A stretch of DNA of 64,000 bases from Flavobacteriaceae bacterium (GTDB lineage: Bacteria; Bacteroidota; Bacteroidia; Flavobacteriales; Flavobacteriaceae): positions 1 through 64,000 of the forward strand of contig JABSPM010000060.1 of the NCBI GenBank assembly GCA_013215095.1. The letters are read 5' to 3'. Within the stretch, counting starts at the first letter, position 1. Each line of letters opens with the position of its first letter. Shown here in pieces: positions 1-64,000 of the stretch. The position numbers and the translations under genes are program-made. Under the pieces are notes generated by a model. The model was not told the DNA's origin. It searched no databases and saw only the letters and a program-made list of their open reading frames with translations.

Positions 1-849
1 GAACTGCATAGGTACTTTAAGTAAACCGTTGAAAATTAACCCTATACGCATTTCTTTAATGGATTTTCCAGAGAGGTAACGTTGCACCTGACTTTGGTCT
101 GTGCCAAAATAGGAGAGCGCTAGGAAGCTTCCACCAATAATTCCACTCCAAAAGGTAAAACGGTTTTCGAGTTTAAAACTAAAATCTAAAACATTCATCT
201 TACCACTCGCCCCTGCAATATCCAAAGCTTTTTGGAAAGTAATACCATCAGGTAAATAGCTGATAATTAGAAAGAATGTAATAAACATTCCTGTAAATAT
301 TACTGCCATTTGATGTTTTTGAGTTACACTAACGGCTTTGGTTCCTCCAGATACGGTATAAATGATCACAAGAATTCCTATGACAATATTTAATAATGTT
401 AAATCCCAACCTAAAACAGCAGATAGAATTATTGCTGGTGCAAAAATAGTAATTCCGGCTGCTAGTCCTCTTTGAATTAAGAATAAGCTAGCGGTTAATG
501 TTCTTGTTTTTAGGTCAAATCTATCTTCTAGAAATTCGTAAGCTGTAAATACTTTTAAGCGGTGGTATAACGGAATAAAGACCATACAGATAATAACCAT
601 TGCAATTGGTACACCAAAATAAAATTGGACAAACCCCATACCACTATGAAAAGCCTGTCCTGGTGTTGATAAAAAGGTAATTGCGCTTGCTTGTGTTGCC
701 ATTACAGAAAGTCCGATAGTCCACCATTTGGTCTCGTTACCGCCTTTAATATAATCTTGTACATTTTTACTGCCTCTGGTTTGCCAAGTGCCATAGAGTA
801 CAATGGTAAGTAGTGTGATTGTTAATACAATCCAATCTAAATTTTGCAT
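1..849 (-). CDS. sodium:solute symporter (SSS/SLC5 family), 3' part missing
   Basis: The first 283 codons of a multi-pass Na+-coupled transporter are visible; the rest lies beyond the left edge. The start ATG is at 847-849. The protein opens with a hydrophobic segment (DWIVLTITLLTIVLYGTW) and carries family-typical stretches: GLSVMATQASAITFLSTPG early on, IYTVSGGTKAVSVTQKHQ after several membrane segments, and a later GTDQSQVQRYLSGKS loop. SSS proteins import sugars, amino acids, sialic acid or vitamins using the sodium gradient; the substrate cannot be read from the sequence. It follows the secreted PIG-L deacetylase on the same strand, with a broken small reading frame between them, so a joint role in uptake of a deacetylated sugar compound is an inference only. 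Confidence 0.9.
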   Translation of the reverse strand, partial: MQNLDWIVLTITLLTIVLYGTWQTRGSKNVQDYIKGGNETKWWTIGLSVMATQASAITFLSTPGQAFHSGMGFVQFYFGVPIAMVIICMVFIPLYHRLKVFTAYEFLEDRFDLKTRTLTASLFLIQRGLAAGITIFAPAIILSAVLGWDLTLLNIVIGILVIIYTVSGGTKAVSVTQKHQMAVIFTGMFITFFLIISYLPDGITFQKALDIAGASGKMNVLDFSFKLENRFTFWSGIIGGSFLALSYFGTDQSQVQRYLSGKSIKEMRIGLIFNGLLKVPMQF

Positions 850-852
850 AGT

Positions 853-963
853 TTAAGCAAAAAAATTAGTAAAAAAATAAAACAGTATTATGTAAATTGC
901 ATTAGCAATAAGTACGAGTGTGTAATAGGGACTCCATTTATATTTTGGTTGTTAATTTTGCAT
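853..963 (-). pseudogene. small one-helix membrane ORF, interrupted by an in-frame stop
   Basis: Between the PIG-L gene and the symporter lies a frame of 37 codons that starts ATG CAA AAT, meets a TAA at codon 4 (952-954), and then stays open to a stop at 853-855, three bases before the symporter ATG. The downstream part reads QPKYKWSPYYTLVLIANA followed by a hydrophobic helix and an aromatic tail, which looks like a real short membrane protein and not chance. Either the little gene is broken by a point mutation, or it starts at a non-standard codon after the TAA. No family is recognised. Confidence 0.4.
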
Positions 964-964
964 G

Positions 965-3484
965 TTAATGGGGTGTTTTTTTATTGATTATAGTATCTTT
1001 TTTGCCCATAGAGAGCATGTTGGCAAAGAGTCTATACGCTCCAGAAACACCAGCAGGAAATTCTCTAAAAAAACTGAGCCCTGTATAGATATAGTGTCCT
1101 TTTCCGTATTTGGCGACTAGTAGGCTTCCTTTTTTTGCCTTTTCGCCTTTGTCACTAAACGCTAGCAATGGCGTAAATTCTTTGCCCCATTTATCGGGAA
1201 AGTATAAGCCGCGTTCTTGTGTCCATCCTTCAAAATCTTTATTGGTAATCTTATTGGGGTAATTTAACAGCTCATGACTTGGTTCTAATATGCGTACTTT
1301 AGCATTTTCGTCAGTGACTCTATCTTTTGACAAACGCAGCTCGTAGGGTGCAAGCGTAGTAGTTTTTAAGCCCTTGTTCTTATTGTATTGCACAATCATA
1401 TTTCCTCCATTAGCTACAAAATCAAAGAGATATTTTTGTTTAAACTTTAAATCTTCTATAATGTTATAGGCTCTGATGCCAAGTACAACAGCATCAAAAC
1501 CAGCTAAAGTTTCTTCCGAAATGTTTTCTGGTAAAATCGTAGTGATATGGTAACCAATGTTTTCTAGGCTTTGCGCTACGGTGTCTCCTGCACCTTCAAT
1601 GTATGCAATGTTTTTACCGCGTTTTTTGATGTCTAAACGTACCACTTTGCTTGTGCTGTGTAATAAAACAGTTTGAAACGGAATATGCGCATAATTGATA
1701 TCTACCAGCTCTTTAGAGTAGGTTTTTCCGTGGACTAGAATCATAGGTTTAAGATAACCTTCACTTTGATTTTCTGGTGGGATTATAGTGAATATCAATT
1801 TTTTTTCATCACCTTTATTGGTAATCTCTACCTTTTGTTTTTCAGGGTAAATGCGCCAGCCCTTAGGATGCTCCATAGATACAAAACCAGATATAGCCGA
1901 ACCACTTGCCTTAATGGTAACTTCGATATCTTTGGGTTGACCATCTTCAAAAATATAAACCTTATTACTCATGCTTACCGAAACCTCTGGTATAATTTCA
2001 AAAGGTTTATACATTTCGCCTTTGTCTGGTTCCGAATAACGATACACAGCATGTTTTGAAATTGTAATTGGTGTGCCATTAATGATTAGGTCAAAATCGA
2101 CCTGAACAGGTCTTGGCGTTTCTGGTTGACCTATCCAATCCATATGTTCAACTTTATACATGCCCAAAGTTCCTTTTTTTGATAGCCAATAGGGTGTAGA
2201 ATAATCTATATTTTTTAGTGTAATCTGTTCTGAAAAGCTTTGTTTTTGGTTAAACGGAAGAACTAAGGTCTTGTCAAAAGTCATTCCATCAATTTGAGAT
2301 GTAATGGATGTTAATGTAATAGCTGCATTGCTCCGGTTTAAGGCTTCTATATGTAGTTTGATTTTAGTGTTTGGCGTTGCGGTTGGATTAGGTGTTGTAG
2401 CCTCTAGGTAAAGGCCTGCGCAGGCTTCAATGATTTTTAAAATTTGAGTTTTCTTAATGTTCTTCCAGTGTTTGTTTTCAAGATTCTCAATATGCTTGTA
2501 TGCAGCAATAAGCTGTGGTAAATGTATTGAGGGGTCTTTGAAATTAAAATTGTTCTCAACCTCTTTTAGAATAGTGGCAATACTATTTCCGCCTTTGAGA
2601 CGATTCCAAGTGGTGTCAATACCATCAAAAATATCATTGTTTTTTGGAGGGTCGCCTTTTAAGAATTCGACATATTCTTTCTGCGTACCTCTAGTTGTTA
2701 ATCTTCCAAAACCTTGGCATAAGTGCTGACTGCTTGCTATTGCTGCCAATTCGTTATTAGACAGTCCTTTTTGAGGGTAATACACACCAACATCAAAGTG
2801 AAGCATATTACTTTTATCGGCTTTTTTAAATTTTTTTTGGCTTCCATAAAACCACCAAGACGTATTAAAAAAGATACGTTTTGGCTGCCAAATTTCAGTA
2901 CTGTTTAATTGATAACTATAACTGTTTGGGTCATTAGATTTTTCAAATGCTTCTAGACTCAACATCGCTGAACTGGTATGATGACCATGGGTACGACCTG
3001 GAGTCCTATGGTCAAAACGGTTGATAATGACATCGGGTTTAAAGTTTCTTATGGTCCAAACGACATCAGCAAGTACGCTATCCTTATCCCAGATATTATG
3101 GGTTTCGTCTGGATGTTTAGAATACCCAAAATCCTTGGCTCTTGAGAAAAATTGCTCCCCACCATCTACGCGTCTTGCTGCCAATAATTCTTGCGTACGT
3201 ATGACGCCAAGAAGAGCACTAATTTCTGGTCCAATAAGATTTTGTCCGCCGCTACCACGTGTTAACGATAGATATGCTGTGCGTGCTTTGATATGATTAG
3301 ACATGTAGGCAATAAGTCTTGTGTTTTCATCGTCTGGATGTGCCGCAACATATAAAACAGAGCCCAAAAAGTTGAGTTTTTGAACCGCTTCATAGATTTG
3401 AGAACTGGTCCACTTTTGGGGTGGTTGTGCCAAGAGGCAACTTGTAACCATTAGGCTAAATAATAAGATGAGTACTTGTTTCAT
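965..3484 (-). CDS. secreted PIG-L/LmbE-family deacetylase with C-terminal amidotransferase-like domain
   Basis: An 839-residue exported protein. Residues 1-20 form a signal peptide; a Cys at 16 makes lipidation possible but not certain. The PIG-L zinc motif AHPDDE is at about 48-53, and the second metal-binding stretch, RTHGHHTSS, follows near residue 165. These enzymes remove acetyl groups from N-acetylglucosamine-type sugars using zinc. After a long beta-rich middle, a Rossmann/GATase-like domain is seen around residues 630-760 (GAGDTVAQSLENIGYHI, VVLGIRAYNI, NGGNMIVQYN). This long two-domain layout is common in Bacteroidota and is distinct from the short cytosolic BshB1 encoded elsewhere in the window. 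It sits upstream of a sodium symporter. The substrate is unknown; the deacetylase assignment rests on the motif. Confidence 0.88.
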   Translation of the reverse strand: MKQVLILLFSLMVTSCLLAQPPQKWTSSQIYEAVQKLNFLGSVLYVAAHPDDENTRLIAYMSNHIKARTAYLSLTRGSGGQNLIGPEISALLGVIRTQELLAARRVDGGEQFFSRAKDFGYSKHPDETHNIWDKDSVLADVVWTIRNFKPDVIINRFDHRTPGRTHGHHTSSAMLSLEAFEKSNDPNSYSYQLNSTEIWQPKRIFFNTSWWFYGSQKKFKKADKSNMLHFDVGVYYPQKGLSNNELAAIASSQHLCQGFGRLTTRGTQKEYVEFLKGDPPKNNDIFDGIDTTWNRLKGGNSIATILKEVENNFNFKDPSIHLPQLIAAYKHIENLENKHWKNIKKTQILKIIEACAGLYLEATTPNPTATPNTKIKLHIEALNRSNAAITLTSITSQIDGMTFDKTLVLPFNQKQSFSEQITLKNIDYSTPYWLSKKGTLGMYKVEHMDWIGQPETPRPVQVDFDLIINGTPITISKHAVYRYSEPDKGEMYKPFEIIPEVSVSMSNKVYIFEDGQPKDIEVTIKASGSAISGFVSMEHPKGWRIYPEKQKVEITNKGDEKKLIFTIIPPENQSEGYLKPMILVHGKTYSKELVDINYAHIPFQTVLLHSTSKVVRLDIKKRGKNIAYIEGAGDTVAQSLENIGYHITTILPENISEETLAGFDAVVLGIRAYNIIEDLKFKQKYLFDFVANGGNMIVQYNKNKGLKTTTLAPYELRLSKDRVTDENAKVRILEPSHELLNYPNKITNKDFEGWTQERGLYFPDKWGKEFTPLLAFSDKGEKAKKGSLLVAKYGKGHYIYTGLSFFREFPAGVSGAYRLFANMLSMGKKDTIINKKTPH

Positions 3485-3563
3485 TATATAAAATTAGTTC
3501 GTTTACCAAATATAAAATAAAACAATGAAAGCACTGGCTTTATAACAGTTTTAACTTCTCCGT

Positions 3564-4106
3564 TTATTTGTCAAAAGCATTTTTTTCTATTAAAGACACC
3601 GCTTTTTGTAAGATTAAATTATTGGGGTATGTAATGAGCTCACCATCAGTTTTTCTCAAATGAATTTGAAACGAACGAATATCTTCAATCACAGCAATGA
3701 TTTCATAATCCTTATCATGAATATGAATCTTATCTCCAATTTTATAAGGGAATGAAAAGAACATTACAATTCCTGAAGTAACATTACTGAGAATTGACCA
3801 ATTGGCAAATAATGTAATTCCTAAAACCGCAAATACAGAAGAAAACAAGACGACGAGGTCATTCACTTCTACACCGAGCACAAAGGCTTCAATAAGTAAG
3901 GCAATAATTAAGAACGTAACTGTTACATAACGTCCAATAAGCTTAATGCGCCCTTTGTTCTTGCGCTTAGAATTACCAAGACGTCTTACCAATAGGCGTG
4001 CTATAAGTTGAAGTACAAATAAGACTCCAAAAACAAAGATTGAATGGAGTATTTCAGATTGATATTTAATGATAAAATTTTCGATTACTAAGCGTTTGTC
4101 TAGCAA
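3564..4106 (-). CDS. small mechanosensitive channel, MscS family
   Basis: A 180-residue inner-membrane protein with three predicted membrane segments (about 17-38, 60-82 and 84-105) followed by the MscS pore-lining/beta-domain signature (LFANWSILSNVTSGIVMFFSFPYKIGDKI). MscS channels open under membrane tension to release solutes on osmotic downshock. It is shorter than E. coli MscS and lacks most of the C-terminal cage domain, as is usual for this small subgroup. No ATG is available in frame: the only ordinary start is a TTG at 4104-4106, thirteen bases after the maf stop, so the exact start is uncertain. It ends the UbiA-Maf-MscS gene string. Confidence 0.85.
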   Translation of the reverse strand: MLDKRLVIENFIIKYQSEILHSIFVFGVLFVLQLIARLLVRRLGNSKRKNKGRIKLIGRYVTVTFLIIALLIEAFVLGVEVNDLVVLFSSVFAVLGITLFANWSILSNVTSGIVMFFSFPYKIGDKIHIHDKDYEIIAVIEDIRSFQIHLRKTDGELITYPNNLILQKAVSLIEKNAFDK

Positions 4107-4119
4107 ATATATAAAGAAG

Positions 4120-4710
4120 CTACTTAGAAATAAAACCTTCTAAAGATTTATATAACAATTGTACGGGTAAGCCCATAACATTATAATAACAACCTTCAAT
4201 TTTGCTTACGCCAACTTGCCCAATCCATTCTTGAATACCATAGGCGCCAGCTTTATCCATAGGTTTGTAGTTCCTAATGTAATACCAAATTTCTTCGTCC
4301 GATAAGACTCTAAAGGTTACTTTGGTTGTGTCATGAACTGTAAGCTGTGCATCTATGGTTTTAAGACAAACCGAAGTAATAACCTCATGCGTCTTTCCAC
4401 TCATAGCATTAAGCATATGATAAGCATCTTGTTCACTCTTAGGCTTGCCAAGTGCCTTGTTCTCATGCCAAACAATGGTGTCACTTGTAATGAGAATATC
4501 TTGGGGTTTTAACTCCTGTTCAAAAACTAAGGACTTGAGTTGCGCCAAATAATCACTGATTTCGAAATGCCTTAAACGATTGGGGTATTCTTCTTTTATT
4601 GGTTTTGGTCGAATCTCAAAATCTAATCCTAGAGCTTTAAAAAAGGCTTGTCTTCTTGGAGAACTCGATGCTAATATGAGCTTATGGTTTTGGAGTTTGT
4701 CGTTGAGCAT
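4120..4710 (-). CDS. maf: Maf-family nucleotide pyrophosphatase
   Basis: A 196-residue protein with the N-terminal Maf signature LASSSPRRQAFFKALG (residues 13-28) and the later SDTIVWHENKALGKP and DKAGAYGIQEW motifs around the active site. Maf enzymes hydrolyse non-canonical nucleoside triphosphates (dTTP/UTP and modified forms) to monophosphates, acting as housecleaning enzymes, and some inhibit septation. Length and motifs match the family throughout. Its ATG overlaps the stop of the UbiA gene (TAATG at 4708-4712), which implies translational coupling. Confidence 0.93.
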   Translation of the reverse strand: MLNDKLQNHKLILASSSPRRQAFFKALGLDFEIRPKPIKEEYPNRLRHFEISDYLAQLKSLVFEQELKPQDILITSDTIVWHENKALGKPKSEQDAYHMLNAMSGKTHEVITSVCLKTIDAQLTVHDTTKVTFRVLSDEEIWYYIRNYKPMDKAGAYGIQEWIGQVGVSKIEGCYYNVMGLPVQLLYKSLEGFISK

Positions 4711-5624
4711 TATTTCAGAATAAAAGGATACAATAATAAGGATAATACTCCAAAAAATAGGATTAATTTAAGGATGTTTGATAAATGGGCTAGTTCCTTT
4801 TTAGTCGTTGCAGAAAACAAGTTTATTGTTACATAGAGTAGAGGTGCAATAATACATGCCAAAAAATAAATGATAGCAATCTGCTGTTTGTATAAATAGG
4901 TAACCACATAGTAAGTCACTGCAAACAGAGGTATAAGGGAGATTACAAATACAGTTTTGATAGCGCGTTCTCTTCCAATTATAATTGGTAGGGTTTTCAT
5001 GTCTTGATTATAATCACCATCTATATCTTCAATGTCTTTAATTAGTTCTCTGACGAGATTAATCATGAAAGCAAAAACTGCATAATCCCATAGAATTTTA
5101 AAGAACATAATTTGTGTTGGTTGGTTACTATCTGTAATTGCCGGTAGCAACTCAAAAAGACCTATAATTAATATACTTAGACCAACCAAAGCAGAAATAA
5201 CAATGTTTCCTATTAAAAAAGTACGTTTAAGGTAATTGGCATAAACATAAAGTAAGCCAGAAACAAGAATAAAAATACTAGCAAAACCACTTTTGTTGAC
5301 CAGATTAGAAACATAAAATCCAAGACCAACACCAGTTATAGATAATGCAATAAACCAATTAAAAGCAGCTTGTTCTGAGATATATTTGGTAACGATAAGT
5401 TTTTCAGGTTTGTTTATTATATCTGTGTCAATATCATAGATGTCATTAATAATATTTCCTGCGGCTGCAATACATACCGTTGCCGCTATCAATAAAAAAA
5501 AACCAAAACTATTAAGTGTTATCGCAACATTAAAGGCATCAAACAAAGCGTATTTAATGAGGACTTGTGCTAAGATAATGAGTGTTAAATTTTTCCAGCG
5601 AATTAAGTTTAGAAAATGTAACAT
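4710..5624 (-). CDS. UbiA-family prenyltransferase (geranylgeranylglycerol-phosphate geranylgeranyltransferase-like)
   Basis: A 304-residue integral membrane protein with about eight or nine hydrophobic segments. The two Asp-rich prenyl-diphosphate/Mg2+ motifs of the UbiA superfamily are present: NDIYDIDTDIINKPEK at 60-75 and DIEDIDGDYNQDMKTLP around 195-211. Proteins of this subgroup in Bacteroidota are commonly annotated as geranylgeranylglycerol-phosphate geranylgeranyltransferase, an archaeal-type ether-lipid step, but the polar acceptor has to be inferred; quinone or other prenylation cannot be excluded. It is the first gene of a tight UbiA-Maf-MscS string. Confidence 0.85.
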   Translation of the reverse strand: MLHFLNLIRWKNLTLIILAQVLIKYALFDAFNVAITLNSFGFFLLIAATVCIAAAGNIINDIYDIDTDIINKPEKLIVTKYISEQAAFNWFIALSITGVGLGFYVSNLVNKSGFASIFILVSGLLYVYANYLKRTFLIGNIVISALVGLSILIIGLFELLPAITDSNQPTQIMFFKILWDYAVFAFMINLVRELIKDIEDIDGDYNQDMKTLPIIIGRERAIKTVFVISLIPLFAVTYYVVTYLYKQQIAIIYFLACIIAPLLYVTINLFSATTKKELAHLSNILKLILFFGVLSLLLYPFILK

Positions 5625-5873
5625 AATATTATTATAAGGTAAAAGTTATGAATTTATAGTATTAGGGTAATTATTGCAAAAGCAATATTAAATGGCAAAT
5701 ATAAAGCACAATAATACGATTTTTTACATTTTTTGTCTTTACTAAGAGTATCTGTTTTTTTTAATACTGTTTTTTGCAAATACCTTTCGCAAAGCTTGAT
5801 AAAAACACCTGATATAGCTCTAAATCCAATAGCATTGAATTTTGGGAGGATTTAGGTATCTCTTGTCTTAGAA

Positions 5874-6401
5874 TTAATCGTATTTCGCACTAAAATTTTG
5901 CATCCAATTTCCTTGTACTTTTAGTGTTTGTTCAATGACATCTCTAACAGCTCCGTTTCCTCCATTTTTATGGGATATATATTTAGAAATCGCTTTGATT
6001 TCTGGTACTGCATCCTGTGGGCAAGCAGGAAGTCCAACCTGTTGCATAACATTATAATCTGGGATATCGTCACCCATGTAAAGTGCGTGTTCAGGGTTAA
6101 TGGAGTGCTGTTTCAAAAAGGTATTTAAACACTGGATTTTGTCTTTAACGCCTAGATGAATCTCTTTGATGCCAAGACCTTCCAGTCTTAGACGAACACC
6201 GTCATTACTGCCTCCAGAGATGATACAAATGGTGTACCCTTTATCTATAGCAGTTTTTAAGGCATAACCATCTTTAATATTCATGTTTCGCAGCAGTTCT
6301 CCAGAGGTGGTAACTAATACTGTACCATCCGTGAGTACGCCATCAATATCTAAAATAAATGTTGTAATATCGTTAAGTATTTCTTTATAATGCTTTCCCA
6401 T
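5874..6401 (-). CDS. HAD phosphatase of the KdsC type (3-deoxy-D-manno-octulosonate 8-phosphate phosphatase-like)
   Basis: A 175-residue C0-type HAD hydrolase without a cap domain, matching KdsC in length. The nucleophile motif FILDIDGVLTDG holds Asp18 and Asp20; IISGGSN supplies the motif II Ser; the MGDDIPDYNVM stretch near residue 110 supplies the Mg2+-binding acids. KdsC removes phosphate from KDO-8-phosphate to make KDO for lipopolysaccharide. No kdsA, kdsB or kdsD is nearby, so a related sugar phosphate is possible. It starts three bases after the stop of the DUF2520 gene, indicating one transcript. Confidence 0.87.
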   Translation of the reverse strand: MGKHYKEILNDITTFILDIDGVLTDGTVLVTTSGELLRNMNIKDGYALKTAIDKGYTICIISGGSNDGVRLRLEGLGIKEIHLGVKDKIQCLNTFLKQHSINPEHALYMGDDIPDYNVMQQVGLPACPQDAVPEIKAISKYISHKNGGNGAVRDVIEQTLKVQGNWMQNFSAKYD

Positions 6402-6404
6402 TCT

Positions 6405-7190
6405 TTATTGCTTTTTTGGTGTTCTCGGCGGAATACCATGTGTCATTTTTATAGATTTTGTAATAAGGTCATAAATATCGGTTTGAATACCTTTTTTTAG
6501 TATTTTATGATGTCTCTTTAAGGTTTTTCTATCGTTACGTTTTGCGGGGCCAGTCTGTGCCATATATGGCGATATTTTTTGGATTTTTTTAGCAGTCTCC
6601 AGTATTAAAGGTTTTAAAATATCAAACTCTACACTTTGATATTCTGTAATTTCATGCCCAATGCGATACAATTGATTGGTGAAGTTATTTACAAAAACAG
6701 CGGCCAAATGGAGTGCAGCACGTTGTTCACTGTTCACTTTATAGCAAGTGCTCCCTAAGGAAGACGCTAAGGTGCTTAATAGTTCTATGTGTTGCTTATT
6801 TAAGGCTTCAATACAAATGGGTACATTGGCAAAATCTAATTCAGCTTCTTTTGTAATGCTCTGAAGAGGATAAAATACACCACGCATATTTTTATTGCTG
6901 AGTTCATTTACAGCCACGGCGCCACATGTATGTACAAAAAGTTTGTTCTCTAATGGAAATTCTTTAGAAAAATGTATAATCTTATCATCACTAATGGCAG
7001 CGATATAAATATCGGCATTTGGATTAATTTCATTTAAGTTGTCTGTAATATCAACTTCATTTTTAAACTCTTGAAGTTTAGATAAACTCCTATTATACCA
7101 TTGCAATATTTCTACTTGCCCTGCAACTTTAAATTTTTTGTAGAAATGCGTGCCTACATTGCCTGCGCCTAATAATACTATCGAAATCAT
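6405..7190 (-). CDS. DUF2520 Rossmann-fold oxidoreductase-like protein
   Basis: A 261-residue cytosolic protein. The N-terminus is a Rossmann nucleotide-binding fold (VLLGAGNVGTHFYKKF, GxGxxG at residues 8-13), as in F420-dependent NADP reductase and ProC-like proteins. The C-terminal half (about 125-250) is the helical DUF2520 domain with the typical AALHLAAVFVNNFTNQLY stretch. A dehydrogenase activity is likely from the fold, but no substrate is known for the family. It leads the DUF2520-KdsC-like pair, and the globin promoter lies on the opposite strand just upstream. Confidence 0.85.
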   Translation of the reverse strand: MISIVLLGAGNVGTHFYKKFKVAGQVEILQWYNRSLSKLQEFKNEVDITDNLNEINPNADIYIAAISDDKIIHFSKEFPLENKLFVHTCGAVAVNELSNKNMRGVFYPLQSITKEAELDFANVPICIEALNKQHIELLSTLASSLGSTCYKVNSEQRAALHLAAVFVNNFTNQLYRIGHEITEYQSVEFDILKPLILETAKKIQKISPYMAQTGPAKRNDRKTLKRHHKILKKGIQTDIYDLITKSIKMTHGIPPRTPKKQ

Positions 7191-7238
7191 AAACGCTAAA
7201 ATAGGTAAGTATTCTATGAATTAAAAGTCTATTGCATT

Positions 7239-7246
7239 ATCTTTGT
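7239..7246 (+). promoter_or_regulatory. Bacteroidota -7 box of the globin gene
   Basis: TATCTTTG fits the TAnnTTTG -7 element. It ends only five bases before the globin ATG, so the predicted transcript would have almost no leader. No good TTTG -33 element is seen at the usual distance. Confidence 0.45.
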
Positions 7247-7251
7247 AAACA

Positions 7252-7638
7252 ATGAATAAAAAAGATATTACCACCAAAGATGATGTGTTTTTGTTAGTCT
7301 CATCTTTTTATAAAAAAGTAAGAATAGACAAAGAATTAGGAGCGTTTTTTGAAACGGTTGAAGACTGGGATGAGCATATAGAGAAACTTACGACGTTTTG
7401 GCAAAGCAATTTGTTTTTAAAGACGCGTTATTATGGCAATCCTATTGAAGCACATATTCGTGCAGATAATAGTAATGATAATGCGATTTCTGAATATCAT
7501 TTTGGACTATGGCTTAATTTGTGGATGGCTACTATAGATAGCTTATTTGCAGGTCAAATAGCTCAAAATGCAAAACATCGCGCTAGAAAGATGTCTACTT
7601 TTTTAAATATTAACATTTTTAAGGCTAGGAATATTTAG
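7252..7638 (+). CDS. group III truncated haemoglobin
   Basis: A 128-residue 2-over-2 globin. Tyr20 (SSFYKKV) fits the B10 position and His83 in EYHFGLWL fits the proximal haem ligand (F8); the W-rich FWQSNLF and LWLNLWMATID helices are typical of group III. These small globins bind O2 or NO and are thought to serve in nitrosative or redox protection, although group III roles are not well settled. It stands alone and is transcribed toward the CcsBA haem-handling gene 95 bases downstream, which has its own promoter. Confidence 0.92.
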   Translation: MNKKDITTKDDVFLLVSSFYKKVRIDKELGAFFETVEDWDEHIEKLTTFWQSNLFLKTRYYGNPIEAHIRADNSNDNAISEYHFGLWLNLWMATIDSLFAGQIAQNAKHRARKMSTFLNINIFKARNI

Positions 7639-7696
7639 TTGATAATCGGGCTTGTTAAATCCGATATAATTACGTTTAACATCAGACAAAAATAGT

Positions 7697-7704
7697 TACA
7701 TTTG
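7697..7704 (+). promoter_or_regulatory. promoter -7 box of ccsBA
   Basis: TACATTTG matches TAnnTTTG, with a weak TTTA at 7675-7678 in the -33 position (18-base spacer). The predicted start of transcription is about 25 bases before the ccsBA ATG at 7734. Confidence 0.5.
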
Positions 7705-7733
7705 CAGATGCTAAAAATACCCAATAATATAAA

Positions 7734-10700
7734 ATGCAAAAAAAACTCGCTAAATTCTTGTTTTCAACAAGGCTGACGTCAGTATTATTCTTTGTTTTTG
7801 CCATCGCAATGATTGTAGGAACGTTTATGGATAAAGGTGAGGCTACCTCTCCAACACCGTATTCTAGAACTTTAATTTATAATGCTTGGTGGTTTGAGAG
7901 CATCATGGTTTTTTTTATGATTAACTTTATCGGAAATATTTTTCGATATCGCTTATTGCGAAAAGAGAAATGGGATGTATTATTATTACACTTATCATTT
8001 ATTTTTATTTTTTTAGGTGCTTTTATAACAAGATATATTAGTTTTGAAGGAATGATGTCTGTAAGGGAGGGCGCAACTGAAAATACCTTTCTTTCTCAAA
8101 AAACATATTTAACGACTTATATCGATGGTCAATTGGAAATAAATGGTCAATTGCAGCGTCGTGTTTTAGAAAATGAAGTTGATTTTTCGCCACGTTTAAA
8201 TAATAAGTTTAAGGTGTATTCAGATTATGATGGACAACCCGTAACTATTGAGCTGGAAGAGTTTATTGCTGGAGCAGAAGAAGATGTAGTTCCGCATCCT
8301 GATGGAGCATATTATTTAAAAATTGTGGAATCTGGTGAAGGAAAACCGCATAATCATTTTTTAAAGTCTGGTCAGGTATCATCTATTCATAACGTGCTTT
8401 ATGCTTTAAATAAGTTTACGGACGGTGCTGTTAATATTACGCACACAGATTCAACTTTAACCATTCAATCGCCATTTGAGGGGCGTTATATGACTATGGC
8501 TACAAGGGCTACTGGGCTTTTGGTAAAAGATAGTATTCAGCCATTGATTTTGCGTTCGGCATATACAATAGGACATCAAACTTTAGTATTTCCAAAACCC
8601 GTAATTAAAGGGAAATTTGATGTAGTTAAAAAATCTGAATTGTTAAGAAATGACGAAGATGGATTAGCCTTAAGAGTATCTGCCAACGGCGATAGTAAAA
8701 TTATAAAACTACTTGGAGGCAAAGGCTCTAATAATGCGTTTACACAAGATTCTGTTGGTGGATTGGATTTTGCATTCAGATATGGGTCTAAAGTTATAGA
8801 ACTGCCATTCAGTATAAAGCTTAACGATTTTATTGCAGAACGTTACCCAGGCACCGAAAATAGTTTTTCGGCTTTTGAAAGTAAGGTAACTGTTTTGGAC
8901 GAGCAAGAAGGTGATTTTGATTTTCATATTTATATGAACAATATTTTAAATCATAGAGGATATCGTTTCTTTCAGTCGTCTTATGACCCTGATGAGAAAG
9001 GTACGATTTTATCTGTAAATCATGATTTCTGGGGTACAAATATCACCTATATTGGGTATTTTTTATTGTATTTAAGTATGTTGGCTATTTTATTTAATAA
9101 GAACACACGTTTTGATGATTTACGTAAATTATTGAGACAAGTTAAACTAAAAAAGACCAAACTTATTACGGTTGTAATTCTTGCATTAAGTTTTTCTTCA
9201 CAAGCGCAGCATGTACATACAGAAGGTGATAGCCATGCTAATGAGCATCAACACTCAGATGCAACAATACAAACACCAGAAATTCCTTCTAAAGCAATAT
9301 TAGATTCTATACTTTATGCTAATGTAGTGCCAAAAGCAGAAGCTGAAAAGTTTGGGCACTTGGTGATTCAGGATTTAGATGGGCGTATGAAGCCAGTAAA
9401 TACTTACGGTTCAGAATTATTACGAAAAATAAGTAAGTTAGATCACTATGAAGAATTAGACGCCAATCAAGCGTTCTTATCGATGCAAGAGAGTCCAATG
9501 CTTTGGTGGAATGTGCCCATAATTCATTTAAAGCGTATGAAATCCGATACGGTAAGAAGTGTAATAGGTGTTGAGGATGATGTAAAATACGTGACGTTGT
9601 CACAGTTTTTTACAAAAGAGGGGTTTTATAAAATTAGCGAGCAGCTAGAAAGTGCTTCTAGAGTACAAGTGCCTACTTCAATACAAAAAGAATTTTTGGA
9701 AGCTAATCAAAAAGTAAACCTGCTCTATAACACATTAGAAGGAAGTGCTATAAAAATTTTCCCAGTACCTAATGATCCAAATAATACTTGGATTTCTCCT
9801 AAGGAATATGCAAAACAACACGATAAATTTCAAGATTCCTTATACGGAAATTTTGTAAAAACAGGTTTTTTGGCCTACTTAGGTGCTCTACAGCAATGCA
9901 AAAAGACAGGAGATTTTTCGCAAGCCGATATGTTGCTTAATGGTATTAAGAAGACTCAGGTAAATAAGGGCGGTGATGTAATGCTTAGTGAAGAGAAAAT
10001 TAAAACTGAGGTGCTTTACAACAAGTACGATATTTTTAAAAAGCTCTTTAGTTGGTATATGTACGCTGGTACTATAATGTTTATTTTGTTGATTGTTCAA
10101 ATTTTTAAAGACCGAAGCAAAATCATGCATAAGATGATTAAAGCTTTCAAATACATTATTATTTTCTTGTTTGTCCTGCATACCATTGGATTAATTGCAA
10201 GATGGTATATCTCTGGCCATGCGCCATGGAGTGATGCTTATGAATCCATGATTTATGTGGCTTGGGCAACGATGTTTTTTGGAGTTGTTTTTGGAAGGAA
10301 GAGTGATTTGACCTTTGCTGCGACTGCTTTTGTAACATCTATGCTTTTAATGATCGCACATTGGAATTGGATGGATCCTTTTATTGGGAATTTGGCACCA
10401 GTACTTAATAGTTACTGGTTGATGATACATGTAGCGGTTATTGTAGGTAGTTATGGACCATTTACTTTGGGGATGATTTTGGGATTGGTAAATTTATTGC
10501 TTATGATTCTTACCAATGCTGAAAATAAAAAGAAAATGTATTTAAATATCAAAGAACTTACTATTGTCAATGAAATGGTATTAACCGTAGGTCTTGTAAT
10601 GCTAACAATTGGTAACTTTTTAGGTGGAATGTGGGCTAATGAAAGTTGGGGACGTTATTGGGGTTGGGATCCAAAAGAAACCTGGGCATTAATTAGTATT

Positions 10701-10964
10701 ATGGTGTATGCTTTCGTTCTTCATATGCGTTTGGTGCCAGGATTAAGAGGGGCTTATACGTTTAATTTAGCATCAGTAATTGCAATTGGGAGTATCATAT
10801 TTACGTACTTTGGGGTAAATTTCTATTTGGCAGGATTACATTCTTATCAAGCTGGTCAGCAAATTGATAGTATAAAAACAATAGGAACAGTATTGGCTAT
10901 TATAACTGTTGTTGGATTCTTTGCATATAGAAAATACCGTAAATTTTACCGCAAAAAGCGATAA
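7734..10964 (+). CDS. ccsBA: cytochrome c biogenesis protein, CcsB(ResB)-CcsA fusion
   Basis: A 1076-residue fused system II haem lyase/exporter. The N-terminal half is ResB-like: membrane helices at about 13-32, 57-75 and 82-102, a large periplasmic domain, and another helix near 440. The C-terminal quarter is CcsA, with a run of helices and the tryptophan-rich haem-binding WWD domain (ESWGRYWGWDPKETWALI, near residue 975). The protein carries haem across the membrane and attaches it to CXXCH motifs of periplasmic cytochromes c. A hydrophobic stretch followed by a His-rich segment (about 475-510: AQHVHTEGDSHANEHQHS) lies between the halves, possibly a leftover signal peptide of a once separate protein. 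The gene converges on a HAD phosphatase with four bases between stops. Confidence 0.95.
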   Translation: MQKKLAKFLFSTRLTSVLFFVFAIAMIVGTFMDKGEATSPTPYSRTLIYNAWWFESIMVFFMINFIGNIFRYRLLRKEKWDVLLLHLSFIFIFLGAFITRYISFEGMMSVREGATENTFLSQKTYLTTYIDGQLEINGQLQRRVLENEVDFSPRLNNKFKVYSDYDGQPVTIELEEFIAGAEEDVVPHPDGAYYLKIVESGEGKPHNHFLKSGQVSSIHNVLYALNKFTDGAVNITHTDSTLTIQSPFEGRYMTMATRATGLLVKDSIQPLILRSAYTIGHQTLVFPKPVIKGKFDVVKKSELLRNDEDGLALRVSANGDSKIIKLLGGKGSNNAFTQDSVGGLDFAFRYGSKVIELPFSIKLNDFIAERYPGTENSFSAFESKVTVLDEQEGDFDFHIYMNNILNHRGYRFFQSSYDPDEKGTILSVNHDFWGTNITYIGYFLLYLSMLAILFNKNTRFDDLRKLLRQVKLKKTKLITVVILALSFSSQAQHVHTEGDSHANEHQHSDATIQTPEIPSKAILDSILYANVVPKAEAEKFGHLVIQDLDGRMKPVNTYGSELLRKISKLDHYEELDANQAFLSMQESPMLWWNVPIIHLKRMKSDTVRSVIGVEDDVKYVTLSQFFTKEGFYKISEQLESASRVQVPTSIQKEFLEANQKVNLLYNTLEGSAIKIFPVPNDPNNTWISPKEYAKQHDKFQDSLYGNFVKTGFLAYLGALQQCKKTGDFSQADMLLNGIKKTQVNKGGDVMLSEEKIKTEVLYNKYDIFKKLFSWYMYAGTIMFILLIVQIFKDRSKIMHKMIKAFKYIIIFLFVLHTIGLIARWYISGHAPWSDAYESMIYVAWATMFFGVVFGRKSDLTFAATAFVTSMLLMIAHWNWMDPFIGNLAPVLNSYWLMIHVAVIVGSYGPFTLGMILGLVNLLLMILTNAENKKKMYLNIKELTIVNEMVLTVGLVMLTIGNFLGGMWANESWGRYWGWDPKETWALISIMVYAFVLHMRLVPGLRGAYTFNLASVIAIGSIIFTYFGVNFYLAGLHSYQAGQQIDSIKTIGTVLAIITVVGFFAYRKYRKFYRKKR

Positions 10965-10968
10965 GAAT

Positions 10969-11625
10969 TTAAACTAAATCCTTCGCATTATTGTAATGAA
11001 TTTCCGAAAAATCTTCAATAACCTTATCGGCTTTACTATAATCTTGCCCTTTGGAATTTGTACTTTTAAATCCTACGCAAAATATATGTGCTGCATTTGC
11101 TGCTTTAATACCATTGGAAGAATCTTCGATAACAATACATTCAGAAACCTTATGCCCTGAAGCATTAGCGGCGTTGATGAAGATTTCGGGATGAGGTTTA
11201 GAGGCTTTTAAGTCTGCACCACTTAATTTTGCAACAAAGTAGGGATTGAGTTTAAAGCGTTCGAAAACATTGTTTATCGTAGTCATCGAAGCAGAAGACG
11301 CTAAGACCAAAGTAACTCCATTGTTATAATAGTCTTTAATTAACTCCTCAACGCCATCTATTAAACTTAAGTCTGTATCTGAAAAAAAAAGGGTTTTAAA
11401 AATCCGACGTTTGATTTGTATTAATTCCTGCGGTGCTTGGCTTAACTTAAAATGTGCACAAAGTGTTCTGCAAACTTCTAAAGTAGATTTACCGGTAAAG
11501 CTTTCATATAGTTCATCTGAGACATCTATTCCAATCTCATTAAACATGCCATGATAAGCTTTGGAGTGCAAAGGTTCTGTATCTACAATAACACCATCCA
11601 TATCAAATAAAACCGCTTTTAACAT
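10969..11625 (-). CDS. HAD-family phosphatase, beta-phosphoglucomutase-like
   Basis: A 218-residue HAD hydrolase with a C1 helical cap. Motif I is VLFDMDGVIVDTEP (nucleophile Asp8, acid/base Asp10); the motif II region is VLASSAS, the Lys is in KASKPHPEIF (motif III) and the acids are in CIVIEDSSNGIKAA (motif IV). This matches the beta-phosphoglucomutase/sugar-phosphatase subgroup. The exact sugar phosphate cannot be deduced and there are no pathway genes around it. Confidence 0.88.
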   Translation of the reverse strand: MLKAVLFDMDGVIVDTEPLHSKAYHGMFNEIGIDVSDELYESFTGKSTLEVCRTLCAHFKLSQAPQELIQIKRRIFKTLFFSDTDLSLIDGVEELIKDYYNNGVTLVLASSASMTTINNVFERFKLNPYFVAKLSGADLKASKPHPEIFINAANASGHKVSECIVIEDSSNGIKAANAAHIFCVGFKSTNSKGQDYSKADKVIEDFSEIHYNNAKDLV

Positions 11626-11722
11626 ACTTCTATTTTTTTACGAAGATAGATAAAGATTTTGGCTAAGACGTAGACCAAATAAAAAAATAACCCTATTTTT
11701 AAGGAATAGATGTTAAGTAACC

Positions 11723-11878
11723 ATGGCAAAACAAGGACGCGAAAAAAACACAAAAAATAAATCCAAGCATAATAAGCTTTTAGCACGTAAAAAGAATAAG
11801 CTTAAAAAAGAAAAAGCGCTAAGACAAGAACGTTTAAAAGCGATTATGCAGAAAGCAAATGCTTCTAAAAACGAATAA
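11723..11878 (+). CDS. 51-residue lysine-rich basic protein
   Basis: A short ORF beginning MAKQGREKNTKNKSKHNK and ending in NASKNE, with about one third Lys or Arg, no hydrophobic segment and predicted helix over most of its length. It stops three bases before the ATG of the transsulfuration gene on the same strand, which supports it as a real first gene of that transcript. The composition suggests nucleic-acid or ribosome contact, but no family is recognised and the function is open. Confidence 0.6.
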   Translation: MAKQGREKNTKNKSKHNKLLARKKNKLKKEKALRQERLKAIMQKANASKNE

Positions 11879-11881
11879 TTT

Positions 11882-13036
11882 ATGGACAAACACAATCTTG
11901 GTGTCAATACGATATGTACACATGTAGGAGAGGTTGAAGATACACAGTTTAAAGGTGGGGTATCTCCTATATTTTTAGCCTCATCTTATGCGTTTATGGA
12001 CGTGAATGTAAAACGTTATCCAAGGTATTTTAATACCCCAAATCAAGATCATTTATGTAGGAAGATTGCAGCCCTGGAGCAGGCAGAATCGGCGATGATT
12101 TTTGGTTCTGGAATGGCAGCAATAAGCACAACTTTATTAGCCTTTTTAAAAGCTGGAGATCATATTGTTCTCCAAAACGATATTTATGGAGGTACACGAA
12201 ATTTTATAGAAACCCAATGCGATAATTATAGTATTGAATACACTTTTACCAAGGATTTGTCGCTTGAAGATTTTGATTCCTGTATAAAATCAAACACCAA
12301 AATAATTTATATAGAAACACCGTCTAATCCTCTATTAAAACTTGTAGATATTGAAGCTGTTTCTAATTTAGCCAAATCTAAAGGAGTTTTAACAGTGATT
12401 GATAATACTTTCGCAACACCAATAAACCAACAACCTATAACCTTGGGGATTGACATTGTTATTCATAGTGCAACCAAGTATTTTGGAGGTCATAGTGATA
12501 TTTGTGCAGGTGCGGTAGCGGCCTCACAACAACATATTGATGCGATTTGGCAATTGGGTATTAATTTAGGAGGGAATTTGAGTGATTTTACAGTCTGGAT
12601 GTTAGAACGTAGTATGAAAACCTTAGCCCTTAGAGTCAAAGCGCAGCAGCGTAATGCAAAACGATTAGCTAAGTTCTTACAGGCACATTCAAGTATTGAA
12701 AACGTCAATTATCCAGGGTTAAAATCGCATCCCAATTACAATTTAGCAAAACGTCAAATGAATGGTTTTGGTGCGATGTTGTCTTTTGAATTTAAGAGTC
12801 ATATCAATGTAAAAGGCTTTTTATCTAGTCTAGAATTGATAAAACCATCGATGAGTTTGGCAGGAGTGGAAAGTACCATGTTATTACCAGCAGAGACCTC
12901 ACATGCATTGCTAACGTCAGAAGAACGACGCAATCAAGGGATTACCAATCGATTGATACGATTTTCTTTAGGGATAGAGTGCAAAAAAGATTTAATTAAC
13001 GATATAGAACAAGCTATAGCAAAGCAGATATTATGA
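11882..13036 (+). CDS. PLP-dependent transsulfuration enzyme (cystathionine gamma-synthase/lyase type)
   Basis: A 384-residue Cys/Met-metabolism enzyme of fold type I. The PLP-binding lysine is Lys199 in HSATKYFGGHSD; IIYIETPSNPLL (141-152) and VIDNTFATP (172-180) complete the cofactor pocket, and the C-terminus carries SLAGVESTMLLPAETSH. Family members make or cleave cystathionine, or cleave methionine, and the sequence alone does not separate these. It overlaps bshB1 by four bases (ATGA), so a lyase supplying cysteine for bacillithiol is a reasonable inference from context. Full length for the family. Confidence 0.9.
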   Translation: MDKHNLGVNTICTHVGEVEDTQFKGGVSPIFLASSYAFMDVNVKRYPRYFNTPNQDHLCRKIAALEQAESAMIFGSGMAAISTTLLAFLKAGDHIVLQNDIYGGTRNFIETQCDNYSIEYTFTKDLSLEDFDSCIKSNTKIIYIETPSNPLLKLVDIEAVSNLAKSKGVLTVIDNTFATPINQQPITLGIDIVIHSATKYFGGHSDICAGAVAASQQHIDAIWQLGINLGGNLSDFTVWMLERSMKTLALRVKAQQRNAKRLAKFLQAHSSIENVNYPGLKSHPNYNLAKRQMNGFGAMLSFEFKSHINVKGFLSSLELIKPSMSLAGVESTMLLPAETSHALLTSEERRNQGITNRLIRFSLGIECKKDLINDIEQAIAKQIL

Positions 13037-13755
13037 AACTAGATATATTAGCCATTGGAGCGCATCCCGACGATGTTGAGTTGGGCTGTGGGGCTACAAT
13101 AGCCAAAGAAATTGCAAATGGTAAGAAAGTTGGGATTATTGATTTGACAAGAGGCGAACTTGGCACTCGAGGTACTGCTGAAACAAGAGACGAAGAATCT
13201 TTTAATGCAGCAAAAATTCTGAATGTTGAAATGCGTGAAAATATGGGATTTTCCGATGGGTTTTTTGTGAATGACAAACAGCATCAGCTAAAACTTATTA
13301 AGATGATACGCAAATATCGACCAGATGTGGTGCTTTGTAATGCAATTTCGGATAGACATATAGATCATGCTAAAGGGAGTCAATTGGTAAGCGATGCTTG
13401 TTTTTTGAGTGGCTTGATAAAAATTGAAACTAAAATTGAAGAAGAAGAGATTTGGCAAAAACCTTGGAGACCAAAGCATATATATCATTATATCCAATGG
13501 CAAAATATTGAGCCAGATTTCGTGGTTGATGTTTCGGGATATATGACTGTCAAAATGGAAGCTGTATTGGCTTATAAAACACAGTTTTATGACGCCAAGA
13601 GTAAGGCACCAGAAACGCCAATATCCAGTAAGAACTTTACAGATAGTATAGTGTATAGGGCTAAAGATCTTGGAAGACTCATTGGAGCAGACCATGCCGA
13701 GGGGTTTACTGTAGAACGCTATGCAGCAGTGAATTCCATTTTTGATTTAAAATAA
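13033..13755 (+). CDS. bshB1: bacillithiol biosynthesis deacetylase BshB1
   Basis: A 240-residue cytosolic LmbE/PIG-L zinc deacetylase. The metal motif AIGAHPDDVELG places His11, Asp13 and Asp14 at the active site; SDRHIDHAKGS supplies the other histidines near residue 110. Length and the LTRGELGTRGTAETRDEE stretch fit the BshB1 subfamily found across Bacteroidota. The enzyme removes acetyl from GlcNAc-malate to give GlcN-malate, the second step of bacillithiol synthesis before cysteine is added by BshC. Its ATG overlaps the stop of the transsulfuration gene, so the two are coupled. Confidence 0.92.
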   Translation: MKLDILAIGAHPDDVELGCGATIAKEIANGKKVGIIDLTRGELGTRGTAETRDEESFNAAKILNVEMRENMGFSDGFFVNDKQHQLKLIKMIRKYRPDVVLCNAISDRHIDHAKGSQLVSDACFLSGLIKIETKIEEEEIWQKPWRPKHIYHYIQWQNIEPDFVVDVSGYMTVKMEAVLAYKTQFYDAKSKAPETPISSKNFTDSIVYRAKDLGRLIGADHAEGFTVERYAAVNSIFDLK

Positions 13756-13768
13756 ATTAAAAAAAGTT

Positions 13769-13799
13769 TTTGTATTAAAACTGAAAAGATTTAAATTTG
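13769..13799 (+). promoter_or_regulatory. tRNA-His promoter
   Basis: TTTG at 13769-13772 and TAAATTTG at 13792-13799 are separated by 19 bases, an exact fit to the Bacteroidota TTTG-N19-TAnnTTTG consensus. The tRNA begins about 30 bases downstream. Confidence 0.75.
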
Positions 13800-13829
13800 C
13801 ACACGCATTACAGAAATGTAATCAAAACG

Positions 13830-13903
13830 GTGGTTGTAGCTCAGCTGGTTAGAGCGCCTGATTGTGGTTCAGGAGGTCGTCGGTTCGAAACCGATCTTCC
13901 ACC
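13830..13903 (+). tRNA. tRNA-His (anticodon GTG)
   Basis: A complete cloverleaf: D arm GCTC/GAGC, anticodon arm CCTGA-TTGTGGT-TCAGG with GTG at 13864-13866, and T arm GTCGG-TTCGAAA-CCGAT. A G at 13829 can serve as the extra G-1 paired with C73, the His identity mark. The acceptor halves GTGGTTG and CTTCCAC leave two adjacent U-U oppositions (5-68 and 6-67). CCA is not fully encoded. Confidence 0.95.
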
Positions 13904-13913
13904 CAAAAAGACC

Positions 13914-13942
13914 AAGCCTTCTAGAAATAGAGGGCTTTTTTT
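13914..13942 (+). terminator. intrinsic terminator of tRNA-His
   Basis: A nine-pair stem AAGCCTTCT/AGAGGGCTT with a six-base loop is followed by a T run, ten bases after the tRNA. Confidence 0.88.
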
Positions 13943-14332
13943 GTATAAAAAAGGTGTTAGCCGTCTTTATACTAGAGTGATTGATAAAGCAGATGCTAAA
14001 AATCTCGGTAGTTTTATGGAAGCCCATATCTATAAAAAATCAAAAATAAGTCCAGACACAAAACACGTCAAGATGGGTTAGACGGAGGGATACATTAATA
14101 GGGTGGTTCTAACTCAACTTTGTCTTATTAAAAATATTAGTGGTTAAATTCCTAAGTCAATACTTCTATTTATAGGTTATATTGCGAGTTTAACCTTTTT
14201 TAGGTAATAGACTAAAGTACAGCGATAGCTATCTATGCCTGTTTTTAATTTTGAAGTTGTCCAAAGCGTAGTGTTTAGGGGTAATTTTAATAAAAAATTA
14301 CAAGTCAGAGAATTTATACCATTTTAAAATAA
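13943..14332. other. gene-free stretch after tRNA-His
   Basis: No supportable gene is seen here. A short open frame continues out of the tRNA but has no start of its own and no recognised match. No repeat or structured element stands out. Confidence 0.5.
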
Positions 14333-14367
14333 AAAAAGCCATTTTCAAAATGTGAAAACGACTTTTT
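14333..14367 (-). terminator. terminator of the beta-oxidation operon
   Basis: Read on the minus strand, AAAAAGTCGTTTTC pairs with GAAAATGGCTTTTT (14 pairs including G-U) around a seven-base loop and leads into a T run. It lies 24 bases past the acyl-CoA dehydrogenase stop. Confidence 0.85.
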
Positions 14368-14391
14368 CTCTAACTAAACTAAACATTATTT

Positions 14392-16203
14392 TTAAAAGCA
14401 ATATTTGTTTTCAGCTGCAACTTTATCTGCAATCATTGTGCGTAATTTAACCACATTGGGTTGGTTTACATATTTTGTAAATCGCTTTAGTCCCATAAGC
14501 ATCATGCGCTGCTCATCACCATCTGCAAAGGAAACAATGCCTTCTTTTGCATTTTTGATAATAATATCAACGGCGTTATATAGATATAATTGGGTCATAG
14601 CTATTTGATGTTTTTGCTCCGCTTCACCAAAACGTTTTGCATTTTTTTCGGTTCTTAATATTGCAGATTCAGCCATATAAATTTCAATTAAAATATTGGA
14701 AGCTGCCATTAATAATTGTTGGTGATCTTCGAGTTGAGGGCCGTATTTTTGTACGCTAGCTCCAGCTACCATCAAGAAGACTTTTTTAAGCTTTGCAATC
14801 ATTTCTTTTTCTTCAGATAATAATTCTGAATAATCTGGCGTATCAAATGATGGTATGCCCATTAATTCTTCTTGAACTGCCATTGCAGGTCCTAGCAAAT
14901 CGACATGACCTTTCATTGCTTTTTTGACGAGCATTCCAACAGAAAGCATTCTATTAATCTCATTAGTACCTTCATAGATTCTAGCAATACGAGCATCTCG
15001 CCACGCAGACTCCATCGGTGTGTCTGCAGAAAAGCCCATTCCTCCTAAAATTTGAATCCCTTCATCTGTACAGTTTTGTGTTGCTTCAGAAACCGCTACT
15101 TTAAGGATAGAACACTCAATAGCATACTCTTCGACACCTTTAAGTTCAGCTTCTTGATGCGAGTTTCCAGAGGCTTCACGAATAGCAATGCGATCTTCAA
15201 TATTTTTAGCTGCTCTGTATGTTGCAGATTCATTAACATAGGCGTTTGTTGCCATTTCTGCTAACTTATATTTGATAGCACCAAAGCTTGAAATGGGTGT
15301 TTTAAATTGTACACGTTCGTTGGCATATTTAACAGCCTCGGTAGTAATACGACGTTGTGCATCTAAACACGCTGCAGCTAGTTTGATACGTCCAACGTTA
15401 AGGGCATTCATTGCAATTTTAAAACCATTACCGCGCTCAGAAAGCATGTTTTCTAAAGGCACTTTAGTTTCATTAAAGAACACTTGTCGTGTAGATGAAG
15501 AGTGAATACCTAACTTGTGTTCTTCCTCACCTAGAGCAATTCCGTTGGTGTTTTCTGGGTCGTATTCAACGATAAATCCAGTGATGTTTTTGTCATCTTC
15601 AATACGTGCAAAAACAATCATTACATTACAAAAACCAGCATTGGAAATCCACATTTTTTGTCCAGAAATAAGGTAATGTGTACCATCTTCGCTTAGGACG
15701 GCTTTTGTTTTTCCAGAGTTGGCATCAGAACCAGCAGTTGGCTCAGTCAAACAGTAAGCACCCATCCATTCACCGCTAGCCAATTTTGGCACATATTTTT
15801 GTTTTTGTTCCGTGTTACCATAAAGGGTAATTGGCATTGTACCAATTCCTGTATGTGCACCAAAGGCAGTACTGAAAGAGCCAGTTGCTCCAGAAATATA
15901 GTCACAAGTTAATACTGTAGATACAAAACCTAATCCCATGCCGTCATAAGCTTCAGGTACGGCAACACTCAAGAAGCCTAGTTCACCAGCTTTTTTCATT
16001 AGCGCTTCTGTAAAAGCATAATCTTTCTTCTCGAAACGCTCTTTGTTGGGCCAAATTTCTCTATCAACAAATTCTTTTACAGAATCACGCATCATTATTT
16101 GCTCTTCTGAAAAATCTTCTGGTGTAAATACGTCTTCACATTTTGTTTCTTTTACTAGGAATTGGCCTCCTCTTAGTAGGTCTTTGTGCTCTATTTCAGT
16201 CAT
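14392..16203 (-). CDS. acyl-CoA dehydrogenase
   Basis: A 603-residue flavoprotein that makes the first alpha,beta double bond in fatty acyl-CoA. The N-terminal helical domain, the middle beta domain (CLTEPTAGSDANSG at 151-164, MWISNAG at 184-190) and the C-terminal helical domain are all present; the catalytic base is Glu411 in YEGTNEINR. About 150 extra C-terminal residues beyond the usual 380-400 make it resemble the larger VLCAD/ACAD9 type, which acts on long chains. It is the last gene of the marR-fad transcript; a small four-helix-bundle ORF separates it from the thiolase gene. Confidence 0.93.
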   Translation of the reverse strand: MTEIEHKDLLRGGQFLVKETKCEDVFTPEDFSEEQIMMRDSVKEFVDREIWPNKERFEKKDYAFTEALMKKAGELGFLSVAVPEAYDGMGLGFVSTVLTCDYISGATGSFSTAFGAHTGIGTMPITLYGNTEQKQKYVPKLASGEWMGAYCLTEPTAGSDANSGKTKAVLSEDGTHYLISGQKMWISNAGFCNVMIVFARIEDDKNITGFIVEYDPENTNGIALGEEEHKLGIHSSSTRQVFFNETKVPLENMLSERGNGFKIAMNALNVGRIKLAAACLDAQRRITTEAVKYANERVQFKTPISSFGAIKYKLAEMATNAYVNESATYRAAKNIEDRIAIREASGNSHQEAELKGVEEYAIECSILKVAVSEATQNCTDEGIQILGGMGFSADTPMESAWRDARIARIYEGTNEINRMLSVGMLVKKAMKGHVDLLGPAMAVQEELMGIPSFDTPDYSELLSEEKEMIAKLKKVFLMVAGASVQKYGPQLEDHQQLLMAASNILIEIYMAESAILRTEKNAKRFGEAEQKHQIAMTQLYLYNAVDIIIKNAKEGIVSFADGDEQRMMLMGLKRFTKYVNQPNVVKLRTMIADKVAAENKYCF

Positions 16204-16334
16204 AATTTTTAAATCTTTTTTTTTATTTCTTAGGAAATTAGAGGTTAGAGATTAGAAATGAGACTTTAAAATTTTCCCATGAAATCAATAACCATTCTTT
16301 GACATTCATTGTTTTTATTATCTATTGTTTCAAA

Positions 16335-16625
16335 CTATTTCTCAGTAATATATTTTGCATTCTGAGGAGTTATAAGTTGAGTTCCTAATTCAAAAGAAGA
16401 ACCCAAGTTATAGTCTAAAAAAGTGCTAAAGCCTTTATCTGTTCTAGATAAACCTTCATCTATGTTTGAAGGCATTAACATGGCGCAATTAATGATTTGA
16501 GAGGTTAATTTGTAATCTTCTCTTTTTTGGAAATTAGCGTTTAAATCATAGAAATATTTCATTATTTCAGTACCAATTATCCAAATATTTAAATTTTTAT
16601 GCTTATGCTTTTTTCTATTTTCCAT
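16335..16625 (-). CDS. four-helix-bundle protein (S23/IVP-like), shortened
   Basis: A 96-residue ORF matching the small proteins encoded in intervening sequences of 23S rRNA genes and at scattered chromosomal sites. The family core is visible: HKNLNIWIIGTEIMKYFYDL, then YKLTSQIINCAMLMPSNIDEG, then a degenerate FLDYNLGSSFELGTQL. The usual Arg-Ala and Ser-Ile-Pro positions are altered (INCAMLMPSN) and the last helix ends early compared with the ordinary length near 115-120, so it may be decaying. It lies inside the beta-oxidation operon, with TTAGAG-type short repeats at 16238-16258 downstream. Its function is unknown. Confidence 0.7.
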   Translation of the reverse strand: MENRKKHKHKNLNIWIIGTEIMKYFYDLNANFQKREDYKLTSQIINCAMLMPSNIDEGLSRTDKGFSTFLDYNLGSSFELGTQLITPQNAKYITEK

Positions 16626-16660
16626 TTATCTCATCATTAAGCTCTTATTTTTAATCTCTC

Positions 16661-17851
16661 CTAATTAAGAAATTCAAAAATTCCTGCGGCACCTTGACCA
16701 GTACCAACACACATGGTAACCATACCATATTTGCCTTGCATATTACGTTTACGCATTTCGTCAAATAACTGAACGGATAGTTTTCCTCCAGTACACCCTA
16801 GTGGATGTCCAAGTGCAATGGCGCCACCATTAACGTTGATGATGTCTGGATTTAAATCCAAGGTCCTAATTACTGCCAAAGATTGTGAAGCAAAAGCCTC
16901 GTTTAATTCAATAAGTTCGACATCATTTTGTTGTAAACCTGCTTGTTTCAAGGCTTTTGGAATTGCGGCTACAGGACCTATTCCCATAATTCGTGGTGGC
17001 ACTCCGGCAGCAGCGTAACTGACTAGTCTTGCTTCTGGTGCTATGCCTAATTCTTTGACCATCGTCTCACTCATAACCATTACAAAAGCAGCACCATCAC
17101 TTGTTTGTGAAGAGTTTCCCGCTGTTACAGAGCCATTAGCAGCAAAAACTGGGCGTAATTTAGCCAGAGCTTCAGTGCTTGTGCCCCTTCGTGGACCTTC
17201 GTCTTTAGTTACTGTATATGATTTTGTGGCGCGTTTGCCTTTTCCATCTATATAGGTTTCTTCTACATCTATAGGAGCAATTTGGTCTTGAAAACGATTA
17301 CTATCCAAAGCTTTTAAAGCTTTCATGTGTGATTCATAAGCAAATTGATCTTGATCTGCTCTAGAGATATCATATTGTTGTGCTACAGCTTCTGCTGTGT
17401 TACCCATTCCCCAATAATAATCTTCATGACCAGCATTTACCAAATCGTAGTTTAATTCTGGTTTAAATCCTGTCATCGGAACAGAGCTCATACTTTCGGT
17501 TCCTCCAGCAATGATGCATTCTGCCATTCCAGATTGAATCTTTGCTACTGCCATTCCAATAGTTTCTAATCCAGAAGAGCAAAAACGGTTTACGGTTACA
17601 CCAGGGACATCAACAGAGTCTAATCCTAATAAAGAAATAATTCTAGCCATGTTTAAGCCTTGAGAGCCTTCAGGCATTGCATTACCAACTATAACATCAT
17701 CAATACGTTTAATATCAAATTCTGGTAATTTATGCATCATATATTTGATGGTTTCTGCGGCTAATTCATCAGCTCTTTTAAATCTGAACACCCCTTTTTT
17801 AGACTTTCCTACGGCTGTTCGATATCCTTTTACTATATATGCTGTTTTCAT
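16661..17851 (-). CDS. acetyl-CoA C-acyltransferase (3-ketoacyl-CoA thiolase)
   Basis: A 396-residue thiolase that splits 3-ketoacyl-CoA with CoA to give acetyl-CoA and a shortened acyl-CoA. The nucleophile is Cys91 in VNRFCSSGLETIG; His349 in GGAIALGHPLGCTGG and Cys381 in MCVGTGQGAAG complete the active site. Length is full. It lies between the dehydrogenase/hydratase gene and the acyl-CoA dehydrogenase in the operon, so the degradative (FadA-like) role is favoured over biosynthetic acetoacetyl-CoA thiolase. Confidence 0.94.
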   Translation of the reverse strand: MKTAYIVKGYRTAVGKSKKGVFRFKRADELAAETIKYMMHKLPEFDIKRIDDVIVGNAMPEGSQGLNMARIISLLGLDSVDVPGVTVNRFCSSGLETIGMAVAKIQSGMAECIIAGGTESMSSVPMTGFKPELNYDLVNAGHEDYYWGMGNTAEAVAQQYDISRADQDQFAYESHMKALKALDSNRFQDQIAPIDVEETYIDGKGKRATKSYTVTKDEGPRRGTSTEALAKLRPVFAANGSVTAGNSSQTSDGAAFVMVMSETMVKELGIAPEARLVSYAAAGVPPRIMGIGPVAAIPKALKQAGLQQNDVELIELNEAFASQSLAVIRTLDLNPDIINVNGGAIALGHPLGCTGGKLSVQLFDEMRKRNMQGKYGMVTMCVGTGQGAAGIFEFLN

Positions 17852-17932
17852 ATTTATTTTTAATTTTTAGATAATTAAACATTTTGAGGGTTAGAGTTCT
17901 TAAACAATAGAAATCTAAACATCTCATAACGT

Positions 17933-20341
17933 CTAGTTACGTAGCGGTTTACCAGTTTTTAACATATGCTGAATGCGCTCTAAGGTCTTACGTTCTGTAG
18001 ACAGGCTTAAGAAAGCTTCGCGCTCAATATCTAATAAGTATTGTTCAGTAACTTTTGTTGGTTCTGATAAATCTCCTCCAGCCATGACATAGGCTAGTTT
18101 ATTTGCAATTTTTTGATCATGTTCTGAGATGTATTTAGAAGCATTCATTGCATCGGTTCCTACTAGGAACATTCCTAATGCTTGCTTACCTAATACTAAA
18201 ATGTCATTACGTTTTACAGGTTGTGTATATCCAGCATCAGCCATTAATTTGGCATGAGCTTTTGCTGTTGCAATTTGTCTGTCTTTGTTTACTACAATGA
18301 CATCTTTTCCTTTTTGAAGAATATTAGTATCAAAAGCTTCATAAGCTGATGTTGATACTTTTGCCATTCCAATGGTTAAGAAATGTTCTTGTAAAACATT
18401 TAGTTGTACATCCCCTTTATGAAATAAATCTTGCGCTCTTAATGCCATTTCTTTAGAACCTCCACCTCCAGGGATGACACCAACACCAAACTCTACAAGG
18501 CCAATATAAGTTTCTGCAGCAGCCACAACTTTATCTGCATGTAATGATAATTCACAGCCGCCTCCAAGGGTCATACCATGTGGAGCAACGACTGTTGGAA
18601 TAGAAGAATAGCGCATGCGCATCATAGTGTCTTGGAAGTATTTGATAGCCATGTTCAATTCGTCATATTCTTGCTCAACAGCCATCATAAAAATCATACC
18701 GATGTTTGCGCCCACAGAGAAATTAGCTCCTTGATTTCCTATGACTAAACCTTCAAAATCTTTTTCGGCCAAATCTACGGCTTTATTTAAGCCTGCCAAT
18801 ACATCACCACCAATGGTATTCATTTTAGATTGGAACTCACAGTTTAAGATACCATCTCCCAGATCTTCAATCACAACTCCCGAATTTTTAAAGACTTCAT
18901 TGGTCTTTCTAATGTTATCTAGAATGATAAAGGCATCTTGTCCTGGTTTTTTAGTTTGGTGTTTTGATGGGATGTCATAATAATGCGTTGCGCCATTATC
19001 AACGGTATAGAAAGAAGAATTTCCAGAGGCAATCATATCATTTACCCAAGCAGCTGGTTGTAAGCCTTCAGCTTTCATAATTTCTATGCCTTTTTCAACG
19101 CCTATAGCATCCCAAATTTGGAAAGGACCGTGTTCCCAGCCAAACCCAGCTTTCATAGCATCATCAATCTTATAAAGTTCGTCTGTAATTTCAGGAACTC
19201 TATGAGATACATATTGAAACATCGCAGAAAAGTTCTTTCTATAGAATGTACCGGCTTTATCTTTGCCACCAATGAGAATTTTAAACCTATCAATGACATT
19301 ATCAATAGTTTTAGTTAATTCTAATGTAGCAAAATTAGCTTTCTTTTTTGAGCGATATTCCAGTGTGTCTAAATCCAATGATAGGATTTCTTTTTTGCCA
19401 GAATCGTTTACTGTTTTCTTGTAGAAGCCCTGTTTGGTTTTGCTACCTAACCAATTATTTTCCATCATGGTATTGATGAAACTTGGGAGTTTAAATAAAT
19501 CATGAGCTTCATCATTAGGACAGTTTTCATAAATTCCATTTGCTACATGAACTAAGGTGTCTAAGCCAACCACATCAACAGTTCTGAATGTTGCGGACTT
19601 TGGACGTCCAATAACTGGTCCTGTTAATTTATCTACTTCTTCAACGGTTAATCCTAATGCTTTTACCTGGTGGAATAACGACTGAATTCCAAATATTCCA
19701 ATTCTATTTCCAATAAAGGCAGGCGTATCTTTGGCGATAACAGAGGTTTTTCCAAGGAATTGCTCTCCATAGCCATTTAAAAAATCTAAAACCTGTGAAT
19801 CGGTTTTTGGACCTGGGATAATTTCGAATAATTTTAAGTAACGTGCAGGATTGAAGAAGTGTGTTCCACAGAAATGCTTTTGGAAATCTTCACTACACCC
19901 TTCACTCATAAATTTGATAGGAATCCCAGAGGTGTTTGAGGTGATTAAAGTTCCTGGTGTTCTGTGTTTTTCTAGATTCTCAAAAACCATTTTCTTGATA
20001 TCTAAGCGTTCTACAACAACCTCTATGATCCAATCTACATCTTTTACCTTCACAATATCATCTTCTAAATTACCAGTAGTTATTCTACTTGAAAAGTTTT
20101 GATGATAAATAGGAGAGGGTTTAGATTTTAAAGCATTTTTAAGCGCATCGTTTACAAGACGATTTCTTACGGCTTTGTCATCTAGAGTAAGACCTTTAGC
20201 TTTTTCGGCATTATTAAGTTCTCTAGGAACAATGTCTAAAAGTAAAACGTCAACTCCAATATTGGCAAAATGACAAGCGATTCCACTTCCCATAATTCCT
20301 GAGCCAATAACTGCTATTTTATGTATTCTACGTTTGCCCAT
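17933..20341 (-). CDS. 3-hydroxyacyl-CoA dehydrogenase / enoyl-CoA hydratase fusion
   Basis: An 802-residue bifunctional beta-oxidation enzyme. The NAD-binding 3-hydroxyacyl-CoA dehydrogenase comes first (KIAVIGSGIMGSGIACHFAN, GxGxxG at 13-18; catalytic His in FCGTHFFNPARYLKLFEI), followed by its C-terminal helical domains to about residue 420. The enoyl-CoA hydratase/isomerase domain follows at about 500-690, with GGGCELSLHADKVV and IGLVEFGVGVIPGGGGSKE supplying the two acids and oxyanion glycines. This order is the reverse of E. coli FadB. It begins six bases after the marR stop and is co-transcribed with the thiolase. Confidence 0.94.
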   Translation of the reverse strand: MGKRRIHKIAVIGSGIMGSGIACHFANIGVDVLLLDIVPRELNNAEKAKGLTLDDKAVRNRLVNDALKNALKSKPSPIYHQNFSSRITTGNLEDDIVKVKDVDWIIEVVVERLDIKKMVFENLEKHRTPGTLITSNTSGIPIKFMSEGCSEDFQKHFCGTHFFNPARYLKLFEIIPGPKTDSQVLDFLNGYGEQFLGKTSVIAKDTPAFIGNRIGIFGIQSLFHQVKALGLTVEEVDKLTGPVIGRPKSATFRTVDVVGLDTLVHVANGIYENCPNDEAHDLFKLPSFINTMMENNWLGSKTKQGFYKKTVNDSGKKEILSLDLDTLEYRSKKKANFATLELTKTIDNVIDRFKILIGGKDKAGTFYRKNFSAMFQYVSHRVPEITDELYKIDDAMKAGFGWEHGPFQIWDAIGVEKGIEIMKAEGLQPAAWVNDMIASGNSSFYTVDNGATHYYDIPSKHQTKKPGQDAFIILDNIRKTNEVFKNSGVVIEDLGDGILNCEFQSKMNTIGGDVLAGLNKAVDLAEKDFEGLVIGNQGANFSVGANIGMIFMMAVEQEYDELNMAIKYFQDTMMRMRYSSIPTVVAPHGMTLGGGCELSLHADKVVAAAETYIGLVEFGVGVIPGGGGSKEMALRAQDLFHKGDVQLNVLQEHFLTIGMAKVSTSAYEAFDTNILQKGKDVIVVNKDRQIATAKAHAKLMADAGYTQPVKRNDILVLGKQALGMFLVGTDAMNASKYISEHDQKIANKLAYVMAGGDLSEPTKVTEQYLLDIEREAFLSLSTERKTLERIQHMLKTGKPLRN

Positions 20342-20347
20342 TATAAA

Positions 20348-20797
20348 TTAAAATGTGTTCTTTTTGTTATATATTTTTTTGTTTGAAATCATTTCGTTGA
20401 TAGTTTCTGCAACTTCGTAAAAGTGGTTCAGCTTTTCTTCGGAGACATTACTTTTAATGGCTTCATTAAAAATGATGACGCGATCTTTTGAATATGCTCT
20501 TTTTTCTCGTCCAAAATCTGTTAAATGAATTAAAACACCACGACCGTCTTCTGGGTTAGGTTTGCGCTCTATAAGCTGTAATGCTTCCATACGCTTCAAG
20601 ATCCGTGAAAGACTAGTAGCCTCCATACCCATTTTTGGACCTAGAGCTGTAGATGGTGTACCATGTTCTGGATCAATACTTAACAAGGTAAATCCGGTTG
20701 CCATAGTTGTACCAAACTTTGCGGCTTGCTCGTTATACATTTTATTTACCGTTAACCATGTGGTTCTTAGTATATAATCTATTGTTTTGTCTTTCAT
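20348..20797 (-). CDS. MarR-family regulator, probable control gene of the fatty-acid operon
   Basis: A winged-helix regulator of 149 residues from the ATG at 20795-20797 (MKDKTIDYILRTTW). A start seven codons earlier at 20818 is open but would overlap the -7 promoter box, so the shorter form is preferred. The core GMEATSLSRILKRMEALQLIERKPNPEDGRG is the recognition helix and wing; the family dimerises through its terminal helices and commonly releases DNA on binding a small ligand. It heads the beta-oxidation operon and two palindromic boxes sit at its own promoter. Autorepression relieved by acyl-CoA is an inference from this arrangement. Confidence 0.88.
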   Translation of the reverse strand: MKDKTIDYILRTTWLTVNKMYNEQAAKFGTTMATGFTLLSIDPEHGTPSTALGPKMGMEATSLSRILKRMEALQLIERKPNPEDGRGVLIHLTDFGREKRAYSKDRVIIFNEAIKSNVSEEKLNHFYEVAETINEMISNKKIYNKKNTF

Positions 20798-20815
20798 AGT
20801 TTTTATAAGGATGCT

Positions 20816-20823
20816 CAAATATA
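20816..20823 (-). promoter_or_regulatory. -7 box of the marR-fad operon
   Basis: On the minus strand this reads TATATTTG, an exact TAnnTTTG element. Transcription would begin about 15 bases before the ATG at 20797. The expected -33 position is occupied by the first MarR-like box. Confidence 0.6.
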
Positions 20824-20830
20824 GTAAAAT

Positions 20831-20850
20831 TTATTATGCACGCATAGTAA
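20831..20850. promoter_or_regulatory. MarR-type operator box 1 (imperfect palindrome)
   Basis: TTATTATGCACGCATAGTAA pairs at eight of ten positions and shares TTATGC/GCATA arms with box 2. It covers the -33 region, so a bound dimer would block RNA polymerase. Confidence 0.6.
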
Positions 20851-20861
20851 TTTGTGTAAAA

Positions 20862-20877
20862 ATTATGCATGCATAAT
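20862..20877. promoter_or_regulatory. MarR-type operator box 2 (perfect palindrome)
   Basis: ATTATGCATGCATAAT is a perfect 16-base palindrome, centred about 29 bases from box 1, just upstream of the promoter. Confidence 0.65.
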
Positions 20878-21248
20878 AAAAATATGTATTTATTTTCAGT
20901 AGTGTTATGTCTTTTTAGGCTATACAAAAAGAATGAGTGCATTATAAAATAAAACGTAGCGAGAGTTATTACGGCAACTACAGTAAGTCATTGTATAGCT
21001 CTAGTTTAATGTTACATTGTTATGATTGGTATCAGGGAAAACACTTAGTCCGTTTTTTGAGTGGTAATGCCATATAGATTTTGTAGGGTATACTAGTAGT
21101 TGCTTAAGTATATACATGATTATGCGTTTTTAACCTCTTGCTTTCGGATGGCAAGATGTTTGTGATATGATATTCCTCTGTATAATCTCTTTAATTGATA
21201 GCTAAAGCTAGGGTTTATTTTCGGCAGTTTACTTCAATTAAAATAAAT
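20878..21248. other. gene-free stretch between marR operators and acyl-CoA synthetase
   Basis: No gene, repeat or clear terminator is seen. It forms the distal upstream region of the marR operon and the 3' region of the acyl-CoA synthetase gene. Confidence 0.5.
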
Positions 21249-23021
21249 TTAGCAATTATATATGTTGTTATATAAGTCTATGTATTTATTTTTGATGACC
21301 TCTCTTTTCATTTTCATAGTTGGCGTAAGGTGACCATCTTCAATCGACCATATATCTGGCGTGAGTTCAAACTTTTTGACCTGTTCCCATTTTCCAAAAT
21401 TGGTGTTGCATTTGTCAATTTCTTTTTGAATTCGAGTTCTAATAATATCCGATGCAATAATTTCTTGTTTTGATGTACCTATGTTTTGTTGTTTTCTTTC
21501 AATCCAATCTTTAACAAATTCAAAATTGAGTTGCAGTATTACTGCTGGCATTTTTTCGCCTTCACCAACCACCATTGCCTGTTCTATAAAATGTGATTCT
21601 TTGAGTTCATTTTCAATCAGGGTAGGAATGACATATTTACCACCGGAAGTTTTGAACATTTCTTTTTTACGTCCAGTAATTTTAAGGAAACCATCCTTGT
21701 CTAGAGTTCCTTTGTCGCCAGTATGAAAATAATCACCAGTCATTACGCTAGCTGTTTTTTCAGGGTCTTTATAATAGCCCATCATGACATTAGGTCCTTT
21801 AATTAATATTTCGCCATCTTCCGCAATTTTTACTTCGACATTTTTAATAGGTTTTCCCACACTTCCAATTCGGAAATGTTCATCTTTATACATACCAACA
21901 GCAACAACTGGAGAAGTTTCCGTAAGACCATAACCTTCCATAACCATCATATTGGCAGCACAGAAAACTCGTGACAATCTTGGACGTAATGGAGCACTGC
22001 CAGAAACCATTGTTCTAAGTTGGCCTCCGAGTGCTTCTTGCCACTTTTTAAAAATGAGTCGTCGTGCTATTTTTAATTTAAATTCATACCACCAACCATT
22101 AGCTTTATAAGGTTCATATTGTTCGCCAAGTTGAATAGCCCAGTAAAATAACATGCGTTTAATGCCTGAAAGTTCATCGCCTTTAGCATATATTTTATCA
22201 AACACTTTCTCTAGTAATCTAGGGACTACACTCATTAAGTGTGGTTGGATTTCTTTGGCATTATCCCCAATTTTATCTATGGCTTCAGCAAAATATATTT
22301 GTAAACCATTATACTGGTAGAGATAGATTAACAAACGTTCGAAAATATGACAAATAGGAAGAAAACTTAAGACTCTAGTTTCTTCTTTTAAAATTGGTAA
22401 TCGAGGTGCGCTATCTAGGGCATTACTGGTAATGTTCCAATGTGATAACATAACACCTTTAGGTTTTCCCGTAGTACCAGAAGTATAGATTATGGTTGCT
22501 AAGTCTTCTGGTTTTACCGCATCTTTTCTCGCTTCAACTTCAGGTTGAGTAGATGTATCTTTTCCAAGTTCAAATAATTCGGAATAATGCTTACATCCTT
22601 TAATATGGTCAAAAGAATATATGGCTTTAAGTGACGTGTTTCCTTTAATCTTATTAATTTTTTTTAGGACTTCTTCATCAGACACAAAACAGTAAATAGA
22701 TTCACTGTGATTTAAAACGTATTCATAGTCTTCTGAAGAAATCGTTGGGTAAATAGGGATGTTTTGTGCGCCAATTTGGAGGATGCCAATATCTGTGATA
22801 TTCCATTCTGTTCTATTTGTGGATGAGATTATGGCAATTTTATCGTTTTTATTTACACCTAATTTAAGTAAAGCTCTGCTCAAAGCATTTGCTTTGTCAA
22901 TATATTCTTGTGTTGATGTTTTTACCCATTTACCATCATATTTGGTTACCAAAGCAGCATCTAAATTGTATGTTTCTAATTGGTAATAAGGAAAGTCAAA
23001 TAATCTTGTAACCTCTGTCAT
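21249..23021 (-). CDS. long-chain acyl-CoA synthetase (AMP-binding)
   Basis: A 590-residue adenylating enzyme that activates free fatty acids with ATP and CoA. The phosphate-binding loop YTSGTTGKPKG is at 179-189; EGYGLTETSP and HTGDKGTLDKDGFLKITGRKKEMFKTSGGKYV give the A5 and A7-A8 motifs, and a C-terminal Lys region follows. The long insertion between the core halves and the overall length fit the eukaryote-like FAA/long-chain branch common in Bacteroidota. It lies upstream of and parallel to the beta-oxidation operon and supplies its substrates. A weak copy of the MarR-type box is found at 23294, in its upstream region. Confidence 0.92.
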   Translation of the reverse strand: MTEVTRLFDFPYYQLETYNLDAALVTKYDGKWVKTSTQEYIDKANALSRALLKLGVNKNDKIAIISSTNRTEWNITDIGILQIGAQNIPIYPTISSEDYEYVLNHSESIYCFVSDEEVLKKINKIKGNTSLKAIYSFDHIKGCKHYSELFELGKDTSTQPEVEARKDAVKPEDLATIIYTSGTTGKPKGVMLSHWNITSNALDSAPRLPILKEETRVLSFLPICHIFERLLIYLYQYNGLQIYFAEAIDKIGDNAKEIQPHLMSVVPRLLEKVFDKIYAKGDELSGIKRMLFYWAIQLGEQYEPYKANGWWYEFKLKIARRLIFKKWQEALGGQLRTMVSGSAPLRPRLSRVFCAANMMVMEGYGLTETSPVVAVGMYKDEHFRIGSVGKPIKNVEVKIAEDGEILIKGPNVMMGYYKDPEKTASVMTGDYFHTGDKGTLDKDGFLKITGRKKEMFKTSGGKYVIPTLIENELKESHFIEQAMVVGEGEKMPAVILQLNFEFVKDWIERKQQNIGTSKQEIIASDIIRTRIQKEIDKCNTNFGKWEQVKKFELTPDIWSIEDGHLTPTMKMKREVIKNKYIDLYNNIYNC

Positions 23022-23331
23022 GTGCTATAAAAGTTTTGAGAGTGGTAAAGTATAAAATTTAAATAAGAATTCAAATTTAGAAGCAGTCAATCCTATGGAT
23101 TTATGTTCTAAGTGTCTTTATTAGATGTTTTTTTGGACGAAATGCATTTGAATAGATGTACTCTTGATGTATTTTGATAGGACTGTCCTATTTGCAAATT
23201 ATACGACCAGATATGTCAATTTATTTTGCGATACTATAGTTTAGTAAGTATCTTTTATGAGCTAGTATTATATAAATTAATTTAACATCATTTTTATGCA
23301 TGCAATGATGTGAAATGGTGAATGTTTAATT
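23022..23331. other. upstream region of the acyl-CoA synthetase
   Basis: No gene is seen. The notable content is a TTATGCATGCAATG motif at 23294-23307, eleven leading bases identical to the core of the marR box 2, embedded between CATCATT and AATGATG arms (23286-23310). Confidence 0.5.
23294..23307. promoter_or_regulatory. possible third MarR-type box
   Basis: TTATGCATGCAATG keeps the TGCATGCA core and left arm of the operator at 20862 but loses symmetry at the right end. It lies about 270 bases before the acyl-CoA synthetase ATG, further away than a simple repressor site would be. Confidence 0.35.
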
Positions 23332-23363
23332 AAAAAGGAGCTAAATATACTTTAGCCCCTTTG
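23332..23363 (-). terminator. terminator of the zinc carboxypeptidase gene
   Basis: On the minus strand, AAAGGGGCTAAA and TTTAGCTCCTTT pair with one mismatch around a five-base loop and run into further T residues, 24 bases after the carboxypeptidase stop. Confidence 0.8.
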
Positions 23364-23386
23364 TTAAGTTATGGTATTTAGATGCT

Positions 23387-25813
23387 TTATTCTTTAATAA
23401 TTTTAAAGGTGCGTTGCGCATCTTTTGATGAAATCCTTAAAAGGTATAAGCCTTTAGAAAATGGTTCTAAACTTAAGCTGTGATCTCCAGATAGCTTTAG
23501 GTCTTTATGGATTAACTGACCTTGAATAGCGTAAAGAGAAATACTATAATCTTCAAGTCTTGTATTTATGGTTAATATATCATTTGTTGGATTTGGATAT
23601 ATAAGCATTTTGTCTAGTGCTACAGAAGAGACACTTAAATTGTCTTGTATGGTTTTAATTTGAAGATCATCAAAGTAAAAACCATCATGATTTACAGAAC
23701 CATCACTAATAAGCTTGAATTGAATAAGAATAGAAGCCCCTAAGTAATCACTTAAATTAATTTCTTCTAGAACCCACGTATTTTGGTTAGCATCATAAAC
23801 AGGCTCATTCTGCGCATCATTTTGAGTAATGACACCATTGTTAGTGAATTTTCCACATTGCGGAGTCCAATTGTTACCATTATCTGATGATATTTCGAGT
23901 TGGACGTAATCATAATTGTCCTCTATATTCCATTTGGCATAAAAGCTCAATTGTGCTACTATTGCATTTGTTAGATCTATTGGTGTAGCTAAGGTAATGC
24001 TACTATTTTCCATACTATCATAATTAGAACTTGGAGAATCTGTAATAGAACTGGAGGCAGAAACATAATCTTCTGTTGTAGTACCCCAACCATTGTTTAT
24101 CCAATTTGTAGTAAGGTCATTCGCAACTTCATCAAAAATTATAGAGGTTGATCCATATATTTTTGTAATGGTTTTTGTGGTTTGGAAAAGCCCATTGTTC
24201 ACTATAAATTCGTAAATTATTTCATCTCCATTGTTAATCGCATTGTCTAGAGTTATTACTATATTGTCTGTTGCAATGTCACCTATATTCATACTGTTAT
24301 GAGAATTGCCTGTGCCAACATTTATAATATTCGCAGAAACAGGATTGACGGTTACGGTGAAGTCACCTGGGTTAGATAATCCAATGCGCTGTATGGTGTA
24401 GTCTGCATTAAATGTCGTAGTTTCAATAAAAGAAGGAGCTGTGTCCTTAACATTAGCGTAATTATGAAGTAACTTGGCTGCGGTAATATTATGATACATC
24501 ATGCTTTTACAAATGCCTTCAATAGAAGAGGCAGCAGGCCAAAAAGAACTTCCAATTTCTGGAGTCATTGCATAGATTTTATTCCTTGTGCCACCAGATT
24601 CTGTTGTTAGCATGTCGTACATAAAATCATCGCTATCTCCAGATGCTGGATAAAGCTCAGAACTAATAATGTTGCTATAGCCATTTTGCTCAACCAATAC
24701 TCCCGAAATTAATTTAAAGAGATCATCTTCTAAAGTGGGTTTATTATAATCGTAGCCAAAAGGATATAACAATAAATTACTATAGGTATGATTATTTAAT
24801 GCTATAGAAAAATTGTGTGTCTCGGTAAAATAGCGGATAGCTCTATTTTCCGCCTCGGAAAATGGTCCTGTACCAGCAAAGGTGTCATCATTTTGATTAT
24901 TGGATGTTCCTGTTGTATTCCATACTTCGTTCCCTTCACTTGTTATATAAGAATAGTTTCTGTTGTTGTCTACCCCATGACCATCACGTCTGTTTTTTCT
25001 CCAGTTACCACCGCCATTGGGGTCGGTAGTTTCGTTATAGACGTAACCATCCGGGTTAATACATGGCACAAAATAGAGCTCTGTATTATCTACAATTGTT
25101 TTTATTTCATCGCTGGTATCATAATTCTCTAGTAAATACCACATATAGAAGATAGTCTGTTGTAAAGATGCAGGTTCTCGTGCATGATGTATGGCAGTGT
25201 ATAGAATTTGAGGTTCGCTTGGTTCGTCTGTATTAGGGTTGTCTGAGATTTTAACCCATTGCAAATAGCGTCCTTCATGAGTTTCATGTTTGTGCGGGCT
25301 TGACGTGTCTGCGGGGTCTTTGATATCCGCTCTAACTGTTATCAAATTTGGATATAAGTTTGACATGTCGTCTAATTCCTGAAGCATTTCGCTGTAGGTA
25401 TAAAATCCACCAAAATCATTACCTGGTTTGATGTCATAATTCACAGGCGTTTCATAGTTAATCGTGCCATCACTAGAACTACAAGATGCATTTCTTGTAT
25501 GATGTTTATGATGGTCATGATCATGGGCGTTTAAGTTCCTTTTAAGGTAAAAGGATTTAACATCATTAATAATGATTTCTACGTTATGACCAAGGTCTTT
25601 TGCGATTTTAAGATCACCATCTGTGAAATCAGATTCTATAAATATGTTTTTTTTATGATTACCATGATCTATTGCTATTCCAGCATCGGATAGTTTTTTC
25701 AAGCTCTTCATGCTGGAATAATAAATGCGGGCACGATGCACTTTTTCATTTACATTTTGTGAAAAAATTGCACTTACGCTAATAAGAATTAGAAAAGTTA
25801 GAAGTTTCTTCAT
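23387..25813 (-). CDS. secreted M14-family zinc carboxypeptidase with type A T9SS sorting domain
   Basis: An 808-residue exported peptidase. Residues 1-18 are a signal peptide; a His-rich propeptide region (DHDHHKHH) comes near residue 100. The M14 zinc ligands are in TAIHHAREPASL (HxxE) and the later LNNHTYSNLLLYP His, with NPDGYVYN and NRRDGHGVDNNRNY as substrate-binding stretches. After the catalytic domain (about 150-455) come beta-sandwich modules for binding, and the last 75 residues (LIYPNPTNDILTI to the Lys-rich end) are the Por-type A sorting signal that sends the protein through the type IX system to the cell surface. It likely trims peptides for nutrition. Confidence 0.94.
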   Translation of the reverse strand: MKKLLTFLILISVSAIFSQNVNEKVHRARIYYSSMKSLKKLSDAGIAIDHGNHKKNIFIESDFTDGDLKIAKDLGHNVEIIINDVKSFYLKRNLNAHDHDHHKHHTRNASCSSSDGTINYETPVNYDIKPGNDFGGFYTYSEMLQELDDMSNLYPNLITVRADIKDPADTSSPHKHETHEGRYLQWVKISDNPNTDEPSEPQILYTAIHHAREPASLQQTIFYMWYLLENYDTSDEIKTIVDNTELYFVPCINPDGYVYNETTDPNGGGNWRKNRRDGHGVDNNRNYSYITSEGNEVWNTTGTSNNQNDDTFAGTGPFSEAENRAIRYFTETHNFSIALNNHTYSNLLLYPFGYDYNKPTLEDDLFKLISGVLVEQNGYSNIISSELYPASGDSDDFMYDMLTTESGGTRNKIYAMTPEIGSSFWPAASSIEGICKSMMYHNITAAKLLHNYANVKDTAPSFIETTTFNADYTIQRIGLSNPGDFTVTVNPVSANIINVGTGNSHNSMNIGDIATDNIVITLDNAINNGDEIIYEFIVNNGLFQTTKTITKIYGSTSIIFDEVANDLTTNWINNGWGTTTEDYVSASSSITDSPSSNYDSMENSSITLATPIDLTNAIVAQLSFYAKWNIEDNYDYVQLEISSDNGNNWTPQCGKFTNNGVITQNDAQNEPVYDANQNTWVLEEINLSDYLGASILIQFKLISDGSVNHDGFYFDDLQIKTIQDNLSVSSVALDKMLIYPNPTNDILTINTRLEDYSISLYAIQGQLIHKDLKLSGDHSLSLEPFSKGLYLLRISSKDAQRTFKIIKE

Positions 25814-26051
25814 TTTTTTTTGTACAAAATAAAGAAAATACTAATTGCATATTATTTTTTTTGATTTTTTTTTAGATGAATATATGGAGCTAAATAGCTG
25901 TAATCTCATATTTAAATTATTGGTTTATTGTATGTGTTGTCAACTAAAGCTATGGTTTTTATAGTTTTAATGTTTGATTTTCAGGCAAATAAAATAGCCT
26001 GCTTTTAGATGTTAGCAATTTGAAAAAAATATAATTATAAGAATTGCGATT

Positions 26052-26723
26052 CTAGGCGTTTTGTTTTAACAAACCTAAAACAATTAAGTATTGTGCAATA
26101 CCATAGGTAAGTATAACCGTAATACCTGAAGAATACATAGGTTCATAAAACTTGTTTAAAGCGAGTATGCTATCTGAAATTAAAAATAAAATTGCACCTA
26201 AGAATACCATAGTAAAACTAGTTTTAGAGACTTTGCCTTTACGCATAAATGCTGTAACTGCCATACTAAGTATCACTAGCATATAAACAATTATAGGAAT
26301 CATAAGCGTATTTAAACCCGCTTTGAGCATATAAAATATTCCGGCTCCATAGAGGAGTAATATTAAAGTTATTGGTTGTACTGAAGTGTGTTTGTCGCGC
26401 TGTTTTAAAAATACGATAATATACATGATATGGGCTAATAAAAAGGCGATTAGTCCGCCAATAAAATACAACTCAGAAGTAGAACTGTACATTAATAAAA
26501 TATCGCCAGTAAGTGAGCACACCAATGCTAAAACTGTAAATAATCTTGTTTTAGCGTCTAAATCATAACTTAGTTTTGCGAAAACGAAAATAAGTATGCC
26601 TAAAATTGCAGGTTTAGAAATATAATACATCGTTGTAAGTGGCAAATTATAACTTAGAATAATGGTGTTAATAACCATTAAAAAATACACGATAGAGATA
26701 GGGATAAGTTGTTTATATTGCAT
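26052..26723 (-). CDS. YhhN-family membrane protein, lysoplasmalogenase-like
   Basis: A 223-residue protein made almost wholly of membrane helices (about eight). The two conserved acidic motifs of the YhhN/TMEM86 family are present: SLTGDILLMYS near residue 72 and LFLISDSILALNKFY near residue 185, which form the presumed active site. Family members hydrolyse the vinyl-ether bond of lysoplasmalogens; whether this bacterium has such lipids is unknown, so the activity is taken from the family only. Single gene, with no apparent operon. Confidence 0.85.
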   Translation of the reverse strand: MQYKQLIPISIVYFLMVINTIILSYNLPLTTMYYISKPAILGILIFVFAKLSYDLDAKTRLFTVLALVCSLTGDILLMYSSTSELYFIGGLIAFLLAHIMYIIVFLKQRDKHTSVQPITLILLLYGAGIFYMLKAGLNTLMIPIIVYMLVILSMAVTAFMRKGKVSKTSFTMVFLGAILFLISDSILALNKFYEPMYSSGITVILTYGIAQYLIVLGLLKQNA

Positions 26724-26911
26724 AGTTTAAGATATAATTTTTAAAAGATATAATAGAAAAAAGTGTAATGGTTTTGATTTATTTATGATGAGCTTGTAAT
26801 ATATCGATTCGTCATTTAAAATTTACAGTTCGGTTAGTATTTGTTTTAAAAGTTTTGGTTTTAATAGAATTTTGGGACATCAATTAAAAAACGAACAAAA
26901 TAATTCAGATT

Positions 26912-29065
26912 ATGAGATTTATGGCGACTTTATGTATTTTATGTCTTTGGTTAAATTCTATGGCACAATCAACCATTAATGGTATAGTTACCGATACAAC
27001 GGGTAATCCTATTTTTGGTGCTAATGTATATTTAGAAGGGACTTATGATGGGAGTAGCACTGACGAAAAGGGACATTTTTCTTTTAGTACAATAACAACA
27101 GAGACACAAAAATTAGTTGTCTCATACTTATCGTTTGATACCTATACTATGGTAGGAGATTTAAGTTATATGAAGAACTTAACTATTAAACTTAGGTACG
27201 ATGTAAATGCATTGGATGCTGTTGTTTTATCTGCAGGGATTTTTGAAGCAGGAGATAATAGCAAGGTTAACGCCTTACAACCCTTAGATGTAGTAACCAC
27301 AGCAAGTGCTCTAGGGGATTTTGTAGGGGCTTTACAAACGTTACCTGGTACTACAACAGTTGCAGAAGATGGGCGTTTATTTGTGCGTGGGGGAGAAGCT
27401 GATGAAACACAAATTTTTATTGATGGTATTCGTGTATTTACACCTTATACGCCAAGCACTAACAATATTCCAACGCGTGGACGCTATTCTCCATTTTTAT
27501 TTGATGGAATTACCTTTTCTACAGGAGGCTATTCCGCCGAATATGGTCAAGCTTTATCCAGTGTACTTTTATTAAATACTATTGAAACGCCAGATCTAGA
27601 AAAAACAGATATCGGTATTATGACTGTTGGAGCAACAATAGGCAATACACAAAAATGGAAAAAAAATTCATTAAGCATAAACACATCATATATCAATTTA
27701 GCACCGTATATTGGATTATTTCCAGATAGGAATGATTGGAAAAAACCGTTTGAAAGCACCTCAGGAGAAGCGGTGTTTAGACAAAAATTGGATAATGGAC
27801 TTTTTAAATTCTATTCAGCATTTGACGCATCTAATTTCCAATTAACGCAGGACGATATCAATGTATCAGAAGGTATTGGTTTTAAACTAAAAAACAACAA
27901 TTTATATCTTAATGGATCTTATAAAGGAATGCTGAATGATATTTGGACTATTTTTGGAGGTATGAGTTATACTTATGCTAAAAATAAAGTTCGAATTAAT
28001 GATGCAAATGTAAATAACGATGAAAATTCTATACATGCAAAATTGAAATTAAATAAACGCTTTAGCAGTAGATTTAAACTGAATTTTGGTACAGAGCTTT
28101 TTAGCACGAAGTTTGTTGAAAATTTCCAGTCTGTTTTCATGTCATATTTAGATTATGGTTATAGCAATTCTATTTTTGCTGCTTATGCAGAAACGGATAT
28201 TTTCTTTTCAAAATCATTAGCTTTGAAAACAGGTGTAAGAGCGGAATATAGTAGTTTGTTTAAAGCGTTTACAATTGCACCAAGAGTCTCTTTGGCTTAT
28301 AAAACATCAAAGAATAGCCAGCTGTCATTAGCTTATGGAAACTTTTACCAAAACCCTAATAGCGATATTCTTAAGTTTACAACCGATGTAGAATCGAAAC
28401 GTACAGATCATTATATCTTAAATTATCAACTCAATAAAGAGGGGAAAATGTTTAGAGTCGAAGCTTATTATAAAAATTACGATAATCTTGTAAAATATAA
28501 TACAGAATTCCCAGATTATGATAGCATGTATAGTAATTTAGGAGATGGTTTTGCGCGCGGTATTGATGTCTTTTGGCGTGATAATCGAAGTGTAAAAAGC
28601 TTGGATTATTGGTTGAGTTATTCGTATTTAGATTCAGAACGCAATCATAAAAACTATCCAATGGATGCACAACCAAACTTTGCGAATACACATAATTTGT
28701 CTATGGTTGGGAAATATTGGATTGAAGATTGGAAGAGTCAAATAGGTATGAGTTATAATTTTGCTTCAGGAAGAACTTATACCAATCCAAATGAAACAGG
28801 CTTTTTAAATTCGAAAACAAAATCGTACAATAGTTTGAGTTTAAATTGGGCGTATTTAATTAGTCCGCAAAAAATACTCTATATGTCTGTAAATAATGCT
28901 TTGGGGTTTAATAATGTTAATGGCTATCAATATGCCAATACACCTAACACGAATGGAATCTATGAACGACGTACCTTAAAACCAGCCGCAGATCAGTTTT
29001 TCTTTATTGGATTCTTTTGGACTATAAGCGAAGACAAGAAAAGTAATCAGTTGGATAACCTTTAA
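26912..29065 (+). CDS. TonB-dependent outer-membrane receptor with CarboxypepD-like N-terminus
   Basis: A 717-residue outer-membrane transporter. A signal peptide (1-18) is followed by a carboxypeptidase regulatory-like domain (TINGIVTDTTGNPIFGANVY, about 20-105), the plug (LGDFVGALQTLPGTTTVAEDG, LFVRGGEADETQIFIDG, about 125-225) and a beta-barrel with alternating aromatic strands ending in a terminal FFIGFFWTI-type strand. The barrel is short for the class. Substrates of this subgroup cannot be deduced; no SusD partner or TonB box is evident nearby, so it is not a standard SusCD glycan system. It has its own upstream region and no co-directional neighbour. Confidence 0.9.
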   Translation: MRFMATLCILCLWLNSMAQSTINGIVTDTTGNPIFGANVYLEGTYDGSSTDEKGHFSFSTITTETQKLVVSYLSFDTYTMVGDLSYMKNLTIKLRYDVNALDAVVLSAGIFEAGDNSKVNALQPLDVVTTASALGDFVGALQTLPGTTTVAEDGRLFVRGGEADETQIFIDGIRVFTPYTPSTNNIPTRGRYSPFLFDGITFSTGGYSAEYGQALSSVLLLNTIETPDLEKTDIGIMTVGATIGNTQKWKKNSLSINTSYINLAPYIGLFPDRNDWKKPFESTSGEAVFRQKLDNGLFKFYSAFDASNFQLTQDDINVSEGIGFKLKNNNLYLNGSYKGMLNDIWTIFGGMSYTYAKNKVRINDANVNNDENSIHAKLKLNKRFSSRFKLNFGTELFSTKFVENFQSVFMSYLDYGYSNSIFAAYAETDIFFSKSLALKTGVRAEYSSLFKAFTIAPRVSLAYKTSKNSQLSLAYGNFYQNPNSDILKFTTDVESKRTDHYILNYQLNKEGKMFRVEAYYKNYDNLVKYNTEFPDYDSMYSNLGDGFARGIDVFWRDNRSVKSLDYWLSYSYLDSERNHKNYPMDAQPNFANTHNLSMVGKYWIEDWKSQIGMSYNFASGRTYTNPNETGFLNSKTKSYNSLSLNWAYLISPQKILYMSVNNALGFNNVNGYQYANTPNTNGIYERRTLKPAADQFFFIGFFWTISEDKKSNQLDNL

Positions 29066-29505
29066 TTGAAATAGAGCTATCAGATGCGTTGATTAATTGT
29101 TTTGTCAAAACAATCTTTTTGAACTATTTGTATAGCTACAAAATATTACGATTAAACCTTATAGCACCTGGTGTTATTATGGGTGTGTGTCATAATTTGG
29201 AAGAGAACATTTTGCTCGTGTTGCATATTAGGTAGGTTGATAAGGTTTGACCAATGAAATTAAGCTAAATCAAATGAAAATAATACCAGTTCTTCTGTTA
29301 AATTACATATTAGAGAAATCAGTCATAGCCTTAGTTAAGAGTTATTTTTATTTTGAAAAGATAACGCAAAAAAGCGCATTTTAATTGAGTGTTTTAGGAG
29401 TAGATATGGTATAAAGTACACTTTCCTTCAACTTAAAAAAAGTTTTAGAGTGTTGCTGTCTGTGGTGTGACTTCGCAATCTTATATCTAAGATTCTATGT
29501 GATTT
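29066..29505. other. intergenic region holding a dispersed repeat copy
   Basis: The TonB receptor and DUF1684 genes converge here. Apart from the repeat at 29281-29413 no gene or clear terminator is seen. Confidence 0.5.
29281..29413 (+). repeat. dispersed MITE-like element, copy A (internally deleted)
   Basis: It begins TAATACCAG and ends ATGGTATA, an imperfect terminal inverted repeat. The right part (TTAAGAGTTATTTTTATTTT, then AAAAAGCGCATTTTAAT and AGGAGTAGATATGG) is shared with copies at 34866 and 37427, but about 35 internal bases are missing relative to them. Confidence 0.75.
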
Positions 29506-30390
29506 TTAGTTTGTTCTTGCAATGGTTTCACCAGCTAAAATTTTAAAAGGTAAATGATTTTGTCGTGGAGGATACAAGCAAGTGGTATAACTGTTATACG
29601 AGCAAGGCGGATTATAAAGATAATTAAAATCTAAAGTCACATTACCATTTGACGCTGGTAAATCTAAGTAAATATAACGTCCTCCTCCATAAGTTTCATT
29701 TCCAGAAGTTGAATCGCCAACCATTGTAAAACCATTTGGTCCTACTTCTAAGTGATGGGTTTTATTTTTGTGAGTAAACTTTAATTTTCCAATAAAATTG
29801 GTATTGGCAGAAAGGCCTAATTGTGATTTTACAGAAGCCTCTTTTTTAGAATCATAATATGTGAAATCTCCTTTAAATATCATTTTAGGATTTGGTTTGT
29901 AAGATGTAAAGCCTTTAAATGCATCAATAGCACTATTGTTCTCATCCCAAACCCTAAGATATTTGTTTCCAGATCGGGTAATCACTTGCCAACTTACATG
30001 TTTGTAATGCATTTTTAAAGAATTGCCATCCGTATCGATAGGAAGCATTTGCATACTAGAAATAGTATCTGTTTTTGTGGTAAATTCAAGGTCTGCTTCA
30101 GGATTTATATATAAAGTATCTTTGTAGATTAATGTGCCTAAGCGTTCTGGAATCCCTTTTACTTGAAATACAATATCGTTAGTTTTGCTTTTTCCGAAGG
30201 TTTGTAAACTGTCTAATTTGAATAAGCCAGCAATTTGTAAATATGTAATACGTCCTTTTGCAAGGTTTTCTTTATAAGTTTTTAGTTGATTTAGGTACGT
30301 TTCTTCAATTTTTATGTTTGATTTTTCTTGACAAGCCAACACAAAAAGGAGGGTCATAAAAAGAAGCGGTTTTAGTTGCTTAGGAATCAT
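29506..30390 (-). CDS. DUF1684 lipoprotein
   Basis: A 294-residue lipoprotein: the signal peptide ends in the lipobox FVLAC with Cys20. The DUF1684 domain fills the rest, with the family's conserved stretch TYGGGRYIYLDLP, the YNPPCSYN and TCLYPPRQNHLPF motifs and a final AGE. The domain is widespread in Bacteroidota and Actinobacteria and has no established function. It stands alone, divergent from the DUF2141-2TM-LytTR cluster, so a functional link with that cluster is only positional. Confidence 0.88.
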   Translation of the reverse strand: MIPKQLKPLLFMTLLFVLACQEKSNIKIEETYLNQLKTYKENLAKGRITYLQIAGLFKLDSLQTFGKSKTNDIVFQVKGIPERLGTLIYKDTLYINPEADLEFTTKTDTISSMQMLPIDTDGNSLKMHYKHVSWQVITRSGNKYLRVWDENNSAIDAFKGFTSYKPNPKMIFKGDFTYYDSKKEASVKSQLGLSANTNFIGKLKFTHKNKTHHLEVGPNGFTMVGDSTSGNETYGGGRYIYLDLPASNGNVTLDFNYLYNPPCSYNSYTTCLYPPRQNHLPFKILAGETIARTN

Positions 30391-30524
30391 ATTTTTTGAT
30401 GTTTAAGGTACAAAAAATGATAGTATCTACAATTCAGAACAAAAAAATGACATTTGAGAACAACTATTTTTTAAAATTACTGTATTTGATACAATTTTGA
30501 ATTGTAATTAAACAACGAATACTT

Positions 30525-30947
30525 ATGAGAAAAGTAATAGTCATTTTCGTATTAAATTTTATGTGCTTATTTACATTGCAAGCACAAGAAGCTGGCAGTA
30601 CCATTGTGGTTAATGTAAGTGAAATAAGTTCTAATAAAGGTAAAATTATTGTTGGGTTATATGCTAATTCGGATGATTTTTTAAAACATATTATAGATGG
30701 AAAACGTGTTGAAATTAATAATAAAAGTTGCTCGGTGAGCTTTAAAAATATTCCTGAAGGTACTTATGCGATATCACTTTTTCATGATGAAAATAATGAT
30801 GGTAAAATGGATACGAATTTTATGGGTATTCCAACCGAGGATTACGGATGCTCCAATGATGCAAGGGACTTTATGGGGCCACCAGAATGGGAGGATGCCA
30901 AGTTTGAATTAAAAGAGAAAATAATGATACATCATATAAAATTATAA
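30525..30947 (+). CDS. DUF2141 domain secreted protein
   Basis: A 140-residue exported protein with a signal peptide (1-20, ending LQAQ). The DUF2141 core is clear: SNKGKIIVGLYANSDDFL, GTYAISLFHDENNDGKMDTN and MGIPTEDYGCSNDARDFMGP. It is a small beta-sandwich domain with a calcium-like DENNDGKMD loop; the family role is unknown. Four bases separate it from the next gene, and it leads a run of six same-strand genes that ends with a LytTR response regulator. Confidence 0.9.
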   Translation: MRKVIVIFVLNFMCLFTLQAQEAGSTIVVNVSEISSNKGKIIVGLYANSDDFLKHIIDGKRVEINNKSCSVSFKNIPEGTYAISLFHDENNDGKMDTNFMGIPTEDYGCSNDARDFMGPPEWEDAKFELKEKIMIHHIKL

Positions 30948-30951
30948 TATT

Positions 30952-31566
30952 ATGCAAAAGATAGCACTTTTTATAGCGCTTTATATTACAGGAGTAATTG
31001 GTGCGCAGAATTATGAAATGGGAATGCAAAAGGCATTTGGTTTGTGGAAAGATAATCCTACTGCCGCTTCTAATTTGTTTGAGCGCATAGCTCAAGTAGA
31101 AACCGATAATTGGTTGCCAACTTATTATGCTGCGCAAGTAAATATTCTGCAAAGTTTTGGAGAGCGTGATAAAGATAAATTAACAGCCCAATTAAATAAA
31201 GCTCAAGATTTGATAAATGATGCAACACCAATATCAAATAATAATCCAGAAATAATGGTGCTTCAGGCTTTATTGCATACAGTTTGGGTGGCTTATGATG
31301 GCGCTACCTACGGTATGACCTTATCGCCAAAGGTTGGGGCACTTTATACTAAGGCAACACAAATAGATCCTACAAATCCAAGGGTCATTTTAAGCAAAGC
31401 AGAGTGGGATATTGGAAGTGCACGATTTTTTGGACAAGACACGGCACCATTTTGTAAAGATATAGAAAAAGCTTTAGAACTTTTTGCTAACTTTAAACCA
31501 GCATCAGAGTTTCATCCAAACTGGGGGAAAGAACGCGCAGAACAGGTTTTAAAAGATTGTAAATAA
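30952..31566 (+). CDS. secreted TPR-like helical protein
   Basis: A 204-residue protein with a signal peptide (about 1-18, ending VIGAQ) and a largely helical body that resembles tetratricopeptide units (NYEMGMQKAFGLWKDNP, WLPTYYAAQVNILQSFGERD, NPRVILSKAEWDIGSARFFG). It is found in this position, next to DUF2141 and 2TM genes, in relatives by general experience, but no function is known. It likely sits in the periplasm. Co-transcribed with DUF2141. Confidence 0.75.
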   Translation: MQKIALFIALYITGVIGAQNYEMGMQKAFGLWKDNPTAASNLFERIAQVETDNWLPTYYAAQVNILQSFGERDKDKLTAQLNKAQDLINDATPISNNNPEIMVLQALLHTVWVAYDGATYGMTLSPKVGALYTKATQIDPTNPRVILSKAEWDIGSARFFGQDTAPFCKDIEKALELFANFKPASEFHPNWGKERAEQVLKDCK

Positions 31567-31621
31567 TCGTTTTGTGGCTTTTGCGTACTGCTGGAGATAC
31601 TCGATTGATCAAGATAAAAGC

Positions 31622-32965
31622 ATGAGAAAGTATATAAAAAATTTGGTACTTATAGTTCTAATAGGAACAATTGTATTTGTAATAGGGAATTTAATTTATA
31701 AAGGATTTAAGTTCAATTCTACAAGTGACTTTTTATTAAACTTTGCAATATATCAGCTATATGGTGTTGTGCTAGGTTTTAGTAATATGTATTTCTTTGA
31801 CTATTTGGAACGTATCAAATGGAAAGATAGTCTAGGGGCGAAGCGTATAATAATTGGTCTTGTAAGCTCAATGGTTATAACATTTGTAGAATTGGTTTTT
31901 TTGAGGGCTTTTGTGTCTATAGTTATTTTTGGGAAATCAATTGAAGCGTTTGTAGAAAATGAATCTTTAAGTTATTATCATTTTGGAATGTGGATAACAA
32001 TGACAATAGTTATTATTTTTCATATCATCTATTATTACAACAAATATCAGCATAGGCGTATTAAAGAACAGAAAGTTATTGCTGGAACAGCAAGTGCTAA
32101 GTTTGATGCTTTAAAAAATCAATTAGATCCGCATTTTTTGTTTAATAGCCTAAATGTTTTATCTAGCCTTATTGATGAAAATCCAAATAGTGCCCAAAAA
32201 TTTACAACTGCTTTGTCTAAAATATATCGTTATGTTTTAGAACAAAAAAATAAGGAATTGGTTACCTTAGATGAAGAGCTTCAATTTGCAAAGACTTATA
32301 TGTCGCTCTTAAAAATGCGATTTGAAGATAGTATCATTTTTGAGATTCCAGAACACGCATCTAATTCAGATAGCAAGGTGGTGCCATTGTCATTACAGTT
32401 ACTCTTAGAAAATGCAGTAAAGCATAATATGGTAACCTCGACTAAGCCATTACATATCAAAATTTTTGAAGAAGGCGAAAATCTTGTTGTCATAAACAAT
32501 TTGCAACCAAAACAAATCCTAAAAAAAAGTAATGGAGTAGGATTAGAAAATATTAAGCAACGCTATGAGTTGCTAACCCAGAAAAAAGTAATTATTAATA
32601 GAGGAGCAAAGGGTTTTAGAGTGACTATTCCTTTGCTTACAAAACAAGTATCAGTAATGAGAGTAAGAACACAAAATCAATATGACGATAGTTATGTGAG
32701 AGCACGTAAATATGTGACTGAAGTTAAAGAGTTTTATTATAGTTTAATATCTTATGCTTGCGTGATTCCGTTTTTAATTTTTATCAATTATAGAACCTAT
32801 TGGAGCTTCCAATGGTTTTGGTTTCCAATGTTAGGTTGGGGCATGGGAATAGCATTTCATGCGTATAAAATTTACGTTAATGATAGCGTTTTAGGTCGCA
32901 GTTGGGAACGTAGAAAAATAGAACAGTTTATGCAAGAAGAGGAACAAAAGGAGACATGGAATTAA
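31622..32965 (+). CDS. LytS-type sensor histidine kinase with C-terminal 2TM domain
   Basis: A 447-residue membrane kinase from the ATG at 31622; a GTG at 31574 is open but adds an unlikely leader. Four N-terminal membrane segments (about 7-28, 38-58, 78-100 and 118-140) precede the His_kinase domain: LKNQLDPHFLFNSLNVLSSL holds the phospho-accepting His, ENAVKHN is the N box and GVGLENIKQRYELL the G box. Unusually, the last 95 residues form another 2TM domain (ARKYVTEVKEFYYSL, WFPMLGWGMGIAFHAY, WERRKIEQFM), matching the two free 2TM proteins downstream. The LytTR regulator three genes later is the obvious partner. The signal is unknown. Confidence 0.9.
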   Translation: MRKYIKNLVLIVLIGTIVFVIGNLIYKGFKFNSTSDFLLNFAIYQLYGVVLGFSNMYFFDYLERIKWKDSLGAKRIIIGLVSSMVITFVELVFLRAFVSIVIFGKSIEAFVENESLSYYHFGMWITMTIVIIFHIIYYYNKYQHRRIKEQKVIAGTASAKFDALKNQLDPHFLFNSLNVLSSLIDENPNSAQKFTTALSKIYRYVLEQKNKELVTLDEELQFAKTYMSLLKMRFEDSIIFEIPEHASNSDSKVVPLSLQLLLENAVKHNMVTSTKPLHIKIFEEGENLVVINNLQPKQILKKSNGVGLENIKQRYELLTQKKVIINRGAKGFRVTIPLLTKQVSVMRVRTQNQYDDSYVRARKYVTEVKEFYYSLISYACVIPFLIFINYRTYWSFQWFWFPMLGWGMGIAFHAYKIYVNDSVLGRSWERRKIEQFMQEEEQKETWN

Positions 32966-32975
32966 AACTATAGTT

Positions 32976-33299
32976 ATGGAAGATTTAAAACGAGAAACAG
33001 CTTTTTTAAATGCCAAAAAGCGTGTAAACAAGTTAAAAGGGTTCTATAATCATTTGGCGATTTATATTTTTGTGAACGCTTTAATTACTGGTTTAAAAAT
33101 GATAAAACAACTTAAAAGAGACGTGTCTTTTGAAACTTTAATTTCAGATATTGATATTTCTGGAGTATGGTTGTTATGGGGTTTTGGATTAGTAATACAT
33201 GGGTTTACAGTGTTTGTATTACCAAAAATAATTGGAGTTGACTGGGAAGAACGTAAAATTAGAGCGTTTATGGAAGCAGAAGAAAACAATAAAATTTAA
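32976..33299 (+). CDS. 2TM domain protein (first free copy)
   Basis: A 107-residue protein consisting of one 2TM domain: an amphipathic lead AKKRVNKLKGFYNHLAIYIFVN, two membrane helices (about 27-43 and 64-85) and a cytoplasmic tail DWEERKIRAFMEAEE. The same layout is fused to the kinase just upstream. No enzymatic residues are seen; a role as a membrane partner or modulator of the kinase is inferred from paralogy and position. Ten bases after the kinase stop. Confidence 0.85.
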   Translation: MEDLKRETAFLNAKKRVNKLKGFYNHLAIYIFVNALITGLKMIKQLKRDVSFETLISDIDISGVWLLWGFGLVIHGFTVFVLPKIIGVDWEERKIRAFMEAEENNKI

Positions 33300-33309
33300 A
33301 GACTAACTT

Positions 33310-33663
33310 ATGAAGCGTTATGATTTAGAGCCTTATGAAGGCAATGATATGAATTATGATTATCAAAGGGAAGAAGCTTATTTAAGAGCAAAAAAGAAAG
33401 TAGATAAAATAGTAGGTTTCTATTGGCATTTGGCTGTTTATATTGTGGTTAATTTATTTTTGATTATTCTAATTGGTGTAAATTCAGATGAAGGATTTTG
33501 GCACTTCGGTACCTTTGCAACGCCATTGTTTTGGGGTGTTGGATTGATTTTTCATTTCCTTGGTGTTTTTGGTCCAAATGTTTTGTTTGGTAAGGATTGG
33601 GAGCAAAGAAAAATAAAAGAGTTTATGGATAAAGATCGTGAGGAACAACGTAAGTTTGAATAA
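33310..33663 (+). CDS. 2TM domain protein (second free copy)
   Basis: A 117-residue paralogue of the preceding gene with a tyrosine/acid-rich N-terminal extension (YDLEPYEGNDMNYDYQ). The domain follows: ARKKVDKIVGFYWHLAVYIVVN-like lead, two membrane helices and the DWEQRKIKEFMDKD tail. Ten bases separate it from the first copy. It probably shares the kinase-associated role inferred for the group. Confidence 0.85.
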   Translation: MKRYDLEPYEGNDMNYDYQREEAYLRAKKKVDKIVGFYWHLAVYIVVNLFLIILIGVNSDEGFWHFGTFATPLFWGVGLIFHFLGVFGPNVLFGKDWEQRKIKEFMDKDREEQRKFE

Positions 33664-33737
33664 AAGGTGAAAGTTAAATGATGCATTTACGCAATATTCA
33701 GTTTAAGTATTAAAATAATAGATAGGAATTACATTAT

Positions 33738-34493
33738 ATGAAGGTGATTATAATAGAAGACGAAAAGCCATCAGCAAGACGTCTACAGCGTATGCTTAGT
33801 AGTTTGAATGTAGAAGCAGCAACCATGTTGCATTCGGTCGAAGAATCTATAGCGTGGTTTAAATCGAATATACATCCCGATTTAATTTTTTTAGATATTC
33901 AGCTTAGTGATGGTTTATCTTTTGAGATTTTTGAGGCGATTGATATTAAATCAGCTGTTATTTTTACAACAGCTTATGATGAATACGCATTGCAAGCCTT
34001 CAAGTTAAATAGCATTGATTATTTGTTAAAACCTATTGATAACGAAGAGCTAGAGCAAGCGGTTTCAAAATATAAAGAACGCTTACCACAGCAACAATCG
34101 GTAACCTTAGATTTTGAAGATATTAAAAGTTTACTTGTAAACCCAATAGAACGCGTATATAAAAAGCGATTTTCGGTTAAAATAGGGCAGCATATCAAAT
34201 TGATTAATATTGAAGATATAGAGTGTATTTACAGTCAAAATAAAGGCACGTATTTACATAATACAGATGGTAGAAACTATTTGATAGATGACACACTAGA
34301 GCATCTAGCGAAGGAATTGGATCCAAATTTATTTTTTAGAATTAACCGGAAGTTTTTTGTGAATATTAATACTATAAAAGATATCCTGAGTTATACCAAT
34401 TCACGCTTGCAAATTAAGTTACAGTCTTATGATGAGCAAAAGGTTATCGTGGCTAGAGAACGCGTAAAATCTTTTAAAGATTGGCTGGAGTAA
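33738..34493 (+). CDS. LytTR-family response regulator
   Basis: A 251-residue regulator. The receiver domain (1-120) has acids at EDEKPSA, the phospho-acceptor Asp in LIFLDIQLSDG, the Thr in VIFTTAYDEYA and the Lys in YLLKPID. A LytTR DNA-binding domain (about 150-250) follows: IKLINIEDIECIYSQNKG, FFRINRKFFVNINTI. It closes the gene string headed by DUF2141 and pairs with the LytS-type kinase. Targets commonly carry two direct repeats; none could be named here. Confidence 0.92.
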   Translation: MKVIIIEDEKPSARRLQRMLSSLNVEAATMLHSVEESIAWFKSNIHPDLIFLDIQLSDGLSFEIFEAIDIKSAVIFTTAYDEYALQAFKLNSIDYLLKPIDNEELEQAVSKYKERLPQQQSVTLDFEDIKSLLVNPIERVYKKRFSVKIGQHIKLINIEDIECIYSQNKGTYLHNTDGRNYLIDDTLEHLAKELDPNLFFRINRKFFVNINTIKDILSYTNSRLQIKLQSYDEQKVIVARERVKSFKDWLE

Positions 34494-34497
34494 TTCT

Positions 34498-34743
34498 TTA
34501 TTTCTTGTCTTGTTTTTTTGGCATAGGACCTCTGAGATGAATGATTAAACCATTTAAAAAATTGCGTAGAATTTGATCACCACATTCAATATATTTAGGA
34601 TGGCTTTCATTTCTGAAAAAAGCGTTAATTTCACTTTTAGAGACTCTAAAATCTACCAAAGCACAAATCTCAACAATATCTGTGTCTTTCAATTGATGCG
34701 CTACTCTTAATTTTTTAAAAATATCATTGTTTGTTAAACCCAT
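34498..34743 (-). CDS. DUF1456 family protein, single-domain form
   Basis: An 81-residue protein beginning MGLTNNDIFKKLRVAHQLKD and containing the SKSEINAFFRNESHPKYIECGDQ signature of DUF1456. The E. coli relative YehS carries two such domains in about 156 residues, so this is a one-domain version followed by a short basic tail. Function unknown; the helical fold suggests a regulatory or nucleic-acid role. It converges on the LytTR regulator with four bases between stops. Confidence 0.8.
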   Translation of the reverse strand: MGLTNNDIFKKLRVAHQLKDTDIVEICALVDFRVSKSEINAFFRNESHPKYIECGDQILRNFLNGLIIHLRGPMPKKQDKK

Positions 34744-34865
34744 TATACAAAAATAAGCGAATAAAATAATATTCCCTTGTTTTTTGTGAATTCTATGAAT
34801 ATCAATTACATTTTTATAGAAGCATTAGAACATTGTATCGCATAATATATGTAGAATGTGTTGTG

Positions 34866-35033
34866 TTATACCAGATTCTTCTGTTAAATTACATATTAGT
34901 AAAATGATGATTTTTTGAATTATATAAGAAAGAAAAATCAGTTAACCCCTTCGTTAAGAGTTATTTTTATGTTGAAAGATAAGTCAAAAAAGCGGATTTT
35001 AATGGAGTAATTTAGGAGTAGAGATGGTGTTAA
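34866..35033 (+). repeat. dispersed MITE-like element, copy B (full length)
   Basis: Begins TTATACCAGATTCTTCTG, passes AAAATGATGATTTTTT and TTAAGAGTTATTTTTATG, and ends GGAGTAGAGATGGTGTTAA. The ends are an imperfect inverted repeat. It abuts the satD operator array. Confidence 0.8.
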
Positions 35034-35034
35034 T

Positions 35035-35108
35035 ATCTGCTTTAAATATGATATATCATATTATCTGCTTTTTTACAGATTTTTTTTCATATCTGCTTTT
35101 TTATAGAT
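35035..35108 (+). promoter_or_regulatory. three-box operator array upstream of satD
   Basis: ATCTGCTTT motifs start at 35035, 35063 and 35091, an exact 28-base pitch. Each opens an 18-base box: the second, ATCTGCTTTTTTACAGAT, has perfect ATCTG/CAGAT arms; the third, ATCTGCTTTTTTATAGAT, and the first are weaker. A 16-base palindrome ATATGATATATCATAT (35046-35061) fills the first gap. Box 3 runs into the -7 element, so binding there should repress. Confidence 0.65.
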
Positions 35109-35115
35109 ATATTTG
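35108..35115 (+). promoter_or_regulatory. -7 box of satD
   Basis: TATATTTG matches TAnnTTTG and ends 14 bases before the satD ATG; its first base overlaps operator box 3. Confidence 0.6.
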
Positions 35116-35129
35116 GTAAAACGTAAAAA

Positions 35130-35729
35130 ATGATAGCTGTTATAACGGGAGATATAGTTAATTCTAGAAAAGGAGATATTCAATGTTGGATAAATGCTCT
35201 AAAAGATACGCTCAATCTGTATGGGAATGCTCCTAAAGATTGGGAAATATATAGAGGAGATAGTTTTCAGTTGTCTTTAGCTCCAGAAAAAGCACTACTT
35301 GCAGCAATTCATATTAAAGCAACTATTAAGCAAGTAAAAGCACATGATGTTAGAATGGCCATTGGCATTGGAGAAGAAAACTATAGTTCTAATAAAATAA
35401 CCGAGTCTAATGGTACCGCATATGTTAATTCAGGTGAATGTTTTGAAGCATTAAAGAAAAATTCATTAGCTATAAAATCGGATAACTTAAAATTGGATGA
35501 GGCCTTAAATATTATGATGAGGTTATCACTTTTAATAACAGATAGCTGGAGTCGTGTAGTTTCTAAAGTAATAAAAGCCAAGATAGAACACCCAGAAAAG
35601 AATCAAAAAGATTTAGCGCAACTATTAGATAGATCGCAAAGTAATATAAGTGAAGCTCTTAAAAGGGGTGGTTATGAAGAAATAGTGCATATGAATAATT
35701 TTTACGTTAAAAACATTTTTCAATTATGA
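35130..35729 (+). CDS. SatD family protein with C-terminal helix-turn-helix
   Basis: A 199-residue protein that opens with the family signature MIAVITGDIVNSRKG and IYRGDSFQLSL, followed by an IKATIKQ helix and AIGIGEENY strand of a cyclase-like alpha/beta fold. Near the C-terminus KNQKDLAQLLDRSQSNISEALKRGG is a clear helix-turn-helix. SatD was named from a Streptococcus acid-tolerance cluster; its biochemical role is not known. The DNA-binding tail and the three-box array at its own promoter suggest autoregulation. It overlaps the next gene by four bases. Confidence 0.8.
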   Translation: MIAVITGDIVNSRKGDIQCWINALKDTLNLYGNAPKDWEIYRGDSFQLSLAPEKALLAAIHIKATIKQVKAHDVRMAIGIGEENYSSNKITESNGTAYVNSGECFEALKKNSLAIKSDNLKLDEALNIMMRLSLLITDSWSRVVSKVIKAKIEHPEKNQKDLAQLLDRSQSNISEALKRGGYEEIVHMNNFYVKNIFQL

Positions 35730-36442
35730 TAACTTTGATAATAAAATTATTAGTTGCGCATGTCTTAGGTGACTTCGTCTTACAACCTAACCGTTGGGTT
35801 GAGGATAAGAAAAGTAAAACATTTATGTCTAAATATTTTTATTTACATGGATTTGTTCACCTAATATTACTTCTTGTTTTTTTAGAATTTAATGGTTCTT
35901 ATTGGCTGTCTACATTGAGTATTGTTGCCAGTCATCTCATAATAGACTTACTTAAGCTCAAGCTAGAGCGTAAAATTAATTCTCAGTTCTTATTTGTATT
36001 AGATCAACTATTACATTTAGTGGTAATCGGTATTGTTGTTTATGCTCACACGCCTTATACTATTTTATTCGAAACATTATATTCAGCAGAAGTACTCTTA
36101 CTATTACTAGCTGTTATTACTGTTTCCTTTGTGTTATCAATAGTTATGAAAATCATAATGAGCAAATGGGTTTTAGAAGAAGATAAATCTGAAGATTCCT
36201 TAGAAAATGCCGGAAAATATATAGGAATGTTAGAACGGTTGTTTGTTTTTGGTTTCATTCTATTAAATCAGTGGAGTGCTATTGGATTGCTAATAGCTGC
36301 AAAGTCTGTTTTTAGATTTGGTGATCTTTCTAGGGCTAAGGATAGAAAACTCACAGAATATATCCTTATAGGTACTTTGGTTAGTTTTGGTTTAGCAATT
36401 GCTATAGCTTTACTGTATGAGTATATCGCAAAGAAATTGTAA
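35726..36442 (+). CDS. DUF3307 membrane protein
   Basis: A 238-residue integral membrane protein starting with the DUF3307 signature LLVAHVLGDFVLQPNRWVEDKK; conserved histidines follow in FYLHGFVHLILLLV and ASHLIIDLLKLKL. About six membrane helices are seen. Its ATG overlaps the satD stop, so the two are translated together; SatD-DUF3307 pairs recur in bacteria and the pair probably works as one system, but its function is unknown. The H/D-containing helices resemble metal- or lipid-binding membrane enzymes, without firm support. Confidence 0.85.
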   Translation: MITLIIKLLVAHVLGDFVLQPNRWVEDKKSKTFMSKYFYLHGFVHLILLLVFLEFNGSYWLSTLSIVASHLIIDLLKLKLERKINSQFLFVLDQLLHLVVIGIVVYAHTPYTILFETLYSAEVLLLLLAVITVSFVLSIVMKIIMSKWVLEEDKSEDSLENAGKYIGMLERLFVFGFILLNQWSAIGLLIAAKSVFRFGDLSRAKDRKLTEYILIGTLVSFGLAIAIALLYEYIAKKL

Positions 36443-36737
36443 GACCAAAGGAAAAGTCTCATGCGTCATTAGTTGAAATGTAGTAATGATTTGTAAATCT
36501 AACTCCTCTAAAAATAGCCTACTAGATTAACGCCTAATACGGTCTAAAAAAACATAAACCTAATAGTTTGACTTAACAGTGATAAATAAAAAAACTGTAA
36601 CTTTACATAAAGTTAAAAACCATAATGAATTTCTACAGTTTTTTTGATGTACTATAACCCTTCAAAACACAGTTTTTGAAGTCGTTGGAGCTAGACAGAA
36701 AATGCTTAACCTATTTTTTATGTAACTATATATTAGA
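36443..36737. other. gap before the acetyltransferase gene, mostly direct repeat copy 1
   Basis: The stretch is dominated by the 182-bp repeat at 36529-36710. No intact gene is seen. Confidence 0.5.
36529..36710 (+). repeat. 182-bp direct repeat, left copy (island boundary)
   Basis: Starts AACGCCTAATACGGTC and ends AGAAAATGCTTAAC. It is identical to 40580-40761 except for two substitutions. It contains hairpins ACTTTA-CA-TAAAGT and CTTCAAAA/TTTTGAAG, and an ATG at 36625 opening a frame MNFYSFFDVL-stop-PFKTQFLKSLELDRKC, which looks like the wrecked 5' end of a transposase-type gene. No known insertion sequence is recognised. Confidence 0.85.
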
Positions 36738-37244
36738 ATGATATTCGAAACAGAACGATTAATAGTTAGATTATTGCATTTGGATGATCGAGATGCTTTC
36801 TATGGTATGATGAGTAACCCAAATATTATGAATCCTATCCCACGACAAGCAATGGATAGAGAAACAAGTGATGCGTGTTTCTATAAATATTTAAATTTAG
36901 ATAGTACATCAAAAACTAGAGTTTTAGCGGTCGAAGAAAAAGAAACGCTTTCTTTTATCGGTATCGTAGCGTACTTAAAAAATAATGAAGAAGAAGATGA
37001 AATCGGATATAGGTTATTGGAGCAGTATTGGGGAAAAGGTTACGGAACTGAAATTACAAAAGGATTGATTAATTTTGGGTTCTATAATTTGGAACTAGAT
37101 TTAATTACAGCTGATGTTAATACGACTAATGAGCGATCTATTAAAATACTTGACAAGTTTTTTAGTCGATATTCAGAATTTTACAATAAAGAAGATAATT
37201 GTACAGACAGAAGATATAAATTAGCAAGAAAGGACTGGTTGTAA
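36738..37244 (+). CDS. GNAT-family N-acetyltransferase
   Basis: A 168-residue acetyltransferase of the RimJ/RimL type. Motifs: FETERLIVRLLHLDDRDAFY at the N-terminus, GIVAYLKNN and IGYRLLEQYWGKGYGTEITKG, where the GKGYG loop binds acetyl-CoA, and VNTTNERSIKILDKF. Such enzymes acetylate ribosomal protein N-termini, small amines or antibiotics; the substrate is open. It is the first gene in the repeat-bounded island and has no operon partner. Confidence 0.88.
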   Translation: MIFETERLIVRLLHLDDRDAFYGMMSNPNIMNPIPRQAMDRETSDACFYKYLNLDSTSKTRVLAVEEKETLSFIGIVAYLKNNEEEDEIGYRLLEQYWGKGYGTEITKGLINFGFYNLELDLITADVNTTNERSIKILDKFFSRYSEFYNKEDNCTDRRYKLARKDWL

Positions 37245-37776
37245 ATCACATACATCAACAGACTAAAAGGATTAAGTTTTTTAGATTACGATATTATTTA
37301 TGAGACGTTTTACGGAATCCTCTATAGAACTCTAAAATTCCTGAGCACTTTGGCAAACGTCAATCGATATACAAATTATAACCTTGACATTGGTCAGAAG
37401 TGAAAAAAGAGAACAAATGACATTTCATACCATATCTACTCATAAATTACTCCATTAAAATGCGCTTTTTTGACTTATCTTTCAACATAAAAATAACTCT
37501 TAACTTAGACTATAACTGATTTTTATTTCTTATCTAGTACAAAAAATCATCATTTTTCTAATGAGTAATTTAATAGAAGAATTGTTGTAATACACGAACG
37601 ATACAAATTTTATTGAGGTCATAATTCTATAAAAACAACAGAACTTTATACTTGTATAAGAAATAATAAGTTTAGTGATTAAAAAAAATCACTCAAATTA
37701 CTAGATTTACAAATAAAAATCATACAAGGTGTGTAAAGTTAATAACTTTATATAATTGTTAGCTATAATTAGAACG
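37245..37776. other. intergenic region with repeat copy C
   Basis: Holds the dispersed element at 37427-37592 in reverse orientation; otherwise A+T-rich sequence with no gene seen. Confidence 0.5.
37427..37592 (-). repeat. dispersed MITE-like element, copy C (reverse)
   Basis: The complement reads TATTACAACAATTCTTCTAT at one end, then AAAATGATGATTTTTTG and TTAAGAGTTATTTTTATG, to GGAGTAATTTATGAGTAGAT and ATGGTATG at the other. It aligns with copy B along its whole length. Confidence 0.8.
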
Positions 37777-38988
37777 ATGAAGAACATATTTGCATTAATT
37801 AGTATATGGTCTACTTTATCTTGTTTTGCACAAACAGAAACAAGAATAGACTATGTGAAAGAGAATACATACTATTTTGAAATAAACAAATCTAACATTA
37901 AAGGTGAAGGAGCTAATATTTTAAAGAATAGCATCAAAGAATCTCAATTTTTTATTTTGGGAGAGGAACATTTTTCTGCTAAAATTTCAAAATTTACAAG
38001 TGCTATTATTCCAATTTTAGCAAAAGAAAATTATAAATACTTCGTGGCAGAAATTGGACCAAATAGTGCATCCAAAATTTATGATATAATCAAAGAGAAT
38101 AAATCCTTATATGAATTTAATAGTAAAGTAAATGATTTAGTAGGAGAAGTTCCAGTGCCTTTTTTTGATGGTAAAGAGGACGAAGCTTTTTTAAAAAGTG
38201 CATTAGATAAAGGATTTGAACTTTGGGGAATTGACCAAGAATACTTGACCTCACAAGTTTTTCTCATTGATGAGATATATAATTTATCTAAAAATAAATC
38301 AGGTTTATACACTTCATACAAGAAAGCAAAAAATTACTTAATTAAAGAAACAAAAAAAGGAATAGAAAATAACAAATATAAATTGTTCACTGAACTGTCT
38401 AAATCCTTAATCGTAAATCAGTTTTTTAATAATACTGAATCTACAAATAGTAGGATGCAAAAAATAATATCTGACTTGAAGGACTCGTGGGAAGTTTACA
38501 GATTGATAGAAATAAATGATATTTATTCAAGTTATCACAAGCGAGTGAATATGTTAAAAAGTAATTTCATCGACTATTATTCACAAGCTGTAAAAATAGA
38601 TACTTTACCAAAAGCAATAGTTAAAATTGGAGGTGTACATGCTTCTAAAGGGAAAAGTTTACATAGTATTTTTGATATTGGAAACTTTACAATGGAGCTA
38701 GCCAATTTTAATAGAAAAAAATCAACATCAGTGTTAATATTTCCTTCCGCATACTTGAATAACGATGGTTCAATAGAGAATAATATTGATGAAAAAGATG
38801 AAATTTTTATTCGACCATTAATTAACAATGCTAAAGGAAAGTGGATAATTATAGATTTGAAAAAAATTGAGGAATATTCGTGGAAAAATAATATTGAATA
38901 TAAATCACTTAAAGAATATATGAACAGATTTGATTATTTAATTCTTACACCACCAAGTAAATCAACAACATTGAATTTTAATAATTAA
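37777..38988 (+). CDS. secreted TIKI/erythromycin-esterase-like protein
   Basis: A 403-residue exported protein from the ATG at 37777 (an upstream TTG at 37756 would spoil the signal peptide); residues 1-19 (MKNIFALISIWSTLSCFAQ) are the signal. The layout FFILGEEHFSAK, then YFVAEIGPNSA, then GFELWGIDQEYL and finally KIGGVHASKGKSLH recalls the Glu/His active-site arrangement of the erythromycin esterase and ChaN/TIKI superfamily. Overall similarity is weak and the family is broad (esterases, proteases, haem binders), so the reaction cannot be named. It stands alone within the island. Confidence 0.6.
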   Translation: MKNIFALISIWSTLSCFAQTETRIDYVKENTYYFEINKSNIKGEGANILKNSIKESQFFILGEEHFSAKISKFTSAIIPILAKENYKYFVAEIGPNSASKIYDIIKENKSLYEFNSKVNDLVGEVPVPFFDGKEDEAFLKSALDKGFELWGIDQEYLTSQVFLIDEIYNLSKNKSGLYTSYKKAKNYLIKETKKGIENNKYKLFTELSKSLIVNQFFNNTESTNSRMQKIISDLKDSWEVYRLIEINDIYSSYHKRVNMLKSNFIDYYSQAVKIDTLPKAIVKIGGVHASKGKSLHSIFDIGNFTMELANFNRKKSTSVLIFPSAYLNNDGSIENNIDEKDEIFIRPLINNAKGKWIIIDLKKIEEYSWKNNIEYKSLKEYMNRFDYLILTPPSKSTTLNFNN

Positions 38989-39070
38989 CTTTAGCTAAAT
39001 AACTAAATAATGGCTATAAGTAATTGCTTTTCTCGCCTACTTCTGAAAATCTTTGTGGATTTTCAGCACA
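38989..39070. other. 5' exon sequence of the group II intron with hairpin
   Basis: A nine-pair stem CTGAAAATC/GATTTTCAG (39043-39066) ends four bases before the intron. A CTATAAGTA at 39014-39022 is the perfect complement of TACTTATAG at 39108-39116 inside the intron. Confidence 0.5.
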
Positions 39071-39780
39071 GTGTGCACTTAGAAAGTTACGTGCTAAGCC
39101 ACATAACTACTTATAGTTTGCCGAGCAGGCAAACTGTATAAATTAATAGGTTTTGTGAACTGTATTTAAGATGCTGAAACCGACCCACCAATGTTGATGT
39201 ATAGGAATAGACGTTAAATCACCTAAAGGTACATTGGTAAAGCGCTATTGTATTGCCCGTTTAGGAAACGGATAATTGATAATTATTCAGGTAATATTAG
39301 AAGAGATGAGCTAAATTTAACCCCTTACGAGGTGTTGAGAAGTAGGAACATGCTGTCAAAAGCTACGTAGTATGATATGGAGTTAAAACGTATAACGGCA
39401 ACCTATTTACTGGTTATACGGCAGGCGTCATTCATGGGGCATGAATTCTAATTATGGGTAATTACGGAACTCGGGAATTTGAATATAAATGTAACGAGAA
39501 AATCATAATAGGAAAACTCTAGAGGATGAAAACCAATGTTATATTCAGAGGCGGAATAATCCGTATTAGTGATGAAGGTTTTGTAATGAAACTGGAGTGA
39601 AGATATGAGGTGATACAGTTGCAATGCGTTTAATAACTCAATGGAAATAAAATGAGGAAGATTTTAGGTAATGCAACAAAATCAATTAGATTTGTATAAC
39701 AAGAGCCATATGATTGATGGGAGACTATCACGTAAGGTTCTGTGAGAGGTTTGGGTTGAAATTGCCCTTATCTATTCTAC
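39071..39780 (+). mobile_element. group II intron without reverse transcriptase ORF
   Basis: It begins with the 5' consensus GTGTG. Domain I stretches such as ACGGAACTCGGGAA (near 39463) are followed by the family-typical GAGGCGGAATAATCCGTATT and GTGATGAAGG region and TGGAGTGAAG (39594). Domain V lies at 39703-39740: GAGCC with the AGC triad, a GAGA tetraloop and closing GGTTC. A domain VI-like hairpin follows and the intron ends ...CTAC at about 39780. Domain IV is under 100 bases and has no maturase, so splicing or movement would need a protein from elsewhere. The domain V stem has an A-A opposition and a displaced bulge, perhaps decay. The 3' end is approximate. Confidence 0.85.
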
Positions 39781-39808
39781 TGTAATCACGTTACCGCATA
39801 TTTGAGAA

Positions 39809-40333
39809 ATGATGAAAAAGCAACGAAAAATATTTTATCCGACAATATTCATTCTAGGATTGTTTTTAATGACTTGGCAAATCACAATATTTCGGAATAC
39901 AATAATTGACTTTAAAATCTTAATCGGAATTATACTTTTTGTGGGAACTATGACTTTTCTTATTGACTTCAAAAATTATGGAAAAACATTTAAATACAGC
40001 GGAATTATACTTTATTTTTCTTCCTCGATGCATTATATCTGTGGTTTTGGATTTATGGCTTGTTCAATATTTATGCTGATAAATTACTATATGGCGGATT
40101 CAGAACCCATAAAAGAGTCTTATAAAATAATTGAACGCTCATCTTTACCTGGAAGAAAATATCATCGAGATGAACGAAAACCAACTTTTGACATAAATTA
40201 TAATGGAAAAATTAAAGAATTAGTTTTTCCTCATACGTATTATGAAAAAATGGAATTTTACTCAAATGTTGAATTGGAAGTTAGAAAAGGATATTTCGGA
40301 TTTGACATTTTGGAAAATAAAACACTGAATTGA
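39809..40333 (+). CDS. unrecognised membrane protein
   Basis: A 174-residue protein with four likely membrane helices (about 8-27, 34-52, 62-76 and 77-93) and a C-terminal polar domain of about 75 residues, predicted to be beta-rich (PTFDINYNGKIKELVFPHTYYE). It begins MMKKQRK; either of the two ATGs could serve. No family is recognised. It begins 29 bases past the intron's 3' end, within the island, and its upstream region was probably altered by the intron insertion. Confidence 0.65.
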   Translation: MMKKQRKIFYPTIFILGLFLMTWQITIFRNTIIDFKILIGIILFVGTMTFLIDFKNYGKTFKYSGIILYFSSSMHYICGFGFMACSIFMLINYYMADSEPIKESYKIIERSSLPGRKYHRDERKPTFDINYNGKIKELVFPHTYYEKMEFYSNVELEVRKGYFGFDILENKTLN

Positions 40334-40357
40334 AAACAACTGAATTTTTAAAAATAA

Positions 40358-40549
40358 AAAACAAATTATCTCGGAATTAGAATTAGGACAGGTCTCTTTA
40401 TTGGAATTCTATTACTTTTATTTTTTATTGATATACTTGCTTTCTTTTTAATTTATAGTGCTGGAGCAACTTCAAGCAGAATATCAGAATTATGCTACGT
40501 TGACTTGATTTTAAACTACCTTCCTATTTTATTGGTAGGTGGATTTTAA
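40358..40549 (+). pseudogene. membrane-protein fragment without a start
   Basis: An open frame of 63 codons with no ATG reads GIRIRTGLFIGILLLLFFID and a further hydrophobic segment before the stop. A second frame just upstream (KTTEFLKIKNKLSR) runs into it, as if one base had been lost near 40375. It may be a frameshifted small membrane gene; no family is recognised. Confidence 0.3.
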
Positions 40550-40579
40550 ATTTTTAGAACAATTGGAAAAATAAAGACC

Positions 40580-40761
40580 AACGCCTAATACGGTCTAAAA
40601 AAACATAAACCTAATAGTTTGACTTAACAGTGATAAATAAAAAAACTGTAACTTTACATAAAGTTTAAAACCATAATGAATTTCTAAAGTTTTTTTGATG
40701 TACTATAACCCTTCAAAACACAGTTTTTGAAGTCGTTGGAGCTAGACAGAAAATGCTTAAC
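40580..40761 (+). repeat. 182-bp direct repeat, right copy (island boundary)
   Basis: Matches 36529-36710 at 180 of 182 positions. One change turns the TAC of the fossil frame into TAA (MNF-stop), so neither copy can encode a product. Confidence 0.85.
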
Positions 40762-40837
40762 TATTTATGCAATAATATCGAATATTATTATTTCAGAAAC
40801 GTCTAAAAACAAGACTTAAGTCTCATATCATAGTGCT

Positions 40838-41548
40838 TTACTCCTGCATGGTATGGTACACATTTTGGACGTCATCATCTTCTTCAATTTTTTCTAATAA
40901 CTTTTCCACATCTGCAGCCTGCTCTTCGTTTAGTGGTTTTGTTACTTGGGGAATACGTTCAAATCCCGAAGATAAAATTTCTAAGCGTCTTTCTTCTAAA
41001 GCTGCTTGAATGGTCCCAAAATTTTCAAAGGGCCCATAAAGCATGATTCCATCCTCATCTGCAAAAACTTCTTCTACCCCAAAATCAATCATTTCTAATT
41101 CTAATTCTTCGGGGTCTTGTCCTTCTGGATTGATTCTAAAATTACAAGTGTGGTCAAACATAAAAGATACGCTCCCTTGTGTGCCCAAGCTACCATTACA
41201 TTTATTAAAGTAACTTCTAATATTAGCTACTGTACGAGTGTTATTATCGGTTGCAGTTTCTACCAAGATTGCAATGCCATGTGGTGCATAACCTTCAAAA
41301 AGCACTTCTTTAAAATCACCTTGACTTTTATCGCTCGCACGCTTAATAGCACGCTCAATATTGTCTTTAGGCATGTTTGCAGATTTCGCATTCTGAATTA
41401 CAGCGCGTAAACGAGAATTACTGTCTGGGTCGGGACCGCCTTCTTTTACAGCCATTACAATATCTTTACCTATACGCGTAAAGGCCTTACTCATTGCGGC
41501 CCAACGTTTCATTTTACGTGCTTTTCGAAATTCAAAAGCTCTTCCCAT
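40838..41548 (-). CDS. YebC/PmpR-family regulator
   Basis: A 236-residue protein with the family start MGRAFEFRKARKMKRWAAMSKAF and the GGPDPDSNSRLRAVIQNAKSANMPKDNIERAIKRAS stretch, then EGYAPHGIAILVE and the acidic C-terminal domain. YebC proteins were described as DNA-binding regulators, and members have since been tied to translation of difficult (for example proline-rich) sequences. Length is full for the family. It marks the return to ordinary chromosome after the island; a monocistronic unit is likely. Confidence 0.93.
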   Translation of the reverse strand: MGRAFEFRKARKMKRWAAMSKAFTRIGKDIVMAVKEGGPDPDSNSRLRAVIQNAKSANMPKDNIERAIKRASDKSQGDFKEVLFEGYAPHGIAILVETATDNNTRTVANIRSYFNKCNGSLGTQGSVSFMFDHTCNFRINPEGQDPEELELEMIDFGVEEVFADEDGIMLYGPFENFGTIQAALEERRLEILSSGFERIPQVTKPLNEEQAADVEKLLEKIEEDDDVQNVYHTMQE

Positions 41549-41635
41549 ATATCAATATTAAATTAATTAAACATTAAAATAACCCTTAAAAAGGTATCTA
41601 AGGCAAATTTAAAAATGATAGAACTAAAAACAAAT

Positions 41636-41923
41636 TTATTCTTCGGGTTCTACAATAGCTTCAATGGCTTTTGCTAATTCAAAATCCTTTTCTGTAACAC
41701 CATTTTCTGTATGTGTAAATAACGAAATGGTAAGCACATTATAACTATTGCTCCAATCTGGATGATGACCTATAGCTTCGCATTCAAATGCAATGCGACT
41801 CATGGCGCTAAAACAATCTTTAAAATTATCAAATTCAAATTCAGCTTGTAATGCATTTTCAAAATAATCCCATTCTGGGAAGTCTTTTAACTTTTGTTCT
41901 ATGTCTTGGTCTTTAAGTTTCAT
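41636..41923 (-). CDS. 4a-hydroxytetrahydrobiopterin dehydratase (PCD/DCoH)
   Basis: A 95-residue cytosolic enzyme that dehydrates the 4a-hydroxy form of tetrahydropterin made by aromatic amino acid hydroxylases. The catalytic motif is in CEAIGHHPDWSNSYNVLTIS and the C-terminal LFTHTENGVTEKDFELAKAIE is typical. Full length. No hydroxylase gene is in the window. It starts 36 bases past the stop of the 343-residue helical protein gene on the same strand. Confidence 0.93.
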   Translation of the reverse strand: MKLKDQDIEQKLKDFPEWDYFENALQAEFEFDNFKDCFSAMSRIAFECEAIGHHPDWSNSYNVLTISLFTHTENGVTEKDFELAKAIEAIVEPEE

Positions 41924-41959
41924 TGGTATTGATTTAGATATGAACTATGAGTAACGCAA

Positions 41960-42991
41960 TTAATCTTTTGGAATATGTCTTGCCAAAAAATTGTCATTTG
42001 CCACATTGAGGTTATGTAACACCTTTTGTCTGTTCGTATTAAGTTTGGTGTTGATTTTATTATAATTGCTTACTGCTTTATTTATTTCTTTAACTTTCTT
42101 ATTGTAATTTTCAATCTGTTTTTTTGTACGTTTTTTTTCTGGAGTTTTTTCTATGGTTTCTGTTATCTTAGCCATGTTTTCGTTTAAAACAAAAAAATCA
42201 ATTATTGCAGGTATGTTGTTCTCAGATTCGTCGATAAAAAATTCAAAAGCTTCTTTTGTTGCTTTTGTAACAGATGCGTCATCTTTATAGTTTTTGACTG
42301 CTTGTATTATATTTAGGCCTTCTTTTGCAGATTGGTTAAGTGCATTAGCGTTTTGTTGAATGGCGGCGACATCCTTACGTTCAACAGCCTCCCAAAGATA
42401 AACTTCATTAATATAAACTTTAAAAAAAATGAGATACATCGCATTGTAGTCTTCAAAAACAGTATTTGATATTTCCATTTTTTTACTCAAATCACTGTCA
42501 CCTTCAATAATTTCTATCTTGTGTTTTTTTGCAAATTGATTGAAGTTTGCTTCGTATTTGCTCTGCGATTCGACCATTTTTTTGTCTGCCATCTTTCGGG
42601 TTAACATATACGCTTCCATGGCGTCATAGGATTGTTCGGCTATAGCTTTCATGTCAACGATTTTTGCATAATCCGCATTCATTAAATCCTTGCTGAAATT
42701 CAGATAGTCTAAAACTTGGTTCTTATAGGTGTCGCCATCAAAACCTTGTGCTTTTGTGATTTTTGTAATGGCACGTTCTATAGATTTGATAATGGTTTTT
42801 CGTTTTTGTTCAATATTGCGATCACTCTTGCTATGGGCAACAGCTTGTGTGTATTTCCACATGTTTTTTGAAATTGTTTCTTGCTCTTTTCCAATAAAGT
42901 CTAGATATTCAACAGGAGCTTTAAAGTTTTGTGAAAAGAGGCTTAGGGTCATTGAAAAGCATAAAATAGAGAATAATTTAAAGAGTTTCAT
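41960..42991 (-). CDS. unrecognised secreted helical protein
   Basis: A 343-residue exported protein: signal peptide 1-20 (MKLFKLFSILCFSMTLSLFS). The rest is almost entirely charged helices, with likely coiled coil in the last 80 residues (ITETIEKTPEKKRTKKQIEN, then NKKVKEINKAVSNYNKINTK). No domain is recognised. It begins eight bases after the stop of the Prc-type protease gene upstream and is probably co-transcribed with it, so it may be an adaptor or substrate of that protease in the periplasm; this is inference from position. Confidence 0.6.
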   Translation of the reverse strand: MKLFKLFSILCFSMTLSLFSQNFKAPVEYLDFIGKEQETISKNMWKYTQAVAHSKSDRNIEQKRKTIIKSIERAITKITKAQGFDGDTYKNQVLDYLNFSKDLMNADYAKIVDMKAIAEQSYDAMEAYMLTRKMADKKMVESQSKYEANFNQFAKKHKIEIIEGDSDLSKKMEISNTVFEDYNAMYLIFFKVYINEVYLWEAVERKDVAAIQQNANALNQSAKEGLNIIQAVKNYKDDASVTKATKEAFEFFIDESENNIPAIIDFFVLNENMAKITETIEKTPEKKRTKKQIENYNKKVKEINKAVSNYNKINTKLNTNRQKVLHNLNVANDNFLARHIPKD

Positions 42992-42999
42992 AGGTGATG

Positions 43000-45057
43000 T
43001 TACTTGTTAATGTTAATATAGTCTGTTAGAATATTATAGGCTTCTTCGATATAAATATCGTTGGCAATATCTTTTAAAATAGTTTGATTGATTTCAGCAT
43101 CTTCCGAATTGTAGGATAGAATTTCTTTGGTGCTCGCTGAATTTTTCGTTTCGATTGTAAGTTGCGCTTTAATTAATTTGTTAGACAACTGTTTCCAAGT
43201 GTTCTGGCTCTTAGTAATGTCGTCATAAATGTTTTTTGGAGTCAATTTGTAGCTTTTTTGACTAAAGAGGTATTCTGAAAGTAATACGTGATTTAAAGAT
43301 TTTATGGTCTCAAAATACAGGTTTGATTTTAATCGATTTTCACTATTGGTTTGGAGTGTTTTGAGGTCAAAAGGCGTTAATGTGCGAGCTGGCAATTTAA
43401 TTGTAATAGAATCGTTTGCTAGTGCAAATTTTTTTTCAGCCTCTTCGTATTTTGCATTGTCATAAATTGAAGGAAATACAATATCTGGCAAGACACCTTT
43501 TGATTGTATACTTTGCCCTGTAACCCTATAAAATTTGTCTGTAGTTACTTTACAGAAACCTAAATTAGAGTTTGGCTCTAATGGTAATATGATTTGGGCA
43601 CTAGACTTTCCATGTGTAGTATTTCCAGCTATAATGGCACGGTTGTAATCTTGCATTGTACTTGCAAAATATTCAGATGCTGATGCCGAAAAATGATTAA
43701 CAAGAATTAATAATGGTTTACTAAAGGCCATTCCTCTGTTCATGTCTCTCACCGTAAATGAAGTTCCATCTCTATATTTTAGAATTGAAATTGGACCTCT
43801 ATCGATAAACATTCCAGATAAACTATTGGCTTCTTTCATAGAACCACCGCCATTATTTCTTAAGTCAATAATAAGGCCGTTAATATGTTCTTTTTGAAGC
43901 TTGTATAGTTCTTTAGCAACATCATTGGAAACACCCATTATTTGATGATTTGTAATATCGGTATAAAAGCTTGAAATGCGAATATATCCGAGCTTTTCTT
44001 CATTGCGCTCCAAAACGAAACCAGTGACATTGTTGGACGCAACTTTAACGATTGCTTTATTTAGTTCTACTGTTTCTATACCTCCATTTTGTTTTTTTAC
44101 TTTTAGCGTTATTGTTGTATTTTGTGGTGCATTTAAAAAGTTTTGTACATCATGATTTGAGATACAAATGGTTTCTAAAGTCTCATCTTTGGATTGGAGC
44201 GAAAGGATAATGTCATTTGTAGATAGTTTATTGTGCTTGTGCGCTGGACTTCCAGTTACAATATATGAGATAATAATTTCTCCATCACTTTGTTTTGTGG
44301 TATGAATACCAAAACTGTTGTTACTTATCGCTAAAGATGATTCATAAGAGGTCTTTTCTGCGCTGCTAAAAAACATGGTATGCGGGTCGTAGTAATTGGC
44401 TATTGCGTTGAGAAAATACGTTTTAACATGTTGAGATATACCTCCAGTTTTATTTTTGATTTCTTCTAATCTGCAAACCTCTTTAGCAATGACTTCACGC
44501 TTTGATATGGATTCTAGAGTTTTGAAATTTTGTTCAATAGAACTGTAAATAGAATCTTTTTCTAATATTTTTTGAATGGTTTTAAAACGAATACGCTTAT
44601 TCCAATAGTCATTTATTTCGGATACATTTTGAAAATACTGCTGTTCTTCATTGCCTATAAAACGCACTTGAGAACTTCCTGTGTAATCCAAATTTTGGTC
44701 TGTGAGAGAACTAATATAAGTTATGCATTCGTTTAAACGCGTTTCAAAAACAGAAATATACTCTTCAATAAATAGACAGTTTTTCGTCTTAATATAATCG
44801 TCTATATGAAATTGATTAACTTCAAATTGTTTTACATCTGCGATTGTAAATAAGGTTTTTCTCGGGTCTAAGGTTTCAATAAATAACTGATGTACATGCT
44901 TGGAAAGTGAGTCGTTTAAAGCTTTTGGATTGTAATGATTACGGTCAATTATTTGATGCAGTGCATTCACTTGGTTACAAAAATCGGGGGGTTTTTGGGC
45001 TATAGCCAAAATAGGAAATATCAGAAAAGTAGTAGCTATAAATAGTTTGTATTTCAT
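43000..45057 (-). CDS. carboxy-terminal processing peptidase (Prc/Tsp type, S41)
   Basis: A 685-residue periplasmic serine protease with a signal peptide (1-20). An N-terminal helical region is followed by a PDZ domain (about 245-330; FGIHTTKQSDGEIIISYI, SPAHKHNKLSTNDIILSL) and the S41 core: LIIDLRNNGGGSMKEANSL, LLILVNHFSASASEYFAS with the nucleophile Ser, and GNTTHGKSSAQ with the catalytic Lys. The C-terminal DUF3340-like helices close the ring. It degrades or trims proteins with exposed C-termini, including cell-wall hydrolases in E. coli. The length matches E. coli Prc. Confidence 0.92.
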   Translation of the reverse strand: MKYKLFIATTFLIFPILAIAQKPPDFCNQVNALHQIIDRNHYNPKALNDSLSKHVHQLFIETLDPRKTLFTIADVKQFEVNQFHIDDYIKTKNCLFIEEYISVFETRLNECITYISSLTDQNLDYTGSSQVRFIGNEEQQYFQNVSEINDYWNKRIRFKTIQKILEKDSIYSSIEQNFKTLESISKREVIAKEVCRLEEIKNKTGGISQHVKTYFLNAIANYYDPHTMFFSSAEKTSYESSLAISNNSFGIHTTKQSDGEIIISYIVTGSPAHKHNKLSTNDIILSLQSKDETLETICISNHDVQNFLNAPQNTTITLKVKKQNGGIETVELNKAIVKVASNNVTGFVLERNEEKLGYIRISSFYTDITNHQIMGVSNDVAKELYKLQKEHINGLIIDLRNNGGGSMKEANSLSGMFIDRGPISILKYRDGTSFTVRDMNRGMAFSKPLLILVNHFSASASEYFASTMQDYNRAIIAGNTTHGKSSAQIILPLEPNSNLGFCKVTTDKFYRVTGQSIQSKGVLPDIVFPSIYDNAKYEEAEKKFALANDSITIKLPARTLTPFDLKTLQTNSENRLKSNLYFETIKSLNHVLLSEYLFSQKSYKLTPKNIYDDITKSQNTWKQLSNKLIKAQLTIETKNSASTKEILSYNSEDAEINQTILKDIANDIYIEEAYNILTDYININK

Positions 45058-45106
45058 AAAATATACTATGGTCTTAAATTACAAAAAATAGAGTATTAAA
45101 AAAGTT

Positions 45107-45964
45107 TTAAGTGTTTCTTTTTAGCGTGTCTGTTTTGTTGGTTATGTCTTCTAAGACAATTTCGCTTGTTATTTGTAAATGCTTTGGAAGCTGTTTTTCT
45201 TTTGGTAAAATAGCCAAATATCGGTCATTGTCAGTTGTATGTATCATTTTATACAGTGGTGCTTTAATATTTAAGAGTCTTACGATATCTTTAATAAAAT
45301 CTTCATGGTATACTAAGTCTTTACTTCCCAAATGATAAATGCCATATTTTTTTCGATTAATAATATAATGAATTTGCTGCGTAAGCTTGGTGGCATTGGT
45401 CACATTCATTATCAGGTTGGGATAAATTTCAATAGCCTCATTGTTTTGGGAGAGGGTTTTAATTGCGTTTACTCTTGGAGATTGGGCACCAAAAACCATT
45501 GGTATTCTTAAGATTGCAATATTCTTAGGAGGCAAGCGTAATAGCATGTTTTCAATTTGAATTTTAAAATGCCCATAGATACTTTGACTTAAGGTTTTAT
45601 CGTATTCATAGGATGGATAGTTGCTATAGGCGTCAAATGCATTGGCTGAAGATAGGAATATGAGTTTACAAGGGTGTTTTATAATGTACTCACAAAGGTG
45701 ACGATGTGCTAAGATTTGGGCAGAAAAATTTCCTCTAATCGCAGAAATAATTATAGAGGGTTTTACCGTATTAATAAGTGCAATGATATCATCTTCTTCT
45801 ACCTTGTACTGAAGAAAATGTGTGTTCTTTTCAAATTTTTTTCTTGGCGTATTATATGTTCCAAAAGTATTGAAATAGACGCAGAGTTCTTTATAAATCA
45901 TATAACCTATAAACCCACTAGCACCTAAAATTAAGATGCGCTCTTTTTTATGAAAAGTACTCAT
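45107..45964 (-). CDS. NAD-dependent epimerase/SDR family protein (RmlD-like)
   Basis: A 285-residue Rossmann protein: ILILGASGFIGYMIYKEL at residues 10-27 binds the nucleotide, LIFLSSANAFDAY carries the Ser, and YEYDKTLSQSIYGHFK supplies tyrosine and lysine candidates for the YxxxK pair. The fold is that of extended SDRs such as RmlD (dTDP-4-dehydrorhamnose reductase) or sugar epimerases, but the catalytic spacing is not textbook and no sugar-nucleotide genes are nearby. It starts ten bases after the glutaminase stop. Confidence 0.8.
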   Translation of the reverse strand: MSTFHKKERILILGASGFIGYMIYKELCVYFNTFGTYNTPRKKFEKNTHFLQYKVEEDDIIALINTVKPSIIISAIRGNFSAQILAHRHLCEYIIKHPCKLIFLSSANAFDAYSNYPSYEYDKTLSQSIYGHFKIQIENMLLRLPPKNIAILRIPMVFGAQSPRVNAIKTLSQNNEAIEIYPNLIMNVTNATKLTQQIHYIINRKKYGIYHLGSKDLVYHEDFIKDIVRLLNIKAPLYKMIHTTDNDRYLAILPKEKQLPKHLQITSEIVLEDITNKTDTLKRNT

Positions 45965-45973
45965 CTCTAAACG

Positions 45974-46885
45974 TTAAAAGATTGATATTTTTGTTTCTGT
46001 AGTAAACTTTTCTAAGGCTTGCATACCTAGTTTTGAATTGCCTTTTGAATTGAGTCCAGGCGACCAAACGGAAATTACAAAATGATTGGGTAAAAGTGCA
46101 ACAATACCGCCGCCAACACCACTTTTACCAGGTAGACCAACTTCAAAAGCAAACTCTCCAGCCTCATCATAAAAACCACAAGTAAGCATAATAGCATTGA
46201 TACGTTTTGTTTGACTTTTGCTTAAAATTTGTTTTTCTTGAATACATTTTCCTTGGTTAGAAAATAGGAAAAAAGCCTTGGTTAATTGCTCGCAAGTCAT
46301 AGCAATAGCACATTGATGAAAGTAAAAATCTAATACCTTTTCCACATCGTTTTCAAGATTTCCAAAAGATTTTAAAAGGTATGCAGCAGCATAATTTCTA
46401 TAACCTGTAAGGCGTTCAGAATTTGCAACGTTTAAGTTATAATCAATACTATTATCATTGGTTATTGTTCTAATAAATTGGAGGAAATCTTCTTTTGGAT
46501 TTTCTAAGTTTGAAACCAAAATATCAGCGATTACAAGCGCTCCAGAGTTGATTAGAGGGTTTCTAGGTATTCCATTTTCGTGTTCTAAAAGTGATAAATG
46601 ATTGAATGGGTTTCCTGAAGGTTCTACATCTACACGTTTCCATAAATCATTGTCTACGAGCGAAAATACTTTAGCTAATGCTAAAACTTTAGAAATACTC
46701 TGAATAGAAAAGGGTTTTAAAGCATCTCCAACTTTAAAGGTTTCTTGAGTATTATTAAGTAAACATATACCAAAATTATCAGTAGAAACTTGAGATAATT
46801 CTGGTATATAGTTTGCAACTTTGCCTTTATCTTTGGTCGTTTTTATAGCTTTATAAATCGAATTAAGAATAGGCTGATAGTTCAT
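45974..46885 (-). CDS. glsA: glutaminase A
   Basis: A 303-residue cytosolic enzyme of the serine-dependent beta-lactamase fold that hydrolyses glutamine to glutamate and ammonia. The SxxK motif is Ser63-Ile-Ser-Lys66 (FSIQSISKVLALA); NPFNHLSLLEHENGIPRNPLINSGAL and GLPGKSGVGGGIVALLP are the other family marks. Length fits GlsA. Three bases separate it from the gcvT stop upstream. Confidence 0.94.
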   Translation of the reverse strand: MNYQPILNSIYKAIKTTKDKGKVANYIPELSQVSTDNFGICLLNNTQETFKVGDALKPFSIQSISKVLALAKVFSLVDNDLWKRVDVEPSGNPFNHLSLLEHENGIPRNPLINSGALVIADILVSNLENPKEDFLQFIRTITNDNSIDYNLNVANSERLTGYRNYAAAYLLKSFGNLENDVEKVLDFYFHQCAIAMTCEQLTKAFFLFSNQGKCIQEKQILSKSQTKRINAIMLTCGFYDEAGEFAFEVGLPGKSGVGGGIVALLPNHFVISVWSPGLNSKGNSKLGMQALEKFTTETKISIF

Positions 46886-46888
46886 GAA

Positions 46889-47971
46889 TTATACGTTATA
46901 AAATGGTAATTTAACAACAGTTGCTGAAATTGCTTTTTTACGAACTTGTATATTGATTTTGCTTCCAGGTTTTGCAAATATTTTTGGGACATAGCCCATT
47001 CCAATGCCTTTCCCAAGGCTTGGGCTTTGGGTTCCAGAAGTTACGTTTCCAATACGATTACCATTACCATCAACAATATCATAACCTTGTCTTGGAATAC
47101 CTCGTTCATCCAATTCAAAGGCAATAAGCTTTCTATGTACTCCATTTTCCTTTTGCTTTAATAAAGCCTCAGAATTTGTAAATTCTTTTGTAAACTTGGT
47201 TATCCAACCTAATCCAGCCTCAATAGGAGAGGTGGTGTCGTCAATATCATTTCCGTAAAGGCAATACCCCATTTCAAGTCTCAAGGTATCACGTGCAGCT
47301 AAACCTATGGGTTTAATACCAAAATCAGCTCCGACCTCAAATACTTTATCCCAAATTTGCTGAACATCTTCATTTTTACAGTAGATTTCAAAACCTCCGC
47401 TTCCTGTATAGCCCGTTGCTGAGATAATTACATTATCAATACCTGCAAAATCTCCAATTTCAAATGTGTAAAATTGGATAGCAGATAAGTCGTGAGAAGT
47501 TAGAGACTGCATTGCTTCAACTGCTTTAGGACCTTGTATCGCTAATAAAGAGTAATCTTCACTCAAATCTCTCATTTCTGCACCAACATCATTTTTTGAT
47601 TGAATCCAGTTCCAATCTTTTTCAATATTACTAGCGTTTACTACGAGTAAATAAGAGTCGTCTTTGATGCGATATACAATTAAATCATCTACAATCCCGC
47701 CATTTTCATTTGGCATACAGCTATATTGTGCTTTTCCTATAGTAAGTTTTGAAGCATCATTACTCGTTACTTTTTGTACTAAGTCCAGGGCATGTGAACC
47801 TTCAATTAAGAATTCTCCCATATGACTCACGTCAAATACACCAACACTATCTCTAACGGTTTGGTGTTCTATAGTAACGCCCTCATATTGTACGGGCATA
47901 TTATATCCAGCAAAAGGAACCATTTTTGCGCCTAGAGCTTCATGTGTTGCAGTTAATGCAGTATTCTTCAT
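46889..47971 (-). CDS. gcvT: glycine cleavage system aminomethyltransferase (T protein)
   Basis: A 360-residue folate enzyme that takes the aminomethyl group from H-protein lipoate, releasing ammonia and making methylene-tetrahydrofolate. Motifs: [73 protein letters not shown] and the C-terminal domain through [21 protein letters not shown]. Full length. It heads the gcvT-glsA-SDR run. No glycine riboswitch is seen upstream, and gcvH/gcvP are not in the window. Confidence 0.95.
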
Positions 47972-48351
47972 AATTTAATTAAAATCGTTAGTTAGGTATA
48001 ATAAATTAACATTACAAGGATAAGCATATAAATACTTCGATAAAAGTTTTTACGAGCTTCTGAAATTAATATCTATGAACCTTAGTTTCTTAAAAATTTC
48101 ATGCTACCGATTCATAATGCTTGTATTGCATAGCAAAACTAATGAATTTTAAAACAAATAGATGCGTTATTGCTGATGAAATATTAGCAGATGTATTTCA
48201 TTTGAAAAGACATCTTTTTGGTTTAATGCAAATACATTCATATTCTACGACCAATGATGCCTCAAAATTTAGTACGTCTTAAACAAAAATGAATGACGTC
48301 ATTCGGTTTAGAGTTTGTCTATAGTAATATCATAAGTCATGTAATATGGGC
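47972..48351. other. gene-free stretch between gcvT and thrC
   Basis: No supported gene or riboswitch. It contains a perfect 14-base palindrome GAATGACGTCATTC at 48291-48304, possibly a regulator site, and a doubtful 46-codon plus-strand frame at 48142. Confidence 0.5.
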
Positions 48352-49650
48352 TTATCTAAATTGAATTAAAAAATGTTTTAAATCTTCATATGATGAAATT
48401 TTTATGGAAACTTTTGGTTTGTCAATTACGGTTTTAATTTGATTAGGAATTTGAAGTTTTTTTCCAAGAGTAGGTTCAACAACATCTAAGAATTTTGAGG
48501 GGTGTGCGGTTTCTAAAAACACACAATGAACGTTTGGATGTTCCTTGATATAACATTGAGCTGCTAGGTAACCAATAGCGCCGTGTGGGTCTGCAATGTA
48601 GTTGTATTTGTTATAAATCGTATTCATAGCCGTTTTGGTTGCTGCGTCACTAAAACTATAAGCGCTTAAGTTATTTTGGAGTGTCTTAAAATCATGATGA
48701 TACATTTCTTGAATTCTAATAAAATTACTAGGATTACCTACATCCATAGCATTGGAAAGTGTTTGTACGCTTGCTTTAGGTTGGTACTCTTGTGTTTTGA
48801 GGTATTCACTAACCACATTATTAGCATTATTAGCAGCGATAAAGTGCTTTATAGGAAGTCCGAGTTGTTGTGCCATAATTCCTGCACATATATTTCCAAA
48901 ATTACCACTAGGTACAGAGAATACAATGTCTTGATATTTCGATTTTAATGTTTTGTAAGCAAACATGAAATATAGAAGTTGTGGTAACCAGCGTGCTATA
49001 TTGATAGAGTTGGCAGAAGTGAGTTGCATATTACGTGTTAATTCATCATCCAAAAATGCGCGTTTAACCATATCTTGACAATCGTCAAAAACACCATCAA
49101 CTTCTAAGGCTGTAATATTTTGTCCGAGTGTGGTTAATTGTTTTTCTTGAATAGCACTAACTTTTCCTGATGGATAGAGAATGATTACGTTTACACCTTT
49201 TACTCCTAAAAAACCATTGGCAACGGCACCTCCAGTATCTCCAGATGTTGCAACTAAAACTGTCACTTCATTGGTGTTATCCTGATTAAAATAGCCCAAG
49301 CATCTTGCCATAAAACGAGCGCCAACATCTTTAAAAGCCATAGTTGGACCATGAAATAACTCAAGTGTAGAAATCTGATCATTTAATTCGATAATAGGGA
49401 AATCAAAGGATAGTGTTTCTTTTATAATTTGTTTTAAGGTATTTTCGGGTATTTCAGGTACAATAAATTGTTGCAGTGCTTCAAAAGCAATGGTCTCATT
49501 GGAATACTGTTCAATGTGTTTAAAAAATGTTTTAGATAAACGTCTAATTTGTTTTGGGAAATAAAGTCCTTTGTCAGGAGCAAGTCCTTTAATTACAGCG
49601 TTTTTAAAACTTGATATTTCGTTTTTATTGTTTAGTGAGAAATAGTTCAT
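48352..49650 (-). CDS. thrC: threonine synthase
   Basis: A 432-residue PLP enzyme that converts O-phosphohomoserine to threonine. The cofactor lysine is Lys107 in HGPTMAFKDVGARFMAR; VLVATSGDTGGAVANGFLG and VPSGNFGNICAGIMAQQLG bind the phosphate. Length and N-terminal layout (SLNNKNEISSFKNAVIKGLAPDKGLYFP) fit the ThrC type of proteobacteria and Bacteroidota. Its ATG overlaps the thrB stop by one base (TAATG), and it is the last gene of the thrABC operon. Confidence 0.96.
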   Translation of the reverse strand: MNYFSLNNKNEISSFKNAVIKGLAPDKGLYFPKQIRRLSKTFFKHIEQYSNETIAFEALQQFIVPEIPENTLKQIIKETLSFDFPIIELNDQISTLELFHGPTMAFKDVGARFMARCLGYFNQDNTNEVTVLVATSGDTGGAVANGFLGVKGVNVIILYPSGKVSAIQEKQLTTLGQNITALEVDGVFDDCQDMVKRAFLDDELTRNMQLTSANSINIARWLPQLLYFMFAYKTLKSKYQDIVFSVPSGNFGNICAGIMAQQLGLPIKHFIAANNANNVVSEYLKTQEYQPKASVQTLSNAMDVGNPSNFIRIQEMYHHDFKTLQNNLSAYSFSDAATKTAMNTIYNKYNYIADPHGAIGYLAAQCYIKEHPNVHCVFLETAHPSKFLDVVEPTLGKKLQIPNQIKTVIDKPKVSIKISSYEDLKHFLIQFR

Positions 49651-50576
49651 TAGCTTAAGATTTTAATTCCTTTAGTATTAATTTTAGAAACATGTGTTTC
49701 AAATTTTATTTGGGTAGGTTTGTAGCTTTTAATCATAGCTTGTTCTATGGCTTTTGCCGCGTCTAAACCTTTAGATAATGTGAAAATTGAGGGTCCAGAA
49801 CCAGAAATTGCACAGCCTAATGCACCAGCACACATTGCTGCATATTTGACATTGTCAAAATATGGAATGAGGTTTTTACGGTAGGGTTCCACAATATTAT
49901 CTTGCAAGGCACGATGAAGCAGTTTGTAATCGTTGCAGTGTAAAGCGTGAACTAGACTTCCAAGATTTGCCCATTGCGTAATCGCATCTTTAAGAGAAAC
50001 TTCATTTGGTAAAACGGCACGAGCAGCTGCGGTTTTTATTTCAATTTGTGGATGAATAATTGTTGCATACAAATGCTGTGGTGTAGGAAGTTGTAAAATA
50101 TCTAAAGGAGCTGTACTTTTTACCAGCGTAAATCCACCATAAATAGCTGGAGCCAAATTATCGGCATGTTCACTTTTGCTTGCTAGAGCTTCACCTTTCA
50201 TAGCGAAATAGGTAAGCTGTTGTTTGGTAAAGGGCTGTCCTAGAAGTTCATTCATGCCGAATACACTTCCTACAGCACTTGCAGCACTACTGCCAATACC
50301 ACTGCCAGGTTTAATTTTTTTGTAAATCTCTATTTCAAAACCACATTTTGGTTTTATGTGATTATACATGGCTAAGGCAGAAACTCCAGCTACATTAGCT
50401 TCGGTTTCATAAGGTAAATCATACCCTTCTATATGTGTAATTTCAATCCCTTTTTTAGTTGTTTTTCGGATGACCATTTCATCTCCTTGACTGTCTAAGC
50501 AAAAGCCCAATACATCAAAACCACAAGCGACATTTGCTACTGTTGCTGGTGAAAAAATTTTTATTTCGTTTTTCAT
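49650..50576 (-). CDS. thrB: homoserine kinase
   Basis: A 308-residue GHMP kinase that phosphorylates homoserine with ATP. The ATP-binding glycine motif is PGSGIGSSAASAVGSVFG (about residues 91-108); FSPATVANVACGFDVLGF at the N-terminus and CAISGSGPSIFTLS near the C-terminus are the other two GHMP motifs. It lies between thrA and thrC on one transcript and is coupled to thrC by overlapping stop and start. Confidence 0.96.
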   Translation of the reverse strand: MKNEIKIFSPATVANVACGFDVLGFCLDSQGDEMVIRKTTKKGIEITHIEGYDLPYETEANVAGVSALAMYNHIKPKCGFEIEIYKKIKPGSGIGSSAASAVGSVFGMNELLGQPFTKQQLTYFAMKGEALASKSEHADNLAPAIYGGFTLVKSTAPLDILQLPTPQHLYATIIHPQIEIKTAAARAVLPNEVSLKDAITQWANLGSLVHALHCNDYKLLHRALQDNIVEPYRKNLIPYFDNVKYAAMCAGALGCAISGSGPSIFTLSKGLDAAKAIEQAMIKSYKPTQIKFETHVSKINTKGIKILS

Positions 50577-50662
50577 AAGTTGACTATAAAATGTTGCACT
50601 ATTAAATCTTTAATATATTGATGTTTTTAGATTGCTGTGTTAATTACAACCTCGCTTATAAT

Positions 50663-53116
50663 TTAGGTATTGGCGATTCTAATAATATCGGCAAAAAGTC
50701 CAGATGCCGTTACTTCTGCACCAGCTCCAGCACCTTTGATAATCATAGGTTGATCTGGATAACGTTCTGTATAAAACATAACGATATTATCTTTTCCTTC
50801 TAGATTATAGAATGGATGGTCTTCCGGAATTTCTTTTAGACCAACAGAGGCTTTATTATTGTGAAATGTTGCGACATACTTGAGGCGACAATGCTTTGCT
50901 ACTGCTGAAGCATATAGATCTTGATAATAAACTTCATCGGTAATTAAAGTTTGGTAAAAATCCTCAACACTATCTGCTTTTAATCCCGAATCTGATAAAA
51001 AAGAAACGTTTTGAATATCTTCAAGATTCAGTCGTGTTCCACTTTCTCTAGCCAAAATTAATATTTTTCGCGCTACATCTACACCACTTAAATCTATTCG
51101 TGGGTCTGGTTCTGTGTAGCCTTCAATTTGTGCTTGTTTAACGATGTCATGAAATTTCGTGGCTGCATTAAAATGATTAAATATATAGTTTAAACTGCCC
51201 GAAAGTACGGCTTGTATCTTATGTACTTTATCTCCAGAATTAATACAATGATTTAAGGTGTCTATAACTGGAAGTCCTGCACCAACATTGGTTTCAAATA
51301 AGAAATGAGCATTGTATTTTCTAGATAGGTGTTTGAGTTCATCATAAGTCTCTATAGCGCTAGAACATGCAATTTTATTACAGGCAATAACGCTTATGCT
51401 TTCTTTTAAATAAGCTCTGTAGATTTGTGCAACATTGGCATTAGCTGTAATATCTATAAAGATAGAGTTGCGTAAGTTGAGCTGTTTTATATGACTTAAA
51501 AAACCTTCGATACTTGCAGGTTGTCCTTCATTTAGTTGTGTTTTCCATGAGTTCAAATCAATGCCATTAGAGTCAAAAAGCATAGTTTTGGAATTTGCCA
51601 AACCAATAACTCTAAGATTAATATTTAGTCGTTTTATAATGTGTTTTTGCTGTTTGAGAATCTGACTAATAAGCCGTTCACCAACATTACCAACACCAGT
51701 AATGAATAAATTGATTTGCTTAGTTTTAAGTTCAAAAAATTCTTCATGTAATGTGTTTAAGGCTTTTTTGACATCATGGTTTGCAATCACAGCAGAAATA
51801 TTACGTTCTGAAGCACCTTGAGCAATAGCTCTAATATTAACATTGTTTTTGCCCAAACTACTAAACATTTTCCCGCTAATACCTTGATGACTTTTCATGT
51901 TGTCACCAACAATGGCAATAATAGAAAGACCAGATTCTATGCGTATAGGGTCAATTTTTTTTAAGATAATTTCGTTTTCAAACGTACTGTCAATACACGC
52001 TTTTGCTAGACTAGAATCATCTTCTGAAATTCCTATACATATAGAGTGTTCAGATGAGGCTTGTGTAATCAGAATAATATTAATTTTTTCTTGAGATAAG
52101 GTTTCAAATAAACGCTTTGAAAATCCAGGAATACCAACCATTCCATGTCCCTGAAGTGTTAATAGAGCGATGGCATTGATGTTACTAATTCCTTTTACAG
52201 GTTGTAAGACGTTGTTTTTACTCTCACTACTTATAAGCGTGCCTTTAGCTTCGGGTTCCATTGTATTTTTGATTACTATAGGAATTGATTTATCTAAAAC
52301 GGGTTGCACCGTTGGTGGATATAATACTTTGGCACCAAAATGAGATAATTCAACCGCTTCTTCATAGGATAATTGTGAAATAGGAAAAGCTTGTTTTACA
52401 ATGCTTGGATTGGTGGTATACATACCACTAACATCAGTCCATATTTGTAGAGTTTTAGCATCTAATGCAGCAGCTATAATTGCAGCAGTGTAGTCAGAAC
52501 CACCACGTCCTAAGGTTGTGATTTCACCACATTTAGATTTTGAAATAAACCCAGGTAACAGTGTGACACGGCTAGAGTTATTTTTAAAATATGTTTTAAT
52601 ATTATGAGTTGTTAGGCTAAAATCAACATTTGCGCTCGTATGATTTGTATCTGTAATGATAAGTTCCTGTACATTTTTTAATACAATATCTATGTTGGAA
52701 AGTTCCATCGTTTTAGATAGAATTAGGCTAGAAAATTGCTCTCCAAAACTCAATAATTTATCTGTAGTCTTTGGGGACAATTCATTAATCAGATATACAC
52801 CGTCTAGTAGGCGTTCTAAATGGATAAATCTGTCTTTTAGGATTTTAAGTGTTGTGTCAAATGAGAATGCATCCTGTAGTAAGTCTTTGCATATTAATAG
52901 GTGCTTAGATTTAATGTCATTTAAGGTCTGCTTGTAGGTGATATCTTTTTTTGCAGCAAATTTAGCAGCTTTAATAAGTTGGTCTGTAACACCACCTACG
53001 GCAGATACTACAACTACTAATTGCTCGTTTTGGGATAGGTTTTTGACAATACGGATGACTTGTGCTATAGCACTAGAAGAACCCACAGAAGTTCCTCCAA
53101 ATTTTAATACTTTCAT
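50663..53116 (-). CDS. thrA: bifunctional aspartokinase I / homoserine dehydrogenase I
   Basis: An 817-residue fusion catalysing the first and third steps from aspartate toward threonine. The aspartokinase domain begins MKVLKFGGTSVGSSSA and includes TTLGRGGSDYTAAIIAAALDA; two ACT domains (about 310-460) provide threonine feedback, with GISNINAIALLTLQGHGMVG. Homoserine dehydrogenase follows (INLFITGVGNVGERLISQIL near 465; EGYTEPDPRIDLSGVDVARK for catalysis). Full length. It heads thrABC and has a Thr-rich leader peptide 61 bases upstream, so control by attenuation is likely in addition to feedback. Confidence 0.96.
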   Translation of the reverse strand: MKVLKFGGTSVGSSSAIAQVIRIVKNLSQNEQLVVVVSAVGGVTDQLIKAAKFAAKKDITYKQTLNDIKSKHLLICKDLLQDAFSFDTTLKILKDRFIHLERLLDGVYLINELSPKTTDKLLSFGEQFSSLILSKTMELSNIDIVLKNVQELIITDTNHTSANVDFSLTTHNIKTYFKNNSSRVTLLPGFISKSKCGEITTLGRGGSDYTAAIIAAALDAKTLQIWTDVSGMYTTNPSIVKQAFPISQLSYEEAVELSHFGAKVLYPPTVQPVLDKSIPIVIKNTMEPEAKGTLISSESKNNVLQPVKGISNINAIALLTLQGHGMVGIPGFSKRLFETLSQEKINIILITQASSEHSICIGISEDDSSLAKACIDSTFENEIILKKIDPIRIESGLSIIAIVGDNMKSHQGISGKMFSSLGKNNVNIRAIAQGASERNISAVIANHDVKKALNTLHEEFFELKTKQINLFITGVGNVGERLISQILKQQKHIIKRLNINLRVIGLANSKTMLFDSNGIDLNSWKTQLNEGQPASIEGFLSHIKQLNLRNSIFIDITANANVAQIYRAYLKESISVIACNKIACSSAIETYDELKHLSRKYNAHFLFETNVGAGLPVIDTLNHCINSGDKVHKIQAVLSGSLNYIFNHFNAATKFHDIVKQAQIEGYTEPDPRIDLSGVDVARKILILARESGTRLNLEDIQNVSFLSDSGLKADSVEDFYQTLITDEVYYQDLYASAVAKHCRLKYVATFHNNKASVGLKEIPEDHPFYNLEGKDNIVMFYTERYPDQPMIIKGAGAGAEVTASGLFADIIRIANT

Positions 53117-53177
53117 GATGAAAAGCTTTTAATAAAATAAAAAAATAGGTAGAGTAAATGTGACGAAAGAATATATA

Positions 53178-53273
53178 TTAACAACCCAAAAGGGTCGTTG
53201 TTGTGGTATAAGCAAAAGTGTTTACTGAAACGTAAACTACGGTCGATGTGTTATTTTGCTTTAAATTATCCAT
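53178..53273 (-). CDS. threonine-rich leader peptide of thrABC
   Basis: A 31-codon frame starting MDNLKQNNTSTVV and ending AYTTTTTLLGC: eight of 31 residues are Thr, five in a row just before the end. It lies directly upstream of thrA on the same strand. The Thr codons (ACC ACA ACA ACG ACC) feed into the hairpin at 53180-53199. This is the arrangement of an amino-acid attenuator, in which ribosomes stalling at Thr codons change RNA folding. A longer frame from 53420 is open, but the ATG at 53271-53273 is the plausible start. Confidence 0.75.
   Translation of the reverse strand: MDNLKQNNTSTVVYVSVNTFAYTTTTTLLGC
53180..53237 (-). promoter_or_regulatory. candidate attenuator hairpins of the thr operon
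   Basis: On the transcript, stem 1 is GTTTAC-GTTTCA-GTAAAC (53220-53237), six perfect pairs within the leader ORF. Stem 2 is AACGACCC-TTTT-GGGTTGTT (53180-53199), eight pairs with one G-U, covering the last Thr, Leu-Leu-Gly-Cys codons. No strong T run follows stem 2, so a terminating or a ribosome-access mechanism are both possible. Confidence 0.6.
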
Positions 53274-53396
53274 TTTTAATGTAATACTTTCTAAAAAGTG
53301 TATTTTTACACAGACAAATGATGCATTTGTAAAAAACATATAACCACTTTTCAAAGTACTAAAGTAATATTCTTTTTTAATAATAACATATAATAG

Positions 53397-54938
53397 ATGA
53401 AAATTTTCGCTAAGGAGCAAATTTATACAGGCGATATCTTAACAACACAACGCCAAAATATATCACAAAATGAGTTAATGGAACGTGCAGGTACTCAGGT
53501 TTTTAATTGGTTACATATGCGAATGCAAGGTGCTCAAGTGCCTATTCACGTGTTTTGTGGTATAGGTAACAATGGTGGAGACGGATTGGTAATTGCAAGG
53601 CATTTGATTACTCATGGTTATAACGTCATAACTTACGTGGTAAATTACAGTGATAAGCGCTCAAAGGACTTTTTGAGCAACTATGACCGTATCAAAAATG
53701 TGACTAAAGATTGGCCAATTTTGTTAAGTTGTGCTGAAGAATTTCCTGAAATAAAACCTGAGGATATCATTATAGATGCAATTTTTGGAATTGGTTTAAA
53801 TCGTTCTATAGATGGGTGGGTAAAAGATTTGTTTTTACATTTTAGAAAATCAAGGGCTTATACATTAGCTGTAGATATGCCATCTGGTTTATATGCAGAT
53901 AAGGTACCTGGAGATGAAAATGATGTCGTTTGGGCTAACCATACCTTAAGCTTTGCTTCTCCAAAATTAGTGTTCTTTTTACCAGATACTTCGAAATATA
54001 CTCAACAATGGGAGGTTGTTGATATTGGTTTAGATGCAGAATTTTTAAATATGACGCCAACAGAAGTAGAACTTATTGGCAAATATGAAGTGTTGCCAAT
54101 GTATAGACCTAGAGAAAAATTTGGACACAAAGGAACTTATGGCCATGCTTTAATTATTGGAGGTTCATACGGAAAAATGGGAGCAGTGCAGTTGGCAAGT
54201 AAAGCTGCTTTGGTTGCTGGAGCTGGTTTGGTTACCGCGTATATACCAAAATGTGGTTGTCAGATTATGCAAACCGCTTTTCCTGAAGCTATGGTTATAA
54301 CAGATACAGATGAAGCGCGTATTGCGAATATTAACTTTGATTTAAATGTTCAGGCTATAGGAATAGGTGTAGGCATTGGTAAAGAAAAAGCTACGGTAAA
54401 GGCATTTGGAGCGTTTTTGCAGACTCATAAAGGACCGTTGGTTATTGATGCAGATGGTATAAATATCCTTTCCGATAATAAGTCATTTTTAAAAACAGTA
54501 CCGCAATATTCAGTTTTGACACCGCATCCCAAAGAATTGGAACGTTTAATAGGGTCTTGGAAAGATGATTTTGATAAAATAGCAAAAGCAAAGGCTTTTG
54601 TAAAAACATATAATGTTGTGCTTGTAATTAAAGGTGCAAATACGATGATTTTGTTTCAAGATAAAATTTTTATCAATTCTACTGGAAACCCAGGGTTATC
54701 TACAGCAGGAACTGGAGATGTGCTTACCGGGGTTATTACGGGTTTAATGGCCCAAGGTTATGATTCGGTTACTGCAGCGGTATTTGGTGTATATTTACAT
54801 GGTAAATCTGCAGATATTGCGTTAAACGATTTTGGATACCAAAGTTTATTAGCAAGCAACGTTATTGATTATCTAGGAAAAGCTTATCTAGATTTGTTTA
54901 AACAACCAGAAGTGCCGCAACAAGCTCAAGAAGAATAG
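53397..54938 (+). CDS. nnr: bifunctional NAD(P)H-hydrate epimerase / ADP-dependent dehydratase
   Basis: A 513-residue metabolite-repair enzyme. The N-terminal NnrE half (about 1-215) interconverts R and S forms of damaged NAD(P)H hydrate (CGIGNNGGDGLVIARHL; IIDAIFGIGLNR). The C-terminal NnrD half (about 225-500) dehydrates the S form with ADP (KGTYGHALIIGGSYGKMGAV; VLTPHPKELERLIG; NPGLSTAGTGDVLTGVI). Both halves are intact. It is divergent from the thr leader and ends at a strong two-way terminator. Confidence 0.95.
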   Translation: MKIFAKEQIYTGDILTTQRQNISQNELMERAGTQVFNWLHMRMQGAQVPIHVFCGIGNNGGDGLVIARHLITHGYNVITYVVNYSDKRSKDFLSNYDRIKNVTKDWPILLSCAEEFPEIKPEDIIIDAIFGIGLNRSIDGWVKDLFLHFRKSRAYTLAVDMPSGLYADKVPGDENDVVWANHTLSFASPKLVFFLPDTSKYTQQWEVVDIGLDAEFLNMTPTEVELIGKYEVLPMYRPREKFGHKGTYGHALIIGGSYGKMGAVQLASKAALVAGAGLVTAYIPKCGCQIMQTAFPEAMVITDTDEARIANINFDLNVQAIGIGVGIGKEKATVKAFGAFLQTHKGPLVIDADGINILSDNKSFLKTVPQYSVLTPHPKELERLIGSWKDDFDKIAKAKAFVKTYNVVLVIKGANTMILFQDKIFINSTGNPGLSTAGTGDVLTGVITGLMAQGYDSVTAAVFGVYLHGKSADIALNDFGYQSLLASNVIDYLGKAYLDLFKQPEVPQQAQEE

Positions 54939-54959
54939 CAGTAGCCACTTTGAAGATAA

Positions 54960-55000
54960 TTTAAACAAAAGCCACACAATTTTTGTGGCTTTTGTTTAAA
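54960..55000. terminator. bidirectional terminator between nnr and exbD
   Basis: A perfect 17-pair stem (54960-54976 with 54984-55000, core AAAAGCCACA/TGTGGCTTTT) around a seven-base loop, with A/T-rich flanks giving T runs on both strands. It serves the two converging genes. Confidence 0.92.
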
Positions 55001-55004
55001 ACAA

Positions 55005-55565
55005 TTATTCTTTGGTATGCGCCTCCGATAAAATAAATGGATAAGCGTCTTTGACTGCTTTAATATCATCTTTACTTAAATTTTCTAAAGATACATTTAA
55101 GATTTCCTGAGCATATTGACTCCTTAAAACGTTATAAGCTCTTGTAATTTCATTTTGTAAATCAATAAAAGCGTCATATGATGCCTTTGGACTTGTTTGT
55201 AGAGATATAATTGCTTCTTTCGGATTATCTGATGCGTTTGCAAGTTGAGGACCATCACAGTAGGTGCAGGAGCTGTCGCCATTATTATCAACAAATGCTT
55301 TAACTTCATTTGCAACGTTTTGTATGTGAGTTATTTTGTCATTAATCATAATCTCATCATTATCATTTAGTAGCACCTGTAAAATGTTTCGTTTGTGTGT
55401 ATTTATATCACAGGGTGGGTTTTGACATAGTTTAGAAAGTTTACGATTAAAGCCTTTGTCTTTAGGAACTGTGGCTGTAACCAAAAAGAAAATAAGTAGC
55501 AAAAAGGCAATATCTGCCATTGAACCAGCGTTTACTTCTGGTCTCGAACGTTTTGAAAGTCTCAT
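55005..55565 (-). CDS. ExbD/TolR-family biopolymer transport protein with periplasmic cysteines
   Basis: A 186-residue inner-membrane protein: a short cytoplasmic start, one helix with the proton-path Asp (MADIAFLLLIFFLVTATVP, about 17-35), and a periplasmic domain. ExbD subunits work with ExbB and TonB to energise outer-membrane transport. This one is longer than the usual 130-150 residues and has four periplasmic cysteines in two pairs (LCQNPPCDI near 47-52 and SCTYCDG near 97-102). No exbB or tonB gene adjoins it on this side; partners would be elsewhere. Confidence 0.87.
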   Translation of the reverse strand: MRLSKRSRPEVNAGSMADIAFLLLIFFLVTATVPKDKGFNRKLSKLCQNPPCDINTHKRNILQVLLNDNDEIMINDKITHIQNVANEVKAFVDNNGDSSCTYCDGPQLANASDNPKEAIISLQTSPKASYDAFIDLQNEITRAYNVLRSQYAQEILNVSLENLSKDDIKAVKDAYPFILSEAHTKE

Positions 55566-55912
55566 AATAAAATTTTTATAATGTTAATGTAGGTACCTAA
55601 TAACAAAAAAGATACCAAAAAGAGCTAGAGTTTACCTTAAGATTGGTAATTTTGTTTTAGCCTAAGCACATTAAATCGTTTCAAAAGCGAATCAATGCAC
55701 AGGTTGTTTTTTTGATGTCAAAACACTGTTATTGATGTTTTTAATGAGCAATTAGAAGTGTTTTGTTTTTGAAGTAATTAGATGGTATGGGTCAAAAAAA
55801 TTGATGTTTTAGTCAACAGCATTAGGTCAATAATATTTTTTATTTTTTTATGATTTTCGTTTATAAAAACTAAATAAAGATGTTATTTTTGCAAACTTGG
55901 TAATTTAAAGTT
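55566..55912. other. gene-free stretch between exbD and the helicase gene
   Basis: It serves as the upstream region for both divergent genes. Only the helicase -7 box stands out; no gene or repeat is seen. Confidence 0.5.
55884..55891 (+). promoter_or_regulatory. -7 box of the helicase gene
   Basis: TATTTTTG fits TAnnTTTG, about 20 bases before the helicase ATG. The -33 side is weak. Confidence 0.45.
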
Positions 55913-57451
55913 ATGTTATTAAAGACAACAGAATTAGAAGAAAGAAAAGAAGGAAAACAGTTATATGACTATCAAAAAGGTGCTATAGAAAAGATTTTTA
56001 ATGCCTTTGATGATTCGCCAGAAGATTATCATTTATTATTTCAGTTACCGACTGGTGGAGGAAAAACAGTTATTTTCTCCGAAATTGTAAGACAATATTT
56101 AAAAAATCACAAGAAAAAAGTTGTGGTTTTGACACATCGTATAGAACTATGTAACCAAACTTCGAAGATGCTAACCGAGTTTGGAGTTGCAAATAAAATC
56201 GTAAATAGTAAGGCTAAATTAGACGATCAAAAAGAATATGATTGTTTTGTAGCAATGGTGGAAACTTTAAATAATAGGCTCAATGATAATAAATTAGATA
56301 TCTCAGATGTAGGTTTAGTAATTATTGATGAGGCACACTATAACTCATTTACTAAGTTGTTTAAGTTTTTTTATAAGTCCTTTATTCTTGGGGTTACAGC
56401 AACACCTTTAAGTTCTAATATAGAGCTTCCAATGACCGATAATTATAATGAATTAATTGTTGGTGAGTCTATTGAAAACCTAATAGATAACAATTTTTTG
56501 GCTAAGGCAGAAATGTTTAGTTATAATGTAGGTTTGACATCTCTTGAAATTGGTGCTAATGGCGATTATACTGTAAAGTCTTCTGAAGATTTATATACAA
56601 ACAATGAGATGTTATCCAAGCTTATGATGGCCTATGAAGAACGTTGTAAAGGAAAGAAAACATTAATTTTTAACAATGGTATTAATACCTCTTTGTTTGT
56701 TTATGATTTGTTTCGATCGGCTGGATATCCTATTGCACATCTAGATAATACTGCCTCGAAAAAGGAACGTGAAAGTATTTTAAGATGGTTTAAAGAAACG
56801 CCAAATGCCATTTTAACTTCGGTGAGTATATTAACCACTGGATTTGATGAACCAACAGTAGAGTCTATTATATTAAACAGGGCTACTAAATCATTGACTT
56901 TGTATTATCAGATGATTGGTCGTGGATCTCGTATCTTAAAAGATAAAACAACTTTTGATGTTATTGATTTAGGAAACAATTTTTATCGTTTTGGAGCATG
57001 GGGAAGTAACCTCGATTGGCAACGTATATTTAAGTCTCCAAATTATTACTTAGATAGTGTACTCACCGATGAAATTATTGAAAGTAATTTTAGATATGAA
57101 ATGCCAGCATCAGTAAGAAAGGAGTTTGCGAATTCTAAAGAGGTGTATTTTGATATTAACGAGACATATATTAGTTCGGTACGAAAAGGAGAAAGCACAA
57201 AAGTAGTTTTAAAACGTTCTATAGAGCAACATGCAACTATCTGTATAGAAAATAGTGAAGATGTATTTGATGCCTTAATTCTTATGAAATTGTTAGATGA
57301 GGATATCGATTTTAGAATTCATCGCTATTCTAAGTGTATCAGTAAAAGTACACATAATTTCTTGTCATGGTTGAAAGATGATTACAAAAAGAAATTACGT
57401 TCATTTATAAGAGAGAATTTTGATGAAATTCAAATCAAATTGAAGGGCTAA
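55913..57451 (+). CDS. DEAD/DEAH-box superfamily 2 helicase
   Basis: A 512-residue helicase-like ATPase. Motif I is QLPTGGGKTVIFSEI, motif II VIIDEAHYN, motif III GVTATPLSS, motif V TTGFDEPTVESIILNRAT and motif VI YYQMIGRGSRIL. After the two RecA-like domains (to about residue 365) a further 145 residues form a unique C-terminal part with no recognised domain. It resembles the SSL2/type III restriction-like helicase group, but no nuclease or methylase is near, so a repair or RNA role cannot be decided. Monocistronic with its own promoter. Confidence 0.88.
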   Translation: MLLKTTELEERKEGKQLYDYQKGAIEKIFNAFDDSPEDYHLLFQLPTGGGKTVIFSEIVRQYLKNHKKKVVVLTHRIELCNQTSKMLTEFGVANKIVNSKAKLDDQKEYDCFVAMVETLNNRLNDNKLDISDVGLVIIDEAHYNSFTKLFKFFYKSFILGVTATPLSSNIELPMTDNYNELIVGESIENLIDNNFLAKAEMFSYNVGLTSLEIGANGDYTVKSSEDLYTNNEMLSKLMMAYEERCKGKKTLIFNNGINTSLFVYDLFRSAGYPIAHLDNTASKKERESILRWFKETPNAILTSVSILTTGFDEPTVESIILNRATKSLTLYYQMIGRGSRILKDKTTFDVIDLGNNFYRFGAWGSNLDWQRIFKSPNYYLDSVLTDEIIESNFRYEMPASVRKEFANSKEVYFDINETYISSVRKGESTKVVLKRSIEQHATICIENSEDVFDALILMKLLDEDIDFRIHRYSKCISKSTHNFLSWLKDDYKKKLRSFIRENFDEIQIKLKG

Positions 57452-57468
57452 TAAATATTAAAAAGATA

Positions 57469-57617
57469 TTAATACCATTTTTTTATATTTGAAATGACTT
57501 GAATAAAACGACCTTTTCTCTTTCAGTATAAAAAACCGTAGCTACTGCTATGTTTTGATGTTCTACTTTATTAAAGAAAAAAATCATCTTTTTTTGTGGT
57601 ACTTTCAAATGGTATAA
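57469..57617 (-). repeat. MITE-like element, probable divergent copy D
   Basis: Ends are TTAATACCATTT and AAATGGTATAA, an inverted repeat stronger than in the other copies. On the minus strand GATGATTTTTTTCTTT and TTTTTATACTGAAAGAG echo the middle blocks of copies B and C, but the remainder differs. Confidence 0.5.
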
Positions 57618-57695
57618 TTTAATGATTTACTTCATAGAACTAAATAGCCTGTCTAGACAATGGACTTTTTAACCTGATACTAAGAATAGCATAAC

Positions 57696-57719
57696 TAAGG
57701 TCACTTTTAAGTGACCTTA
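57696..57719. repeat. 24-base palindrome
   Basis: TAAGGTCACTT and AAGTGACCTTA are perfect 11-base arms around TT. It may be a weak terminator between converging genes or a protein site; no T run follows on either strand. Confidence 0.6.
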
Positions 57720-57934
57720 AATTATGCGGGTCTGCTTGTGTTTGCTAAGGTATATTTTTGATTCAAAACTATAATTTCATGGTTTCGAAAACTTAGATGT
57801 TTTTCTTATTTTTCTTGCTAAATTCTAAAATACATTACAAACAATGAAATGACATCTGTATTTGTATGATTAGCATGGTTTAGATACATATTAATAGGTT
57901 ATAGATGGAACGTTTATGAGTTCATTAATTAGGT

Positions 57935-58933
57935 TTAATAGCGATTGCTGCGGTTGTATTTATGCTCTCTATAGTTGTTTCCGATGGTGCAATCACAATT
58001 ACTTAATCCTTGTAAAATATTTATCCCCAGTGTTATACTATGTGTTCCGGAGTTAAATGATGACAATTCATTTATTGTGAATTGGTAAGAATAAGCAAAA
58101 TAGAAACCTCCCTTCATTACCCCTGCCATAGGACCAATATTCAATGGATTTAAGAATTGATCATTTAGATAACGGTATGACATCCCCAACCAATAATAGT
58201 CACCGTCTCTATTGTATTTGCGATACTTTAGATTCAAATCTGTTAAAGAACGTCGGTCACTTTGATAGTATTGATAATATAAGGAAGGTTCTATTTCTAC
58301 GTTATTGTTAGGAGAATACACGTAGCCTAAATAGCCTTGTAAGTTCATTAAATGTTGTGGTTCATCACCCATAACTGGAGTGATTTTTTTTTCTAAAATA
58401 TTATTGCCGCTAAGGCTTAAATAGAAGCGATTCCAACGATACAGAATACCAACGTCAAAATTATGATTGGAAAAAGATCTGTCATCAGTAATACTTGTAT
58501 CTATGTAAGGAGTCTCTTCTGTTGTTGTAAAATTTTCAATAGCCAATCTAAAGTTGTTGAGATTGTAAGAAAGTCCAAAAGATAAATATTGTTTGGATCT
58601 ATAGTCTAAAATAATGTGGTGCGCAAAGGATAGTTTAAATCCTTTTTGACGTGTATTACCATTTTTATCGTTATAGAGAGATAGTCCCAAGCCAGATTGA
58701 TTCATAAGTCTTACATCGGCATAGAAGGCTTGATTATCTGGTGCATCTTTTATACCCACCCATTGGGTTAACCCGTTAACTCTTATTTTTAGATTATCTC
58801 CAATACCGGCATAAGTAGGAGAGATGATAAAGTTATTGTCAGCTAGATATTGCGTCCAAGTGGGTGAATTTAATTCTTGTGCAGAAACAAAAGACGTAAC
58901 AAATAATACGATGTATGATATGATTTTTTTCAT
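57935..58933 (-). CDS. PorP/SprF-family type IX secretion outer-membrane protein
   Basis: A 332-residue outer-membrane beta-barrel with a signal peptide (1-18, ending VSAQ). The family start is typical: WTQYLADNNFIISPTYAGIGDNLKIRVNGLTQWVGIKDAP, and strands end in NIGPMAGVMKGGFYFAYSYQFTIN. SprF-type proteins act in T9SS export or surface anchoring of a specific adhesin encoded next to them; here that is the SprB-like protein whose stop lies 29 bases upstream on the same strand. Confidence 0.92.
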   Translation of the reverse strand: MKKIISYIVLFVTSFVSAQELNSPTWTQYLADNNFIISPTYAGIGDNLKIRVNGLTQWVGIKDAPDNQAFYADVRLMNQSGLGLSLYNDKNGNTRQKGFKLSFAHHIILDYRSKQYLSFGLSYNLNNFRLAIENFTTTEETPYIDTSITDDRSFSNHNFDVGILYRWNRFYLSLSGNNILEKKITPVMGDEPQHLMNLQGYLGYVYSPNNNVEIEPSLYYQYYQSDRRSLTDLNLKYRKYNRDGDYYWLGMSYRYLNDQFLNPLNIGPMAGVMKGGFYFAYSYQFTINELSSFNSGTHSITLGINILQGLSNCDCTIGNNYREHKYNRSNRY

Positions 58934-58962
58934 GATGCTATTGTATTTAATCTTTTGTTTAT

Positions 58963-61900
58963 TTATCTATATAATGTAAAATGTCCTACATATTCTTTGT
59001 TTAATATGCCATTATTTGGTTTTACAACGTACCAATAGTCTCCCGTTGGCAGTGCCTTACCATTATAGCGTCCATCCCATTTTTGTCCCGAGCGATAAGA
59101 GCCTATTCTTCTTCCATAACGATCAAAAATGTCAAAGGTTAAGTTTGGATAATTTTCCAAACATCCAGGAGACCAGTAATCTAAAACACCGTCACCATTT
59201 GGAGTAAAATAATTTGGTATGCAAGGAGCTTGAATTTCTATTTCAATTTCTGCTATAGCTTTACAGCCAGCGCTATCGGTAACTGTAACGATGTAAGTTC
59301 CGTCTTCTTTAACTTCGAAGCTATTTGTAGTACCGTAATAATGCTCATTTAGAGTAAATTCATAACCCCCTGTTCCTCCAGTTGCAATCGCTAAAATGTG
59401 TCCTAAACCATCACCCTCAATTAATTCAAGAGATAAAGTATTATAGCTTTCTAAGTAAAAGAATTCCGTAGATTTAACGCAGCCATTGGTATGACGTACA
59501 TCGATGTAATTATCATGACCTGATGGTACATTCGTAAATACATTGCTAGATTGATATTGACCTCCATTTAATGAATAATCTAATGCCTCTAATAATGTTT
59601 CCGTACCTTCAATATGAACAGTGACAGTATGACGTACGGCATTATTTTCACACGCTGCTTCTAAGGTTATATCTGGGTTAAATCTTGGTGTTTCTGGAAA
59701 AGGGATATTCCATTGCGTTTCGCAATGGCGTGCATCTTTGACATAAACCATATGATCTCCACCAGTAACGCCTTCAAAATCAAAAATGTTTTGGTCTATA
59801 CTTCCAGTGGTGTAAGGGCCATTAGGTGTGTCTAAGCTTACACTATAAGGTGAGTTTCCTCCAGATATGTCAATACTGAACGCCCCATTAGCATCTCCAA
59901 TGCAAGTTTCTTCATATAATGTGTCTGGAACAAGGCTTAATATAACTTGTTCAGGATTTGTAATTGAAAAATGATATGTTAAATAACATCCCAATTGATC
60001 TTGAACAATGACTTCGTAATCCCCAGCAGATAAATTGTTAAATGTATGGGTTTCAAAAAATTGATTTAAATGAGGAGAAATTGCATATTGAATGATGCCT
60101 GTACCGCCTGTAGCATTAATAATTAATTGTCCATCACTATTGCCAGTACAAGTTATATCATTAACTATAAAGGTGGCTTCTAATGGTGTTTCTGGTTCAG
60201 TTATAGTGATTGGATCAGAGGTAATATTACAATCATCACTTTCTAAATAAACGCTATATGTTCCTGAAACCAATCCTGTAAAGATTCCTGATGTATTTTG
60301 AGCTTCTAGAATTTCTAATCCACTTTCATCTAAGAGGGTGTAGACATAATTCCCAAACCCTCCTTGTGCGGTAACTATAATTGAACCCGTATTATCTCCA
60401 ACGCAATTGATAGTTGGATTTACTGTTTCAAAATTAAGCGTTAAATCTGGTATGGTTTCAATGGTAATATCATTAGATACATTTCCTATACAACCGTTAG
60501 CATCTCTTACGTAATATTGGTGAGTTCCTGGTGTTACTGAAAATGTAATAGTGCTATTAAAAGTTCCTAAGATAGTGTTAAAATTACTGTCGTCACTATA
60601 GGTGTATTGCCCTGTACCTCCTGAAGCACTTAATGTTAAGGTGGCTGGATTTAAACAAGTTTGTGTTGTGTTTGTTGCCAATATTGAGCTGATTGAGGCT
60701 GGTGTGTCAATTATCATCTCTAGTGACGTGTGCGTACAGTTATTTCCATCAGAAATAGTTACAGTGTAAGTTCCAGCACCTAAATTTTCAAATATATTAG
60801 AAGTTTGTGGCCCAGAACTACTCGTTGTTGGCAAAATAGTATTGAGTGTATAAATATAATCATGACCTAGGCCACCTGTCACATTAGTGATGCTGATAGA
60901 CGCATTTTGATCTCCAAAGCATCCTAGAATATTAGCACTTGGTGTAAATGCACCATCTATTGGATTTGGTGGTGATAAGGTCATATTTACTGAAGCAACA
61001 CAACCCTTATCATCTATTACATTAACCGTGTAATTTCCAGCAGACAAATTGCTGAATGTGTTAGTACTCGAATAGCTAGAGGTTGCATTTCCGATAATTT
61101 CATATTGATAATTTCCCCAGCCACCATCTGCAACAGCATAGATTATTCCTTGGCTATTATCACAACTTACGTTTGATATTTCTGTAGCATTTAATGTCAA
61201 TGGTTCTATAGGAGATGAGATAGCAAAAGCTGCACTAATTTTACAAAAAGGGGGTTGCGTTGCTATAATATCAATACTAAAACTTCCTGCGGTCATTCCA
61301 GTTACAGGTAATGGATTAGTTGTAGTATCAGCATTCACACTTCCAGTTACTGAATTTCCAGAACTATCGAAAACTTCATACGTATATGTCCCAGTATAAC
61401 CTTGGATGTCAATATCAATTGTTCCTGAGGCTTCACCAAAACAAGTCACGTCTGTGGTGTTAATAGTAACAGTTGGTGGAATCGCTTCCCCTAGTGCCAC
61501 TGTAACTTCTTCAAAGCAAGAGGTCGTTGTATCTGTAACTGTAACGGTATAAACTCCAGGAGGTACTCCGTAAAATGTGGATTCTGAAAGGTTTGTAGAT
61601 GGTGGATTAGGGCTAATAGCATAAGTAAATGCTCCTGATCCACCAGAAGTCGAAATCGCTATTTGTCCGTCATATATGTTACATGTAGGTACGCTTTCTA
61701 TCTGAGGTACTATATGTAGTGGTTCCATTATATCTACAGTAACTAGATTTCCACAACCATTAACATCTTTAATTTCTATGGTATGTGTTCCCGAATATAA
61801 ATTAGAGAGTGTAAATGGAGCAGTCATGTTTTGAAAACTACCTCCATTAATACTATAGATATAAGGAGGGATACCCAGTGCTTCTAGAGTTACATCTATT

Positions 61901-64000
61901 TCATATAAACCTTCAGGAACCTCACAAATATTAGAGACGCTAGCAGATATAATGGGCTCGGGGTCGCTAGGAACTATAGTAAGAGGACTTGTAACAATAC
62001 AATTCACATCATCAATAACGTGTAGGTAGTAATTCCCAGCATTGACATTAAAAACACTATTGGCCTGCCAAGCCTCATTGTTAGGTAGTGGAGGTGTTGC
62101 AGTTGTTGTGATTTGATAGTGATAAGGTGCTGTTCCATTTTCTGCAATTACACTAATAATGCCAGAATTTTGATTACAGTTGGCATTTTGGTCAATAGAT
62201 GTGGTTATATTTAAAGGAAATTCAGATTCTGTAATGTTGATTGGGGATGTGGCAATCGCACAACCAGAATTTGGTCCAGAGGTTTCACTGATAAGTATAA
62301 AGTAGTTTCCAAATGATATATTACCGAGATTATCAACCGATAATATTCCGTTTGCAGACACCGTTCCAGTGCCATAAATACCTGTTGAAATTAATGTTAA
62401 ACTGTCAAATATTTCATAATGTACATCTACATCAGTGTTGTAAATACTATTAATAACAAAAGATATATTACCATCATTATTCCCTCTACACGTAATGTTC
62501 TCGATATCTAATTCTGTTATAAATAGCGTAGAATTCGTTGGTATTGGTGTTGTAGAAGTTTCATAATAACTACAATGTGTTGAGGCGTCATAAACAATAA
62601 ATGTATAGGTTATTCCAGAGGTTAATTCTGTAAATGTAGCAGATTTACTTCCAGGAGTGTCTTCAGGAATCCATGACTCTGTCGGGTTTGGATATACCGA
62701 GGTAGCACCCTGATAAATACTAAAGAAAAATGGTCCTGAGCTACTTAGTGAAGATTCTACGCTAACTTCAGTTTGGCCACCCGCGATGCAATCTATAGTG
62801 TCTGAAATTACAATGTCTAAATCAGTTGGGGGAGATGCGATAAGTACATCTTGAATTAGAATCGAACATCCGTTGGCATCAACCACATTGATTTGATATA
62901 ATCCAAAATCTAAAAGATCAAAATTGATTGAAGTTGCTCCTGAAGTATTTAGTGCTGAATTGTCATAACCGTTGGTGCTTGTAATAAAATAATTGTAAGG
63001 CGCAGTTCCTCCCGTCACAGTGTTGATGATTATTGAACCCTTGGAAACACCTTCTTCAAAGCACATTATGTCTACAGCTTCATAATCCACTGCTATAGGC
63101 TCTGGCTCTGTTATAGTAATTGTTTCTGTTGCTTCACAAAAATTGCTATCGGTAACGGTAATAGTATAAGTTCCCACTGATAATCCAGATGTTTGTGTGC
63201 CATAATTCACACCAGTACTATCATTATTTACGTTAATGTTAAAAGGAGCTGTACCAACAGTAGTATCAATTGTGATCGCCAGAGATGCATTGGCATCTCC
63301 AGAGCATAAAATCGGGTTAGATTGTTCAATTAAATTGAAATTTGGTAAAGAAATAGGGGTAATAGTAATACTATTAGATAGAGCTATACATCCATTGGCA
63401 TCAGTAATTTCAAATTGATATGTGCCTTCTGTTAGCGCAGAATAATTAAAGTGTTCTCCTGTAGCTCCTAGACTTGTGTAAGCGCCGTTATTGATTGACA
63501 CGGCATAGGTGTAAGGTGAGGTTCCTGTAATTGTTCCATTTAAAATGGCATTTGGAGTTGTAGTACAATTCAAATTTTGAGTTAATACAATGTTTGCTGA
63601 AGGCGCTGAGATAGTATCTATGGTGTATATTTCGCTATATAAACAGTGGTTTCCATCGCGCACTTGAAATGTATAAGTTCCAGATTCCAACCCATTAAAA
63701 ATGTGAGATGTTTGGTAGTTTGTTGCAAAGGCAGTAGGAGCTATAATTTGATATTCTAAAGTTCCTATACCTCCTGTGACACTAGTAATTGTGGCGGTAG
63801 TTGTATCTGTTGGACATGATAATGGGGTATGGGCTATAACCAAATTATTAGGTGGGTCTAGCGCTTCAATTACAACCGTATTGGTTGTTGTAGTACAAAA
63901 ATTGGCATCTTTAATGATAACATTATATGTTCCAGCTGTTAAGCCTGTAAAGGTGTTATTTGATTGAAAGTTAATGCCATCTAAACTATAAGTGTAAGGT
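58963..64000 (-). CDS. SprB-like repeat adhesin with type B T9SS sorting domain, 5' part missing
   Basis: About 1679 codons are visible; the frame stays open to the right edge, so the N-terminus and signal peptide are outside. At least 19 SprB-type repeats of roughly 75-95 residues are seen, each with a G-T/N-Y-x-V-x-V-x-D-x-x-x-C centre (for example GTYTVTVTDTTTSC, GNYTVNVIDDKGC) and a following I-T-x-P strand. The final 85 residues are the gliding-motility-associated type B sorting domain (PNYFTPNGDGVLDYWSPGC, FDIFDRYGRRIG, WDGRYNGKALPTGDYWY). In relatives such proteins are moved along the surface by the gliding motor and bind surfaces or polysaccharides. PorP/SprF follows directly. Confidence 0.93.
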   Translation of the reverse strand, partial: PYTYSLDGINFQSNNTFTGLTAGTYNVIIKDANFCTTTTNTVVIEALDPPNNLVIAHTPLSCPTDTTTATITSVTGGIGTLEYQIIAPTAFATNYQTSHIFNGLESGTYTFQVRDGNHCLYSEIYTIDTISAPSANIVLTQNLNCTTTPNAILNGTITGTSPYTYAVSINNGAYTSLGATGEHFNYSALTEGTYQFEITDANGCIALSNSITITPISLPNFNLIEQSNPILCSGDANASLAITIDTTVGTAPFNINVNNDSTGVNYGTQTSGLSVGTYTITVTDSNFCEATETITITEPEPIAVDYEAVDIMCFEEGVSKGSIIINTVTGGTAPYNYFITSTNGYDNSALNTSGATSINFDLLDFGLYQINVVDANGCSILIQDVLIASPPTDLDIVISDTIDCIAGGQTEVSVESSLSSSGPFFFSIYQGATSVYPNPTESWIPEDTPGSKSATFTELTSGITYTFIVYDASTHCSYYETSTTPIPTNSTLFITELDIENITCRGNNDGNISFVINSIYNTDVDVHYEIFDSLTLISTGIYGTGTVSANGILSVDNLGNISFGNYFILISETSGPNSGCAIATSPINITESEFPLNITTSIDQNANCNQNSGIISVIAENGTAPYHYQITTTATPPLPNNEAWQANSVFNVNAGNYYLHVIDDVNCIVTSPLTIVPSDPEPIISASVSNICEVPEGLYEIDVTLEALGIPPYIYSINGGSFQNMTAPFTLSNLYSGTHTIEIKDVNGCGNLVTVDIMEPLHIVPQIESVPTCNIYDGQIAISTSGGSGAFTYAISPNPPSTNLSESTFYGVPPGVYTVTVTDTTTSCFEEVTVALGEAIPPTVTINTTDVTCFGEASGTIDIDIQGYTGTYTYEVFDSSGNSVTGSVNADTTTNPLPVTGMTAGSFSIDIIATQPPFCKISAAFAISSPIEPLTLNATEISNVSCDNSQGIIYAVADGGWGNYQYEIIGNATSSYSSTNTFSNLSAGNYTVNVIDDKGCVASVNMTLSPPNPIDGAFTPSANILGCFGDQNASISITNVTGGLGHDYIYTLNTILPTTSSSGPQTSNIFENLGAGTYTVTISDGNNCTHTSLEMIIDTPASISSILATNTTQTCLNPATLTLSASGGTGQYTYSDDSNFNTILGTFNSTITFSVTPGTHQYYVRDANGCIGNVSNDITIETIPDLTLNFETVNPTINCVGDNTGSIIVTAQGGFGNYVYTLLDESGLEILEAQNTSGIFTGLVSGTYSVYLESDDCNITSDPITITEPETPLEATFIVNDITCTGNSDGQLIINATGGTGIIQYAISPHLNQFFETHTFNNLSAGDYEVIVQDQLGCYLTYHFSITNPEQVILSLVPDTLYEETCIGDANGAFSIDISGGNSPYSVSLDTPNGPYTTGSIDQNIFDFEGVTGGDHMVYVKDARHCETQWNIPFPETPRFNPDITLEAACENNAVRHTVTVHIEGTETLLEALDYSLNGGQYQSSNVFTNVPSGHDNYIDVRHTNGCVKSTEFFYLESYNTLSLELIEGDGLGHILAIATGGTGGYEFTLNEHYYGTTNSFEVKEDGTYIVTVTDSAGCKAIAEIEIEIQAPCIPNYFTPNGDGVLDYWSPGCLENYPNLTFDIFDRYGRRIGSYRSGQKWDGRYNGKALPTGDYWYVVKPNNGILNKEYVGHFTLYR

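Follow-up and report, generated by a model that had tools for sequence, protein, structure and literature searches.

Among the closest described counterparts of the locus studied here is the thr leader of enterobacteria (thrL; RF00506, Thr_leader), in which a Thr/Ile-rich leader peptide is encoded 5' of thrABC. Comparative predictions of attenuators were reportedly made by Vitreschak in 2004, also naming Bacteroidetes/Chlorobi, and further ones are said to have been made by Lopatovskaya in 2010. Bacteroid-trp (RF01692) is a leader-peptide element of the Bacteroidota. For Flavobacterium psychrophilum, parts of a transcriptome study report 'strong clues' of leader-peptide attenuation before amino-acid operons, and in its section on structured 5' regions pheA and hisG are named among the conserved structured elements, thr not (PMC9723704). 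In the literature searched, to which the earlier comparative attenuator predictions did not belong, we found no description of a thr element, and leader-peptide control of amino-acid genes has been reported for this phylum only in outline. A preliminary description of our locus had named no characterised case in Bacteroidota as known; in the literature searched this holds for the thr element, but not for leader-peptide regulation generally (Bacteroid-trp; parts of PMC9723704).

The analysed stretch of DNA (the window) comprises 64,000 nucleotides of a Flavobacteriaceae bacterium. It carries thrA, thrB and thrC 3' of a short leader ORF, and all three genes scored over their NCBIfam cut-offs (Table 1). 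The 31-codon frame of the preliminary description, which contains five consecutive Thr codons and ends 61 nt 5' of the thrA ATG, was recovered in the minus-strand sequence, and the observation of a Thr-rich leader before thrABC is confirmed. The two hairpins said to overlap the leader, the second of them (H2) lying on the Thr codons and the stop-proximal codons, were also present in the predicted fold (z -2.34 and -2.61; equally good shuffles 4/200 and 3/200). A motif pattern search of the own genome returned the window locus alone, twice in overlap.

Table 1. Positions of genes, leader features and predicted structures in the window
Feature	Position	Strand	Evidence
Promoter -7-like box TACACTTT, off-consensus vs TAnnTTTG	53295..53302	-	sequence, placed by eye
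Leader ORF, 31 codons, MDNLKQNNTSTVVYVSVNTFAYTTTTTLLGC-stop; ATG at 53273, TAA ending 53178	53178..53273	-	sequence; Thr content vs shuffles; frame kept in relatives
Stem 1 outer, 5' arm AAGCAAAA	53254..53261	-	predicted fold, covariation
Stem 1b, 5' arm GTTTAC	53232..53237	-	predicted fold, covariation
Stem 1b, 3' arm GTAAAC	53220..53225	-	predicted fold, covariation
Stem 1 outer, 3' arm TTTTGCTT	53210..53217	-	predicted fold, covariation
Control codons ACC ACA ACA ACG ACC, five consecutive Thr	53193..53207	-	sequence
H2, AACGACCC-TTTT-GGGTTGTT, overlaps Thr codons and first base of stop	53180..53199	-	predicted fold, type-A survey
C-over-G tail, C 11 and G 2 of 63, rut-like	53117..53179	-	composition
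C-rich patch TCTTTCGTCAC within tail	53170-53160	-	composition
Weak A/U hairpin TTTTTA-TTTTAT-TAAAAG, possible H3 counterpart	53126..53143	-	predicted fold only
thrA, bifunctional aspartate kinase/homoserine dehydrogenase I; ATG at 53116	50663..53116	-	NF006959, 1026.7 bits, cut-off 726
thrB, homoserine kinase	49650..50576	-	TIGR00191, 237 bits, cut-off 168.25
thrC, threonine synthase	48352..49650	-	TIGR00260, 286.3 bits, cut-off 167.1

The thrA upstream regions of relatives were surveyed after near-identical sequences had been collapsed (236 to 220 for the type survey, 167 to 152 for the test of Thr content); since the loci are related by descent, the counts given below are not independent. 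The class-level set comprised upstream regions from 69 of the about 78 full-length ThrA matches listed, and three of 60 fetched loci were dropped, as their thrA start was not recognised (L121, L125, L127). In 152 of the 220 non-redundant regions, the leader was rich in Thr/Ile and its Thr codons came together with the stop in an H2-like small GC hairpin. This form, called type A, is defined as having no recognised U-run terminator between leader stop and thrA. A U-run terminator was flagged at 17 loci, 12 of which were judged clear by eye and used for the tail comparison (left out: L118, L158, L213, L215, L249), and neither form was seen at 51 loci, which include at least one miss (L102). In at least one family-level lineage, the U-run terminator replaces the form with H2 and tail, the threonine-reading leader being retained. 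Many leaders of relatives are rich in Ile besides Thr. A TAnnTTTG box, given as the sigma-A -7 consensus in part of PMC9723704, was present up to 75 nt 5' of the leader start in 116/126 type-A loci of the order-level set (8% in shuffles), with a median gap of 19 nt to the leader start. The element was also detected 120 nt 5' of thrBC in one genome (G127; E 9.2e-6), thrB and thrC of which scored over the NCBIfam cut-offs. Our model R1 gave 20 matches under E 0.01 in 40 genomes, 15 at thrA and one at thrBC; of the other four, G015:C23, G001:C22 and G131:C11 fell inside coding genes that are unrelated, and G009:C21 was left without a placement. Since many type-A copies escape R1, little weight is put on its absence at other amino-acid genes.

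For the window leader, comparison with dinucleotide shuffles gave 0/2000 with six Thr among the final 14 codons of a small ORF and 0/3000 with a run of five Thr. Among the upstream regions, 83/152 encoded at least four Thr in the last 14 codons, as compared to 0.8% of the shuffles; when 14 other amino acids were subjected to the same leader-end test, the highest values were 11/152 for Leu and 8/152 for Phe. Thr resided at codon -5 in 0.66 and at codon -6 in 0.62 of the 152 leaders, frequencies that are partly circular because the leaders were picked by Thr/Ile content, the shuffle test of Thr richness being fairer. In an alignment of the window with 34 relatives, all gap runs within the leader (70/70) were multiples of three, compared to 6/234 in the tail. 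The locus thus possesses a leader ORF rich in the operon's own amino acid, as do classical ribosome-mediated transcription attenuators, and the retention of the Thr-rich frame in relatives supports the threonine-attenuator logic suggested earlier. The element is very probably a threonine-responsive leader. A function as threonine sensor, to which these sequence comparisons point, is highly likely and well supported, and this sensing side is better founded than the output step that we infer below.

H2 overlapped the Thr codons in 151/152 type-A loci and overlapped or abutted the stop in 123/152. In one distant lineage its arms were swapped from CCCC/GGGG to CGGG/CCCG, the hairpin being kept. 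The four core pairs were invariant among 35 close sequences, and RNAalifold applied to the close alignment predicted only these four pairs of H2; covariation of H2 therefore rests mainly on the one distant lineage. Two further stems covaried in close relatives, so that the covariation raised in the preliminary description exists there, H2 itself hardly varying. The helix of stem 1b exhibited double-sided changes in 7/8 pairs with 67.8% of cells paired (35 sequences). The outer part of stem 1 is weakly supported by one pair, which was C-G in 17/35 sequences, G-C in the window and unpaired in 15. H3, a hairpin of close relatives between the C-rich patch and thrA, revealed double changes in 6/8 pairs and 88.3% of cells paired; at the expected place, the window has merely a weak A/U hairpin. 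H3 has no role in our best model. Under an assumed ribosome footprint, a ribosome at any of the five Thr codons of the window would cover 6-8 nt of the 8-nt 5' arm of H2, and 421 of the 683 Thr codons within the last 14 codons of type-A leaders would seat a ribosome on this arm. With this footprint, a ribosome at the control codons would sit on the hairpin, as direct occlusion implies, and H2 would quite likely act as the gate.

Other pairings were studied by folding. A long-range helix between leader and tail, noticed by eye in a few loci (ACGGAC/GTCCGT, e.g., L130, L135, L140), was rejected as a general feature. The swap test for leader-tail pairing gave a mean z of -0.16 over 122 loci and of -0.01 (sem 0.14) in 80 close loci, and a weak hint in 42 distant ones (mean z -0.44, sem 0.18). 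An alternative tail partner for the H2 3' arm (antiterminator or anti-rut) was also rejected, as its own tail offered the arm no better pairing than shuffled tails did (0.471 vs 0.531). A mutually exclusive antiterminator, as known from classical attenuators, was found neither in the swap nor in the occlusion folds. Sequestration of the thrA start was rejected as well: opening or closing H2 left its modelled accessibility the same (mean change -0.007, sd 0.037). The accessibility and tail-pairing folds covered 135 of the 152 type-A loci, those with less than 115 nt from H2 to thrA. Hence, the idea of the preliminary description that stalling frees the thrA start was not borne out.

Some 13 nt of A/U come after H2, and the C-rich, G-poor RNA after H2 typically measures 60-90 nt. 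The tail contained at least twice as many C as G in 102/152 type-A loci, as opposed to 8/150 of the same loci further upstream and 1/12 loci in which a U-run terminator stands, 10 of these 12 belonging to one family-level group (f53). Over the last 75 nt, the same excess was seen in 85/152 type-A loci vs 9/51 thrA regions without recognised form; compared with upstream regions of other genes, the values were 89/122 vs 16/220. In the order-level set, 6/22 regions without recognised form also showed it, so the contrast is weaker there. The leader ORF, too, is C-over-G (C 0.205, G 0.113; C at least twice G in 69/152). On average, the C-rich patch was 0.64 unpaired in folds, and a TCCG patch, a loose motif, occurred in 30% vs 5% of shuffled sequences. 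Judged by composition, the first gene is thus preceded by a weakly structured C-over-G region, as expected of a Rho-dependent leader, and a Rho gene exists in the own genome (PF07497, E 6.5e-35). Since H2 is not followed by a U-tract and the tail is C-rich and G-poor, Rho is the most likely termination agent. It is this base composition that suggests the link, and we propose Rho as the output tentatively, at a little short of even odds.

We propose, with a probability of roughly 0.6, that the element is a leader-peptide attenuator of thrABC in which H2 is opened by a waiting ribosome, transcription otherwise ending early, most likely via Rho. Transcription would start just 5' of the leader, which would be translated by ribosomes, and the signal would be threonine, joined by isoleucine in many relatives. 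Under a shortage of charged tRNA-Thr, the ribosome would wait on the Thr codons, which adjoin or enter the H2 5' arm, and would thus hold H2 open by direct occlusion, without a separate antiterminator. With ample threonine, it would reach the stop at the hairpin and leave, whereupon H2 would close and transcription would end before thrA, most likely by Rho. One difficulty is that H2 would remain covered as long as a ribosome occupies the stop codon, so that closing of the hairpin needs release. The sequence comparisons bear out the leader, its codon bias and reading frame, H2 and the tail bias; stalling, occlusion, early termination and, most of all, the part of Rho are inferred. That this represents a widespread thr-specific attenuator with neither terminator nor antiterminator, in which the starved ribosome opens a stop-codon hairpin and the C-rich tail defers to Rho, is a bolder suggestion with the odds somewhat against it.

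H2 might itself be an intrinsic terminator with an A/U-alternating tail in place of the U-tract, the scheme being otherwise the same. H2 is GC-rich, its A/U stretch would fit, and a simple terminator scan called the window H2 terminator-like (1 found, 0.1 expected), because 5/8 bases are T in one tail window. Moreover, for ilvB leaders of Actinobacteria, control codons overlapping a candidate terminator, there with poly-U, have been proposed in part of PMC1262725. However, no U-tract intrinsic terminator was found before the first gene in type A: the first 8 nt after H2 contained 3.38 T on average and at least six T in only 4/152 loci. In the window the tail reads AATATATATTCTTTC, and the earlier statement that no evident T run follows stem 2 was right in substance. 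The trp attenuator of relatives (5-7 T in 8 nt after the stem in 12/12 loci viewed) and type-B thr leaders do have T-runs, and the C-over-G tail would be left unexplained. We thus regard an intrinsic terminator as unlikely. Somewhat less likely still is a control of translation or mRNA stability, in which the leader ribosome, by its position, would alter the translation or decay of thrA and no early termination would occur. The covarying H3 of close relatives would suit it, as would translation initiation in flavobacteria, which does without Shine-Dalgarno sequences and is tuned by the structure of the mRNA (part of PMC6847099), but the modelled accessibility of the thrA start did not depend on H2 and the window has only its weak A/U hairpin at the place of H3.

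Hairpin-stabilised pauses have a spacing of 10-12 nt. H2 as a pause hairpin, holding RNA polymerase for coupling before a later, undetected termination step, could account for a patch resembling UUC(C)G whose distance from H2 is fairly constant (TTC.?G at +11..28, 51% vs 16% shuffled); yet the distance between H2 and patch exceeds that spacing and type-A loci by definition contain no later U-run terminator, making this improbable. We deem it just as improbable that this is a classical attenuator whose mutually exclusive antiterminator was overlooked. Stem 1b, which is well supported, and the weakly supported stem 1 resemble a 1:2 hairpin, and the distant group gave its hint of leader-tail pairing, but the swap test over all and over close loci and the pairing of the H2 3' arm with its own tail speak against it. 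A functionless chance frame rich in Thr, favoured by nothing but its short length, is contradicted by the Thr richness compared to shuffles, the conservation of type A and the kept frame, and is practically negligible.

The interpretation of the preliminary description is thus partly supported. The element offers a compact test case that occurs in many cultured species. It poses an answerable question, namely how an attenuator of this kind would function with no U-tract when the trp attenuator of such bacteria possesses one. The two output forms at one operon across lineages provide a ready comparison.

Like thrL, the element has a Thr/Ile-rich peptide before thrABC and would follow a logic of ribosome position. 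It differs from the enterobacterial design in that there is no U-tract or U-run terminator, no antiterminator was found and the thrA start showed no modelled effect; here, the hairpin contains or adjoins the control codons and the stop. In agreement with the earlier view that the sequence is unrelated to the enterobacterial leader, no Rfam covariance model, that of RF00506 included, matched the region of the window at E up to 10. Out of 14 type-A loci submitted, one matched RF00506 weakly 5' of the element (L157, 32.5 bits, cut-off 55), and of the six U-run type-B leaders submitted, three gave sub-cut-off matches of 32.9-40.5 bits (cut-off 55). Bacteroid-trp, likewise a leader-peptide element, matched 29/60 relatives at E<=0.001, 24 of them over its cut-off, and at least six genomes (G001, G021, G026, G030, G031, G032) have it alongside a type-A thr leader; RF01692 matched neither in the own genome (E<=0.001) nor in the thr region (E up to 10). 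It is set apart from the thr element by three Trp codons, by a T-run and by a CGTCGTGA-like segment that stands separately and is complementary to the terminator.

In E. coli pyrBI, which senses UTP, and in actinobacterial ilvB, the ribosome acts directly on the hairpin, as proposed for the thr element. According to part of PMC1262725, the codon runs of ilvB overlap the hairpin as in the thr element, its hairpins have poly-U, unlike H2, and codon changes had no effect in S. coelicolor. E. coli tnaC and the predicted mycobacterial cys leaders, which stand for Rho-dependent leader control, share with the thr element a leader ORF, the lack of a U-run terminator and a pyrimidine-rich tail; the cys case is described by its authors, in part of PMC1262725, as a weak prediction with non-conserved sites. 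Whereas tnaC responds to free tryptophan (part of PMC8429421), the proposed signal of the thr element would be codon-based, and its hairpin covers the stop.

The three genes downstream of the leader, thrA, thrB and thrC, all exceeded the cut-offs of their NCBIfam models, and in the window 61 nt separate the leader stop codon from thrA. The predicted folds of stem 1 and of H2, a small GC hairpin where the Thr codons and the stop codon of the leader meet, had z-scores of -2.34 and -2.61. Rfam disclosed no match in the leader region at E values up to 10. Two group II intron matches lie approximately 14 kb from the leader.

Features of the thr leader region and other elements in the window
Feature	Position	Strand	Sequence or arms	Basis
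Leader ORF (31 codons)	ATG 53273, stop 53178	minus	MDNLKQNNTSTVVYVSVNTFAYTTTTTLLGC	read from sequence
Stem 1		minus	AAGCAAAA/TTTTGCTT, inner GTTTAC/GTAAAC	predicted fold
H2		minus	AACGACCC + GGGTTGTT, loop TTTT	predicted fold
Weak A/U hairpin at the H3 position	53143-53126			predicted fold
Perfect inverted repeat	53314-53330	minus	ACAAATG-CAT-CATTTGT	
Group II intron, RF01999	39173-39292	plus		Rfam
Group II intron, RF00029	39701-39780	plus		Rfam

The first, order-level set of 167 recognised thrA upstream regions comprised 152 non-redundant ones. In 83 of them we found a small ORF whose last 14 codons include four or more Thr, versus 0.8% of dinucleotide shuffles, and in 117, versus 7.8%, one with at least five Thr plus Ile. 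Among 14 other amino acids compared at a threshold of four, Leu (11/152) and Phe (8/152) gave the top counts. The six Thr within the last 14 codons of the window's leader were matched by none of 2000 shuffles. From these sequences it is well supported that the leader would sense threonine and, in many relatives, isoleucine as well. Aligning the window with 34 relatives, we found that all 70 gap runs within the leader, and 6 of 234 in the tail between H2 and thrA, were multiples of three; selection for the presence of a leader imposes this on the total length, not on individual gaps. Codon-position variability in the same alignment did not reveal a coding signal (entropy 0.77, 0.89 and 0.90 at positions 1, 2 and 3).

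Addition of 69 loci from a class-wide search resulted in 220 non-redundant regions, 152 of which were assigned by our criteria to type A (a Thr/Ile-rich leader with H2 lacking a U-run terminator), while 17 were flagged for a U-run terminator and 51 showed neither form, at least one of the latter (L102) being an overlooked type A. The respective numbers were 126, 4 and 22 in the order-level set (n=152) and 26, 13 and 29 in the class-level set (n=68). The 26 class-level type-A loci, some of which are loose cases (e.g., L195 and L235), belong to the family-level groups f1 and f5 as well as f27, f28, f30, f46, f49, f50, f62 and f81. The 5′ arm of H2 contains an in-frame Thr codon in 151 of the 152 type-A loci, and in 123 H2 shares bases with, or directly adjoins, the stop codon. 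Thr frequencies were 66% at codon -5 and 62% at codon -6 in type-A leaders, which had partly been picked on Thr/Ile content. At four loci (L014, L030, L056 and L100) the leader stop is 147-174 nt away from thrA instead of the usual ~82 nt, with 65-90 nt of additional sequence.

On the 35 sequences of alignment A1, a four-helix structure showed 65 double-change cells compared to 28.8 in shuffles, none of 500 reaching 65, and at most 42 in slid controls. Stem 1b had double changes in seven of eight pairs and H3, a hairpin (columns 166-191) that follows a C-rich patch between H2 and thrA in close relatives, in six of eight; in the window its place is taken by only a weak A/U hairpin. The outer stem 1 was weaker, with 76.7% of cells paired and a single double-change pair (C-G in 17/35 and unpaired in 15; the window has G-C). 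The four core pairs of H2 are invariant in A1, and one outer pair exhibited a double change in two sequences. For H2 the distant loci provide better evidence: L214, L216, L234 and L245, and similarly L248, have CGGG/CCCG arms in place of CCCC/GGGG, and their loop contains the stop codon. As all carriers fall into f30, this exchange counts as one event.

The eight bases after H2 contain on average 3.38 T, with six or more in 4/152 type-A loci; A about equals T up to +13, and C then reaches 0.3-0.43 near +16 to +21. In contrast, the Bacteroid-trp attenuator, matched in 29 of 60 relatives, ends in a T-run (GACAAGCCTT, then 5-7 T in the next eight bases at 12 loci viewed). A clear U-run terminator was found in twelve thr leaders. 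Since ten of these belong to f53 and two (L136 and L149) to the window's own family, evidence for the exchange of output forms comes from about two or three lineages. Six of the twelve were compared with Rfam, and three of these (L217, L219 and L246) matched RF00506, the enterobacterial Thr_leader, below cut-off, and are possibly missed members or products of convergence.

The type-A tail is rich in C over G (0.174 and 0.076), C being at least twice G in 102/152 loci, compared to 8/150 at 400-250 nt upstream in the same loci; relatedness of the loci makes these counts overstate independence. The 50 nt preceding the U-run terminator region in type B (thr leaders with such a terminator), some including leader sequence, had C 0.143 and G 0.213, and an at least twofold excess of C was seen in 1/12. 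Within the last 75 nt this excess occurred in 85/152 type-A loci versus 9/51 regions with neither form (6/22 at order level). Control regions upstream of other genes showed it in 16/220, versus 89/122 for first-set type-A loci. Ahead of H2, the leader ORF shares the bias in milder form (C 0.205, G 0.113). The rho gene is present in the window's genome. Composition, absent U-tract and the contrast with U-run lineages led us to the hypothesis that Rho performs termination.

A second RNA state was not found. Across 122 loci, leader-tail pairing was not species-specific (mean z -0.16); the mean was -0.01 (sem 0.14) for the 80 close loci and -0.44 (sem 0.18), a weak hint, for the 42 distant ones. 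In folds of 135 loci with the 5′ arm of H2 blocked, pairing of the 3′ arm with the tail did not exceed that with shuffled tails, and the thrA start remained equally accessible. The simplest switch would therefore be the ribosome itself, acting directly by sitting on H2. With a ribosome on any of the five Thr-run codons in the window, an assumed footprint takes in 6-8 nt of the 8-nt 5′ arm; among the last 14 codons of type-A leaders, 421 of 683 Thr codons would bring at least 3 nt of the arm into it. H2 may fairly be regarded as the gate.

TAnnTTTG, the sigma-A -7 consensus of PMC9723704, precedes the leader start by at most 75 nt in 116/126 order-level type-A loci versus 8% in shuffles (median gap 19 nt). 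The window's -7-like box, TACACTTT, deviates from it. Directly upstream of this box lies the perfect inverted repeat, possibly an operator or else due to chance. Because TAnnTTTG also resides between H2 and thrA in 23/126 loci (6% in shuffles), a promoter that lets transcription bypass the leader may exist in some species.

R1, a sequence model of H2 and its flanks, yielded 20 matches under E 0.01 in 40 genomes: 15 upstream of thrA, one upstream of another thr operon and four elsewhere (three within unrelated coding genes, one unplaced). This other operon is in genome G127 (L287, G127:C14; E 9.2e-6), where the leader MNKIIGRHITLTSTPAITLGGLLICTTTHTITPWG ends 120 nt upstream of genes for homoserine kinase and then threonine synthase, both exceeding NCBIfam cut-offs; here the type-A element precedes thrBC. 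The exact motif pattern has a single site in the window's own genome, the thrA leader.

PMC9723704 reports leader-peptide attenuation upstream of amino-acid operons of a flavobacterium in general terms, and PMC7366714 describes short reading frames resembling leader peptides within long 5′ UTRs of B. thetaiotaomicron. Among the matches listed in our literature search, whose coverage mostly excluded subscription papers, none described this thr element. Type A differs from the textbook attenuator by the missing U-tract terminator after the hairpin. A precedent for control codons overlapping a hairpin is actinobacterial ilvB, for which PMC1262725 proposes codon runs overlapping a terminator, there with a U-run; the mycobacterial cys leaders, for which the same paper weakly proposes Rho-type control, are a precedent for this kind of leader regulation.
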